Shown here: positions 1-64,000 of the stretch, in pieces | Layout of the letters: the number at the start of each line of letters is the position of its first letter | How positions within the stretch are numbered: the first letter of the stretch is position 1 | NCBI RefSeq assembly: GCF_910592395.1 | Contig: NC_088313.1 | Location: 746,501 to 810,500, forward strand | Direction: 5' to 3' | DNA length: 64,000 bases | Origin: Lineus longissimus | Lineage: Eukaryota; Nemertea; Pilidiophora; Heteronemertea; Lineidae | Notes under the pieces: generated by a model | The model's database searches: none | Seen by the model: the letters and a program-made list of their open reading frames with translations, nothing else | What the model was told of the DNA's origin: nothing | Made by a program: the position numbers and the translations under genes

Positions 1-127
1 CGATATCATGATGATGCAGATCATAACGATGCATGATGCATCCTTAGAGAGTAACCACACTAAACTCTTAAGATGCATCCATTCCCAGGGACAGGCGAGG
101 CAAAAATGACAGTTGTCAAATACTTAC

Positions 128-468
128 GTATTTTATTCTTTATGTCCATGCAATTTGATATATGCGGGAATCGCAGGATCTGTTTCCATTTCTTGCTTTT
201 ACCCTTCCGTTTACCACCATCGCCTACGAAAAAAAACAATATGAAAATCAAAAGTCCAGTAAGCAGTAGCATGTATTGTATGACATGATAAATGACAGGC
301 ATACGTTTGTATACATTTTGTAGTGTATTATAATGGATTCGTGTACATTTGTACGTGCATCGGCGAACTGTCAACACGGCCAGACAGACGGGTCTTCGGC
401 CTGAAAAGGGACCTACCTTGTCGGGCTTTGAGGTAAACGGTATTTGCAACTATATTTTCTAACTCCAT
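128..468 (-). CDS. GRK5: G-protein-coupled receptor kinase, GRK4/5/6 class (5' part: coding exons 1 and 2)
   Basis: Seen: on the minus strand an ATG at 468 opens exon 1 (468-417, 52 nt, MELENIVANTVYLKARQ), ending at donor GTAGGT. Exon 2 (223-128, 96 nt) lies between an acceptor TTCGTAG and donor GTAAGT. The joined frame continues through GDGGKRKGKSKKWK and ILRFPHISNC. Known: this is the N terminus of the GRK4/5/6 subfamily, with an amphipathic helix that docks on active receptors, a basic phosphoinositide-binding patch, then the start of the RGS-homology domain. The kinase phosphorylates activated GPCRs at the plasma membrane, leading to arrestin binding. The remaining exons (rest of the RGS-homology domain, kinase domain, C-tail) must lie left of position 1. 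The gene is divergent from TCERG1 and unrelated to it in function. Class assignment is confident. GRK5 is used as a class label; most invertebrates have one gene for GRK4/5/6. Confidence 0.88.
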
Positions 469-539
469 AGATCCAGGAACGGATTATAAAGTCGCGATTA
501 CGGGTCAGAACCCGACCCAAAACACGATTTTAATCCAAA

Positions 540-660
540 ACACAGGGTGTGGTGTTCGGGAAAAGCAATATGGCGGCTCGTGAGCTGAGGTCAGAAGAGG
601 AGACCGTCTGATTGGTTGGATGTGCTCATGACGTCAGCGGGCACTTTGCACTAAAATGTG
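540..660 (-). promoter_or_regulatory. Probable GRK promoter with YY1, CCAAT and CRE motifs
   Basis: Within 170 bp upstream of the GRK start codon are AATATGGCGGC (567-577, matching the YY1 consensus), ATTGG (611-615, an inverted CCAAT box) and TGACGTCA (629-636, a perfect palindromic CRE). Clustering of these three at the 5' end of a gene is typical of a TATA-less animal promoter. The motifs are seen; promoter activity is inferred. Confidence 0.5.
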
Positions 661-1341
661 AATCTTCCTTAAGTGTCTTCACATCACTTTTTTGCCTTTC
701 TTGCCAATTATCACAATTTTTGGAAAATGCTGGATTAACGAGAACATCATAATGAAGGATTAGTTGTTTTGGTTTTAATATCTAACTGACAAAGTAGTTC
801 AGAAGATGCTGATGAAGCAATAAAACAAAGTCACAATCAAGACACGCCGGTACGCCTCGAAACAGTTTTCTCAATAGTGTAGAACCTCTCTATTAAGGAC
901 ACCCTCGGGACTGACCTTGTACTGTCTTTAATAGAGAGGTACCGTGACAAGAGCGGTCAAATTGAATGGAAACAACCAATTTGGTACCAAAACTAGTATC
1001 CTTGATATAGAGGTGTATGCAAAGGCAGGTTCCACTGTCCATATGCTTTTCCAATACTGGGATTGTGGTCTTCATTTTTCAACAACGACCATTTAGATTT
1101 TCTTCATCAATCAGATGCCGTTACATGTCGCTGACTCTCACTGAAGTGTCGCATTGTTGTAACAGACGTGATGTGAATTTTAGTGGAAATCAGCACCGCC
1201 AGTTGGTATGCCCAATCTGGCCCTATTATTGACCGAAAAGATAATCTTGTCTTTGAGAAGTGAGGATTATTGTAGGTTTTGTATTTAGACTTTTATAGGA
1301 ACTGCTTACACATCTGTCGGTCCAATTGCTACGGGAGTGAC
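661..1341. other. Spacer upstream of GRK; one dispersed repeat, otherwise nothing recognised
   Basis: I found no coding exon with credible splice sites or protein similarity here. The only structure is the repeat listed at 885-1018. Confidence 0.5.
885..1018 (-). repeat. Dispersed repeat, copy 1 (reverse orientation)
   Basis: The reverse complement of this stretch matches 25628-25797 over most of its length, with shared blocks such as ACTAGTTTTGGT and AAATTGGTTGTTTCCATTCA. Both copies are edged by inverted versions of ACCTCTCTATTAAGGACA. This looks like a short non-autonomous interspersed element. I do not recognise the family. Confidence 0.65.
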
Positions 1342-2009
1342 CAGTCACAATCGGGATGGTCAGACGTTTGCTCCAGTGGACAGGGTTCCCCGTTACACCG
1401 GGACAGATGACCTGCCAATGCAGTCACAATCGGGACAACCAGGCGCTTGCTCCAGTGGACAGGGTTCCCCGTTACACCGGGACAGATGACCTGCCAATGC
1501 AGTCACAATCGGGACAACCAGGCGCTTGGTCCAGTGGACAGGGTTCCCCGTTACACCGGGACAGATGACCTGCCAATGCAGTCACAATCAGGACAACCAG
1601 GCGCTTGCTCCAGTGGACAGGGTTCCCCGTTACACCGGGACAGATGACCTGCCAATGCAGTCACAATCGGGACAACCAGGCGCTTGCTCCAGTGGACAGG
1701 GTTCCCCGTTACACCGGGACAGATGACCTGCCAATGCAGTCACAATCAGGACAACCAGGCGCTTGCTCCAGTGGACAGGGTTCCCCGTTACACCGGGACA
1801 GATGACCTGCCAATGCAGTCACAATCAGGACAACCAGGCGCTTGCTCCAGTGGACAGGGTTCCCCGTTACACCGGGACAGATGACCTGCCAATGCAGTCA
1901 CAATCGGGACAACTCGACGTTCGCTAAAGGGGATAATATACCTTGTCACACCGGTGTACAGACGGCGCGCAAATGCTGTCACAATCAGGACAACTCGACG
2001 TTCGCCAAG
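1342..2009. repeat. 79-bp minisatellite, about 7 copies plus degenerate tail
   Basis: A near-perfect 79-bp unit (CAGTCACAATCGGGACAACC, then a segment with CCAGTGGACAGGG and TTACACCGGGACAGATGACC) repeats from 1342 to about 1926. Two decayed partial units follow to 2009. Copies differ at only a few bases, so the array is young or homogenised. The period is not a multiple of three; open frames through it are chance. Confidence 0.9.
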
Positions 2010-2022
2010 TAACTACGGTGTA

Positions 2023-2291
2023 CAGCGAGTTTTTTTTTTACAGGTAGGTTCGTACCATTGAGTGCATTGACCACCAATTTCGCCTGACGTCATCAAGTAA
2101 GAAACGCACGTGTTGTTGGTCAGTAAACAAGATCAGCGATGCACATTGACAATTGGTGCGAGTTCGAATCTCGGAAGGACCTAAACCATTATGCACTTTT
2201 TGTTTTTATTGCTTGTTTTTCATTTAGTTAATTATTTTAATGATAAATTAAATGTACACAATGGTACGAACCTACCTGTAAAAACTCGCTG
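2023..2291. mobile_element. Fold-back/MITE-like element with about 32-bp terminal inverted repeats
   Basis: The left arm 2023-2059 (CAGCGAG, a T-run, then ACAGGTAGGTTCGTACCATT) is the inverse of the right arm 2260-2291. The interior is AT-rich and holds a tRNA B-box-like AGTTCGAATCT near 2160. No protein is encoded. The arms and lack of coding fit a non-autonomous DNA transposon; the superfamily is not identifiable by eye. Confidence 0.7.
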
Positions 2292-4080
2292 CTGGTGTGC
2301 AAGGGATAGTAGTCCTAGGGCTGATAGTCCGTGTAACAATAGCCCGAATTGCTAAATGTTTTGGTTAGGGTTAGCGGTACAATAGATCATGCTGCTTAAT
2401 TGGTCAAATACAATGCTACCGGACTATGACTCCAGGGGGACTATATCCGCTGTCACACCGGGACTACTAGTTATTGTCCTCTGTCCTCACTAAGAGGTGG
2501 CAGCATAGACAATTGACCTGCAACGCACCTTCTACGTTAGTGGGGTTAACGCCATGGATGTAATGCCTTGAGAATTTGCACAGTATATAAGGGTCTTGCT
2601 AGGTAGTGTATTAATAAGATAAACCACAGATTAAACCTGGTTCATACTTGCTTTGACTTGATGAATGACGGATCTGAGGGAGCTTGTTCAGGGGTTCCAG
2701 CTGTAAATCGTCCCCCGCCCTACAAACGGGCGATATTTTCTAATTTTTAGTAATTGCCTTGTTCCATTTTCTTAGCTCAGATGGCAGCACCAGAGAAGAT
2801 GCGTGTCGCACGGGTATATCAGCTTGGAGGACGTACCGGCGGCGAGGGGTTTTTTTTACAGGTAGGTTCGTACCATATATCTCACAAGGACGGACAATGG
2901 GACAACCAACCTCTGTCAGCTGGTTATCTGATCTCACGAGACTGGCATTACCCAATATCTTCCTGACAACTCTTTAAGTACAACTTGAGTACTACTTGGT
3001 ATCACAGTCATCCTTGAAGACTGGTGAATCCTCCCAAAGTCCTTTCTCTTTTGCAGAACGTGCCACCAAAAAGACATCAATATATACATAAAAATCAATC
3101 AATCTGTCTACAGTGTAATTTTGGAAAGAAGCCCTCAAATTCGTTTCCATTCCTCGTTTGATTTTCAGCCGTAGCAGCCAATAGCTGGTCTCAAATCATC
3201 CACAACAATCAACAGAACATTGGGTTTCTGGGAATGTGCGAGACCTGAAACAAATGCCAACACAACCGAGATGAAAGTGGATACAGAATTGTGACGAAGA
3301 TACTGATGATAACATCCCACATGCCAATGTCCAGAGTATTTACATGTAATTGTGCCGGCTCCTCAATTAGAAATTACTCGAAGAGAAATTTGTCCAACAG
3401 TAATCATATGGACAGTCTCATCAGTCAGTCTGTCCTAAAGACATTTCTAATAAACATGGGGACAATCTCTTCCGAGTGGTAGTCTGTCCTATTGACCAGG
3501 ACCAAGTACATTGTATCTGATTTATAGTAGGGGCCTATATGTAGACTAGGCCTGTGGTCTGCTGGTATGACCCATATTTTGGGTATTGTAAAATTGTTAT
3601 GACAAATACATTAAAAAAACTCTTACATTAGAATATCGATTAGTGTAAGAGGTATCTATCGATAAAATCAAGATTACTTTCAGGTTTATATTTCTTGAGA
3701 TGAAAACGAAAGAACATATTAGTGAAGGCACATTAACAAAACCAAAATATTGATCTTTCAGAAATTAGTTAGGTATCAAACTTTCGTTTCTCTGCTCAAC
3801 GTATGTGAAGTAGTCGTGATCGCGTAATAGACGAACGCCTGCTGACCTAATACTCGTAGCACAGTGACATGTGCATATCTTTGCTAATTTTGACTCTTTA
3901 GCTGTACAGTCATGTATATGCAACATAGTTAATTAATTCTAAGATATTCATGCATGCCATGGTGACCAAATTGAGAATCACCGATTGTTGATGTATGGGA
4001 CATGACCTATCCTCCCATGCAGCCATTGCAGGCCCCAACACCCCCTATACTGGTACCGGTACTGTTTACATTGACAGTCA
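2292..4080. other. Spacer; solo MITE arm at 2842-2876, otherwise nothing recognised
   Basis: No exon supported by splice signals and protein similarity was found. The stretch 2842-2876 repeats the left arm of the element at 2023-2291 (T-run followed by ACAGGTAGGTTCGTACCAT) without a partner arm nearby. Confidence 0.5.
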
Positions 4081-4395
4081 ATGAGACACATATTGATGGA
4101 TACCATCGGTATGTGGTCTCGAGAAGCCGGTTCCAATGACCACTCGTACTCTGGAAAGAAGCTGAGATTGCTCTGGGACTCGCTAGCCCCCACGGGCCCG
4201 GCTATAAAACACCGGCATCCCGACATGCTCGGCGTCTTCGATGAGAAGGAAAAGGAGGTCCTAATCATCGAGATAGCTGTCAGCTCCGACAGACACGTCC
4301 TAGCACGTGCGGAGGAGAAACGATCGAAGTACTGCGGCTGTGACTATCTCATCTCTCTCATCATGCTGTCAACACAGTGGGGCAGCCAGGACTGA
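4081..4395 (+). pseudogene. Non-LTR retrotransposon C-terminal fragment (R2-like endonuclease tail)
   Basis: An open frame of 104 codons contains RHPDML, then VLIIEIAV, then EEKRSKY. This spacing (PD, an acidic hydrophobic strand ending in E, then a basic helix with KY) is that of the PD-(D/E)xK-type region found after the reverse transcriptase in R2-type and related retroelements. No reverse transcriptase lies upstream, so this is a 5'-truncated relic. Its last codons (CGCDYLISLIMLSTQWGSQD) already match the unit of the 68-bp satellite that follows. Family assignment is from motif memory only. Confidence 0.5.
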
Positions 4396-5925
4396 TTCGG
4401 CGTGGTTGTGACTTCCTCATCTCTCTCACCATGTTGACAACTTGGCAGAGCAGCCAAGACTGATTTGGCCTGGCTGTGACTATCTCATCTCTCTCATGTT
4501 GTCAACACGGTGGAGCAGCCAGGACTATTTCGGTCTGGCTATGACCGTTTCATCTCTCTTATCATGCTGTCAACACAGTGGGGCAGCCAGGACTGATTCG
4601 GCGTGGTTGTGACTTCCTCGTCTCTCTCACCATGTTGACAACTTGGCAGAGCAGCCAAGACTGATTTGACCTGGCTGTGACTTCCTCATCTCTCTCTGTG
4701 ACTGCGTCATCTCTCTAGCCATGTTGACAACTTGGCAGAGCAGCCAGGACTGACTCGCCTGGCTGTGACTGTCTCATCTCTCTCACCATATTAACAACTA
4801 GGCAGTGCGGCAAAGACTGATATGGCCTGGCTGTGACCGTCTCATCTCACTCATCATGTTGTCCACACGGTGGAGCAGCCAGGTCAGATTCGGTCTGGCT
4901 GTGACTGCCTCATCTCTCTCACCATGTTGACAAATTGGCAGAGCAGCCAAGACTGATTTGGCCTGGCTGTGACTGTCTCATCTCTCTCATCATGTTGTCA
5001 ACACGGTGGAGCAGCCAGGACTGATTCGGCCTGTCTGTGACTTCCTCATCTCTCTCACCATGTTGACAACTAAGCAGAGCAGCCAAGACTGATTTGGCCT
5101 GGCTGTGACTGTCTCATCTCTCTCACCATAATTATGGTCAACACGGTGGAGCAGCCAGAACTGATTCGACCTGGCTGTGACTGTCTCATCTCTCTCGCCA
5201 TATTAACAACTAGGCAGTGCGGCGAAGATTGATGCGGCCTGGCTGTGACTGTCTCATCACTCGCATCATGTTGTCAGCACGGTGGAGCAGCCAGGATTGA
5301 TTCGGCCTGGCTGTGACTTCCTCACCTCTCTCATCATGTCGTCAGCACAGTGGAGCAGCCAGGATTGATTCGGCCTGGCTGTGACTTCCTCATCTCTCTC
5401 ATCATGTTGTCAACACGGTGGAGCAGCCAGGACTGATTCGGCCTGGCTGTGACTGCCTCATCTCTCTCACCATGTTGACAACTTGGCAGAGCAGCCAAGA
5501 CTGATTTGGCCTGGCTGTGACTGTCTCATCTCTCTCACCATAATTATTGTCAACACGGTGGAGCAGCCAGAACTGATTCGGCCTGGCTCTGACTGTCTCA
5601 TCTCTCTCGCCTTATTAACAACTAGGCAGTGCGGCGAAGATTGATGCGGCCTGGCTGTGACTGTCTCATCACTCGCATCATGTTGTCAACGCGGTGGAGC
5701 AGCCAGGACTGATTCGGCCTGGTTGTGACTTCCTCATCTCTCTCATCATGTTGTCAACACGGTGGAGCAGCCAGGACTGATTCGGCCTGGCTGTGACTTC
5801 CTCATCTCTCTCACCATGTTGACAACTTGGCAGAGCAGCCAAGACGTTTTTTGCCTGGCTGTGACTGTCTCATCTCTCTCATCATGTTGTCAGCACGATG
5901 GAGGAGCCAGGACTGTCAAACAGTT
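4331..5925. repeat. 68-bp satellite array, about 23 diverged units
   Basis: The unit reads roughly GTGACTGTCTCATCTCTCTC, ATCATGTTGTCAACACGGTG, GAGCAGCCAGGACTGATTCG, GCCTGGCT. Two subtypes intermix, one with CAACACGGTGGAGCAGCC and one with CAACTTGGCAGAGCAGCC, with local order suggesting higher-order duplication. The first unit overlaps the 3' end of the retroelement fragment, so the monomer probably arose from that tail. Confidence 0.85.
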
Positions 5926-6007
5926 GTGTGAGCTCACTAGAGCTTGCACTTACATAATAGTGTAAAACTAAAATTTATATAATATTATATATATATATGT
6001 ATATAAA

Positions 6008-6357
6008 ACCGTCTTCGGATGCGCATCCGATATGCCACGAGATCCTTCACCGTCAATTCCCTTACCGTCTTCGGATGCGCATCCGATATGCCACGAGATC
6101 CTTTACCGTCAATTTCTTTACCGTCATCGGATGTGCATCCGATATGCCACGAGATCCTTCACCGTCAATTCCCTTACCGTCTTCGGATGCGCATCCGATA
6201 TGCCACGAGATCCTTTACCGTCAATTTCTTTACCGTCATCGGATGCGCATCCGATATGCCATGAGATCCTTTACCGTCAATTTCTTTACCGTTATCGGAT
6301 GCGCATCCGATATGCCACGAGATTTTTTGTAACTTCACCGTCAATTCCTATACCGTC
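6008..6357. repeat. 56-bp palindrome-bearing satellite, about 6 copies
   Basis: A 56-bp unit repeats six times. Each contains the 14-bp palindrome CGGATGCGCATCCG, extended to 18 bp in some copies, followed by ATATGCCACGAGATCC and ACCGTCAATT. Two sub-variants (TCTTCGG and TCATCGG) alternate, so the array partly grew as 112-bp dimers. An AT run (about 5975-6005) precedes it. Confidence 0.88.
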
Positions 6358-8133
6358 ATGGATGCCACCAGCTTTGTTCGCGTTGTAAAGGTTTCGGGGA
6401 TACGACCAATGCATGCGAGCACCGTCGGCGGAACCCCAAACCGCCCTCTCGATCTATCCGTAAGGACAAGCCACTCTCGTGACCGTCACAGTTACGGACT
6501 CCGGACCTCCAGACTTTAGAGACCGAGCTTTTCTTTACCTTACAATTACTGTATACTCGGCGCCTCACTTATATGTGTTGTTTTTTTCACATACATTGTT
6601 CTCGTGGTTTACGGAAAAGTAGGCCTAAAATGTTATAGTGTCTAAAAACAATATTCAGTTAATGGAATTACACTTTTTTCCATTACTGCTTGCTTGATAT
6701 TGCCCTAACAGCTTTTTCATGAATCAATTTTGAGCATTATGTTTACAACGTAGTTATTATAGCACGAATTATGAGTCTAAAATGCCAAATACTTGCAACT
6801 ATTATGTTAATCACTGAAATCTTGGTGTACAAATTGCTCGCTATAAGCTAGGTTATTGCGCCCCTTAACCAACGTACTGACAGCGCTACCTCCCCGGAAC
6901 TCAAACTTTAACGCGAGTTAATTGTAATCTTACTCTCTATATACCAAAGTGATTTACCTAGGAATACAGTTGCACTTCACTGAAAACTAATGATGTGTTA
7001 ATGAGTTCAATGAATCCTTCGATTCCTTTGGTTTTCTTGGCGAACTGACGTCCGACAATCAATGACCCGTTGACGTGTACCTGCAATACGCCATTGCCGT
7101 AGTGTGTAAACAGATATATTTTTGGACGAAACTCAGCCCCTCACAAACTTTGGTCCATTTCGCCAATGATGACACCACAGCACTTTAAGCTGTAGCAGCG
7201 CTAAGCAAGAGTCAAGACAAATGTCCGCTGCAAGCCGCTGCTGGACCAACCCCCTCGCCCGCCCCCCATCATGATATCAGAGGCCTGGCTGAGCCCTGTG
7301 ATTTAGCCAAATTCAATATGATTCTTTTCTACTGTGATGTTAAGGCCCTTGTGTCATGCAGCGTATTCGGTAGCACCGGTACACAACTTATGTTAAACCG
7401 CGACGTCTGCTGCAATTCAAATTGCATATGACGCCAACGGAATTGTGACGACTTGTTTCTCAAATCTTTTAGTGAACAGTGATCACGGGCTGTGGGAATT
7501 GCGAAGGGATGGTGTAGAGTATCGCCACAACAATGTTGATATGATCACTCGTCGTTTCAGCGGGCATGACTTGGTACATCCAGTAACCCAGCAAAAAGTA
7601 GCCTCGGTACAGCCAGTCAAGTAGCAACAAATCGCAAAAGGGGATCCTTGTCTGACTGGTGGCTGGACCACATGGTAGGTCACCATCAAATAAGGGAGTG
7701 GATCCAGCACAGCTGGATAGAGGGGGCCCCGTTGAGGGCGAAGCCTGAATATGGTGAGGGTTCGCCCTCACAATCACATGAAAGCGCAGTAGGCGCTCAC
7801 CCACGAAGGGAGGTCTGGGGGTCTCCAGCAGGAAAATTTTGAAACTGAGATGCTCTCAGATGCGTTTCCCAAGTGTCTGAGAGACGATGTTTACTCGTTA
7901 ATTCACTGCAAAGAAATGAATAACGAATAAGCCCCCTAGGTTTTCTTCTTTGGGTTGTGAGGAGAATATTTCAAATCTTTTGAACAGCAGTGTCTAACCT
8001 ACAACGCCATCAATGATTTTCACTGTGCTCATGTTTGTTTTGTATTATTTTAACTGGAAATGGAAGGGTAGGGAATTTTTCTATCAAAACCCATTTACTT
8101 CTTATTTCAAGTGTTTTTGTTTTCACTGTTTCA
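6358..8133. other. Spacer upstream of TCERG1; one 9-bp-stem hairpin, otherwise nothing recognised
   Basis: No gene is supported. GAGGGCGAA (7734-7742) and TTCGCCCTC (7761-7769) form a perfect 9-bp stem with an 18-nt loop. It could be a transposon remnant. The TCERG1 transcription start may lie in the right part of this stretch or just beyond it. Confidence 0.45.
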
Positions 8134-8333
8134 GACACTTGTTGGCCTTCCCCCAGCGCACTGGCTAAAACATGTTAATAGAAGGACGGGGGGTTTAAGT
8201 GACTTCAATTTGGACCGAAACGACTGGGGCGTAAAGGTCAGGGAGCGAAACGACCGAATACCCAGCGATTGGGAAATCGATTCCATATTCACAACGAGGC
8301 CAACGGCAAGCGTGTCGACGTAGAAAAGAAAAG
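8134..8333 (+). promoter_or_regulatory. TCERG1 5' UTR / promoter-proximal region
   Basis: Upstream of the TCERG1 ATG the sequence becomes richer in CpG and has ATTGG near 8268. A pyrimidine-rich acceptor-like TTTCAG at about 8129-8134 could end a 5' UTR intron. The start codon sits in AAGATGGCGGA, both a strong Kozak context and close to the YY1 consensus, often seen at animal start codons. Exact start site is not visible. Confidence 0.4.
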
Positions 8334-10333
8334 ATGGCGGAAGATCGTGAAAACCGAGAACATGATGAAGAAGCTTCAAGATCACGATATGACGGTCCTA
8401 GAGGCCCACCACCTCCTCCTTATAGGGGACCAAGAGGACCAGGACCTCGAGGACCTCGGTAACTATTGCAATTCAACTTGGACCTTTAGGTTTTGCCGTA
8501 TTTCTTGGTAGACTTGGGCATATTTCTCTCGATTTTCGCCGACCGCGGACCGGCTTCTTTGACTTTTGCATGCATGCATTGGATGGAGAAAGCAGTGCAT
8601 TCACTGGGATGTTTGCCTGCACTTCATAAATGCTGAATGCATTACGCTTACCATTAAAAGATCGAACTGAAGGAATCAGTTTAGGAGGTGCATTTTTGTT
8701 GCATTTTTCAGGTTAGATTTGTCGATTTGTCTGTACCGACCAATTGATATAAATGAAATACAGGTGTGGTCGCACGAGTCGCAGTATTTTTGCATAGGGC
8801 CTATAATTGACACCCTGCGAAAGTAAATGTCGGCCATTTTGAAACGACCCTTTTCACAGGCAACGTTTGTTTACCATGGCATAAAAGTAAAAATATACAA
8901 GCTTATTCAAGCAATTTACTTGAAGTTGTCCATGCCTTTTAATGGGTGGCGCTTACTCCCAATGCTAACACTCCCGCCAAGGCCCAAATACACTATAATA
9001 CTAGTTTGTACATGGGGGATGTTTCACTGTTAAAATGCTGCCCAATTACTTCCAATTAATAAAATAGCGGTCTTCAGGAATCTCTGTTGAATCACGTGGA
9101 CTTGTCGCCTGCTGAAATAGTCTCGGGCTAGTAGCTTTTGCTTGTGGCTAGTGCACTCTGCATTGAGGCACAGGCCCCTGAAGCCTTGTTAGCGGGAATA
9201 TCGGGCTAAACAATGGGATAAGCCAGCCTTTTCAAAGCCATCATTCGCATATCAACTACATAGGCGAATGATGACTTTGAAATGGCCTGGGATTGATAAT
9301 TGGAGTCTTATAGATGGCGTGGTGAGCAACAAATTGTTTGTTTCTCGGCGTTTTCCGGTCGTACGAGGGGTCCGAAGTGGAGCTGTCTCTCGCTTCAAAT
9401 CTGGTCCAGCGCTTGCCTACCTTTATTTTTTACTCTTCTCATAGTACTTTCCTGGCTTATCCCATTGTTTAGCCCAATAATCCCGCTAACTAGGCTTCAG
9501 GGGCCTGTGATTGAGGCTAGTCCTGGGCTAGTAGGGCAAATTTGGATTTTTCGACCCCTGATTTAAAGTTACAATAGGCCCTTCGTTGTAGGTGAAACCC
9601 ATGACTGCTCAGCGCCAAAACATACACCTACAAAAAGTGCAATATCTTTTTTTAGCGGTCTAAGACGCCAGGCAATGCCTCTCGAGCAGAAAGGCCTATT
9701 TCATCTTCCCAACAGGCCAACCCTCAGTTGTACAGAGCCTATAAGAGAACCTACCCCATCCATTAACATTGACCTTCATTATTTCTTTCTCTTCTAGTCC
9801 TCCTTATGGTGGTCCACCAAGAGGTCCTCCTAGATTTAGGGGCCCACCTCCACGTGGTCCTCCTCCTGGTCCCCCAGGCATGAGAGGACCACCCCCAGGC
9901 ATGAGAGGACCCCCACCAGGTTAGTTGGCTGTTTATATTGACTCAATAGAATCATTTAGCAATCTGATATTAGAGACTGAAGACCAATCTTATCATAATC
10001 ATAGATAAAAAGTTTCTTTTGTTTCAGTTTCAGTTTGAGCTTGAAGAAATTTCCATGGCACAAATGTTCATTTTAAAAAAGTGTAGTGATATGGGGTCCT
10101 GAAATTCTGAATTCATCACACTGTTTCTGTAGTTTCTATTTCTTAAATTTCATCATTCAGGTATGAGGGGACCTCCACCAAGGCCATTTGGACGTCCACC
10201 CTTTGATCCTGCCTATGGGCCACCACCAGGCATGCCCCCACCAGGAATGCCACCACCAGGCATGCCCCCACCACCTGGTATGCCACCACCACCTGGAATG
10301 CCACCACCACCAGGCATGCCCCCACCGGGTGGA
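8334..10333 (+). CDS. TCERG1: TCERG1 exons 1-3: N-terminal acidic/RG and proline-rich segment
   Basis: Exon 1 begins [20 protein letters not shown] and passes into RG/GP repeats. Exons 2 and 3 encode runs of PPPGM and RGPP up to residue 140. Such segments are low-complexity ligands for WW and SH3 domains and are typical of this family. Exon 3 has tandem GMPPPP units from a near-repetitive DNA stretch (10220-10330), a likely length-polymorphic site. Confidence 0.9.
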
Positions 10334-13139
10334 GTAAGTACCAATGATATCTTAAAGCAACAACTAACCAGAATTTGTGGGCCTAAGTAATAGAAATGTG
10401 GTCTTTGGTATGAAGGAAAAGGTCTTATTTTGAGAATGTCAGGCAGTCGATAAAAGCTCAAATTGCTGATTTTATTTAAGATTAAGAAATAGAATCTTCA
10501 TTCTGCCAGATCTCGATCGGTCAAAGGTAACCTTTTCATTTCTAGTTTAACATTGATTAGCCCACAGACTGTTGAACAGAGGAAACTTATCTCTTGTAAA
10601 CTTTCTACTTTCTTCCAGCGTCCTCCAATGGGTATGCCCCCACCAGGTATCCCACCTCCCAACTTTAATGTGCCGCCACCAGGCTACCAAGCAGGACCTA
10701 GTTCAGGTGCTCCAGCATCTGGATCGGGCCTCTCCCTGGATGGTGAAATATGGGTTGAGAACAAGTCGGCAGATGGCAAGGTGAGAGTCCATATTCGGGG
10801 TGATAGCTTTGTTTCGATGTAAGCTGTTAATGGGCGGTTGCCACATGTTTAGATGTTTTATTGTTATTTCTATTTTCCAGTGCTACTATTACCATTTGAA
10901 AACGAGGGAATCAAAGTGGACCAAGCCGGAGAATGTTAAGATCATCACACAGGAAGAGGTGGATAATCTTGCCAAGGCCCAGGCCCAGGGAGGACCGGCA
11001 GCCACAAGTGCTTCACCATCAACTGCTGCTCAGGCAGCTGTAGCTCATGGTGAGTAAATTAGTAGTGTTGGCTTTGACTTGTTTCTTGAAGTGTCTCTCA
11101 ATCTGTGTGTCAATACTTGAATATTATTTGGAAAGATCTCACAAGATCTGGCTGATTGCGGGGAAGAAAGTATCAAAACATTTGTTCTTATTTGCCTGAT
11201 GCAGTGCCTCCTTCCTTCAGATTTGTACCATTGAGAGAATCATCTTTGACTTGGCCTGCTTTCCCTGCTGTTGACCTGTCATGAATATAGTTTATTTGAG
11301 ATGTCTACCTTGCTCCTTGCAACAGACCTGCTCCAAGTTAGGATAATTTCTGTATCTTTGCAGCCCAAGCCGCCAGCCAGGCCATACAGAACCAGGGGCA
11401 GCCAGCAGAGGGCACACAAGCACAGACAAATGCTGCTGAGCCAGGCTCAGAGTCTCCACAGCAACAGCAGCAGATGCCTCCCCAGAACAACGCACAAAAA
11501 CCTCCATTCCCATTCGCGGGATTTCCTCCTGGTAAGATGAATGAAAATATGAATGTGTAATAAATTTGCAATACTGTCTGAAAAGTTAATCTGTTTGTTA
11601 ATTTTGAAGATTACCTGTTTGATTATCGACTCATGATTACATTTGGTGCATCATGTCTAAAACTACACTGCTTTAGTGAAAGTATTTTATTTCTATGTTG
11701 ATTCAACCGCTCGATGATGATGAACATTCGCAATTCATGAAAAAGTCATGTTTACAACAAATTGTGCTGTGGTTCTGAATAATAGCGGTTATGTCATGTT
11801 GAGTGTTGAGACGGTCAAATCACAACTGTATCCGATCAAAACTTGAAATCTTCTGATACAAAACTGGTCGCTGAACAAAATGAATTTGTTCTCAACCTGT
11901 AAAACCTGGGTCTAGTTTGTAAGGGGTGTACAAAATGGTGATAAACTTTCAGGTATGATGCCACCAGGTTTCAATCCTAACATGATGCCACCGCCAGGCT
12001 TCAACCCAAACATGCCACCACCAATGGGTATGGGAGGCCCCCCGGACAAGATGCCAAATCAAGCTGGAGACGACTCACAGGCAGCGCAGCCGACGGAGAA
12101 CGCTGCTTCTAGTCCCAAGCAGAATGAGCCACCAGTTGCTGTCTTCCAGTCAGCAGCCAAACCTCAGGCGCCTGTTAAACCAGCAGAGGTGGCAGAGTGG
12201 TTCGAGTATAAGACGGGTGATGGGCGGCCGTACTATTACAATGTGAAGTCGCTTGAGACGACGTGGGAAAAGCCAAAATGTCTGTCAGACTGGGAAGGTA
12301 AGAATTGTCTGATACTTACCAGTACCGGTAATGATATTGATTAACAGTAAACACAATGCACCTATGCAAACTCTCTTTATAAAGAGCATTGTGACAAAAG
12401 TACCGCTCTTATAATGATGAACATTCGCAATTCATGAAAAAGTCATGTTTACAACAAATTGTGCTGTGGTTCTGAATAAGGAGCTGTTCTGTGAAAGCCT
12501 TTTAAGAATCTTACTCTTTCTTTCCCATAGAGAGAATCTTAAGACGGATTTCTATTGAAATTAGAACCGAATTTAGAAGATTTTTGCGTCACAGTTCACA
12601 ATTTCCGTTGCAGAGACAATGGCCAAGTTCAACCAGACGCAGAATCAGACGACAGCGCCATCACCCACGCCAGTTCAGCAGATCCAAGCCAAGGTCCAAG
12701 CCCAGGCTGCAGCCATACACGCACAGCAACAACAACAAATACAACAACAACAACAACAACAACAGATACAACAACAACAGCAGATGCAACAACAGATGCA
12801 GCCAGTGATGCATAAAGAGGAAGGGAACAGGATGAACGGGGATGTGATGGCAGAGGAACCGATGGAGGCAGAGGAGGCCCCTGAAGAAAAGAGAGAAGAG
12901 GTACGCATTGAAAATGACGGAACTATTACTCATTTGACATGAGAACTGAACGTTATGTTAGGAGTGTCTTCAGTCATTTTTGACATGTTTGGATATCGAA
13001 CAAGTTGATGAGTGAAGTGAGGCTCTTATGATGATAAACATTCGCAATTCATGAATAAATCATGTTTACAACTAATTGTGCTGTGGTTAGCTCACCTCTT
13101 AGCAGAGGTGAGCTTATCCCATACCGTGGCGTCTGTCGT

Positions 13140-13195
<56 letters not shown>

Positions 13196-14123
13196 CGTCG
13201 TCCGTTAGCAGGGCACGTTTCGTAACTGTTAGAGCTATTGAGTTGAAACTTGGTACACATGTACCCTTATGTAATGACACCTGGGAGACCAAGTTTCGGT
13301 CCGATTCGTTTCATGGTTTGGCCACCAGGGGGCCAAACGTTAAAAGTGAAAATATGCAATATCTCCCTTAATAGTAGTCGGGAAATTTTGAAAAAAATAT
13401 GGTAGGTACTTCTAGCAAAGGTGCATCATATATCCTCCGGGTTTTTGATTTGACCTCCTTTTCAAGGTCACAGAGGTCAAATGGTGTAAATTAGCCGTTA
13501 GGATGTAATGATGGCACGTTTCTAAACTGCAATGACTATTGATACCAAATTTGGTACACATTTACCCCTTAGTCAGGTGATCTCAGGGACCGAAGTTTGG
13601 TCCAATATGATTCACCACTTGACCACCAGGGGGCAAAATCCAAAAACCTTAAAAATGTGATTATTCCTTAACTTCTTGCTCGATTGCCACCAATTTGATA
13701 TCATGGGTACATCTAACCACCATACAGTATATGTCACACAGGTTTTTAATTTGACCTTCTTGTCAAGGTCACAGAGGTCAAATGGCGTAAATTGGCCGTC
13801 AGGCCGTAACTATGGCACGTTTCTTAACTGCAATGACTATTGATCACAAATTAAGTACACATGTACCCCTTGGTCAGGTGATCTCAGGTACCGAAGTTTG
13901 GTGCGATCTGATTTGCCGTTTGGCCTCCAGGGAGGGGGCCAAATCCTAAATTCTTCAAAATGCCATTATTCCTGACTTGCCCGATTGGCACCAATTTTAT
14001 ATCATAGGTAGATCTAATTCTAACAACCATTCAATGTGTCACCCGGGTCTTCTTTGATTTGACCTACTTTTTAGCTCACCTCTTAGCAGAGGTGAGCTTA
14101 CCCCATACCGTGGCGTCCGTCGT

Positions 14124-14197
<74 letters not shown>

Positions 14198-17100
14198 CGT
14201 CGTCCGTTAGCAGGGCACGTTTCGTAACTGTTAGAGCTATTGAGCTGAAACTTGGTACACATGTACCCTTATGTAATGACACCTTGGAGACCAAGTTTCG
14301 GTCCGATTCGTTTCATGGTTTGGCCACCAGGGGGCCAAACGTTAAAAGTGAAAATATGCAATATCTCCCTTAATAGTAGTCGGGAAATTTTGAAAAAAAT
14401 ATGGTAGGTACTTCTAGCAAAGGTGCATCATATATCCTCCGGGTTTTTGATTTGACCTCCTTTTCAAGGTCACAGAGGTCAAATGGTGTAAATTGGCCGT
14501 TAGGATGTAACGATGGCACGTTTCTAAACTGCAATGACTATTGATACCAAATTTGGTACACATTTACCCCTTAGTCAGGTGATCTCAGGGACCGAAGTTT
14601 GGTCCAATATGATTCACCACTTGACCACCAGGGGGCAAAATCCAAAAACCTTAAAAATGTGATTATTCCTTAACTTCTTGCCCGATTGCCACCAATTTGA
14701 TATCATGGGTACATCTAACCACCATACAGTATATGTCACACAGGTTTTTAATTTGACCTTCTTGTCAAGGTCACAGAGGTCAAATGGCAAAAATTTGCCG
14801 TCAGGCCGTAACTATGGCACGTTTCTGAACTGCAATGACTATTGATCACAAATTAAGTACACATGTACCCCTTGGTGAGGTGATCTCAGGTACCGAAGTT
14901 TGGTGCGATCTGATTTGCCGTTTGGCCTCCAGGGAGGGGGCCAAATCCTAAATTCTTCAAAATGCCATTATTCCTAGTAATGACTTGCCCGATTGGCACC
15001 AATTTTATATCATAGGTACATCTAATTCTAACAACCATTCAATGTGTCACCAGGGTCTTCTTTGATTTGACCTACTTTTCAAGGTCACAGAGGTCGAATG
15101 TACTGTAAATTGGCCATTTTGGGGAAATTGTAATTGCTTGGACCTACATCAAACCTAACACTACATGACACAATACCATGCTCTTTATCCATCTTTCCTC
15201 CACATGAGGTGAGCACAATGGCCCTGGCCATTTTCAAGGTCACAGAGGTCGAATGTACTGTAAATTGGCCATTTTGGGAAAATTGTAATTGCTTGGACCT
15301 ACATCAAACCTAACACTACATGACACAATACCATGCTCTTTATCCATCTTTCCTCCACATGAGGTGAGCACAATGGCCCTGGCCATTTCATTCTGAATAA
15401 GGAGTGGTAATGTCCAGACTCCTCTGCAACCTTGCTGTATTGGGGCAGCTAACTTGTCTACAGTGATTGTTCAGTCTCCCCTCTGAGTCTAATGGCTCTC
15501 AAGTATTCACTGTTCTCTCTTCCAGGAGAAAGAAGAAGAAGAGGAAGAGATGACAGAGGAACAGAAGGCAGCTGAGAGAGCCAAGCCAGTCTCCAGTACC
15601 CCTGTGCCAGGCACACCCTGGTAGGTAGCAACACCACTTCATTAATCAGTCTGCAGAATAAATAAATATCATCTACTGGACCCTAGATTTCTTAGGAGTT
15701 CTCAATCTGCTGAAGTTCTCCAGCTTGATAGTTGAACCTGATCATATCACATAATCTTTGTTTGGTTTTAACACCCGTGTCAACATTAAATTCGAGAAGG
15801 TTCTTTGAATAAATACGCTGCATGTTGTATGGAAAACAGTACTGCACTTATAATGATGAACATTCGCAATTCATGAATAACTCATGTTTACAACTAATTG
15901 TGCTGTGGTTCTGAATAAGGTGCGTATTGTCCCAGTGTATGGTATAAGGACTAGATCACGTCTCTATCCTTGATATAATTTTCTCATTTTAAGGTGTGTT
16001 GTTTGGACTGGTGATGGCCGCGTGTTCTTCTTCAACCCTAGTCAGCAGAAGTCAGTGTGGGAAAGACCCGAGGATCTCGTGGGACGTTCAGATGTTACCA
16101 AGATGGTCGAGACGGTTCCAGATGTTCTGGAAAACAAAGGTGAGTTATAATACTAAGCCTCTTCAGCAGGAAGTGACTGAGTGTAAGCATCACAGCTGTC
16201 TCATCATGAGACAGGATGCCGTGAATCTGGGGTATCCACAGAATGCATCTAACTGCTGTATTTCAAAAGGACATACTGGTTTCTGTATGTTGATTCATAG
16301 AAAAGACAACCGCTCGATGATGATGAACATTCGCAATTCATGAATAAGTCATGTTTACAACAAATTGTGCTGTGGTTCTGAATAAGTAGCGGTTCAGTCA
16401 CACTAGGGAAGGTGGCGCCCTGAGCCGGGTTTCCTCGAATGTTTGCGCTCTCTAAGACAATATTGGTGCTAGTGTCGCTCCCTGGATGGAATGTTTCTCC
16501 TTTCATCAAGCACCCATGGTGACAACTCTTTTTATTTTTTTGCAGGTCTGAAGAAAAAAGCCGAAGAAGAGGTGCTAGAAGATGAGCCAAAACCCAAAAA
16601 GAAGAAGTAAGTCCACTAATATTTCCCAATTTTTTCCTAAACATGCATTGACTGGCAGAATAGACTCAACATCATCAAATTGAATGTTTGATGGCCACTG
16701 TGATTGTTTTTTATCTGAATATACAAAATACACAGTCGGGCTATGCTACATTGGAAGCTAGTGACTTGAAGTTGACTAAAAGTATCAATTTTCATGCTCT
16801 AGGATTGAAGAAGAAGTGAAGAAAGAAGAACCAGTGGTACAAAAGAAAGATCAGCGAACGATGATCGACGCTGGCAAGGAGGCGGCCATTGAGGCTGAGG
16901 TGAAGGCGGCGAGGGAAAGGGCGGTCGTCCCACTCGAGATCAGGATGAAGCAATTTAGAGATATGCTGGCTGAGAAAGAGGTACGTTTCAAATTGAGGAG
17001 TGAATTGTTTTCGATTCCATTGTATGTTTTGGCTGTCTTTGTTTCCATTGTTGGCCTTGTACAGGATATAGGTTTCCGTGGAGGGGATGGGGGCACAAGA

Positions 17101-20100
17101 TGTTGCACAGACTGGAACTTTTATGTGAGTGTTTTAGGTCAGTATATTATTGGTACATTGGGTCGTGTCGTAAAGAAGGATTTCAGCAATGGAAAGCAGA
17201 ATTCTGAGAAGGGACATTTTATGTATTTGTGAGTATACAGTAAGTTTTCAGCTATCTTTGTTGCATTTCTTTCTTCTTTGATCATTTTCTTCCCAATGGG
17301 TAATGAAAGGATTCTCAGTTTAAACCAGCACAGCTGGAAAAGGAAAACCTCTGAAATGGTATGTACAGTGTGATACTGGTGTCCAGGACTATGTGCCGGT
17401 TTCTGGATCTACATGGTTCAGCTTGAAGCTCAACACCTGATGAACTGAGGGGACTTTCAGAAGAACTTGGCCCGGTCGTTCAGCACAAGTGTTGTCACTA
17501 ATGCTGGTGTTAACGTGGCTATAAGTCTATCTAAAATTTGTTTTGAATAACCTGAAGTGTAGTTTGTGATTATGGTGATCTGGAATAGTCTGATATGGTG
17601 GTAGGTTTGACGTTCTAACTTGAGATTTTGAGCGAGTCATCAATCGTTGACATGCAGAAGCCTGATGAGCTTGACAGGAGGACAAAAGTATGGCTTGATC
17701 CGGCATTCTTGTTGAGTGATCCCTTTCAAGGTCTGGTAAGTTTCACATGGTAGGAATGCTTCTCTGAATACCTTCTTCTACCTGTACTGCTTGTCAAGCC
17801 CAACTAACTTTGCATTATATCTTGTAAATAGAGTGTTTCTAAAGTGGTAGCATTCTGATATTAGAGTAAAAAGTTTCCTGGGGAGATGTTCGTAATGAAT
17901 TCTACCCTTGGAATCATCCATGTCGGCTGTGATTTGCTCTTTGATACATCCCAAGATAATAACATGCACACTTTGATTAATTTGGTGTGATATGTGAATT
18001 AATTCATTTGCTCATTGCCATTTCTGATTCCTTGACTAATCAGTATTTTTATGATGATAATGATGTTGCTTTGTTCCTTGCGCGATGAAATTATTGTTAT
18101 AAAATTGTGATCTCTCGATTGAATTGATCAGAGACTTTGGAAGATGTTGATTTTGAGTCGTTGGATTCCTCTTGGAAGCTGAGATCAGAATTATTTGATA
18201 TGATATAGGATTACTGCATACCATACTCTTGATGCTTGCCAAATAGAATGAATCTAATTCATGTTCCGTGTTTGGAATGAAAAGTAGAATTTCTGGTCTG
18301 GACAGACCTTGATGTTGATGTACTTATGTTGATTTCTAATGCGTTGGTTGGAGTCCCACAGGGTGACATATCGAGGCCAGGTTTATCTAGAATGTTCTTG
18401 TGTTCTACTTATTCATCTGATTTTGTTGGTGTTAGCTGCTTAGGTATGCTGGAGAAATTACAGAGTGCCATGCGGACTTTTGGAGCGGAATTGGTAATCT
18501 TCTGTCGAACATTTTACTTAACTGGAGATTTTGATGGATTTTGAAAAGAACAGTCTTTCTCAAGATGATGGATGTAGGTTTCGTGAATTGGAGTTCGTGA
18601 CACAAGGAAGTTGTCCTCGACTGCACGTTGCTGTTGCAAAGTTTTGAACAAGGAAATATGAGTTACATTTAGTTGACTGCTAATTTAATTGCTTATGTCT
18701 ACACTTACCTCTCGCCAAAACCAAGGTTCGTGGTGTAGGTGACTGAAATATGCATTCAAAGATGAAGTTGGTGGAAAATCAGACGAGTTTGCACTGGTAA
18801 GGCATGGCAGCCTCCTTTGAATACCATGGTGTTGCAAAGTGGCAGGAATGCTCCTTTTCCTTTTCTGGCACAAAAACATAGTTTGGCATCGAAGTTTCTG
18901 TTATAATCGTCATATTTTTCCAAAACCTCTCCCCTCATCTTACTTGATCGTCTTTTCCAGGTGTCGGCATTCTCTACCTGGGAAAAAGAGCTGCACAAGA
19001 TCGTGTTTGATCCGCGTTACCTTCTGCTGACGTCGAAGGAACGCAAGCAGGTGTTTGAGCACTACGTGAAGGAGCGAGCTGAGGAGGAGAGGCGAGAGCG
19101 CAAGAATAAGCTGAGGGAGAAGAAGGACCAGTTCAGGGCGCTGATGGAAGAGGTCAAACTTCATGGGAAGTAAGTCGCATGCTTTGTGAGTCGTTGTTGG
19201 AGAATCATTCGGCAGCAGAAGGCCAGATGTTCTGACAGGCTATAACACTCATCTCTGGATGAACTGGCTTGGATACTTCACTCTTGGAATGGCATTCCTC
19301 TGCCATGGTCAAGATTCACTTGGCCTATATGTCAAGATGACCTGCTGTGAGATCATTGGATGACACCCAATTTGAGATAAAAGTTGCCTTCGTTGGAGAA
19401 AACAGAGCTCATGTTGGAATTCTTTTCTTTCCAGGTCATCGTTCAGCGACTTTGCCTCCAAATATGGTAAGGATGAACGGTTCAAGGGTATCGAGAAGAT
19501 GCGTGAACGGGAAAATCTGTTTGCTGACTACTGCTCGGAGCTGAGGCGACGGGAAAAAGAGGAGAAGGCCAACCAGAAAGAAAAGGTAAACATCGATTCA
19601 GTAATGCAACTATTTAAACGCGACCATGAACCCAGTTGGAAAACTCACACGCGTTGGTTGATACCTTTTGCTTCATTTCATGTTTTTGAAGAAAGCTGGT
19701 GATCTAAGGATCTTATCTCTGTGGTTCTGTGAAAGTCGAACACGGATGATCTGGATACTAGTTCAGAAATCATCCTGAGAACATGAGATGTGGAGGAATC
19801 TTGTGAGTGACTTCTGCTCCACCTGGAGTAACCAGGTTTATGACAATTTTGAGAAAGTATTATCAAAACAGCAACTGTTGTACGCTCCTACATCTTCCTT
19901 AGTGCAAGGTTGATATTGCTAGACAAAAAACGAAAAAGTTGTTGAAAATGGGCTCTCGAAAAAACTCGAATATTTGTTGACTGCACGAGTTGTGAGTTTT
20001 CCATCCAGGAGTTATCCATAGTTTCAAGTTCAAGGATCAAATAAAGTTTGAAAGCAGCAAGGAATCAGTACCTTACTTCAGTTCCGAATTGACAAGGCTG

Positions 20101-23100
20101 CATACGGAATTCGAATTACTTCACAAAATTTTCCAATATTGTTAGCTAGCTATGATAGCTTGTGCAAGATTGATGTAATTTCGTTGTTAGCATCATTGTT
20201 TAAACTAGCGTAACTGCTCATCAGCGTCAAATACTTTTGAGCTGACATCCCACAATGATTTGTATCTCCTCATCTTCCTGTTTATCTTTCACATTATTAA
20301 TGGAAGATGTAACAATTTTGTTCTATGAATTTTCAACATAATGGCCTGTCGCTTCAGATTATTACCCGCAATTACGATTAAACGTAATATTGTGCCTTTT
20401 TGTCATGCTGGTCCCAAGTGCAGGTACTTTTGCCAACCTCTCAGTTCCAAGCCAGGGCGACTGTTCCTGGTGGCTTAGAATGATTGCCTTGTGTGGTCTC
20501 ACATACCTACATAAAGAGACCTGGCAAATTGTTTCAGTGCACCTGGGACCAATGTGCTCATCGTGTACACCATGACATTTCTGTTTCATTTATCAAATCT
20601 TTTTCAGCATTATGTCTGTCCAGTGCATACACTTGTATTCTAGTGCGTTATTTCTCATTGTGAATTGTTGGCATTTCCTTGTGATACTAGCATCCATGCT
20701 AAATCATCCTCATCAACCACTTCTTTAACCATTGGAAGAAAATATCAAGAAATACTTTTTGGAAGGACTGTTTGGATTGATGTAATTTGGCTGCTTGGAG
20801 TAAAGAGTTCAAAATTTAGTTTTTGAGAGCTAATTCTTTCATAAATCAAGTACAATCAATAGAATCTATGATCTTGATCTTTGAATAAGTCTTAATGATC
20901 TATTTGTTTGATTGACAGCATTGATGATTTACCAATTAAATTGTTAATTGATTTGATAATACATGTAATGGATGTGTGTAATATATTCTGACAACTAGAC
21001 GAGCTGTTTGTCATTTTGACTGTTGACTCACCCTGTATATGTATCTATAGGATTGCATGCTTTTTGTCATATCATGAAAATGGTAATTCCTATTTTGCCC
21101 CCTCGGTCATAATTCATGACAGTATTTCAGCTTTTTTTCAGCTCTAACCCAATTATTTTCAGCATGAAAATTTGTATTTATGAAACCTTGATGGACATAC
21201 TTGACATCAGAATGAAATGATATGTGCTACAGTTTAGTTTGCCTACAAAGAAGAATTCATTAATTTGCTTACATGCTAATTTGAGGATCATTCATTGTTT
21301 GCTTTTAAATATATTCCTTTGATAAGACTGCGTACCAAAACTTGACTGAAAAATGGAGGAATCGACTTTTGACAAGTTGCAAACTGTTAATATTACTTAG
21401 TTTGGAGTCACTAATTGTTTAGTTTCTAGTATCTGCTTTTAAATCAGTTTTGTCGTAAAAATGACTTGACGAGTCAAAGAATTGAATAAGATCATAAGGC
21501 TTTATAGCACGAGCAGTTGGATCATGACCGATGAAAAATTGATACATTTGTGATTTGGAATCCGTAGATATTCGTTCCGAAAATCTTGACCGAAAATTGT
21601 TTCATGTTATTTTCATGCGAGACGCTCGCAATGTTCTCTTTTGATTTTCATACTAATCTTCTGTAATTCCTTTCCTGAAGACACCGATGCCACCTCTCAT
21701 CGTTCACTGCAGAGCGGGGTGAATCACCGTGCGCTAGCCAGTCACTCACACCCTAACAATGCGATGAATAATAGCGTAAAGGTTGTTCTCTCGTAGAATA
21801 CGCTTTGTAAGTTTGATGCCTTCAGTATGTTCATTTTTTTCTTGTCGGGAGTAAATTCGAATTGACAAATTATTCAAGTACTTGCAGAGTTGAACACATG
21901 AAGAACTATCTGGGACAATTGATCTTTAGCTAGGCCAGTTCATAACAAGTCTATTAGAGATGTGTATGGGTAGCCAAGTCCACAAAAATGAATTGAGGTT
22001 TTTCATGGTTTTGGTAATGAGTATGTTGGCTTCTCCCTATAGTCTTATAGAAACAGGCTTGGTGTTCCTGTTGTTCTGTGGGTTGGCGGATTTGGCAGCC
22101 GTACTATTCTCACCATCATCTAGGCCAAGTATCGTTCATAGGCCTGTTGAAGTCAAGTCAAGCAATAAGACACAAAGAAGTATTTCACGGATACCCTCAC
22201 TTCAGTCAAAGCTTTGTGGGCTTGGTTACAATGAAACTATAACAACAGTAGTCTTATGATCAAATCAGAGTTTGCATTTTCTGATCAGATGTCATTACAA
22301 GTATTTTCCCTTTTTGGAGTTCTGATAGTTTCAGCGATAATGAATTTTGATAGTTTCAGCGATAATGAATTTTGAAGTTGGATAGCATCAGTCGTTGTTT
22401 AGATTTTGGTGTTGAATTAGGCCTCATTTTAAAGCAGACAAATGTTCAAATAGTGACGAAGTGAGATTGTGTTCAGTGAGCGTGTCAAGTTTGTCAGGTC
22501 CGGAGCGTCGTCATTTCCTACTTTCAACAATATAAAAGATTTGTAATTTTGTTTGCAGGAAATGCAAACTTTGATACGAATTGTGTGATTTTAATCAATC
22601 ATTCGAGCGGGGTTCATGAATTTGTCGTCAGATTATCAAGTTGCCTTGACTGGGTTAATGGCTACGTTTCAAAGAAAGTAAATGTTGGTTTATCTGTAGA
22701 TTCATTAACCCCTGGTCGGACGGTTTTTGCATTTTGGTATTCAAAGCATTGGTGTGGTAGCAGCTGACTTTGAAAACATTTGTAATGCGTCCAGTGGCAA
22801 CTGATTCTTTCAAACATTTAGTAGGCCACTCTTGATTTCTCATTACAAAGACACTGGTGGTATCTTGCACCAATGATTTGACTGACATTGTGAATGTTCT
22901 GATATCGTTTTATTATTTGAAATCATGCTGGTTTTTGCATGATATTCTTTTGAAACGAGACAGGAATGGGAATTGAACCATCACAGTTGTGGTTATTCAG
23001 GCATAGACTACCAGGGTGAAATTTTCATCTCTCATGATTGCGTGTTTGTAGCATTTGATGGTCACAAAAAATACAAAATACATTTTCTGAAAGAAGTGAT

Positions 23101-26100
23101 TGATACCATGCAAGTTCCAGCATGTTCTCAAATTCAGTGGTGAAGAAATATTTCAGCTGGAGCCAGGGTGGGGTGTGTTGATTCTTCCAGAAATCAACAT
23201 TGGGCAAAATGGAAATTTCATACCTTTTTGCCGTGGGAAACAGGATGGACAAGCGTGCTGTACACTTTACACTGTCATTAGTGCTTATCCTGATTGAGAT
23301 GCAAACTTCCTCTCGTGTGTTTGACAGCTTTGATCAGTATCGTATGGCTTGGACGCCAGGTTGGAATATTTCTTAAACGACTGAATTGCTAATGATGCTT
23401 GAGTTTCAGGATTATGGCTCATCAACACAAACATGGGGAAAGTATCAAGGTTGTCATCTTTATCAGACAAAGTCAGAACCATAGCTTCTTGCAGTGTTGC
23501 CAAAATGTGAGAGGTGTTTCAGACCAAAAATCCATTTTTCCATGACTTGCAAATCCTTCACTTTTCCCTTGTTTTTGTTGAGCGACCAGGGAAAGACTTT
23601 CAACCAGATGATGTCTGGTCATTATATATGATGCATGTTGGTTCTTATGTGATATTACTAGGAGTGAATCAAATGCAATCATCATCATCAAACCTAGGCC
23701 TATAAAGTTATCTAAATCTTCATATGTTTTCAAAATACATCATCTCTGCAGTCGACCCCAAGGATGATCAACTCCAAGAAAAAAATCTAGAAATTCAGTT
23801 AAATGATAGACCACTAACGACAACTTTCTTGATAATTATCAAACTCCTCAACAGTGTAAATGAATAGATGGACTTGTTTGTCGTATTCAACTCGATAAGG
23901 ATGGCCCGCATTCATCTGTTGTATAGCCTGTTACTGCCCGTTTATAACCGTTTGGATGTACTGGTGGGTGTATAACATGATGTTTCTCTATCATGCAGAT
24001 AATTCATCTCCCCTGGGCCCAGATATTATTTTGGAGATCTGAACTCATTTCTGTGTCCTCTGAAGGCACCATCAGGCAGCAGACTGGTATATGCCTTTTA
24101 AAACGCGGAACTAACTTTTCTGAAATAATGAAAAATGGCCTAAAGAAATCGGCAATATTTTACCCCTTGTCTCTGTGAGCCTGAGATATCAGTGAGTCGT
24201 ATATCTGTTAGATTCTATGTGACATAACAGAATGGCAGAGTCAGTAATCAGCCATTAGCTCGGTTCAGCTAAATTCTCGGGTGACTTTCAAGGGGGACTC
24301 TCTTGAAATGTAGCCCTATGGTGCCTTCAGTGCATTAATCACATCTTCTTTTCAGCTTGAATGCTCTTGCATGTTAAATATCTAATGAGGAAGCACAAAA
24401 ATGGGGTGATACGTCATAAATGCTTCTGAAGATCTTACTTGTGTGAAGTTGATTCTTGGAACATTTTGCTTACTTTTAATACCTCATCATGTCTGATGAA
24501 ATTGAGGTGAAATTTCAAGACCCCATTGTTTGAAAATAGAATGTTAAGTACGCAAATATCCTACATTTTGATATTGTATTCTTTCACGTTGACTTTCACA
24601 TTTTCTGTCAATTAGCAATAACGCATATTTCTTCCCCCATTTTCCTGTTTCCCGAATTACATTCCAGGTTTTAAGTTATTTTTGATGTCATTTTGTCAAT
24701 TGAGCACATTAAGTTTGCATTTTCCTGACTCTCGTTTTCGTATTTTCAGCTTAAAACGGAGTACATACAAATGCTGAAGGAGCTAGGCGATCTTGAACGT
24801 CATTCTAGTTGGAGCGCGACGAAACGACGCATTGACTCTGACCCACGTTACAAAGCTATCGAAAGCAGCTCTCGTCGTGAAGACTGGTTCAGAGATTATG
24901 TCAAGAACCTTGATGATGTAAGTCTTCGCATTCAATTTTACAGAGCTTTCCAAAGAGACAAAATCTATTAACCCTTAAAGCGCCGAATTAACAAAATCAT
25001 ATTACCCCTGAGCGCCGAATTAACCGAGCATTTTTGAAAATGATTAATAACAACGTTATTTTTGTTACAAACACTATGGAATGTACTGATGATTTTATAC
25101 AAATGGTAATTCCCGTCGATTTTTGTGACATTTCCCGCCAAAATTTACTAATTAGGGGTTAATTAGTGCAAATACCCATAATCAACAAAAATATGGCCAG
25201 AACATACCTCCATCAGCTTTTTATACCTCCCTTGGTATTTTAATATGAAGTCTGGGTCTAAATACATCGTTTCCATCCGATTCCTGGTCGAAGCATCCGT
25301 CTAATTAGTCGTAGCAGCGCTAATTACTCCTGATGACGTCATTCCCGCGAAAATGGGGCTTCAAGTTTTTGATAAAATACTCAAAAGCTTGTATAGAAAC
25401 TTGAAATTTGTTCGATGCCATTTTGTGCTAAGCATCACTGTCGAAGTACCAAATAGCGTACATGCACACTCACTGCCATCTCTTAGCAGACAGGTGGAAC
25501 TAAACGTCTGCTGTCGACGATCGTCGCCTCTGGCGCTTTCCCCCTTATGTCGACGATCGTCGCCTCTGGCGGTTTAAGGGTTAAACTTCAATTCCTGTTA
25601 TCAAAAACATGAGCTAACCTCCCTTAGCGGACACCTCTCTATTAAGGACAACCTCTCCATTAAGGACACTAGTTTTGGTCCCAAATTGGTTGTTTCCATT
25701 CAGTTCGACCTCTCTAATCAGGACACCTCTCTATTAAGGACAGCACTTCTGTCCCAAGGGTGTCCTTAATAGAGCGGCTCTACTGTAGTTGTTCTTTCAA
25801 GTTAAATACTAGCGTGCTCCACTTGTCTTTGAGTTGATTTTGTATTTCCATAACACTTGATCGCCCTTCTAGGAATCGGACGATGCTGATGAACGCCGGG
25901 ATCGTGAGCGGCAAGAACGAATCGAAGTCAGTTTACGCGAACGCGAGAAAGAAGTTCAGAGGTCATTGTCGTCATCGTTGAAGGATCGCGATCGTGAACG
26001 TGAGCAGCATAAGAAGGATGAGGCGATACAGCACTTCAAAGCTTTGTTGGCCGATATGGTGAGTATGGGAGACCTTGAATTGGAGTGGTGGCAACGAGGT

Positions 26101-27760
26101 TTTTGGAGTCCCCTCCCTGCACTTCATTATGGGCTGCACAACCAAGTATGCACAGTTACAGGAATGAAAGGCCACATTATCTTACAATTTCCATACACAC
26201 CTTGTGTTAAAAGCCCATCCTCCGGATTTCCGAACTTATTTTTTTTCACTTTGAACACAGGACTCCTTAAGATCAAAAAGAACTTGAAGAGAACAAAATA
26301 TGATTTTCTGTCATTGTAGGTTCGTATTGCCGACTCGTCATGGAGAGACACAAGAAAAACACTGCGTAAAGATCATCGCTGGGAACTCGTCGAATCACTT
26401 GACCGAGATGAGAAAGAGAAGCTGTTTGATCAACACATTGACGCACTCGTTAAGAAAAATAAAGAAATGTTCCACAAGCTTTTAGATGAAACGTCAGAAG
26501 TGACCTTGACATCAACTTGGAAGGAAGTCAAGAAGCACATAAAGGATGATCCGAGATATTCGAAGTTCACATCAAGTGACAGGGTGAGAAATCTGGCCTG
26601 ATGTTCGGTGGCATCTCACTAACTCATTAGACATCATTTCATGGTGACACTAGCAGACAAGAGGATAATATCATTGGGTAGAACAAGACCATTTAACCTC
26701 AGATTCTTCTCTTAAATGGGCACAAGTTGATTAACGGAAGAATCTCCTGTTCAAACATGAATAACCTTGCACGCTGCCCAATGTGTTGACTAACATAGTT
26801 CCAAGTGATTTAGAAGTTCAGAGTTGTTTCAGTCATAGTGAGAAAGGAGAAATCTGTGGCCAAATGAAGATGCACGAGAATTTGTTTGTGATGATGACAA
26901 CTTTATAAATAGGCTCGTTTTCTTTATGGCAGAAAAGAGAGCGTGAATTCAACGACTACATTCACGAGAAGTTCATCGTGGCCAAAGCTGACTTCAGAGA
27001 GTTACTCAAGGAGACAAGACTGATCACGTACAAGTGAGTATAATCCTTATGGCTGCTTTACTATGTGAAGAGAGCCTACCTGCGAGTCCAGTGATGGTTT
27101 GCTATTGTAAGATATCGATGTCTGCGGCATTTTTTCAGTGTTTACTATAACTGGCCTCTCTCTTAATTGTTACGCCCTAAAATGTCTTCGAACGTTGTGC
27201 TTTAGAATGTAGGCCATAGTTGATTGTGCGATGTTCTGAAACACTACATGTAGTTAGATAAGAGGTCATACTTAGCCTGGAAGTTATATCAGATTGGTAC
27301 TTTTATATTTCAGGTCTTACAAGATGACTCAAGATGCCGATCAGCATTTAAAAGATGTGGAGAAGATACTTCAGGTGGGTTAATTTGTGCTTTTAACTCT
27401 TGAAGTTCGTCACCAGATAAATATGGAAAGATGTAAAAACATCAAATGCCGAGGGAGCTTTTTCTCTTGTCGTCCAGCATATTTCTAATGAGAAAGTTAT
27501 TGACAAAAGCTGTAGGGATCTTGGCATTCAAAAGTGATGACCCCTGGCATTTAAAATCATAGGAACAAGGAGATCAGTGCTAACATTTTCTTATTCTTAT
27601 ATTTGTTTGTTTCCTTTCATTGCAGAATGATAGACGTTACCTTGTGTTGGACTGCGTTGGTGAAGAAAGGAAAAAAATCTTACTGGGTTATATGGAAGAT
27701 CTTGATCGAAAGGGTGTACCTCCCCCACCCACGGCATCGGAACCGAGCAGACGAAAATAA
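8334..27760 (+). CDS. TCERG1: Transcription elongation regulator 1 (TCERG1/CA150), complete, 20 coding exons
   Basis: Exons: 8334-8458, 9798-9919, 10161-10333, 10619-10780, 10881-11049, 11364-11531, 11953-12297, 12614-12900, 15526-15620, 15994-16139, 16546-16606, 16803-16980, 18961-19169, 19435-19585, 24750-24917, 25873-26058, 26320-26583, 26933-27033, 27314-27374, 27626-27760. All introns are GT-AG and every junction keeps frame, giving 3,306 nt and about 1,101 residues, close to the vertebrate protein. Order: acidic/RG start, PPPGM-rich segment, WW1, WW2, Q-rich segment, WW3, lysine/glutamate linker, FF1 to FF6. Known role: a nuclear protein linking RNA polymerase II C-terminal-domain phosphorylation with splicing; WW domains bind proline-rich splicing factors such as SF1, FF domains bind the phosphorylated polymerase tail. 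Introns 6-10 carry snoRNA-like genes. A 5'-noncoding exon cannot be excluded. Confidence 0.96.
9165..9513. mobile_element. Fold-back MITE in TCERG1 intron 1, about 60-bp inverted arms
   Basis: The left arm 9165-9226 (with CACAGGCCCCTGAAGCC and GGGCTAAACAATGGGATAAG) is matched in inverted form by 9452-9513. A second, nested hairpin at about 9231-9282 pairs TTTCAAAG, CATCATTCGC with its inverse. There is no coding capacity. This is a strong signature of a palindromic non-autonomous transposon. Confidence 0.75.
10619..11049 (+). CDS. TCERG1: TCERG1 exons 4-5: WW domain 1
   Basis: WW1 spans about residues 183-212 and is split by the phase-0 intron between exons 4 and 5: [12 protein letters not shown] is joined to [16 protein letters not shown]. 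The two signature tryptophans are W185 and W207, with P210 and the central tyrosine triplet intact. The stretch after it is rich in alanine, glutamine and glycine. Confidence 0.92.
11705..11790 (+). ncRNA. Box C/D snoRNA-like gene, copy 1 (TCERG1 intron 6)
   Basis: Terminal stem AACCGCT (11705-11711) pairs with AGCGGTT (11784-11790), 7 bp. Box C ATGATGA lies at 11714-11723 (two overlapping phases) and box D CTGA at 11775-11778. The 5' segment AACATTCGCAATT resembles the 18S-complementary domain of U14: CATTCGCA is the complement of the universal 18S TGCGAATG. It is in sense with the host and 174 nt upstream of the exon 7 acceptor, as expected for a debranched-intron snoRNA. U14 identity is inference. 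Confidence 0.75.
11953..12297 (+). CDS. TCERG1: TCERG1 exon 7: methionine/proline repeats and WW domain 2
   Basis: The exon opens with [10 protein letters not shown]-type repeats. It ends with WW2 at about residues 386-416 ([18 protein letters not shown], then TTWEKP). Signature residues are W389, the YYY core, W411 and P414. The intron before this exon carries snoRNA-like copy 1, the one after it copy 2. Confidence 0.93.
12402..12487 (+). ncRNA. Box C/D snoRNA-like gene, copy 2 (TCERG1 intron 7)
   Basis: Box C ATGATGA is at 12414-12420 and box D CTGA at 12472-12475. The core between the boxes is almost identical to copy 1. The terminal stem differs: GCTCTT (12405-12410) pairs with AAGGAGC (12478-12484), including one G-T pair. 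Stem divergence with pairing kept argues for a functional RNA rather than a passive repeat. Confidence 0.72.
12614..12900 (+). CDS. TCERG1: TCERG1 exon 8: glutamine-rich segment
   Basis: Residues about 422-517 include QQQQQI and MQQQMQ tracts written as mixed CAA/CAG codons (12724-12800). An acidic stretch rich in EE and MEAEEAPEE follows. The Q-rich segment between WW2 and WW3 is a family feature and a likely repeat-length polymorphism. Confidence 0.9.
13140..13204. repeat. (CGT)n microsatellite in unit 1 of the insert
   Basis: About 18 tandem CGT/GTC triplets directly after the hairpin head of unit 1. The open frame reading through it as poly-arginine is an artefact of the triplet repeat. 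Confidence 0.9.
14122..14210. repeat. (CGT)n microsatellite in unit 2 of the insert
   Basis: The matched position in unit 2 has about 25-28 triplets, longer than in unit 1. Flanking sequence is nearly identical, so the difference reflects slippage after duplication. Confidence 0.9.
15526..16139 (+). CDS. TCERG1: TCERG1 exons 9-10: WW domain 3
   Basis: Exon 9 ends in VPGTPW with a phase-2 junction inside the tryptophan codon (W549). Exon 10 continues [15 protein letters not shown] and [13 protein letters not shown]571 and P574 are the second signature pair. WW3 covers about residues 546-576 and uses FFF where WW1 and WW2 have YYY. The 2.6-kb intron before exon 9 is enlarged by the inserted repeat at 13089-15390. 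Confidence 0.92.
15844..15923 (+). ncRNA. Box C/D snoRNA-like gene, copy 4 (TCERG1 intron 9)
   Basis: Box C ATGATGA is at 15853-15859 and box D CTGA at 15911-15914. The stem GCACTT (15844-15849) pairs with AAGGTGC (15917-15923). Relative to copies 2 and 3 this is a compensatory change (T to A opposite A to T). Box D lies 79 nt before the exon 10 acceptor, near the spacing preferred by vertebrate intronic C/D snoRNAs. Confidence 0.75.
16308..16394 (+). ncRNA. Box C/D snoRNA-like gene, copy 5 (TCERG1 intron 10)
   Basis: Stem AACCGCT (16308-16314) pairs with AGCGGTT (16388-16394). Box C is at 16317-16326 and box D CTGA at 16378-16381. It is almost the same as copy 1 except near the D'-like middle region (CATGAATAAGTCATG). 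Sense orientation; one copy in this intron. Confidence 0.75.
16546..16980 (+). CDS. TCERG1: TCERG1 exons 11-12: charged linker and start of FF1
   Basis: Exon 11 (61 nt) encodes [19 protein letters not shown], a probable nuclear-localisation-type basic patch. Exon 12 adds [16 protein letters not shown], a conserved helix before the first FF domain, then [11 protein letters not shown], which begins FF1. Confidence 0.88.
18961..24917 (+). CDS. TCERG1: TCERG1 exons 13-15: FF domains 1 to 3
   Basis: FF1 spans about 664-718 (F669, W684, F709 in KQVFEHYVK). FF2 spans about 730-786 (F735, F750/F753, F776). FF3 spans about 797-853, with W818 and F844; its first aromatic is Y802 rather than Phe. Exons 14 and 15 are separated by the largest intron (19586-24749, 5.2 kb), in which I saw nothing but a 29-bp direct repeat pair near 22322-22375. 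FF domains are small four-helix folds that bind phosphorylated peptides. Confidence 0.9.
24968..25584. mobile_element. piggyBac-type non-autonomous element in TCERG1 intron 15
   Basis: The element is bounded by TTAA on both sides. Its ends TTAACCCTTAAAGCGCC (24968-24984) and the inverse of TTAACCCTTAAACCGCC (25568-25584) are inverted repeats of the TTAA-CCC form known for piggyBac transposons. A subterminal direct repeat GCGCCGAATTAAC occurs twice at the left, and GTCGACGATCGTCGCCTCTG twice at the right. No transposase is present within 617 bp. Confidence 0.78.
25628..25797 (+). repeat. Dispersed repeat, copy 2
   Basis: This matches the reverse complement of 885-1018. It starts and ends with inverted ACCTCTCTATTAAGGACA-type blocks and ends AGAGCGGCTCTACTGTAG. 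It lies just downstream of the piggyBac-like element in the same TCERG1 intron. Confidence 0.65.
25873..27760 (+). CDS. TCERG1: TCERG1 exons 16-20: charged coiled segment, FF domains 4 to 6, C terminus
   Basis: Exon 16 encodes a highly charged helix ([19 protein letters not shown]) then HFKALLADM, which starts FF4 (about 903-958, F908, W923, F951). FF5 is about 961-1018 (F966, STWKEVKK, F1009). FF6 is about 1019-1085. The protein ends [16 protein letters not shown], with TAA at 27758-27760. This proline-rich end is characteristic of TCERG1. Confidence 0.92.
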
Positions 27761-29480
27761 AGGAAGTGAATGACGTGGATCGTATCGAGATCTGTAAAGT
27801 TCCTGCTGTATCATAACATAATTGAATGAACGATGGATGCTTAAGGCGATGAGTTGGATGGTCTCAGAGCAGTTTGAAGTCGGCCTGTATTCATCTGTTT
27901 GAGTTTGTTTTGAGAAGTTGTTCTGGGGCGAGTTGAATGGTGGGTTTTGAGAGTTCTCATGGTTTTAAACCAGGCGTTGTCTTCATCAATGGCAAGAGCA
28001 TTGAGATCTTTAGGCTGAACCTGAGGAGAATGTTGACACTCAGTTTGACTGAGAAAACGGGCTTGACAGGCATTAGACTTGTGTTTGTGCTTCTAAGCTT
28101 AGCGTGACTGCTTTTACTGTGAAGTATTCAAAATTGGTGTGTGAAGACCTGTGCATAGTGTATCTGAAAAAAATTGGCAAGCACCCATGGTAGGACAGGA
28201 TTCTCAGCATGAAATGTAGCAGTTTGCACTTACATCTAGTAGGCCTATGAGCAAGCAAAGACACAGATGTTGCATGTTGAACTTGGGAGAAATGAAGGAA
28301 CGCATTTGTAAAATTGTGTAAGATTATTGTTGTTTTGAACCAGGTACCACAGTGAACTCGAGACAGGCTTAGAGTAAATAATGTGAGTTTGGTCATTGGA
28401 TTAAAAATCAAGAGTCTGATCATTTTTAATTTGAACTTGGAATCTAACTTATGGGACAATTCAGTGTTGTGTTGGCGAAATAAAAACAAATGGAAGAGCT
28501 TGTTTCCGTCAGTCTCGTTCAGCTAGCTATCGTTGATAAGATAGGCACTTGAAGTTTTATCGACGAGAGCCTCTGTAATGTCTTTATGGTGAATACTGTG
28601 AAAAAGGAAATCATGAGCAACTTAAAGTCTACGGGAGGTGACCTGTACCTCATGATGGCTTCATTACCTTTACACGGAGAGTGCTTTGACTACTGGTAGT
28701 GCAGAAACTGTCATGGAGTGCATTTATGATATTCATGAACCAGATTTCGTTCTTGGTATTAACTGGGATTTGAGCATGGTTACATTCTACTGTGATCTCT
28801 GATTGCCAGGGGTAGCGAGGCCATGATGTTGTAACAGTTCACATAAAGCAATGATTTTATCAAAAATGTTTTTACATCTTAGTCCACAGGTTATCATGAC
28901 TGTAACTTGATAATTTTATTCAACACTGCTTTAATGCATATCAGGTATCTTCAATCTAAGATGTGCGGTCAGTTTTATACTTTGATGCATTGGCGTGATT
29001 GACCAATATTGGATTGGCCTTTATGACACTTGATGATGACTTTGTGGCGATACAGGGCAAAAGTTGAATCCAGAAAATAATGAGGCTTCAATCAGTAAAG
29101 AGCATAAAAACTTCAAAGAATAATGATGAAAGTTCTGTTAGTGTTGGTTGTGTATCTTATTTTGGAAAACTTGCATGTAACATAAAAGTCAATAGTCCGG
29201 TATTCGTTGCCTGGTACGTACATGTACAAGCTGTTGAGAAAATAAAGAGGTCATGATAACTATAACGTTTTTGTGTGTGTTCCTGACGTCGAACCCGGTC
29301 TCCCCTGAACAGAAGAGGGGGGGGGGTACGGGGTTTGCATTGACCCCTGCATTGTGCGACTGAGACGGCGTCCTCGATGACCACAATGAACCAGACATCT
29401 GTTCAGCTGGTGCGGCATTCTATGGATTTCAATGCCATGTTTCTAGCAATCTAGCGGTATCGGTTGGAATAAAAAGGATC
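27761..29480 (+). other. TCERG1 3' UTR with candidate poly(A) signals
   Basis: After the stop codon no other gene is evident. AATAAA-type signals occur near 28478, at 29241-29246 and at 29468-29473. Which is used cannot be told. A G-run lies at about 29317-29327. Confidence 0.5.
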
Positions 29481-30539
29481 AAAGAGAGAGCTGTCGTCTT
29501 AAGGTGGTATCTTCTCTCAGTTGTATGGGATGATGGCTTTTGTCTGTGCTTGGGCTGTTTTCACAGCTAAAACCAGGCACTATTATATCAATTCTGTTTG
29601 TTTTTGATACAAGATAATGTTCCCGAGGCATGAAAACCAATTATTCGAGCACCCACTGTACAAGGTCTCATTAGGGAGTTTTTTTGTATTCATGCGCGGC
29701 CAAGCCCTAACCGTAGTTCTTGAAAAATCATTGATTTCTTGTTCTCACGGTATGCCAGTGTTGATTCAGCAGTCGTTTTGGCAAAGACATGTTTTTTTGG
29801 AGTTTCTGAAACCTAGAGCGCTACTCCATAGGCGGCTAACAAGAAACTACGCATTTACTGTTGTTGCCGACGTATGTGTACACTGAACTTGGGATGTGCG
29901 TCGGCCCCGTTAATGGGGCACGTCATCATCGCGTACATTTGGGAAAAACTCCCTCACGAGACCTAAGTAGCGCCGTCTCGTGGAAAAAATAGAACTGAAA
30001 TCTTCGACAAAACACTTAGTTCTACATTTTACCGCTAGACGGCACTTCTGCCGCCGAAGCCAATTTTCTATTCAAAATTCAAAAATTCATTAATTTTACA
30101 ATGAAATTGAGTGTATACTTTTGTGGCATTTAATGATACTGAAAGGGGGAAGAGTGGGACGTTGTATCGCTTTGAAATTTGGCACGGATGTTGGTGACAT
30201 GTTATCAGTACATTCTCTCTAGATCCTGCATTAACAGTCATTGAAACAAGGCGTTTTTTGCATGGATTGAGAACACTTGGAAGCCTACTATACTGACAGC
30301 ACTTCACCATGGTGAATTGGGTCGGTGAAATATTTTACCATGGTGAGCATGGTAAATTCAACATCCAACATGGCGAGCATGGTAAACTCTGATTTGGTAA
30401 ACTCTGAGTGCTTGGCAGATTTGCGATGATTGAAACAATACAACTACATCATAGTTCATGTATTCTCATAATGACAAACCCAGTGGCCTGAACATAGCCT
30501 AAACTAACATGAGTCTCGACTGGCGTTAGAAGTAGGAAC

Positions 30540-30580
30540 TAGATATAATTGGACCAACAGTAAATATACGTGAACGAACG
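30540..30580 (+). repeat. Short dispersed repeat shared with 59977-60015
   Basis: ATATAATTGGACCAACAGTA, followed by AATATACGTGAACGAACG, is nearly repeated at 59979. The other copy is in an intron of prominin B about 29 kb away. Too short to classify. Confidence 0.5.
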
Positions 30581-30935
30581 ACGTCCTCCTTTTAACCATC
30601 CTGGCACCAGTCGTTTTCAATATACACCGCCTCTCGATATGACGAAGGAGTGTAAGAGGCCTGAATCTCAGCAGGGTGCCCTTTAACTAAATCTGATTGA
30701 AGACGTCTCGATTTGACATGAATACTTTTTTGCCCCAACGTTTTCTCGAGGATACCAACTGCCCATTCGAACCATCCTCGGAAGTACTCGAACGCCCGGA
30801 ATCAGTAGCTGCAATTTGAAAAGTTTGGGTTCGGGGGTTTTCTTGAAGATTTAATAATGATAATGATAATAATGAAACTATTAACATGTGCATGAATGGT
30901 TTGAAAATAAGGAGATAGTGAAGAAAAAAAAGAAG

Positions 30936-31012
30936 ACAGATTCGCCGGGAGTCGAACCCGTGACCAGCCGAACCACAGTCAAACACTCCAAGCGATGACC
31001 CGTCAAGGCTTT
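30936..31012 (-). repeat. tRNA-like sequence, probable SINE head
   Basis: The minus strand reads TGGTCACGGGTTCGACTCCC, a clear tRNA B-box with a T-arm (4 of 5 pairs), followed within 20 nt by a T-run that could stop RNA polymerase III. The D-arm and acceptor stem do not form a full cloverleaf, so this is more likely a tRNA-derived repeat than a working tRNA. Confidence 0.45.
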
Positions 31013-33107
31013 TACGTCAAGTGCATATTTTATTCGCCTCTTATATGCAATGTGCAATCGAGCCAGGTGACGCATGACGAAATGACATCCCTCTAATACC
31101 ATTCAGGTCGTCGCCATATTGAAAACGCGCCGCAATTGTGATTAGGTCGCGCAGGTGGCAGAGTGATTGGCCGAAATAGTTCCAAGTAATCTTATATTTC
31201 GATAGTTGTACAGGTATTTCTCAATATGTCGTATTTATATACCTCACTGATATAAAAGATTATGTTCGCAGTTGATTTGATATTCAAAATGCCCTTTTAA
31301 AAGTTTTTATAATCGAGGTCAACAGGGTCAAAAGAAATAGTTTTTGGCGCCAATGATGTCAGCAATATGGCGGATTTGTCCTAAAGTTCGAGTTGATTCG
31401 CGGGTTGATTCTCTTGAAATCGCGTCATCGTAGTCGATTTAAAGGGACAAATTGGGTTTATGATTAAGGAAACGTATTGCTGTTGTTTTACCTTGGCTCC
31501 GTAATCTGCTGTATCGTTACTATCATTGTCGCGTGGAGGATGTCCCGGCGGCAACGACAACCTCCGCTAGATAGACCTACGCATAGATTGAGGAGCCAGG
31601 TGACACATGTCCAGTCACCGGGATTATAAGAGAGTCCGGTTTATCATGATTGAAAGACCGGATAAATCTGGTCCAGCAAGCTACAAAATTTTACTCGAAT
31701 GACAGTTCCTAGCCAAGGGGTTTGACGTCCCGTCATACTCGCATGGACTTGGCGGGTTCAATCGTCCAGGGTCCTTGCGTCCCCTGGCGTCCTAGTGATA
31801 CGGACTATACACCCATTTTGACTGGACTCTCCTCTCCAGGGAATATAGTCATTTTCATTTCAAGAAACACAGAGGAAGAAATCACCAGTGCCCAAGTAGA
31901 ACAAGAAAAACCAGAACTTTGACCGCCTGACTTGTTTTTATGTTGATATCATATCCCAATATTTTAAAGTTAAAAGTATAATTCTGAAATATGGCACTGG
32001 TAAAAGGGCAGGCACTGCTTATAGCTGACTTTTGAGATGGGCCCATGAGCTCAGTGTGGGTCACATATGGGTCACGTGGTTTTATTTGCCCATGACTAGG
32101 ATGCTAGAATAATGCCATCGGTCCTTTAATTCATCGAAAGTGCATCAGTGCAGTGTCCCTTTAAGTTTGATTGTTATTTGATAGATGGCGCAGCGGAAAA
32201 GGCTTTATTCTCTATTCCAGGTCCATATTCAACACACGTCATGCACGCACCTGCTGTACATTGTTAGCTCTGTAGGAACGGGACTCAAAGACACCGCCGT
32301 GTTCAACTTTGCATGACAGCGGAGAAGGATTTATCGTTAAAAATTCTGGTAATTATGTTTTTTACGATTTAAAAAGCGACCTTATATTTAAAGGAGGACG
32401 TAGGTACTGATTGGTAAGCAGGTAAGCGGTCCAAGATTAAAAAAAACGTGGTGGGCCACGCCCAAACTTGATTGAATCCGATTTTTATCCTCTCCATCCA
32501 TCCACGCATCCTTCATTTTCATCATCATTCATATTGTGTGTGTATGATGATGTGCATTGGCGTTCGATTATGCATTACACTCAACCGTGATATCATGATA
32601 TGACAATATTGTAACTTTACTGAGTGTTGTCATCGAATATCACAGTTCATAAATATCACTGCAATATTTTTCTGACATTTATCATGACTGCAGGAGCGAA
32701 ATACTAATCTGATTCTGAGACTGACATGGGGGTCTGGCAATGGGCCAATGGGGATGATGTGAAATGTGATGTAAAAGACAAGCAAGCCAGTACGTTCAGG
32801 TCATGGATAGGCCTATCGAGGGTATCATTCAATCGATAAGCGGATCGGGCTTATCATTAGGCCAGTAGGCCAGGCCTACTGGTATTTTTATGTGCCTTAT
32901 GTGCTTTTTTATGTGTCTTTCTTCATTGACGTACTCTGTTGATCAGTCATTTGCTTGTTTACAATTCGTCACTAGTATAAGATAACGAATGGCTTATCTT
33001 CATTCTTTTCAGAAAGGACATGAGTTGATGACATCTAACCACATCTAACCACACTGGGAAGAAGTTTTGAAAATCTAGAAGAGCATTTATAAAAGAGTTG
33101 ATTGGTG

Positions 33108-35062
33108 ATGATGGATCGTGCAGTCTTTCTTCTCGTTTGTCTTGTGACTCTTGTCAGCGCCTCATCTTCCGGAATCCCCCCACAGATCATTCATGATGAT
33201 GATGGAAATATAGCAGATAAAGAGAGCAACATAACATGGGCACCACTGCCAACTGGCAGTAACTATTCATCAGATATTACAGCTAATGATGGTGGCCTTC
33301 GACCACTTTATGAAATGGCCAAAAAGTTTTTGGCTGTCGTCCAGCCAAATCCATTCCCCTATGGTAAGTGCAAGCAACTTTCTATGAGTTTTCCTCTTTT
33401 CTAAATGTCCGCTTTCATAATCTCTACACTACAGCATAACTCACATAAACATGTTTGCCACATGACATAATTTGACAATAACTTAAATGTACTATAACTT
33501 TTTCATTTGGGTACCAAAGCCCTGACTACACCAGCTGCTGGTGCAACTGGCTGCAACAGTAAGATCTACATTTTGTAGTCCTTCGTCTGTGAAAAATTAT
33601 GAAGAACGAAAAAGCTAATAGTAATACCAGGACACTAGCACAGTTTTAGAATGAGTATTATTATTATCATTAGCTTTGTAACTTGCATTCTGACTATGCT
33701 TTTATTGATGATTAATTGAATAAGACAGCTAATCTATTATTCAAAATAATACGAAAGTCTCTTTTATAATTAAAGCATTGTTAAATTGATCAGTCGGGCA
33801 ACAATTGATGTTTTTGTTTGGTTGCCAGTAGCAGTGCCAGTGAGCTGAGTTCTTGGTGTTGACTGTTGTTGATAAGCTGAACTGGAGATCTAGTTAGAAT
33901 TAAAAAAGGATGTTGGCCGACTTTTAAAATTGATGACATTTTGTGAATGGAATCGTCTTAACCTAAGCACTGACAGCCAAGAACAATGATTGCTGAGTAC
34001 ACTTGCTCCTTGGGCTGTTGGAGGTGTACAGTGGAAACATGAGCACAAGTCACCTACATGTTGTAGATGACCCCTTAGGTCCTGGGTTACCTGGTCAGCC
34101 CCGGTGTGGTGGTGAAGTGAGGGTAACTAGCAGCATCAGTTGTGCGTCATGGCTGATGACAAGTTGACATTTGTTGGTTTGTTGAGAGACTGCATTGTTG
34201 TAACAGAATCAGACACATTGATGCATCATCCACAATAAAGCAGCAGCTGTATGCTGCATTTTTATAGTTCAATCAAAATATCAATAAACTCCAGGCAGTT
34301 CATCTGTCTGTACATATACTGCATTGACTGGGATATTGGTTTGGAACCATCCATTTGTGAGATTTTTTATTACGATAATAAGGTTTCTATCCATTGGTAA
34401 AACTGATTCACAAATACCTGCCCATTCAAGGTGCAGTCGATGGAAAATATTCTTGCTTCGGATAGCTTGAGGCAAGATTTCATTCCAATGACCAATAAAA
34501 GAATGTGTGATCAGCCGTTAATATAAGCATGATTGTAGGTTTGGCCTGGGTTTGGTGTGATTAATGCCGGCAATGCGCTTAAAAATTCTTTTGTGGGTCA
34601 TTGATGCCATGGGTATGACATGTATCATGATCAATGAATCCTGATAAAAAAATCATCGATAGATTAAAATCTATTGTTGTCTGGACTGTCTGCACTGAAT
34701 ATCTCATCTGTGTTTGGTTTAGGATCAGCAAAATATTATTTCAGAACAATTTTATTCAACATCTTCCTGCTGCCATAGGGAGAGATGTCTCATCTTCCCC
34801 TTTGGCTCCACGGCCTTACTGATTGAAGCATGAAGTTATAAAAATGGTTTGCCAGTAGTGGCCTAAAAGCTGACTAAAAGTTGCTGTCGGATGTCTGACC
34901 GAATGATTCTTGATGGCGAGCAGCATTCAAATTAATGAAAATAGCTGTTGAATTATGTTACCCTGTTTGTAATGACTTTGGATTTTGTTTCTTCTTGTTT
35001 CAGACTTGATCAACCAAGTGTTGGCTGGTGATATGAGTGCTGTTTTGAATGATCCAATGACT
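33108..35062 (+). CDS. PROM1: Prominin A exons 1-2: signal peptide and N-terminal extracellular domain
   Basis: MMDRAVFLLVCLVTLVSA is a hydrophobic signal peptide. The mature segment has SNITW (an N-glycosylation sequon shared with prominin B) and the conserved PLYEMAKKFLAVVQPNPFPY, then LINQVLAGDMSAVLNDPMT. The 5' splice acceptor at 33011-33012 suggests that this exon starts with 95 nt of 5' UTR. Confidence 0.9.
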
Positions 35063-38000
35063 GTAAGTTCTACTTTGCCCAACTTCCAGGATCAATTTGG
35101 GTTCATGCTGTCTTGGCGGCTTGTGATGCTATTAGCTGCAGCCCTGCTGTCCAGTCTTCATTCAGAAAAACGTCCAATTATATGTGAAGTAAAATATAAA
35201 GCAAAGCTCTGTGGGCATTTTCACTGTCATTGTATCAGGGCTGACGGACCCTAGCATGACATAGGTTTGAGGGTGATGGTTTCTTTTTGATAATAGGTCA
35301 TGTAAGTCTGTGATATTTTGGTCTTCTCAATTCTGTCTTCTAACCTTGGTCAGACAAATCTTGTGGGCCAACCTGGTAGTGGACTAGAACTGTTAACCTC
35401 TCACCCTTCCGCTGACACAGACGACTCAGGACCTCGTGCCTGGAGGGATGTGGTGGCACAATTGATATAGAGTTACAGGAGTGATTGTGACTGTGACCGA
35501 CTCAGTCTCACCTATTGTAGAAAACATTTCTTCTCCATGGAGCTACTTCAAGAAAACATTTTGGTCGGGGCGATGAATGTCCTCTTAATCGCCCCTGAAA
35601 GGAACGACCTGCGAGTATCAGGACCAGATAATAGACCAGCGATTACCTGTTTTACCCCCAGATGAGAGATCCTTCAGTAACACATCGATTATCTCAGTTT
35701 AAGTCGCTGGTCTGCACAGCGCTTTGTCCCTAACTCTCCTGCTCTCCTTATATCTAGGTATCATTTTAACAACCCCAAGTAGTGTAAATTTGACTGTTGA
35801 TTTGTTCCAGGTTGTAACCTATGCCATGGGGTTTGCCATCTGTTTTGCTATTGGTATACTCTTCGTCATCATCATGCCGATCGTCGGTTGCTGTTTCTGC
35901 TGCTGTCGCATCTGCGGGAATTGTGGCGGGAAGAAAATACAGAGATCTTCTGATGTCAACAACTGTCATCGCATCGCATTCACTGTTCTTGTGTTTGTGA
36001 TGGCCACTTTTATTATGTAAGTATTGCTGCACAATTAGAAATCACTTTTAAAGTGACGAGTTTCGGGCCTTTACTGTTTCACTGTTTAGTGCCTCAGCCA
36101 GGATTTTAAATGCTCGGATAGCAAACACAAAAAATTGAAATGCCTGCAAAGATTTTCCAAGTTACAGTACTGGGTAATACCAGTGTGGACAGCAACTTGC
36201 CTCATTTTACCAGTATTCCTTGTGATACACTTGGTATTGGTTTCTTTTAAACACCAAGAGAGATTTTTGTATCAAGATGATTAAAGCAATTCGCTACCAT
36301 CAGTTTGCGTTATTGTCATGCAGAGTTTGCCATCGCATTAGTGCTTACTTCCTCCTTTGCTTCCATGGCAACAGGTAAACAACCTAGCCATGGTATTAGA
36401 GTTATGATCAGTGTAAGCCGCACTGTATGACCGGTCATACACTGCTGGTATCTCCGTAGGGGGTTGACTAATGTGCTACTAATTTATTGATGTGATAGTC
36501 ATGGCCAATGGCTCAAAATCATCTGAGACCTCTTACAATCAGCCAACACTACCCAAATACACAAGATGAAAGCTCTTTTCCCAAATTTGTAAGATCTATT
36601 CTTCCAAAGCCATTTAATGGGAAATCCTAGAACAATGAGCGATAAATTGAGTTTCTGTGTACAATATACATCGCTTGATGAAAGAATAAATTGGATAAAG
36701 ACTAGTGTTTATTTTGCTTATCGCTATTCATTATTTTTGTAAAGGTCCATGATGAACTACTGCCATGTCCTGTTGCTATAGTAATTTTACAAGGTATTGA
36801 CTGAAGCCAGCTCAGGTTTCTCTTCAAGGCCAATAAGCTGTCCGTGCTGGGCCATATATCATGAGCCAGACCATCTGCTGTCTGTGGTTTTCTTTGAGGG
36901 TGAAGACAACATACCCCAGGTTCTTTTGGGAGGGTAGTGTTGTTGTTGATGTTGGTTTCATGTACGATGTGACAGTGGTTTGTTTGCATTGCTCAGCTGT
37001 AAGATCCAAGGGTAGATAGAGCAAGGGGCAGCTTTCCGGCCAGCTGGCTTAGATAGAGCAAGGGGACAGCTTTCAAGCCAGCTGGCTTAGATAGAGCAAG
37101 GGGCAGCTTTCAAGCCAGCTGGCTTAGATAGAGCAAGGGGCAGCTTTCAAGCCAGCTGGCTTAGATAGAGCAAGGGGGCAGCTTTCAAGCCAGCTGGCTC
37201 TGTCCATGGGCACACTCCTTGCCTTGTGCTTGAGCTGACATTTTACCGTTCAAAGTTTACATGTTGAAAAAGAAGATTTGCCCTCAAGTAAATAGAAAGT
37301 TATATCTTGACAGGATCCCTGCAGCCTGCTCCTTATATGCCAATGAAACCACGTCGAAGACGATGAACAATGTTGGCCCTCTGATTGTCAATAACATCAA
37401 TGATTTGGAGACTTTCCTTAACAATACCATCTTAGTAAGTATCATGGACTCGCAGAGGAACTTGGCCAGCACTTAAGTTTATACAGTGATTATGTTACTG
37501 TAATTCTGTACTTGTTGTATTATACTGTTGTGTGAACTTCCTCTTAGATATCTTCTCTTTTATCGAATGCTATTGGACGAATTCTGGGTGTTGGCTTGAA
37601 TGGTATGATTACTATGAAAATAGGAATGTTGAAATATTTTTTGGCACAAATCAACAAACCACTTAGCCTCCTCATGAAAATTGGCACAAATCAACAAACT
37701 ACGTAAATTCTTTTTTTTCCTGTTGACTTGCACTGGTCATTTTAGTGTTGGGTGACACTAAATTGTTTTGACCTGCAGGTGCTTTTGATAAATTGCTATG
37801 ACCTTGTTGGTCTATTACCTTGTATGAGGTTATCCAAACTACACCTCAGGCCTAAGCATATCCCAATTTCTGTAACACTATCAACTGAGCAACTGGAGTA
37901 TCACTCCCCTAACAAGAATGCTTTAACTTGCTAGGCCAACTTGATACCTATTTTACTGGGTGGAGTGAAGTAATGGTGGGTTAGGTGTCTTGCTCAAGGA

Positions 38001-41000
38001 AATAAGACAGCAGTGATCCTTCAGAGTCGCGCCGACAATAGCCTGGCCATAGGTCTTATGTTCACACTCGTGCTGATACTAGGGGAGAAGAAATGATATG
38101 TTTCAGATCTCGTCACGATCTATCAACAGATTTAAATTGCTTTTACAGTTCTTCTATTGGCTGCTAGATATAGTGGTCAAAATAATTGTTCCACCGATTA
38201 TTGGCTGGAACAGTTATTTCTCAAACACATTTGATCACATTTTCAGCAACTTAACCATATTGCCCTCACCAATTACAACTTCACTGGAAAAGTTATGTCA
38301 AGAGATTTGGACAGTAAGTACACAAGCCTATCACTTCATTTGCACTTCCAATGAGACCTTTCAGAGGTTCCTTGTACCTGGTGTAAACTGAGGTTCCTTG
38401 TACCTGGTGTAAACTGAGGTTCCTTGTACCTGATGTAAACTGAGGTTCCTTGTACCTGGTGTAAACTGAGGTTCCTTGTACCTGGTGTAAACTGAGGTTC
38501 CTTGTACCTGATGTAAACTGAGGTTCCTTGTACCTGGTGTAAACTGAGGTTCCTTGTACCTGGTGTAAACTGAGGTTCCTTGTACCTGGTGTAAACTGAG
38601 GTTCCTTGTACCTGATGTAAACTGAGGTTCCTTGTTCCTGGTGTCTGTGCCAGCCAAGCACATGAAGCAAAAAGCCCCCCAGTGAGAAAAATGAGTACTT
38701 GTGATGGTCACTTCTTCTTGCCAGTACCCCCTGGCCATTGCTAAAGTCCGAGTCACTTGGTCAGTATCCCCCATTGGCTCATAATGCAGTGGTAGGCATA
38801 ATCACTCATCTGACCTTGGAGGAAGAACACTCTGTGGTGACTGACTTCTACGACCAAATATTATTCTATTTCAGACATAGGAGTTTTGCTTGGTGAAGAG
38901 ATACGCGATTCAATGAAAACACAAATGAACTTGGATGCTGCATTTAACAAGATAAAGGCCCTGGATGTTTGTGAGTAGTCACCATTCATACAACTTGGGC
39001 TTCTGATGCTTTGATAGTGTTTCAGCTTGTAATCTGAAAGGCAGGGCAGAAGAGGGCACTACAGTGTAAAAAAGGCAGGATGCAGCAGCCTACTTTGAAA
39101 GGGAATTCATTGGCCTTGGATGAAGAATGGCAGGGCAATAAGAGAAAGTTATGAAATGGTTAAACCTTGTTGTAGTAGATCATAAACTGAATGTGTTACA
39201 AGCAAGGCCTGTGACAACTATTAAGTATTCAATTATCTTCTAATATATTTCAGCGCTGCAGGCCCTTGCAACCACCTTGAATAGTGCGGACACCAATAAG
39301 GGCACCTTTGAGACAGAAGCCAACACGCTAAAGACGCAGTTAGGTGTTCAGGAAACTAACATCATTAACACAAAAACTAAGGCTAATTGCCCTAGCGAAT
39401 CCCAGTGTTCTAATCTTGACACCAGTGTGCTTGCCATTGATGCCAACCCAACTAATGTAAGTCATTTACCGGTTTTTATATTCAACTTGCACAGATTTGA
39501 GTCTCTCTAGAAAAGCTTTACAACTACAACTGTAATCGGTCTCTACAGAAGTGGCAGTGTCCTGAAAGATGACTCTGCTCTCTTTCCGATCAGAATGGTG
39601 GATAGAATCACTTCAAAGCATTTCTCGGATTCATTTGAGAACCTTTTGAGGGCATCCGTGTATAATAGTAAAGCTTACATTCTTGTTGCATCTTGCTCCT
39701 GGTCTTGCCAGTGTGTCTGCTATTTCACTGCCTGGGAATTGGCAATTTTTCATACACAAAACAAACAAGATTCTCATTCTGTCCATTTTCAAATTTCAGC
39801 TGGCCTCCATAACTGCTCAGGTCAATAAGATCAATAGTGCAAAATCTAAGAACCTTACATCGGAATGGAATACGGTATGTAAAGGAATTTAAGTGACTTT
39901 TTTGTTACCTTATTGAATGGCAAATATAACTTTTACAGCCATATATCTGGACTTGTTTTCATTAAAATATCACCAAACTTTAATGAAGTGTTCTGCAATG
40001 TCACTTAGTGTTTATCTTTTCATGCAGGCCATGAAAGATTTTGAAGAAATCCCAACGAAAGTGACAGCAGATTCTGAAACGATGAGGGCAGACGTCAAGA
40101 AAATGATTGATGACTTCTACACAACAATCTCTGACAGTCTCAAATCGATTGAGGGTCTCACAAGTAATGTAAGTGATGGAATCATTGACCATTGCAGTCA
40201 TTTGGATATCAGCTTAAAGGGGGAAGACAGGTAGGAGCTTGGGGGTCATCCCCAGGTGCTAACATGGACAGTTGTGTTTATAGTTTTGTTGTACTGTCGA
40301 ATGGGAGAGACCCCTGTTGGCAATGTTATGTAACTTAATCTGTGTGTCGACTGCCTTTTGATACAAATGCAGAAGAGGAAGAAGAATATAAAGTTTTTAG
40401 ATTCAAATTGTATTTTGATTTTTTTTCTCAGCTGGGGATGTTGACTAACACAAAGAATACAATTCAATCTACTGCTGGTGAGGTGAAGACATATGACAAG
40501 TACAGGTAAGGTATCTGTTGAGTATACCGGGGGGGGGGGGGGTCTATACAAGTGCTAACCCCATGTGCATTGGAGCCTAAAATAATATGCTCCTTTTTCA
40601 AATGGCATCTGTTCACAAAAGCTTTTGGACTGTGTAAATTGAGTCTAGCGCTGATTAAATTCACCAGTTAACTTTTCAGTTTTCTCAAAGCAGTTGTTGT
40701 ACAAGGCAGTTGAACAAACTTGTTTAACCTCTGTGCTCCATTCTGTTTCAGATGGTATGGTGGGGTAGCCCTTGCTTCAGTTCTCTTCCTCATTGGTGGC
40801 TTGCAGTATCTTGGTTGTATCATTGGTGCCTGCTCGTACAGCTCCAGGACCGCACCCACAGACCGCGGCTGCCTCAGTAATAGTAGTGGAGCGATGCTAA
40901 TGGCGTAAGTAGACTTTCAGGGAAGGGCACATTTTAGCTTTTTCCAAGTTTGACATCCATCATTTTTATTGTTTACTTCCACTTTGTAACATCAAGCAGA

Positions 41001-44000
41001 TCTCTGTCACTATCTGTAAGGATATGACACAATCATATGACCTGTGTGGCCTGCTATGACCTAGTGTGTCACCTGTTTGTATCTGTGAGATATTTCAATA
41101 CCTAGTTCATTAAGTTTCTATTTGTTCCAGATCTGTCGGCTTCTGCTTCATATTCTCCTGGTTGTTGATGCTACTGACCAGCATCACTTTCTTGATTGGT
41201 GGAAACATGGAGAAGCTAGCCTGTGAACCCTTGATGGACCCTTCCTATAAAATCTTCAAGGAGGTGAGATGAAAGAATTTTAGAAACATGCTGTGTTTAG
41301 CAGTCATGATCATGCTTCAGAGAACAGGGCCAGAAACTTGAAATCATGTCCATGGGCCGAGTGCTCTCATTAAAACTAAAATGACAGCCATTCTCTAATC
41401 TTCTTCTTTTGCGTTCTCAAGATATGAGTTTGAATGTGTAGCACCCCAGTTATGCACCAAACTATGCTTCTGTCTTCAGCTCTCTGTGTCCATTGTTGGG
41501 GATTAGGTAGGAGGGAGTCAGGGAGTTTTCAGACGTAGATGGGCCTGCACACTGCACTTAGGGTTCCAATCTACTCCAAGGTTTTAAATCAGAGCTTTCC
41601 TTCTCCTAGACAAGTTGCCTGTCAAGGTGAAGGCCAGTCTACACCAGATACCTTGAATATTTATAACTTTCATCTGCAGCTGATCGATAAGCCAGACGGC
41701 CCTTTGGGAGAAGGATATTTTCTTGGCGACATGCTACTTCAAGATAAAACAGCAAACTTGACAATGCATGGAATTCTCGAGTGAGTATCGGGACTTTCCA
41801 CATGTTCCGTCATCGCCGAGTTGATGAAAACAACGTAGTTCCTGACTTGATGTTATTTTTCACTTGTTGTTCAGTTGAAAGAACTGAAGGTGATAATGCC
41901 AAGTTGTACACATCATTACTCCACAATGCCGTTTACCCCCAAGGGCGAGCGGTCATAGTCCATCAAATCAGATTCTAGTTTTGTCTCTGTTGTTTTCAGT
42001 GGTTGCAAGAATGCAGGATCTGCTTATAACGTCCTCATGCTAAGCCACATGTTCAACCTGACTGAACTCACCGACTACAAGAGTGTAAGTTTGCTAACTA
42101 TTCCATCCTTACTTTGTCTAGTGTTGCAAGCAAACGTCAAAATGGAAAACTAAGTACTTCACAGACATTAGCATGATATTCTAACTGTCAGAAGCTAAGA
42201 GTGGGAATTGCTTTGTGACAAGAATTGATTAAGTTCTGATGGACTTGGCTTGGTCTTGCGTGAGAGACATGCTTTGTCTATTTGGTGTCTGTCTTGGTCT
42301 TACGGTGCGGGAAAGGTTTGAACGTAGCAAAAGTGATAAGGACAGAGGGGGAAGTGTTGGCCGTGACGCTGCTCATATGATGATAAGCAGTTACAAGATT
42401 CAAATTAACCGTTACTTGAATCTTTTTTCAGAAAATGGATATTGAGAAGCAGATGAAAGATTCTAACAACATCGACCTGTCGTCTGTGAAAGTGATGACG
42501 CCATCACTAAAACAAACCCTGGAGGACTTCCAAGCTGCTCTCAATATCGACTTCGCCACAATGATAACTGAGGTTTGTGAAAGATATAGTCTGACACACC
42601 TTGATTGTAATGTAGCCTTGATTTACAGCGATTTTATTGACAGTCTGCTACTCTGTGTCACACAGCAGCATCAACTTCATTAAACAGGTTTCACATTTAC
42701 GTGTATGTGCCTTGCTAACTGATTTCATATCTTATTAAGCCGAGCACGAGGTGTTGTTTAGGTCACAAGGATTCAGTGCTGTCAGGCTTTACCTCCATCA
42801 TGACTTTCTTCAGCTCTCCAAAGATGCCGCCAAGACCGGACTCACAGCCTATGCTGATGGCCTCATAGCGATTGCTAACTTGCCTTCCATGGCGAGCTCT
42901 CCTGCGGTAAATGAACTGATTACAGAGGCCGCTGCTTTGAAGAACATTGACAATAACCAGGTTCCAAAAGTGAACACAGCAAAGGTAAGACCCAATACTG
43001 TGAACAGCTTTATAGTCATGGGCATTTTATGTTTGAACATTTTGTGAATAACTCCTAAATAAATACTGTGTGTGGACATTTTATGGTCTACTGTGCTGAT
43101 TTGAGGAATTTTTTCTGCGGTTTTACTGATTTTGGTCGTCTTGAAATTTACCTCTTCAATTCATGCTAAGATATAACCCAAATGGCTATGAAAATGAAAT
43201 ATCGGTTGTTTTGTGCCAGAAGACTTTGCGTCTGCTGTGATTACTCTACAGGAGGGTGCCTAAGTTTCTTTATGCGTTTGAAAAAAGGGGATCAAGAACA
43301 CTGAGATAAAGACTCAGGTGGATTGTGAGAAGCAACTGATGGGCCAAGGGATTCCAATTACTGGTCATGAATAATTATGATCAAATCTTTGTTTTCAGGC
43401 TGCGTTGATTGTTGATCTACAAGCGTTACAAACTCAAGCTCCAAACGTCCAGGTAATCCCTCAGACTCATCACTTGCCTGATCAATGATGCTGAGAAAAC
43501 ACTTTCTGAGTTTCCGTTGGCACATTGAAAGTGAACAATGAGTTGTGTTTCTTCTATTCAGTGAAATAAGACTACTGCTCGAGTGTGTGATCTGAGTAAC
43601 CAGCGTCGCCATAAATTTCCATGCTGTGTTTTGCATACTTTTACTGTTTTCAGGCCGATATCACGGCTGTAACGACAGCACTGAATGATCTCGATACGTA
43701 CATCACAAATTCAGCACCGGACCTCATCAACACTGTAAGTCAACTAATAGGAGTCCCTTATAAGACTACTCTTTACCAGAGGGTCAATATTAACATACGA
43801 CTTGTCACTTGTCTCATTCACAACAAATGAGGAGTGATCTGGAAGTAATAGTCATTCAATGGCACTTGCTTTCGTGGCCATAAAGACATCTTTGATGTTA
43901 GGCAAGTGTTTTTTATACGTTGTTTCGGTTATCCGCCGCTTACGAAAATTACAAAAAAAAAAAAATTTTTTTTTATTGCCTCTCAGAAATTTTACCAGGA

Positions 44001-47000
44001 TATAGGTTCATGAAATCAAAAAATTTCTGAAAAAAAATTTTTTTCAATTTTTTTTCCCTCAGCCATTCAAAAGGTTTGCTTAGCAAACGTTTTATTCCAA
44101 AGAATTAAAAAACTCTTGCCTTAGGTAAATTTCTATTTCGTTACCCTTTTCATTCTTTCCAAATGTTTCACATTAATCTCTATTCAGGAATAGGCCAATA
44201 CACTATTGATAAAGATTTTTTCTCAACTTCAGAAAATGTTGACTTATGTGACAAGACTTCTTGGAATAATCGATTCCTTTGTGGCTAGAACTCTCGATTC
44301 GGTAGGTTTCAATGTTATACAATGGCATTAGTCAGTGCATACTCATGAAGAGCCACATGAAGATTGTTTTCAAATGATAACAGTCATATTACTCTTGGTG
44401 AGGGACATTCATGGTGTAGTGGTTAGAGCGCTGGGCTCATAATCAGGAGGTAGTGGGTTTGACTCCAACTCTTCGCTGTTTCGTCTTAGTGTCTTTGTTG
44501 AGAACACCTACCCCAACATTGCTTGGAGGTTCCTTGTAATTGGTGCCTATGTCCTTGCAAGTTAAGACCCCACAGAGTGAGATGCCTATGTCTTCTGATG
44601 ATAGCCTGCGATGGACTCTATACCTCCATGGCTGAGGCCCTGAGTTGGCAAAATGGTCAATATAGTGAGTGACAGCATCTGTTTACCTGATCATTTGATT
44701 GTTATCGATGGACATTTTTGATGGATATCTTTTTACCTCTGCAGGTAAAAAATGATGTTGGAATTTGCACTCCTCTATGGAATCTGTACAATTCGATCTT
44801 GGGAACCATAGTGTGCAAGTCGGTGATCGATACCTTGGTAAGAAGCTATTGTTTGTTTATCAGTTTGTTGACAATCGATGACATTCCATTCCATTATCAC
44901 CACATTGTGTTATTCAAGATCAACTGGCTCGAAGCAAGTTTTGGTTGGCCTTAACAGGGCTGGGAATTACCCTGTCTAGAAAACATGTCCCAGGACACAG
45001 TCACAGCATTCTTGGTCATGTGAAGGAGTCGTGGATCAGTAAAATTAGACTATTCCGGTTACTTGACGGAAATATCTCATCCAACAGAATCTTCCAAATA
45101 TCAATCGGTCCCATCTTCTTTCAGAATGGTTTCTGGTTCAGTTTTGGCTGGGCGACCGTCTTCTTTATACCGGCCATGATATTCTCCGTCAAGTTGAACA
45201 AATACCTCAGAAGGTGTGATTATTGTGGACCAGATGAGTAAGTTATATCTTTAATCCCCCAATAGCTCTCAAGGATGTCCATTTCTGCCAAATTGGTAAA
45301 TCTCCTTCCCCAGTCAGTTGTACATGCCACCTTGGCAAGTCAAGTATATACATGTATAGCTTTCTTCAGAAGTAAATGTCCTCATCCTTTTGAGCCTTGA
45401 ATGAAGGTTTCAAGTCCCGAATGCAAGTCTTGTTCATGAATGAGGAAGTTAGTTTTCCAAGAAAATTTGCATTTATTTTTATGGTTTCAGTGGCAGACGG
45501 GGAAAGAAAGGAAAACCAGGAAGAAAGTAAGTAACAACAAAAAGTTTTTTTTTTATATTGTTGTACCGGTACTGTTCCAAATTATGTTCAAAACAGACAC
45601 TGAATGATTTGATGTGAATTGTAGTGAAAGTGTCTCTGGCAAGTTCTTCAATGAGTTTTGCTCTCAAGAATTCATTCGTTAGATTGGGAATTGAATACAT
45701 TAATAATGTCCGTTGTGGACAGTTTGAACGTGGTGAAAACCACTGTAGAAACATTTGACTATGTCCCAACATACAATCGTTGGACCCTCAGGTCCACTCA
45801 TCCCCCGCAGACAAGATGTTCATCGGTTGGTCAAGGTGGATGGTATTTGCATGATGGTAAAACATGGGTTACTGGTATGATAACCTTACTCTCATGATTC
45901 AGACATGTCCTATTTGCATGTTGGCTTTTGGGGTGACAATGTTGTCAATATCAGGAAATAAACACGGACACAAGTTCAGAATCAGAGCTGGGAAACAAAA
46001 TTGATTCATACTTTTACAAAGTTTTATGCCGTTTTTCAAGTTAGACCAGAGCTTGGTAAAATTAAGACTTCCAAATATCATAGACAAAGATTGACATTTT
46101 CAGGCACAGTCAGAGATTTTCAGGCTGGAATATAAATTATGCCAATAAGTATGTTTATTCATTGTTTTTCTTTCGTACTCGGTACTTTTTGTTTTGATGC
46201 ATTTTGAGCGTTGTGCCAATCTTTGATTTCAATGCAGTTATTGCGATGGCATTTTTGATTTGCTGGGCTGCTTTGTGTTGCTTTGAGTGGATTGGGAGAA
46301 GAAGGGAAACAAATGCATGGGGATGGTTTGGAGGAAGCAGCATGCGTTTACATAATGAGAGATCAGGTGTTTGTTTCAGTCTGAACTTTTGGTTTTACTG
46401 TAAATTTGTGTGGTTCTTGTATTTTGTGTGTTTGATTTCAGGAATAAAGATGCTGAAAACTATTTAAAAGCAGATAGCCCAATTTATAGGTATACCTTTC
46501 TGATCTGTATCAAAATAACTGAAGTAGTTTTAGCCCATGTACTGGAGTCAATAACTATATGTTTAGAAAGGTTGGATACTGTCTTTGTTGATGGTATTAT
46601 GACTTCTCTTAGCTTTATAGCAAGCTTTGAAGTACGTGTAGAATTTGTAACTGTGAACAAATTGTAAAAATGTATATCAAATATCTTATATCATTTACAA
46701 CATAATATTGCTGAGAAAAACTAACCATTTATAGATTAGTCATTCTGCATGGATTACTAACAATTTAATTCTTACTTATTTGTAATAGCATGAAAACACT
46801 TATGATTGTTCGTGTTGCTAGCTAACTTGATCAAAATCGCCAAAAAACGAGAAAATTTTTTTTTAGCAAGCCTGCCGCACCCAAAATCGCCGAAAACTGG
46901 AAGAAAATGATTTTTTTTTTATTTAGCAAGCCCACTGGACCCAAAATCGCCAAAAACTGAAAAAAATTTTTTTGTCAGTCAGCAAGCTCACCACACCCAA

Positions 47001-47482
47001 AATCACCAAAAACCAAAAAGAAAAGAAATTTTTTTATTCCACCCTCCTCAGCTTTTCCTTTGATGAAAAAGCACGCCAACCAAGGTATTTCAATTGATGT
47101 CAACTGAGGTCTAATTTTTCAATTTTCTTAACTTTGCAGTAATAAAGTTGCTCCTGGGGACGATCAGGAAAAGTGGTAAGTGATGAAAGGGGACTCAACT
47201 TGTGCTCTTTTATGATATTGAGATGTTCACTTTGGTTTCATAGTTCAAGGCTCGGTCGCTCAATAATCAGCGCCGGATGTCATTTTGGTTTTTATTCTGA
47301 TTTTAGCTTAGATAAGAATGATCTTTCACAAAATACTTTTGTAGTGGTGTAGTTCTTGGTAGGTACTCATTTATAGCATGATAAAGATGTTTTAGTAGGA
47401 GTAGAATGATGTAAATGGTAGGTTTATTCAGTTTTGTTTGAGATAGTTTATATTAGATAGTTTGCTTTTATTCCTCAGGTAA
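33108..47482 (+). CDS. PROM1: Prominin A (CD133-family pentaspan membrane glycoprotein), complete, 25 coding exons
   Basis: Exons: 33108-33363, 35004-35062, 35811-36016, 37314-37434, 38247-38313, 38875-38970, 39254-39456, 39800-39874, 40028-40168, 40432-40505, 40752-40904, 41131-41263, 41680-41780, 42000-42084, 42432-42572, 42814-42984, 43399-43452, 43654-43734, 44233-44301, 44745-44837, 45125-45237, 45491-45526, 46442-46489, 47140-47175, 47479-47482 (stop TAA 47480-47482). Frame is kept throughout, giving about 871 residues, the usual prominin length. Topology: signal peptide, TM1, a cysteine-rich short cytosolic loop (CCFCCCRICGNC), TM2, a large extracellular loop, TM3/TM4, a second large loop, TM5 and a short cytosolic tail. 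Known role: cholesterol-binding protein of plasma-membrane protrusions, microvilli and photoreceptor membranes. Start: the ATG at 33108 or 33111; both give a signal peptide. Symbol is a family label; orthology to PROM1 versus PROM2 is not resolved. Confidence 0.93.
35811..37434 (+). CDS. PROM1: Prominin A exons 3-4: TM1, cysteine-rich loop, TM2
   Basis: TM1 is about residues 109-133 (FAICFAIGILFVIIMPIVG). The loop CCFCCCRICGNCGGKK (about 132-147) is the family hallmark and a likely palmitoylation site. TM2 is about 159-178 (IAFTVLVFVMATFIM) and continues across the exon 3/4 junction into IPAACSLYANET. Exon 3 shares a 50-nt identical run with prominin B. Confidence 0.93.
37014..37200. repeat. 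37-38-bp minisatellite, 5 copies (prominin A intron 3)
   Basis: The unit AGATAGAGCAAGGGGCAGCT, then TTCAAGCCAGCTGGCTT, repeats five times with one-base insertions. It contains the palindrome-like CCAGCTGG. It ends about 110 nt before exon 4. Confidence 0.88.
38247..40505 (+). CDS. PROM1: Prominin A exons 5-10: first large extracellular loop
   Basis: The exons encode mainly helical sequence (for example NYNFTGKVMSRDLD, IGVLLGEEIRDSMKTQMNLD). A cysteine pair in CPSESQC is matched by CSGVVSC in prominin B, so a disulfide is likely. Sequons include NFT and NLT. Exon 9 is one 141-nt exon here but two exons (64 + 77 nt) in prominin B. Confidence 0.9.
38364..38641. repeat. 26-bp minisatellite, about 10-11 copies (prominin A intron 5)
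   Basis: The unit GAGGTTCCTTGTACCTGGTG, then TAAACT, repeats with A/G variation at one site. It starts 50 nt after exon 5. The monomer and the sequence following the array resemble the body of the SINE at 44405-44680. Confidence 0.9.
40752..41263 (+). CDS. PROM1: Prominin A exons 11-12: TM3, second cytosolic loop, TM4
   Basis: TM3 is about residues 434-460 (YGGVALASVLFLIGGLQYLG). A short cytosolic loop with CSYSSRTAPTDRGC follows. TM4 is about 482-506 (FCFIFSWLLMLLTSITFLIG), then GNMEKLACEPL opens the second large loop. The exon lengths, 153 and 133 nt, equal those in prominin B. Confidence 0.93.
41680..44837 (+). CDS. PROM1: Prominin A exons 13-20: second large extracellular loop
   Basis: Eight exons, all in frame, encode LIDKPDGPLGEGYFLGDMLL (a conserved block), DGCKNAGSAYN, and helical stretches including ADGLIAIANLPS and LGIIDSFVARTLDS. 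The last exon holds VGICTPLWNLYNSILGTIVC, with two cysteines and a helix, just before TM5. NLTM and NLTE sequons are present. Confidence 0.9.
43938..44100. repeat. A/T homopolymer-rich stretch (prominin A intron 18)
   Basis: Runs of A followed by runs of T, and a second T-rich block, make an imperfect inverted poly(A)/poly(T) structure. There is no coding or recognisable element. Confidence 0.7.
44405..44680 (+). mobile_element. tRNA-Met-derived SINE (prominin A intron 19)
   Basis: The head reads TGGTGTAGTGGTTAGAGCGC (A-box and D-arm), then an anticodon loop CTCATAA with CAT as in tRNA-Met, then the B-box GGGTTTGACTCC. The unrelated body contains GGAGGTTCCTTGTAATTGGT. This order is diagnostic of a tRNA-derived SINE. 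The 3' end is approximate. Confidence 0.72.
45125..47482 (+). CDS. PROM1: Prominin A exons 21-25: TM5 and alternative-splicing-prone cytosolic tail
   Basis: TM5 is about residues 795-817 (FWFSFGWATVFFIPAMIFSV), followed by KLNKYLRRCDYCGPD. Exons 22, 23 and 24 are 36, 48 and 36 nt, all phase 2 on both sides, so each can be skipped without shifting frame. The tail is basic (RRGKKGKPGRK) and ends DQEKW. Exon 25 supplies only G plus TAA. A further 3' UTR intron is likely (donor at 47517, acceptor ending 47864). Confidence 0.85.
46831..47035. repeat. 50-60-bp degenerate tandem repeat, 3-4 copies (prominin A intron 23)
   Basis: Each unit carries CCAAAATCGCCAAAAAC, a purine stretch, a T-run and AGCAAGC. 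Units vary through A/T run length. Confidence 0.75.
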
Positions 47483-48600
47483 CCCATCCATCCTCCAAGC
47501 CTTGTAGTCAACTGTGGTAAGGACAATATTGTATACATCATAGTTTAACCGCCAAGAAGGGCATTTTGTGACATTGCCTCGGACAACTGAGTGCAACAGT
47601 GAGCTTGCCTCCTATATTTTGGCTGAGAATCAGTATAGATATTGCTAAGTCAGTATAAATTTATTAGTAAAGGCTAAATTCAGTTGTTAATTGCAAGAAA
47701 GGGCTGTGCTAACCCAAACCATAACTGTCCAAGGTTCGGGAATCAGAAGAATTGGGAATAGGAAATTAAAGGGTTTTACAGTATCTATCCTTCAAATGGT
47801 GCTCAGGCTGTGGACATTTTTTGTCTTGATCACTTCTTGAATTGTTTTTGTTCTTCTGTTTCAGATACTTACACTGATGTATAGATAATTCGTCCACCTA
47901 CGAGGAAGATAATCAAACACTCTTCGAGTGTACCAATCGCACAGGATCCGTCCAACTTACACCACAGTGATACTCGCTTCTATGTGATATGAATTTAAAG
48001 CTACTCCTGGATAAAGACTCCTGTTTAAATCTGTACAAATCCTGAGGAACTGTTTAGAATTTGTTGTTTTCCTGAAATGACTTGTGAGTGATATTTTTCT
48101 ACTATGCATGACTGCTGCAACTGTCCTTATTCAAGTTAGATTGTAAACTTATATTGTTATAAATTGAAAGGTTTTTAGCTCAGCTGACAAAGTCAGCGGA
48201 GCTAGTAGTATAGCTGTTCAAATGGTGTCCGTCCTGCAATCCATCCATCTAGGGACCCATCTGTGGACAAAATTGGACATTTCTGACCGGGAAGGCCTAG
48301 CCACTTCGTTGACGGTGCTAAATTAGGAGTTGCCCAAGGTGAACTCAAAAAACGAAAAATCGGCGCGATCCGACCTGTATTAAGAGAATGAGGTCATTTC
48401 GCGTTTAGATTTCTTTCCCTTTTTACCTCGGTCCACAGAGCAAATATTGTTTTCAAATGTGGCTGAATATTTTTAAATATTTTTTCATTTTTTACTTTTA
48501 ATGGAATTAATTTAGTTTTCACCGCCAGTTGGCGCTGCAGGCACATTGCCTGAATTTTGGCGATTTCAAATTTGGCGGTGGCTTAACTTTTTTGCAAGCA
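47483..48600 (+). other. Prominin A 3' UTR and flank
   Basis: Probable 3' UTR: end of exon 25 to about 47516, then a terminal exon from 47865 (after TTCTGTTTCAG). I saw no unambiguous AATAAA. From 48177 a hairpin-headed repeat begins. Confidence 0.45.
48177..48330 (+). mobile_element. Hairpin-headed repeat (AGCT-stem type)
   Basis: It begins TTTTAGCTCAGCTGAC, AAA, GTCAGCGGAGCT, an inverted pair around a 3-nt loop. It resembles in design the hairpin heads at 13089 and 14073 (TTAGCTCACC...GGTGAGCT), each followed by a GTCCGTC-type stretch. Probably a member of a related repeat superfamily; the 3' boundary is unclear. Confidence 0.5.
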
Positions 48601-48604
48601 GTGC

Positions 48605-48680
48605 CGCTGATTGGCCGATCGATAGAAGAGATGCCACCATTTAAAAATGGCGGTAGTCGCTGCTTCAATGAAGGTGAGTG
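48605..48680 (+). promoter_or_regulatory. Candidate transcription start / first exon upstream of prominin B
   Basis: ATTGG (48610-48614) and AAAATGGCGG (YY1-like, near 48644) precede a strong donor, AAG|GTGAGTG at 48673/48674. An ATG at 48647 gives only nine codons before that donor and would not be in frame with prominin B exon 1. It may be a noncoding first exon of prominin B (acceptor ending 52618) or belong to something else. Confidence 0.3.
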
Positions 48681-51600
48681 AACTTTCTCATGTTCAATCG
48701 GTTGATTCTCTTTTAATCAACATGACCATGTACCTGAAATTTGTTTAGGTACTGAAAAGAGTCTATATAATTCAGATTTATCAATAGTTTTTTATAATAT
48801 TCCGGAAATTTTGTGCACAAATCAGCGGAAGTTGGTGCTCGTCTCATGTCATTTTAGAGTGAGAAATTTGTTTCCGTCGATCTCTACCACTGAAAAATCG
48901 CTTGCATAGCTTCGAATTTTTGTGAAAATAAGTATCTGAACTTGGTTTCAAATAGTCTAGAGAGTTACCTTTGTGGTGATACATATGGTATGTGATAAAT
49001 ATTTGTGGAATTTGTGAAATTCGGTTTTCAAACGTGCCGATGATGCAAGCGATCTCGCGTGAATTTTGCAAGTCCTGATATGTCGACCGGGTGTCAAAAA
49101 TCACTCGCCTAAATTCAATTCAAAGATCGAAAATGACATCTGAACTTAGTTTCAAATAGCCTACGCAATTATCATTTCGGTGATATATAATGCATGCATG
49201 TAATAATTGATTAATCTACCTAAAACGCGCAATTAAAACGGCGAAAGATCGTGATAAACACTCTGGTGGCGGTCGCACTAAATAACGACCGGTAGGGCCC
49301 GGCGTGTGGCAGAGAAAAAAAGGTAGCGCCCGGAGGTTGAAACAGGATTTTTATGCACTTTTAACTGTATATATATGTTGTTTAGATGTATTTCTAACAG
49401 TTCTGTAACTTTTATGACCAAGCTTGCACCCAAAGTTGGTAAAATTGATGCTTGTTTATGGACTGCGCTAGCGACCGGAGAATTCGCCGTCGGCCATTTT
49501 GGGACGGTCAACAAATCTCGCCATTTACGTTTGTTTACAATTATTTTGAAAGTCACATTAGGCCTATGACATCGTAGTATGAATTCCACTGCAGTTTCCT
49601 TACGCAGCAATGCTCATGTTTTTGGATGGCAATCCTGTACTGTCTGTACACTGCGCTGTGCAGGCTTAGAGTATAACTTAACAGGCCCTCATGATTCATT
49701 TGATGGACACCTTATTTGATAGTACCTCATCATTAAGTCCACTAGATCCTGTTCTGTCACATGTCGTAGACGATAGACAATTTTCAAATGTAGTACACCA
49801 CTCGCTCACGGCTCACATCATGTGGGCACGGTTGGCTGTTGAGTGTTATGGTTCAGTCTGTGAGACTAATTTAAAGAGGTTACACTTTTATTTTGAATTG
49901 GAAAACAACCCCCAGGACTGACTTTTCACTGAGTGATAAGTGTGCCCTTCGAAGGTTAATTCTCTTTCTGGATTTGCTTCCATAGATGCCTTGTTCAGGA
50001 TATCATCTGACCGATGCCTGATCAAGCACAGACTGTATCCGGTGGTGTACATTTCCCCGTCTATGTCACCCTTTTTTTTCAGTCCGTGTTAATTTCTCTT
50101 CTCTTTTTTTACAGATTAACTGTTGTCGGTTATTGCAAGAGGAGTCGTTGGCACATTTCAAGTCCAGGAAAGCACTTGCTGTTCCCACATTCAGAGTAAG
50201 GTGTGCTTACTCGTTTTACTGCTTTCCATTCCTGGAGAGCGTTATCAAATATCTGCCGCAAGGCAACAAATATCTGCCGAAAGGCATCAAATATCTGCCG
50301 CACCAATAAAGTTCATTTTGTTAACCAACTCTTTATCTTCTTCGTTGCCTCATAATAACGGTACCGACACACACTTGACCCTTGCCTTCACCTATCCATT
50401 TCAGCTGAGCGCCAGGCCCTTGGGCCTCTTGTTCATCTTCCATACGACTTGAGCTGCTGTACAGAATCTAGAGCCGAGATATCCGGTATCAACTCTCGTT
50501 TGCAGGGATGGACGTCCATCAGTTTTTACATGAAACTTCTACTGAAAAATGGTTTATAAGGCCGGGTCTTGTCACTTGTCACGAGCATGTCCATTTTAAT
50601 TGACTCAGGTTTGAGAACATGACACAAATTGATAAGGTGAAATCCTGTATCTAAAGCCAACTCTTTGGAAATCACCAGGTATAAACCGGTACAACTCAAT
50701 ATGGAAGTTCCATGAAGTGAATGTGTTTTTTTTTAACCAAGGCAACTTTCATCCTTGCATTTGATGGTTCAAATCTTATTTGTAACTGCTGTTTTCTATC
50801 AGACGACTTAGGGAGACTTTTTCGCATAACTCAAGGGAGTTAATCTCTGAGTCATGGGTAGCTTTAGTTTATGAAATTGTGTACAAAGAATTGATTTTTT
50901 GACAATATTATGTTAGCTTTTGGCTTCCTCGTGCAATACTGCACGGTACTCTTTGTCATGACTCTTTTTGATGCTTATTTTTAGGGTACTATGTAATGAC
51001 CAGAATCATTATCAGTCCAGTGTGCGTGAGCTTCAGCCAACTTGAATAAATGGATTGATTGGGATGTGTGCCCACATATTTTGTTTAGAATCTTCCATGA
51101 CGATTGTCGACTTTTTGCTTCCTTTCTACATTTATAAACTGTTATTTGTTCATGAATCAAAAAAGTTAATGTCTCACTCTCTTAATTAAGTTGTTCAATA
51201 GCCTATGTACTTATAGACATGGCAATTAGATCAAAATATGTCTTTGCTTAGAATATTTCATGTGCAGCAAAATGGGGGTACAATTTACCATATGGGAAAG
51301 AATGATTTGAACCCCTGGAAGGTTTTGCTGGCTATTTATGATTTGGCTGGCTGACACTAGATGATTCCATAACATGTACAGCAGGAAACCGTTTCACAGG
51401 CTTTCAGGTCAGTTACGGATGCTGACCTGATCACCTAAATCACCCTGCACGGTTTCAAGTGTTTGCCGGCAGATCATGCAGTGTGAATAATAAGCTTAAC
51501 CATGACGCCTTCGCTTCCAGCTGGCCATCTAAAGCATTTCTTTGATCACCATTGAGTCCAGATAGTTAAAACTTGGTGCATGGAGGTCATGTGACAATAT

Positions 51601-52618
51601 AACTAGCATCGACTTACAAAAGTCATTGTGATTTGACCTACTTTCTGGCCTTCCCGCGCCACAGTCGGTATCAGAGGAATTGATGCATCATCAAGTCATA
51701 CCGAGTTTCTGAATGGAACACTGTTGCGGGCTCTGTTGTCCACGTGTCCACCGAGTCTGATTGGTGCCAGACCTTGAAACAGGAATAAGAAGATGCATTT
51801 TCACCGCCCAAGAAAATGTAAGAAGTAGGCTGAATGGCTGGTTGTGCGAAATGGCCTTTAACTCCCATCTAGTGTTGCCCAATGTGAGTTACAGTTTGTA
51901 TTGACTTATGTACCAATATTTTCCATTGTTTTTGAATGTTGGTGTCTTATGATGTGTTGTTGTTAAAAGAATAGAAACATTGGAAAACATGATCGAGAGA
52001 TTTGTTCATTTATTTGATACAGTCCCAGTCACAAATGACATATGTCCTGCTTCAGTGATGCGCAAGGTATGGGCGCCAGTGATGCCAATCGGTAGCCATC
52101 TCTTCATGGAAATTACCAGACTTCTTAAGGCCATATCTGATATCATCTCTGAATACTATAGCATTCAATTCGACTGGTGAACTCCGATTTCGTGTTCTAC
52201 CTGATAACAGTTTGACTAAATAGCACCCTTTCAAATGCCCGAGCGCAGAGCATTTGATGACTATGACATGGCCTCAACCTGGCACACATCTCTAAAATGT
52301 TTTTAGTGGCCAAAAACTAGGCCTTTGGTGACTCATCATGCATGAAAGTCAACACTTGAAGCACGCTTCGATGCTTTTCTTTGAAAGCTTCGACTCAAAC
52401 ATGATATTCTGGAAGCCTGTGTTTGAGGACACCAGAGGAGCTTCGACGAGCAGTGAGTGAGGAGTGATATTTTCCGTCATCTGAGCTAAAATACCATTCC
52501 TAGTGGAAAAAGGGAACTTTTTAGATCTTTAATTTTTAGGACTGACACCAAGCCATAGCCTTGAACGAGGTTGGATTTGGTGATTATCCGTTTCAACAAC
52601 TGGATTTCTGAAATTCAG
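48681..52618. other. Spacer or 5' UTR intron before prominin B
   Basis: No protein-coding exon was recognised. A short 23-bp tandem repeat (ATCAAATATCTGCCG type) occurs three times at about 50245-50303. Several open frames of 60-110 codons have no family similarity that I can see. Confidence 0.45.
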
Positions 52619-52637
52619 GGAGCGGATTGTGTCAAAA

Positions 52638-53998
52638 ATGGAACATTTTTACCCGCTAGTGTTCATCCTGACATTTATTGCTGTTGCATATGGCGGGACA
52701 GTGACACCAGCGATCGTCGAAGATCAAAAGGGAAATGTTGCTGACAGTTCAAGCAACATCACCTGGGGGCCGTTGCCCCAGGGTAAGCCATATGCATCAA
52801 ACGACCCCGTTGATTATGGTGGACTGGCGCCGCTTTATAAAATGATGAAGACGTTCCTAGATGTCGTGCAGCCTAATGAGTTCCCCTATGGTAAGTTGGG
52901 TTGTTTTAAAGAGTGAGTAGATTACTTATGAAATTGTTTGAAATACTGTTTGCCTGTGAGACACTAGCAAGATAAATGACACCTGATGATTTTTCTCTGT
53001 TGAAATATCACTTTATGAAATACTTGGGGCATTTAAGAACATCCGACGTGTTCAAGGGGCCAGCGTATTGGCACCGAAATAGAAAATAGAACGTCATTGT
53101 CTAGGCAAGATTCAGGCAGTTAGAAAACGCTGAACCAGATGTTGCTGGGATGAAATAAGATGTAAACAGTTGATTTTACCATTTGTGTTATGAACAGCTT
53201 GTTGAGTGTAAATTACGATCAGGAGCATGAGTTTGGACACGCAAGTGTGTCAAAGCCAAATATGTCTTCTATTGAACCTACCTTTCTCCTATAAATGCAT
53301 TTCTAAGATATGATTGTATTATATCTGTCTTTTAAATATGGTTGATAGATCACCATAAAGAAGACCCATTCAATTGTGTACAGCATATGTAAACTGTTTG
53401 GTGTTACCCGGGAGAAGGGCCTACATAATTAGAAATTTAAGACGATAAAATGACCTTGTTCAATTGAATATCAGAAAGTACTCCCAAAGTTCTCATACAG
53501 GATCATTGTTTCATTGATATATTCATAGAAAGCTGACTAGTTTTCGAAAGGAATCATTCACTGGCTGAATAATGGCCACAGTTCTATACCTTTATTTTGT
53601 CAATTTGAAAAGCCAGCCAGCCTATTCTGGTTCACAAGGCACTTTTTCTTTTCATATCTTGTATGCCTTCACTAGCCGGTTTGGCAACTTCCTTCAAGCA
53701 ATCATGATGGCGCAAAATTATTTATTTAAAAGATTTGGAAGCCTATTGAAACTGTTCTGTTCAGGACGGTTACAACACTCATCAATGGATGAAAAAATAT
53801 GTTATTTTTTTATTCCCAAATGACCAGTTGGGTCCAGCTTAGTTCTCCCTTGGTACCAGGGCGACGCCCAATTCCATGAAAAGAATCCTCCTGCTGTGCG
53901 ATCTACAGTTCATTTTTATTTGTATATTTAACTTCTTTTCAGATATGATAGCAAAAGTGATTGGCGGGGACATGTCTGCCCTCAATGACCCGATGTCG
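52638..53998 (+). CDS. PROM1: Prominin B exons 1-2: signal peptide and N-terminal extracellular domain
   Basis: After the signal peptide comes GTVTPAIVEDQKGNVADSSS, the shared sequon SNITW, and PLYKMMKTFLDVVQPNEFPY. Exon 2 gives MIAKVIGGDMSALNDPMS. Alignment to prominin A is straightforward with small length changes. Confidence 0.9.
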
Positions 53999-56900
53999 GT
54001 GAGTTGATATGATTTGAGCAAATTGGTAAAACAAAACTCAGCTGAGTCCTCCAAGGCCATGCAATCGATAACTAGGATGTGAGATGTCTGTTTTTAGATG
54101 CATTTACTTCTTTTCCTCATGTAAAAAGTAGATGTAGCCCAGTGGCAGTGGTAAGCGCGATGAGGTGGCCCAGTGGCAGTGTGGTAAGCGTGATGAGGTG
54201 GCCCAGTGGCAGTGTGGTAAGCGTGATGAGGTGGCCCAGTGGCAGTGTGGTAAGCGTGATGAAGTGGCCCAGTGGCAGTGTGGTAAGCGTGACGAGGTGG
54301 CCCAGTGGCAGTGTGGTAAGCGTGATGAGGTGGCCCAGTGGCAGTGTGGTAAGCGTGATGAGGTGGCCCAGTGGCAGTGTGGTAAGCGTGATGAGGTGAC
54401 CCAGTGGCAGTGTGGTAAGCGTGATGAGGTGGCCCAGTGGCAGTGTGGTAAGCATGATGAGGTGGCCCAGTGGCAGTGTGGTAAGCGTGATGAGGTGGCC
54501 CAGTGGCAGTGTGGTAAGCATGATGATGTGGCCCAGTGGCAGTGTGGTAAGCGTGATGAGGTGGCCCAGTGGCAGTGTGGTAAGCGTGATGAGGTGACCC
54601 AGTGGCAGTGTGGTAAGCGTGATGAGGTGGCCCAGTGGCAGTGTGGTAAGCATGATGAGGTGGCCCAGTGGCAGTGTGGTAAGCGTGATGAGGTGGCCCA
54701 GTGGCAGTGTGGTAAGCGTGATGAAGTGGCCCAGTGGCAGTGTGGTAAGCGTGATGAGGTGGCCCAGTGGCAGTGTGGTAAGCGTGATGAGGTGGTCCAG
54801 TGGCAGTGTGGTAAGCGTGATGAGGTGGCCCAGTGGCAGTGTGGTAAGCGTGATGACGTGTTTTTTGGATCTGCAGAAAAGAAGTGGATGTTACCTTAAA
54901 ATGTGAGTTATCATACGTCATGCGCTAACCCATCAACTTTTCATTTTTACAGCTGGTGATGTACGGTATCGGTTTCGGAATCTGTTTTGCTATTGGTATA
55001 CTCTTCGTCATCATCATGCCGATCGTCGGATGCTGTTTCTGCTGCTGTCGTCTCTGCGGTAATTGTGGCGGGAAGAAAATACACAAGCCAGAAAATATCA
55101 GCAATTGTCATCGAATTGCGTTTACAGTTCTTGGGTTTGTGATGGCGACTTTCATCATGTGAGTAGTACTATCATGGCACGGTTTCACCCCAGATAAACT
55201 CTCAAAGGATTTGAGAAGACAGATATGTACCTTCAAAAAAGTCAAGCAAATCGCAATATTTACGAGTTTTTAGACCTTATGGTTTAGATTTGTGATGAAA
55301 ATCAGCTTTGCATATGATCCAATAAAAATTAGGTGGCTATATAGATAACTTAATCTTCTCCATTTTGCCAGGATTCCTGCTGCCTGCTCATTAGTGGCCA
55401 ACAATCAAACCACAAAGACTCTGAATAATGTGGGAACAGTGGCTGTGAACAATATCAACGATTTGGAGACTTTCCTGGGCAATGTGATCTTGGTAGGTAC
55501 CTGGACGCTCCCCAAAGAGTAATGCTTTTTCATATTGTACTAACCCGAGTGGACTGCCTAAAGGTTTTAAGTTTTATGTTGTGTCAAAAAAATTATAAAT
55601 CATTCGAGGTTTTGAAAGGAGCCTTGTTGAGGCCGAGACAGTCATCTAAAATGTATAGTGAATACATAATGGATGACTGTCTTGCCTTGCCTTGGGCTGT
55701 AAAGCTCATTATTAGACACATGACCTAATTCATCAGTTGGGTGTAAACCTTTTCTGATTCAATCACAAATGAGATATTGGCACCCTGTGGTGTCTTTTCA
55801 TTACCCGCTAATTTGATCTCAGTGTGGAGAAGGCCCCAAGATCAATATTTTTTTTATCATGACAACCGGGAAGTTCGTCTTGCAATGGTGATTCCAATTG
55901 AGACTAAAACGAATATCATTTTAGTGAGACATGATTATAAAGAGGGCTTTGACATGGATGGCTCCATGTAGGGGAATTGATCATGAAATTTTTCATCACA
56001 ATGTGTTACATTTTAATAGGATGATTCATTTGAAATGTCTGAGGCGAATCCAGGACTCGGCAAGTTTTAGTGGGTCAGCCCTCACTCGACCTTGTTGGAA
56101 GCACAGGGAGGTGTTCCAGGTATCCTGGATACCGCCAGAGCTCAGATAGGGTTGGATTGTGATTTTTGTGTATGCGTATTCATGCTTATCTATTTGGCTT
56201 TCAAAATATGTATGGTCTTTAGGATATATCTCAAAAAGTTTTGCCATAAAAGGAAAAAAGGAAATCTCCTGAAGGGAAAATTTATCATAAAGGCTAACTT
56301 ATATTGGCTTAGCCTTAGATTCTGAAACCTTTGGTATACCTTGTAGAAATTATTAAATGATTGCCAGGTTGATAATATTTCCATAATGCAGTATTATATT
56401 ATTTTACTCTGGAATTCTATTATACTATGGTCTTGATATGATTTCAGGAAGTCAATCATGCCTCTCTGACAAACTACAACTTCACTGCAAGCGTCCTCAA
56501 GCGAGACTTGGACAGTAAGTGCAAATGCATGATTTCATGTACAGTGGAACCCCGGTAACACGACCACTCATGGGACCGAGGTTGAATGGTTGCGTTACCA
56601 TGGTGGTCGCGTTAGTGACGTTGAAAATCCGGGGACAAAATGCATGATTAGGTTTTCCCGCCAAAATTGTTGAACTTATTCAAAATTCTGAAAAATTTTC
56701 AAAGTTTATAAGTCGGCGCAGATCAGTCAGCGAGATTCGGCCTGATGAACATACTTCCAGTAGGACCTGCTATAGGGTTCCAATCAGAAACTCGTGTATC
56801 ACTTGATGATGTATCAACAGCTTTGATACCAACTCAGGCATTTCAGTTCCAAGAATGTTCTTCATTGAAACAAGAAGTTTTAAGATTGCCCTACATTGAT

Positions 56901-59900
56901 ATTCCTCGAATCCTTTCAGATATCGGCGTGATTCTCGGCGAGAAACTTCGAGATGAAATGATAAAGAAGTTTAAGATTGATGTCATGTTCCAGAAGATTA
57001 TTGCCCTCGATACCTGTAAGTAGTCATAATGTTACAATGCAGCATCCGCTCATCACCGCTGCTATAACTTTCTATATTACCGTGTCTTCTAGTCATGGTA
57101 TTCTAACCATAAAGCTAACAATGTAACTTCAAGTTCTTTTATACCAACAAGTATATACTTGATACCAAGTATAAAGCCATGACAATTTAAATTTTATTTA
57201 TCATTTATTATAACTTTTATCAAGTAAAGGTGTAATACAATCCATCGTGTTTCTTCCAGCAATGCAAAAGCTGAATGGCGCCTTCAATTCGGCTGCTACC
57301 CAACAAACAGCATTCAAAACTGCATCGGATGACTTGAAGGCAAAGTTAGATACTGAGCGAGGCAAAGTCGTTGCCACACAGGGTGTAACGGGTTGTTCAG
57401 GCGTAGTATCATGCAATACCTATCCGACAGCTACATTGGATATTGACTCGAACCCTGCTTTGGTAGGTATAACTATTCCTCTATCATGAGGTTAAAGATG
57501 TTTGGAAATGTTTTCGCATGGCTCTCATTTCTCAAGTTTCTCTTCAAATTTGGTGAAAGGAAACCTCCCTCAAATGAATATTGACATTTAAATCATTCCA
57601 ATCTTCAATCAACTGCGACAGTTCCTGAAAATGAGGACTTTTGCAGGATAGGTTTCCCATGCCAAAGTCAACTATCAGTAGCCTTATTTCCTCTGGTAGC
57701 TTCTATCCTGGTATAAATGTAAAATGTGAGGCCCCACATATTGGGAGAGGATCATCGATGTCTCAAATCATGGACTCTGTATATTGATTTTCATCCAGCG
57801 AATGTATAGGATATGATCAGGCATCATATTGTTTTAATTGTGTTGATTCTCTTTTGAAGATACCAAACATAGATACCACAGATATAAACGCTGCTGCATC
57901 AAAGAATCTCACAGATGAGTTTGAAAAAGTAGGTATCATGAGCATGTTCTCTTTTTGCTATGAAAGATTTCCTTTCAATTCTGGCTTGAGCACAGGATTA
58001 TAGATCCGACTTAGTTCCTCTAGCTTTGTCTTACCTTGGCTGATCTCTCACAGTCTCACAGTGACATTGACCCGGCCTCCAGGGATTGTGACCCGGGCTT
58101 GAAATAACCCTTGAAAATTGTCTTTTGAAGCATGAAATTTTCAACTAACTGTTAACTTAAAAACTATTACAACACTAATAGACTCCCTATCCAGAAAGTT
58201 GAAATCTCAAGAAGTGACAAGACCGTGATGTGAATGGTGCAAGCAAGGTGTTTTATTTTCATGATGTTGGCAAATAACCTTTATTCGATGAACATTCCTT
58301 ACCACCTTACCACCTTACCACCTTACCACCTTACCACGTTACCACCTTTCCACCTTACCACCTTGCCACGTTACCACCTTACCACCTTACCACCTTGCCA
58401 CCTTACCACCTTACCACCTTACCACCTTACCACCTTACCACCTTACCACCTTTCCACCTTTCCACCTTACCACCTTACCACCTTACCACCTTACCCCGTT
58501 ACCACCTTACCACATTACCACGTTACCACCTTACCACCTTACCACCTTACCACCTTACCACCTTACCACCTTTCCACCTTTCCACCTTACCACCTTACCA
58601 CCTTACCCCGTTACCACCTTACCACGTTACCACCTTACCACGTTACCACCTTACCACGTTACCACCTTACCACGTTACCACCTTACCACGTTACCACCTT
58701 ACCACGTTACCACCTTCCCACCTTGCCACCTTACCACCTTAACACCTTACCGCATTACCACCTTACCACCTTACCACCTTACCACGTTACCACCTCACCA
58801 CGTTACCATGTTACCACCTTACCACCTTACCACCTTACCCCCTTACCACATTACCACGTTACCACATTACCGCCTTACCACCTGCTCTATTTGCAGTCAA
58901 CAAAGAGTTTCTATGATATCCCAACAACGATTCAGACTGATACAGCTACAGTGAGAGCGGGTGAGCTGCTTAATTTATGCTATAACTTTCTTTCAAACAT
59001 TTTGTGTTTCTGTTAGTGTGTTGTCATGATTTGTTATGCATGAAGTGCAGATGACGTCATCATCGACATGATACTGGATAGCGAACACATGGTGATGAGC
59101 CAAGCACTGCCCTCTTTGGCATTGTATAGGAAGTAACCCCGATTTGCAAACATAAAAATCACCCAAAAATATTGAGAAAACACACCGTCACATGTTTTTG
59201 ATATAGTGATGCTTTTCCTGTCATCAGGAGTGACCATGGGTTGGCTGCAAGTGATGTCAAGTGCTTTTTGTTTCTTTAAAAATATCTTCATATTCCAGAC
59301 GCAATCCAAAAAATTGATTCCTTTTACTCGACCATCAACAATGCGATGAAGCAGGTCAGCGGACTCACAAACAACGTAAGTCATTTACACTTTCAAAAAC
59401 GTTTACATCAAACCATAAGTTGTCTTTATGATATTCAAAGCATTGGAATGATGCACCTGATAACGAGGGAAGTCTCCAGTCAAGAACTACATGTACTTCA
59501 AACATGGCCTGCAAAATATCTGAATTTTAAATTGAAATAGTAAAATGTCCAGGTTTACCCATCTTGACCCTCAAGCCTTGAATCCCCTCCCCTGACCCAG
59601 ACTCTGTTACACCAACTAACTCTGATGGTTCAGAATGAGGTTTACCATACATGTCCATGAAATGAAATGAAATGTTTTTTTGATATTCTCCAGTTGGGTG
59701 TGCTGACTGACGCAAAGAAAATGATTACGGAATACACTGGTCAGATTGGGCCATATGACAAGTACCGGTAAGTACTGCTCACTTATCAAATCATGCACAA
59801 TTGGTTATGTCAAGTTCACCTTGCCCTCAACTGAAGGAAGAAGGGCATTTCACAGTCTCTAAAATTTGCCTTTGACGTATTCATGGAGTTACATGTTGGG

Positions 59901-62900
59901 AAAAGAAACATTGTTGAAAACTGTAGGAGGCTATGAGCCTTCTGTCACAGTCTGGCAGTCATCGCCTGGCAATAAGATATAGTTGGACCAACAGTAAATA
60001 CGTCTGAACGAATGGTGTAGTGCTTAATGATTGATGTCTATTCATTTCAGATGGTATGGTGGCATAGGCCTTGGTTGCCTTCTCATCATGATTGCGGGGT
60101 TCCAGTACATCGGATGCATAATTGGGGCTGTCACGTACAGACCAAAGGTGGATCCAACTGAGAGAAGCTGCTGTAATCAGACTGGTGCAAACTTTCTTAT
60201 GGCGTGAGTTTCTTGTCAGTCTTATTTCTCTTACACTCTTGCATCATATACCGTCATCATCCAGCGTGTGTTTTGATCATTAGTTCAACCATTTATAAGA
60301 AGCTGCGGTGGTGTAGAGGCTCGGGTCTCTGACTCAGGAGGTGAAACTTTGGCGGTCCTGTTCCGTCTGCTAAGTCACAGTTTGATTCGTTATTTTCTTT
60401 CAGATCTGTTGGATTCGCTTTCATCTTCTCCTGGCTGCTAATGCTGCTCACCAGTCTGACCTTCATCGTAGGAGGAAACCTACAGAAGCTGATGTGCGAG
60501 CCCCTCCTTGATCCAAATTTTAAAATTTTTAAGACAGTAAGCTTCAGGAATTTTAGACTCTTTTGCTAGCAAACAAAATGACTATGGCCGCGTTAAACAT
60601 GTAACTCTCAAATGATTATATCATGGCTCACTGCGTTATGATGAACATCACAATTTACTCCATTGCAAAGTCATGACACTGTCATTTCCTTATTATTCGA
60701 ATATTTATGTTGACGACATATCTTTACCAAGATAAGCCACCAAAACTTAATTTAATGTAGATTACACGAATACCTTTCCCTCATTAGGTTACATGACCTT
60801 GGCCTGATTATTCGTTTGCGTTTAGCATAACGTAAAGCTGGAAATGTTTGTTACCCTTTTATCATCGCCGTTTTAGCAATACCGAGATAATCGTGAAATA
60901 ACTGACCTAACAAATGAAAATCTGATTGAAATTACTATCACAGGGTTGTCAAAATGCTAAATTCAATGCAGGCCAAAGTTGCAACTTCACAAAATAACGA
61001 AACAAAAAATGGCCACAAGTAATTCTAGGTTTACAGTAAAGCCATCATTATACTCTCAATTCTGCAGCAGTCACAAAGATGTTATAATCATTTATCTTCA
61101 ATTCCAGCTGATTGATAAACCAAACGGCATACTTGGTGACGGATATTTCCTCTCTGGCATGATCCTTGGAGACAATAAAATCAATTTGACAATTTCTGGA
61201 GTTTTAAGGTTAGTAAATATTATTTGATACGTTGCTCTAAAATACCTGGATTTAGAATGAACCACACTTTACAGTGTAAATGCACTGTGCGCAAACGAAG
61301 CCTTCAGCGGTTATGGTCTGAGGCAACCTCGGTTTTGGTCAACATTTTAACTCCACCCTCACGTTTTGGTGAGACAACCATTACCTCCAGTGAGGTATCA
61401 ATGCCTTAAACATACACATGCCCTACAACAGGTAAGGAGAGGGCACCTTTTCCAGGGGGAGTAAGACTGCTACAACAGAATCCTCTGTAAATTGTTGAGA
61501 AGGTTGAATTATGGGCCTTGGGTTCCTCATCTCTTTTATAAACTTGGAATGTGCTGGACAGCAACACACTAGGCCTGTGCTGTTGGATGGACGTGCCTAT
61601 GCTCATACACCCTGTTTTGTCTGAGGACAACTGATTTGATGACATGTCTCCTCGATACTGCCTTCAGTACAACCCATCAGCCCTTGTGATTCAACGTGTA
61701 GCCTTATTCAGCCCTCACCTCGGGTAATTTGCTTGTGTACATGAATGCTGACAGAATGAAGCAGCCTCTCACTTGTGAGGAATAGGTCCAAAAGGAAACC
61801 TGTTGAATCTGAGCTAAAAATGAATTCAACCAGCTCTTCTTTGTCTAATCAGAAAAAAATTGTTTTTTGCAGTGATTGCAAGAACCATAAATCGGCTTGG
61901 AAAGCTCTGAAGCTAAATAACTTGATTGACCTCAGTTCGGCCACTGATTACAAAAGTGTAGGTTTTGATTATTTTGTCATTTGATTAGTTCATATTGATG
62001 CATTTTTTTGGTGAGGATGTTGTTTTTTTCATAGAAGTTTTTTGGAATTCATGTTTACCCTTTTCTTGTTACGACTTAAAAATGTGAAATTCATTCAAGC
62101 GATCGTTTCTAAGGCATTACGTTGATTAAGTTCATAAAGCTGATCCCCTAAGAATGTTGACTAAAGACAGAATATTTTGATAAGATAAGAAAAGATTAGG
62201 TCTGCATCCCTTCAAATGGTGGCAGTCTTTTTTAATTTGTTTATTTTTTCAGCAATTTAATATCGAAGATGATCTTAAAAATAACAACAATATTGATCTG
62301 TCGGGCGTAACAACAGTGACAGGTGATCTCATGACAACCTTGGACAAATTAAAACAATCTCTGAATGCTGACTTCACTTTGATGATTGCAGAGGTAGGTG
62401 GTTGTGGGCAATTTCTGAGATTGGCTCCATGATATTGATACCAACTTTGGAGCAGCTAAGGTCACTTGACCTAGCGATGATCTGGATCAACCAGACAACA
62501 ATGTGGGTAGAACAGTGGGGAATGCCAGTTAGCAATATTGGATGTAAAGCCATAGATATATTGAGACAGAAGTGGGAAAACTCATTTGAGAGGATGCTAA
62601 GCTGGTGGTGAAAAAGTGGATAAGGGAGGAGAGGATTGCTAAGTTTGTATGAGATTCTACAATAAAGTATTGTTTATCAATGAATGGACCAGCCAGCTAA
62701 TGGCTTCGGAGACACGCTGTACGTCCAAACTCCTGTCTCTAATGCCAGGCGCCTAACGAGAAGGTTTTTTGTACCCTATAATTAACTAGCTGTGGTGGCT
62801 AACCAACTGGCCGCATCGGAAAGAGGTTAGCAGTGAGCCTTGAACCTATAACCTTCTATCAACAAGGCGGACGTCTTGACCACGAGGCGATCACGGTATA

Positions 62901-63814
62901 TGGTACTTATTTATACAATTACAATGTAAGGTTGATTTACATTTTAGCTTTCCAAGGATTCGGTCAAGACACCCCTCACTCCTTATGCTGATGGCTTGAT
63001 TAGTGAGGCGGGGAAAGCAGGAGTAACAGGAACTACTGCTGAGGGAGAACTGAGAGCAGAAGCAGCAACTATTAAAGCCCTTGATGGAACAGAGGTCCAA
63101 ACTACAGACACAGCAAGAGTAAGATCATCTTAAAAATCTAACTATAAAAATTCTGATTTTGATCTTTTAGCAGTTTCTTGTGCAGTGACAGACACATTTG
63201 CATCACCTTTTTGAAGTCGTCCTTGAGTTAGAACATGTAACATTTAAGCAGCGGAGACTTCTTTTCAATGCAAAATCGATTCTTGCTGACACTTTCCATG
63301 ATTGCAGAAGAGTTTGCGCGTTGTTTTTGTGGTCAATTTTGATGGTTTTCATAGCATGTCTTACGGATCAGTGCATTTAGTGTACATGATAAAGGACTTC
63401 ACTGTTTCCACTGACGTAAAGTTGGCAAATGCTACATGTACTGGTGATATATTGTTATACTGTTTAATTGACCAAGTGAGACGGAGTCGGTCAATCACCG
63501 AACGTGATGAATGTGTAGCAGTTGACCTTCTCATCCATTGTTTACTTTCAGGTAGCCTTCAATGCTTCTCTCACCACAATTCAAACAGATAAGTTGCAGG
63601 TTCAGGTAAGTTTTATCCAGGACTGGCCCTCGAGATTCTTCCTATGTCATGTTACGACATTTACGACTCTGTCCTCATAAGAGCAAAAGCGGACCTGACG
63701 ACCTCTAATCTGTCTTTTCTGTTTTGTTTTCAGCTTGATATCGATGCTGTTAACACTTCACTGATTGATCTACAATCCTACCTACAGAACAATGCAAGTA
63801 CGCTTGTCACCACG
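52638..63814 (+). CDS. PROM1: Prominin B, tandem paralog, 5' 19 coding exons (continues beyond window)
   Basis: Exons: 52638-52890, 53943-53998, 54953-55158, 55372-55492, 56448-56514, 56920-57015, 57260-57462, 57860-57928, 58897-58960, 59299-59375, 59694-59767, 60051-60203, 60404-60536, 61108-61208, 61873-61957, 62253-62393, 62948-63118, 63552-63605, 63734-63814. All are GT-AG and frame is kept, giving 735 codons. Exon lengths match prominin A except exons 1, 2 and 8 (shorter by 3, 3 and 6 nt) and the split of A's exon 9. The start at 52638 (MEHFYPLVFILTFIAVAYG) is a signal peptide; the acceptor ending 52618 implies a 5' UTR intron. TM1 to TM4 and most of the second large loop are present. 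TM5 and the tail lie to the right. No frame damage was seen, so it appears functional. Confidence 0.93.
54131..54860. repeat. 33-bp minisatellite, about 22 copies (prominin B intron 2)
   Basis: The unit GTGATGAGGTGGCCCAGTGG, then CAGTGTGGTAAGC, is highly uniform. It holds TGGCCCAGTGG, a match to the tRNA A-box (TGGCNNAGTGG), and TGGTAAGC, close to a 5' splice site. Because 33 is a multiple of three, long open frames exist on both strands; they are by-products of the repeat. Confidence 0.93.
54953..55492 (+). CDS. PROM1: Prominin B exons 3-4: TM1, cysteine-rich loop, TM2
   Basis: TM1 contains FGICFAIGILFVIIMPIVG and the loop is CCFCCCRLCGNCGGKK. TM2 contains IAFTVLGFVMATFIM. Exon 3 is 206 nt as in A, and 54980-55029 is base-for-base identical to 35838-35887. 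Exon 4 is much less alike at the DNA level. Confidence 0.93.
56448..59767 (+). CDS. PROM1: Prominin B exons 5-11: first large extracellular loop
   Basis: Includes NYNFTASVLKRDLD, IGVILGEKLRDEMIKK, the cysteine pair CSGVVSC and ASKNLTDEFEK. Exons 9 (58897-58960) and 10 (59299-59375) together equal the single 141-nt exon 9 of prominin A. The last exon ends DKYR at the same phase-2 junction as in A. Confidence 0.9.
56536..56645. repeat. Interspersed repeat fragment (prominin B intron 5)
   Basis: ACAGTGGAACCCCGGTAACA, then CGACCACTC and GGTGGTCGCGTTAGTGACG, look like the end of a non-autonomous DNA element: GTAACACGACCAC and GTGGTCGCGTTA form an imperfect inverted pair. A piece of the same (GGGGTGGTCGCGTT) appears near 63913. 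Confidence 0.5.
58300..58883. repeat. 8-bp tandem array (CCACCTTA)n, about 73 copies (prominin B intron 8)
   Basis: The unit CCACCTTA, with CCACGTTA, CCACCTTT and CCACCTTG variants, runs to 13 nt before the exon 9 acceptor AG (58896). Eight is not divisible by three, but the 24-nt triple unit gives a long spurious frame. The complementary strand is GGTGGTAA repeated. Confidence 0.93.
59977..60015 (+). repeat. Short dispersed repeat shared with 30540-30580
   Basis: ATATAGTTGGACCAACAGTA followed by AATACGTCTGAACGAA, in the intron before exon 12 of prominin B. Confidence 0.5.
60051..60536 (+). CDS. PROM1: Prominin B exons 12-13: TM3, second cytosolic loop, TM4
   Basis: TM3 contains YGGIGLGCLLIMIAGFQYIG and TM4 contains FAFIFSWLLMLLTSLTFIVG, then GNLQKLMCEPLLDP. 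The cytosolic loop (RPKVDPTERSCC) differs from that of A. Confidence 0.93.
60299..60350 (+). repeat. tRNA-like SINE head fragment (prominin B intron before exon 13)
   Basis: GGTGGTGTAGAGGCTCGGGT, then CTCTGACTCAGGAGG, mimics a tRNA D-arm and anticodon arm, much like the SINE head at 44411. No good B-box follows, so it is a fragment. Confidence 0.4.
61108..63814 (+). CDS. PROM1: Prominin B exons 14-19: second large extracellular loop (to window end)
   Basis: The conserved LIDKPNGILGDGYFLSGMIL block opens this part. The sequon in INLTI matches A, and YADGLISEAGKAGV aligns with A's YADGLIAIANLPS. The exon lengths 101, 85, 141, 171, 54 and 81 nt are identical to those of A's exons 13-18. The last donor in the window is at 63815. 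Confidence 0.9.
62800..62897 (-). repeat. tRNA-derived repeat (prominin B intron before exon 17)
   Basis: On the minus strand CGCCTCGTGGTCAAGACGTC, then CGCCTTGTTGATAGAAGG and TATAGGTTCAAGGCTC, give A-box-like and B-box-like segments at tRNA spacing. The orientation is opposite to prominin B and to the SINE at 44405. Confidence 0.5.
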
Positions 63815-64000
63815 GTGAGTAACTTTATTATTATAAGTTCTTAAAAGATGGGTAACGGTACAAATGGCTAGAGATGAATCCCTGGACTGAGTTCAAATAG
63901 TCGTTTTTACAGGGGTGGTCGCGTTGATTGCTGATATCATGTAAAATAGTGATTTCTGACTGTAAATAAAGACATTATTCTCCTTTTTTGCTTTCAATGG
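63815..64000 (+). other. Prominin B intron, cut by window end
   Basis: After the donor at 63815 only intronic sequence is seen, with the short repeat piece GGGGTGGTCGCGTT near 63913. Confidence 0.6.

What the first reader, a model, noticed from the sequence alone, without database searches (positions are those of the whole stretch)
11705..16394. A box C/D snoRNA-like family, one copy in each of five consecutive TCERG1 introns
Introns 6, 7, 8, 9 and 10 each hold exactly one copy of an 80-87 nt sequence, all in the sense strand. Each has box C ATGATGA, box D CTGA and a terminal stem next to the boxes. The core is nearly invariant, while the stems vary and stay paired: AACCGCT/AGCGGTT in copies 1 and 5, GCTCTT/AAGGAGC in copy 2, GCTCTT/AAGGAGT in copy 3, GCACTT/AAGGTGC in copy 4. 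The compensatory change between copies 2 and 4 argues for selection on an RNA fold. The 5' segment AACATTCGCAATT resembles the 18S-pairing domain of U14 (SNORD14), which in vertebrates is also multicopy in introns of one host gene (HSPA8). A TCERG1-hosted U14-like cluster is not something I know to be described.
Basis: partly seen in the sequence, partly recalled or inferred. Interest (0 to 1): 0.9.

Follow-up and report, generated by a model that had tools for sequence, protein, structure and literature searches.

The report
Intronic C/D snoRNA family, ribbon worm
A ribbon worm genome carries a small-nucleolar-RNA-like element, repeated one per intron in two unrelated genes; it is a good example of a known kind of RNA gene, not the U14 relative that was proposed.

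Summary
Five related same-strand elements sit one each in five consecutive TCERG1 introns. Four are intact; the third is split between guide and box D by a 2.3 kb insertion. The genome is the nemertean Lineus longissimus. A genome search found three more copies, also sense, one each in three lamin introns, and no others (8 of 8 first-look candidates scored; a lower bound). Across the eight, 51 of 63 core columns are invariant, while the host introns share no other stretch. This is best read as an intron-encoded box C/D snoRNA family. U14 fails: RF00016 never matched here, and true U14 lies on another contig (4 matches, 2 over cut-off) with other guides. No Rfam family reaches its cut-off in the window. 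The D-box guide pairs 8-9 nt with the 28S motif AACCACAGC; D+5 then points to an adenosine that, by my numbering, is methylated in Arabidopsis (Am2362). That target is only suggestive: about 10% of random 6-kb sequences hold the 8-mer, and Lineus rRNA was not retrieved. Ordinary in kind.

The parts
11705..11790 (+). Copy T1, TCERG1 intron 11532-11952: stem AACCGCT/AGCGGTT, box C ATGATGA 11717-11723 (overlapping alternative at 11714), box D CTGA 11775-11778
12402..12487 (+). Copy T2, intron 12298-12613: box C 12414-12420, box D 12472-12475, stem GCTCTTAT / ATAAGGAGC
13018..13088 (+). Copy T3, 5' part (box C aligned as ATGATAA at 13031-13037; guide regions present), intron 12901-15525
13089..15390 (.). 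2302-bp repeat-rich insertion that splits copy T3 between guide and box D; TT on both sides
15391..15409 (+). Copy T3, 3' part (box D CTGA 15393-15396 and 3' stem arm)
15840..15926 (+). Copy T4, intron 15621-15993: box C 15853-15859, box D 15911-15914, stem GCACTTAT / ATAAGGTGC
16308..16394 (+). Copy T5, intron 16140-16545: stem AACCGCT/AGCGGTT, box C 16320-16326, box D 16378-16381
11364..16980 (+). Host gene segment used here: seven TCERG1 exons and the six introns between them
   Evidence: splice sites and open frame (boundaries set by hand to keep the frame); Pfam; PDB

Best explanation
These are intron-encoded box C/D small nucleolar RNAs. Each TCERG1 or lamin pre-mRNA carries one unit per intron. 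After splicing, the debranched intron is trimmed back to the C/D core, whose k-turn (box C with box D, closed by the terminal stem) binds the core snoRNP proteins. The segment just 5' of box D (UUGUGCUGUGGU) is the likely guide. It pairs with the conserved 28S stretch AACCACAGC and, by the D+5 rule, directs 2'-O-methylation of AACCA(m)CAGC. Several copies in two host genes would raise dosage. Shown: sequence, boxes, stems, intron positions, copies found, conservation pattern. Inferred: expression, processing, protein binding. Tentative (about 0.4): the 28S target.
For: Box C (with one change in broken T3) and box D in all 8 copies. A terminal duplex in every copy although its sequence differs: GCUC/GAGC in T2 becomes GCAC/GUGC in T4; AACCGCU/AGCGGUU in T1 and T5; 12 bp in lamin copy L1. 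One unit per intron in 8 introns of two unrelated genes, 8 of 8 sense. All 28 intron pairs share one stretch, the element, 61-97 nt, and no other at E 1e-3. 51 of 63 core columns are invariant, including ATTCGCAATTCATGAA and TACAAC.AATTGTGCTGTGGT, while the base next to box D and the loop vary. All 7 weak Rfam matches to T5 and 8 of 9 to L1 are C/D snoRNA models. C/D scan against shuffles. A model of the 7 intact copies finds only the 8 copies in 99 kb of held Lineus sequence that includes the U14 loci. Target: 9 contiguous pairs (T copies) or 8 (lamin copies) to a printed fungal 28S sequence, plus 3 beyond one bulged U; the unbroken 11-mer ACCACAGCCAA occurs in 2-5 of 3000 random 6-kb sequences. 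Arabidopsis Am2362 (SnoR43.12, itself only 8 bp) and Cm2366 (SnoR37) lie 4 nt apart, as A and C do in ACCACAGC (PMC8053127 passages).
Against: No expression data were available. No Rfam family reaches its cut-off in the window; best relaxed score 20.2 bits, archaeal sR5, E 0.19; in that call copies T3 and T4 had no match, and the lamin locus had none at E up to 2. Folding energy of single copies is ordinary in three of four: z -0.61, -0.94, -2.26, -0.77. C' and D' are degenerate (by eye). The stem permutation test is modest (840 of 40320). Target: the 8-mer ACCACAGC occurs in 257, 308 and 295 of 3000 random 6-kb sequences at three G+C contents, and the guide finds an equally stable duplex in some register in 135, 141 and 147 of 150. 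A passage of PMC8053127 gives 10-14 bp for guide pairing there and calls the 8-bp SnoR43.12 case weak and less certain.
Confidence: 0.85

Rival explanations
1. Diverged U14 (SNORD14) cluster: a chaperone pairing with 18S helix 6 through ACATTCGCAATT.
For: CATTCGC matches 7 nt of the 18S site in the TCERG1 copies. U14 is multicopy in introns in chicken (HSPA8 introns 5, 6, 8), and the same table seems to list 28S-C-3358, in the stretch I propose as target, as its second site (PMC2653536 passage).
Against: No RF00016 match to the copies. True U14 in the same genome: 4 matches of 62.2-64.1 bits on C17, 2 of 4 over the cut-off; 119 of 6983 candidates were scored. Three are printed in reverse complement; all carry CATTCGCGGTTTCCACC and CTTGGATGT before CTGA. 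Against a proxy 18S (reverse complement of Lineus U14 domain A, so circular for U14 itself) U14 gives -35.7 kcal/mol, T copies -12.0, lamin copy L1 -9.4. Model R1 of this family finds nothing in the U14 loci.
Confidence: 0.03
2. Short non-autonomous transposon (SINE or MITE) that happens to sit in introns.
For: Repeated, similar copies at two loci; the gene also holds larger repeats.
Against: Only 8 copies found in 391 Mb (a lower bound by the tool's own note; a follow-up pattern search did not complete). 8 of 8 intronic, sense, one per intron. No poly-A tail or further terminal repeat seen by eye (not searched for). Boxes and guides are the invariant part.
Confidence: 0.04
3. C/D snoRNA with a different or no rRNA target (orphan, snRNA or mRNA guide), the two conserved blocks perhaps pairing with each other (CGCAATT with AATTGTG). 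This shares the C/D reading and rivals only the target.
For: The blocks are complementary and RNAalifold pairs them: 13 of 14 pairs form in all 7 intact copies, one in 5 of 7. The 28S match is near chance level taken alone. Most Arabidopsis SnoR43 variants are called orphans (PMC8053127 passage).
Against: The base next to box D varies while the following guide bases do not, as expected for a guide. None of the 14 pairs covaries.
Confidence: 0.4
4. Conserved intronic splicing element without a stable RNA product.
For: One per intron in consecutive introns.
Against: Same unit in an unrelated gene (lamin); full box C / box D / terminal stem anatomy; distance from box D to the 3' splice site varies from 79 to 372 nt.
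Confidence: 0.05

Closest known systems
SNORD53 / SNORD92 (HBII-316) of vertebrates; plant SnoR37 and SnoR43.12
   Same: C/D guides assigned to what I take to be the same short 28S/25S stretch: chicken A3356 and C3358 (PMC2653536 table passage); Arabidopsis A2362 and C2366 (PMC8053127 table passage). SnoR43.12 is also an 8-bp guide.
   Different: The predicted Lineus site is the Arabidopsis A2362 equivalent, 2 nt 5' of the vertebrate A3846 site (inferred from numbering and spacing). No Rfam match to such families; their sequences were not compared directly.
U15 (SNORD15) in chicken RPS3 introns 4, 5, 6
   Same: Several copies of one C/D snoRNA in consecutive introns of one host (PMC2653536 table passage).
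   Different: Another target (28S A3274 in chicken) and host.
U14 (SNORD14)
   Same: Multicopy, C/D, CATTCGC near box C; intronic in HSPA8 of chicken.
   Different: Different guides; true U14 is elsewhere in Lineus.

Membership tests
Box C/D snoRNA (class) | Box C RUGAUGA near 5' end and box D CUGA near 3' end | tested here: met
   7 of 8 copies; T3 has ATGATAA in aligned register (ATGATGA 3 nt upstream) and its CTGA 2.3 kb away
Box C/D snoRNA (class) | Terminal stem closing the C/D motif | tested here: met
   duplex in every copy, -6.4 to -18.1 kcal/mol (T3 arms taken from its two halves); permutation control 840 of 40320
Box C/D snoRNA (class) | Internal C'/D' motif | tested here: inconclusive
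   only degenerate CAUGA / AUGUNUA seen by eye in the alignment
Box C/D snoRNA (class) | Intronic and sense, as usual for vertebrate snoRNA genes | tested here: met
   8 of 8
Box C/D snoRNA (class) | Guide complementarity upstream of D or D' to rRNA or snRNA | tested here: inconclusive
   8-9 bp to a printed fungal 28S primer sequence; chance control; Lineus rRNA not retrieved; snRNAs not examined
Box C/D snoRNA (class) | Stable nucleolar RNA bound by fibrillarin, Nop56, Nop58 and 15.5K | not testable with these tools
   no reads or biochemistry
SNORD14 (U14, RF00016) | Match to the family covariance model | tested here: not met
   whole-genome RF00016 search returned 4 other loci only, 119 of 6983 candidates scored
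SNORD14 (U14, RF00016) | Domain A complementary to 18S helix 6 | tested here: not met
   7 (T) or 6 (L1) contiguous pairs plus a separate 5-pair helix, versus 19 for Lineus U14, against a proxy 18S made from U14 itself
SNORD14 (U14, RF00016) | D guide for the conserved 18S C | tested here: not met
   TGTGCTGTGGTT versus CTTGGATGT before CTGA
SNORD53/SNORD92 family | Match to the Rfam model | tested here: not met
   not among matches up to E 10
SINE or MITE | High copy number, dispersed, both orientations | tested here: not met
   8 matches, two loci, one orientation relative to host (lower bound)

The most novel reading that the evidence does not exclude
An animal C/D guide family that methylates the 28S adenosine equivalent to Arabidopsis Am2362, two nt from the vertebrate A3846 site. 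It would have been amplified by duplication between and within the TCERG1 and lamin genes, so that rRNA modification dosage is tied to splicing of a transcription/splicing factor gene and a nuclear-lamina gene.
Probability: 0.3. Interest if true: 0.5.

Novelty: new member of a known kind. Interest (0 to 1): 0.35.

Why it matters
It adds a snoRNA-like family without an Rfam model, in a phylum for which two full-text searches found no snoRNA study. It shows copying within hosts plus a copy event between two unrelated hosts, with one copy interrupted by an insertion. If the target holds, it makes the 28S AACCACAGC methylation site directly testable in an invertebrate.

Tried and rejected
Amphioxus origin (my first guess from the repeats) was dropped on the 100% lamin match to Lineus longissimus on a contig of the same length as G000:C2. 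U15/snR13 as the functional counterpart was considered from memory and dropped: the Map13 primer quoted in PMC5389607 (passage), read with the primers of PMC3112068, places those sites upstream of the AACCACAGC stretch (inference). D' pairing to 5.8S near G75 (SNORD96 site) was considered only from recalled sequence, is short, and is not claimed. Two viral-contig matches to the 17-mer core (L001, L002) are about what chance gives in such a collection (my estimate) and were not followed. Two other C/D-scan places (5342-5405 minus, 42492-42571 plus) looked by eye like tandem repeat and exon-like sequence. Two exact eukaryotic rRNA patterns found nothing in the viral contigs. Duplex energy alone does not support the target. 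Rfam on the lamin locus L011 as a whole gave nothing at E up to 2.

The wider own-genome search (pattern TTGTGCTGTGGTNCTGA) and the 18S and 28S family searches did not complete, so genome-wide copy number rests alone and Lineus rRNA is unknown to me. Model R1 could be run only on sequence already held.
Full report
What is there. Reading 11001-17400 and repeat finding show five copies of one unit on the + strand. Splice sites and an uninterrupted frame place them in five consecutive introns of one gene (boundaries set by hand after a first wrong try). That gene is TCERG1: Pfam WW_TCERG1 E 4.4e-33 and PDB TCERG1 chains, best E 6.2e-50. Introns are 421, 316, 2625, 373 and 406 nt long; the next one, 16607-16802, has no pattern match. 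I did not verify that these are introns 6 to 10.

Correction. Copy 3 is broken: 13089-15390 (2302 bp) lies between GGTT and CTGA, with TT on each side. The insert is made of repeats. Four intact copies therefore remain in TCERG1.

The genome. The window is G000:C6:746501-810500 of a 391 Mb assembly in 30 contigs. The spliced lamin peptide (347 aa) from contig C2 matches Lineus longissimus lamin Dm0-like over its whole length at 100%, on a contig of 29,188,318 bases, the length of C2. So the animal is that nemertean.

A second host. A search of that genome with copy 5 gave 8 first-look candidates, all scored: the five TCERG1 copies and three at C2:9422255-9424454. I read that locus. Splicing gives a lamin (Filament E 1.6e-33, lamin tail domain E 1.3e-18; PDB lamins). 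The three copies lie in three different lamin introns (6184-6692, 6914-7370, 8305-8622 of L011), all sense. By the tool's note counts are lower bounds, so distant members could be missed; the follow-up pattern search did not complete. A covariance model of the seven intact copies, run on 99 kb already held (window, L011, L012, L017, L018), finds the eight copies and nothing else at E up to 1; the seven it was built from match by construction, T3 scores 73.8 bits.

Conservation. Of 28 intron pairs, all 28 share one stretch of 61-97 nt, the element, and no other at E 1e-3. In the 63-column core, 51 columns are invariant over eight copies (T3 joined across its insertion for this). TCERG1 copies differ from each other at 0-4 columns, lamin copies at 0-5, the clusters from each other at 7-11. 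Invariant blocks are ATTCGCAATTCATGAA and TACAAC.AATTGTGCTGTGGT; box C varies only in T3; the loop, the base next to box D and the stems vary. This suggests one copy event between hosts and then copying, or homogenisation, within each.

Structure. Every copy has a terminal duplex of -6.4 to -18.1 kcal/mol. Native pairing is better than most reassignments, but 840 of 40320 permutations do as well because several arms cross-pair. T2 to T4 shows a U-A to A-U change. Whole-unit folding is not unusual in three of four copies tested (z -0.61, -0.94, -2.26, -0.77). RNAalifold pairs the two invariant blocks, with 0 of 14 pairs covarying and one pair broken in 2 of 7 copies. A C/D scan of the window found the four intact copies and two other places; shuffles averaged 1.2.

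Rfam. Nothing in the window reaches a cut-off. In 11500-16600 at E up to 10, six matches: three are sR5 at copies T1, T2 and T5 (20.2, 17.6, 16.6 bits), three lie elsewhere; T3 and T4 have none. With single copies given alone, 7 of 7 matches to T5 and 8 of 9 to lamin copy 1 are C/D snoRNA models of various organisms, none near its cut-off. This says 'C/D-like', not which family.

Not U14. RF00016 finds four U14 matches in the same genome, all on C17, at 62.2-64.1 bits, 2 of 4 over the cut-off of 64 (119 of 6983 candidates scored). They carry CATTCGCGGTTTCCACC and CTTGGATGT before CTGA. Using the complement of that domain as proxy for Lineus 18S, U14 pairs at -35.7 kcal/mol, the TCERG1 family at -12.0 (7 plus 5 pairs) and lamin copy 1 at -9.4 (6 plus 5). 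The proxy is circular for U14 itself; it only shows that the family does not follow it. On the other side, a table row of PMC2653536 seems to give chicken U14 a second site at 28S C3358, in the stretch proposed below as target.

Target. The D-proximal guide pairs with AACCACAGC, printed for fungal 28S in primers of PMC3112068 (passage) and recalled as near-universal. TCERG1 copies give 9 contiguous pairs and lamin copies 8, with three more beyond a bulged U. D+5 is the A of AACCA. PMC8053127 (table and passages) lists Arabidopsis Am2362 (SnoR43.12, an 8-bp duplex that the authors call weak and less certain) and Cm2366 (SnoR37), spaced as A and C in ACCACAGC. PMC2653536 (table passage) lists chicken A3356 and C3358, with C3358 tied to SnoR37. 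That Am2362 is the A of AACCA is my inference from this spacing and from recalled sequence. PMC8522698 (passages) says that overlapping SNORD53 and SNORD92 interactions correlate with hypomethylated A3846 and C3848. Controls: 257, 308 and 295 of 3000 random 6-kb sequences hold the 8-mer; 2, 5 and 5 of 3000 hold the 11-mer ACCACAGCCAA; in 135, 141 and 147 of 150 the guide finds an equally stable duplex in some register. The match was chosen after the fact, and Lineus rRNA was not available. So the target is a lead.

Precedent. Chicken U14 in HSPA8 introns 5, 6, 8 and U15 in RPS3 introns 4, 5, 6, and the terms cis- and trans-duplication in the same paper (PMC2653536 passages), describe this pattern. 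The kind is known.

In print. Full-text searches for TCERG1 with snoRNA and host gene (two listings, titles and abstract starts seen, neither on this), Lineus longissimus with snoRNA (none) and nemertea with small nucleolar RNA (one listing, on piRNA) found no report. The library lacks most subscription papers.

Noticed in passing
L011 (G000:C2:9416001-9426000) 6245-6333, 7191-7279, 8367-8455: Three further copies of the family in three lamin introns, sense; the stem of the first is a 12-bp duplex.
   Followed up: yes
L017 and L018 (G000:C17): True U14 of Lineus: three copies within 1.2 kb at 11720906-11722086 with no coding host obvious by eye, and one at 11302113 between exons that read like alpha-spectrin (by eye from the translation, not tested).
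   Followed up: partly
window 13089-15390: 2.3 kb repeat-rich insertion with an internal ~1-kb direct duplication, GTC triplet arrays and a 155-bp tandem, flanked by TT, that breaks copy T3.
   Followed up: partly
window 54094-54921 and 58234-59016: Long repetitive open frames, unexamined.
   Followed up: no
   Followed up: partly
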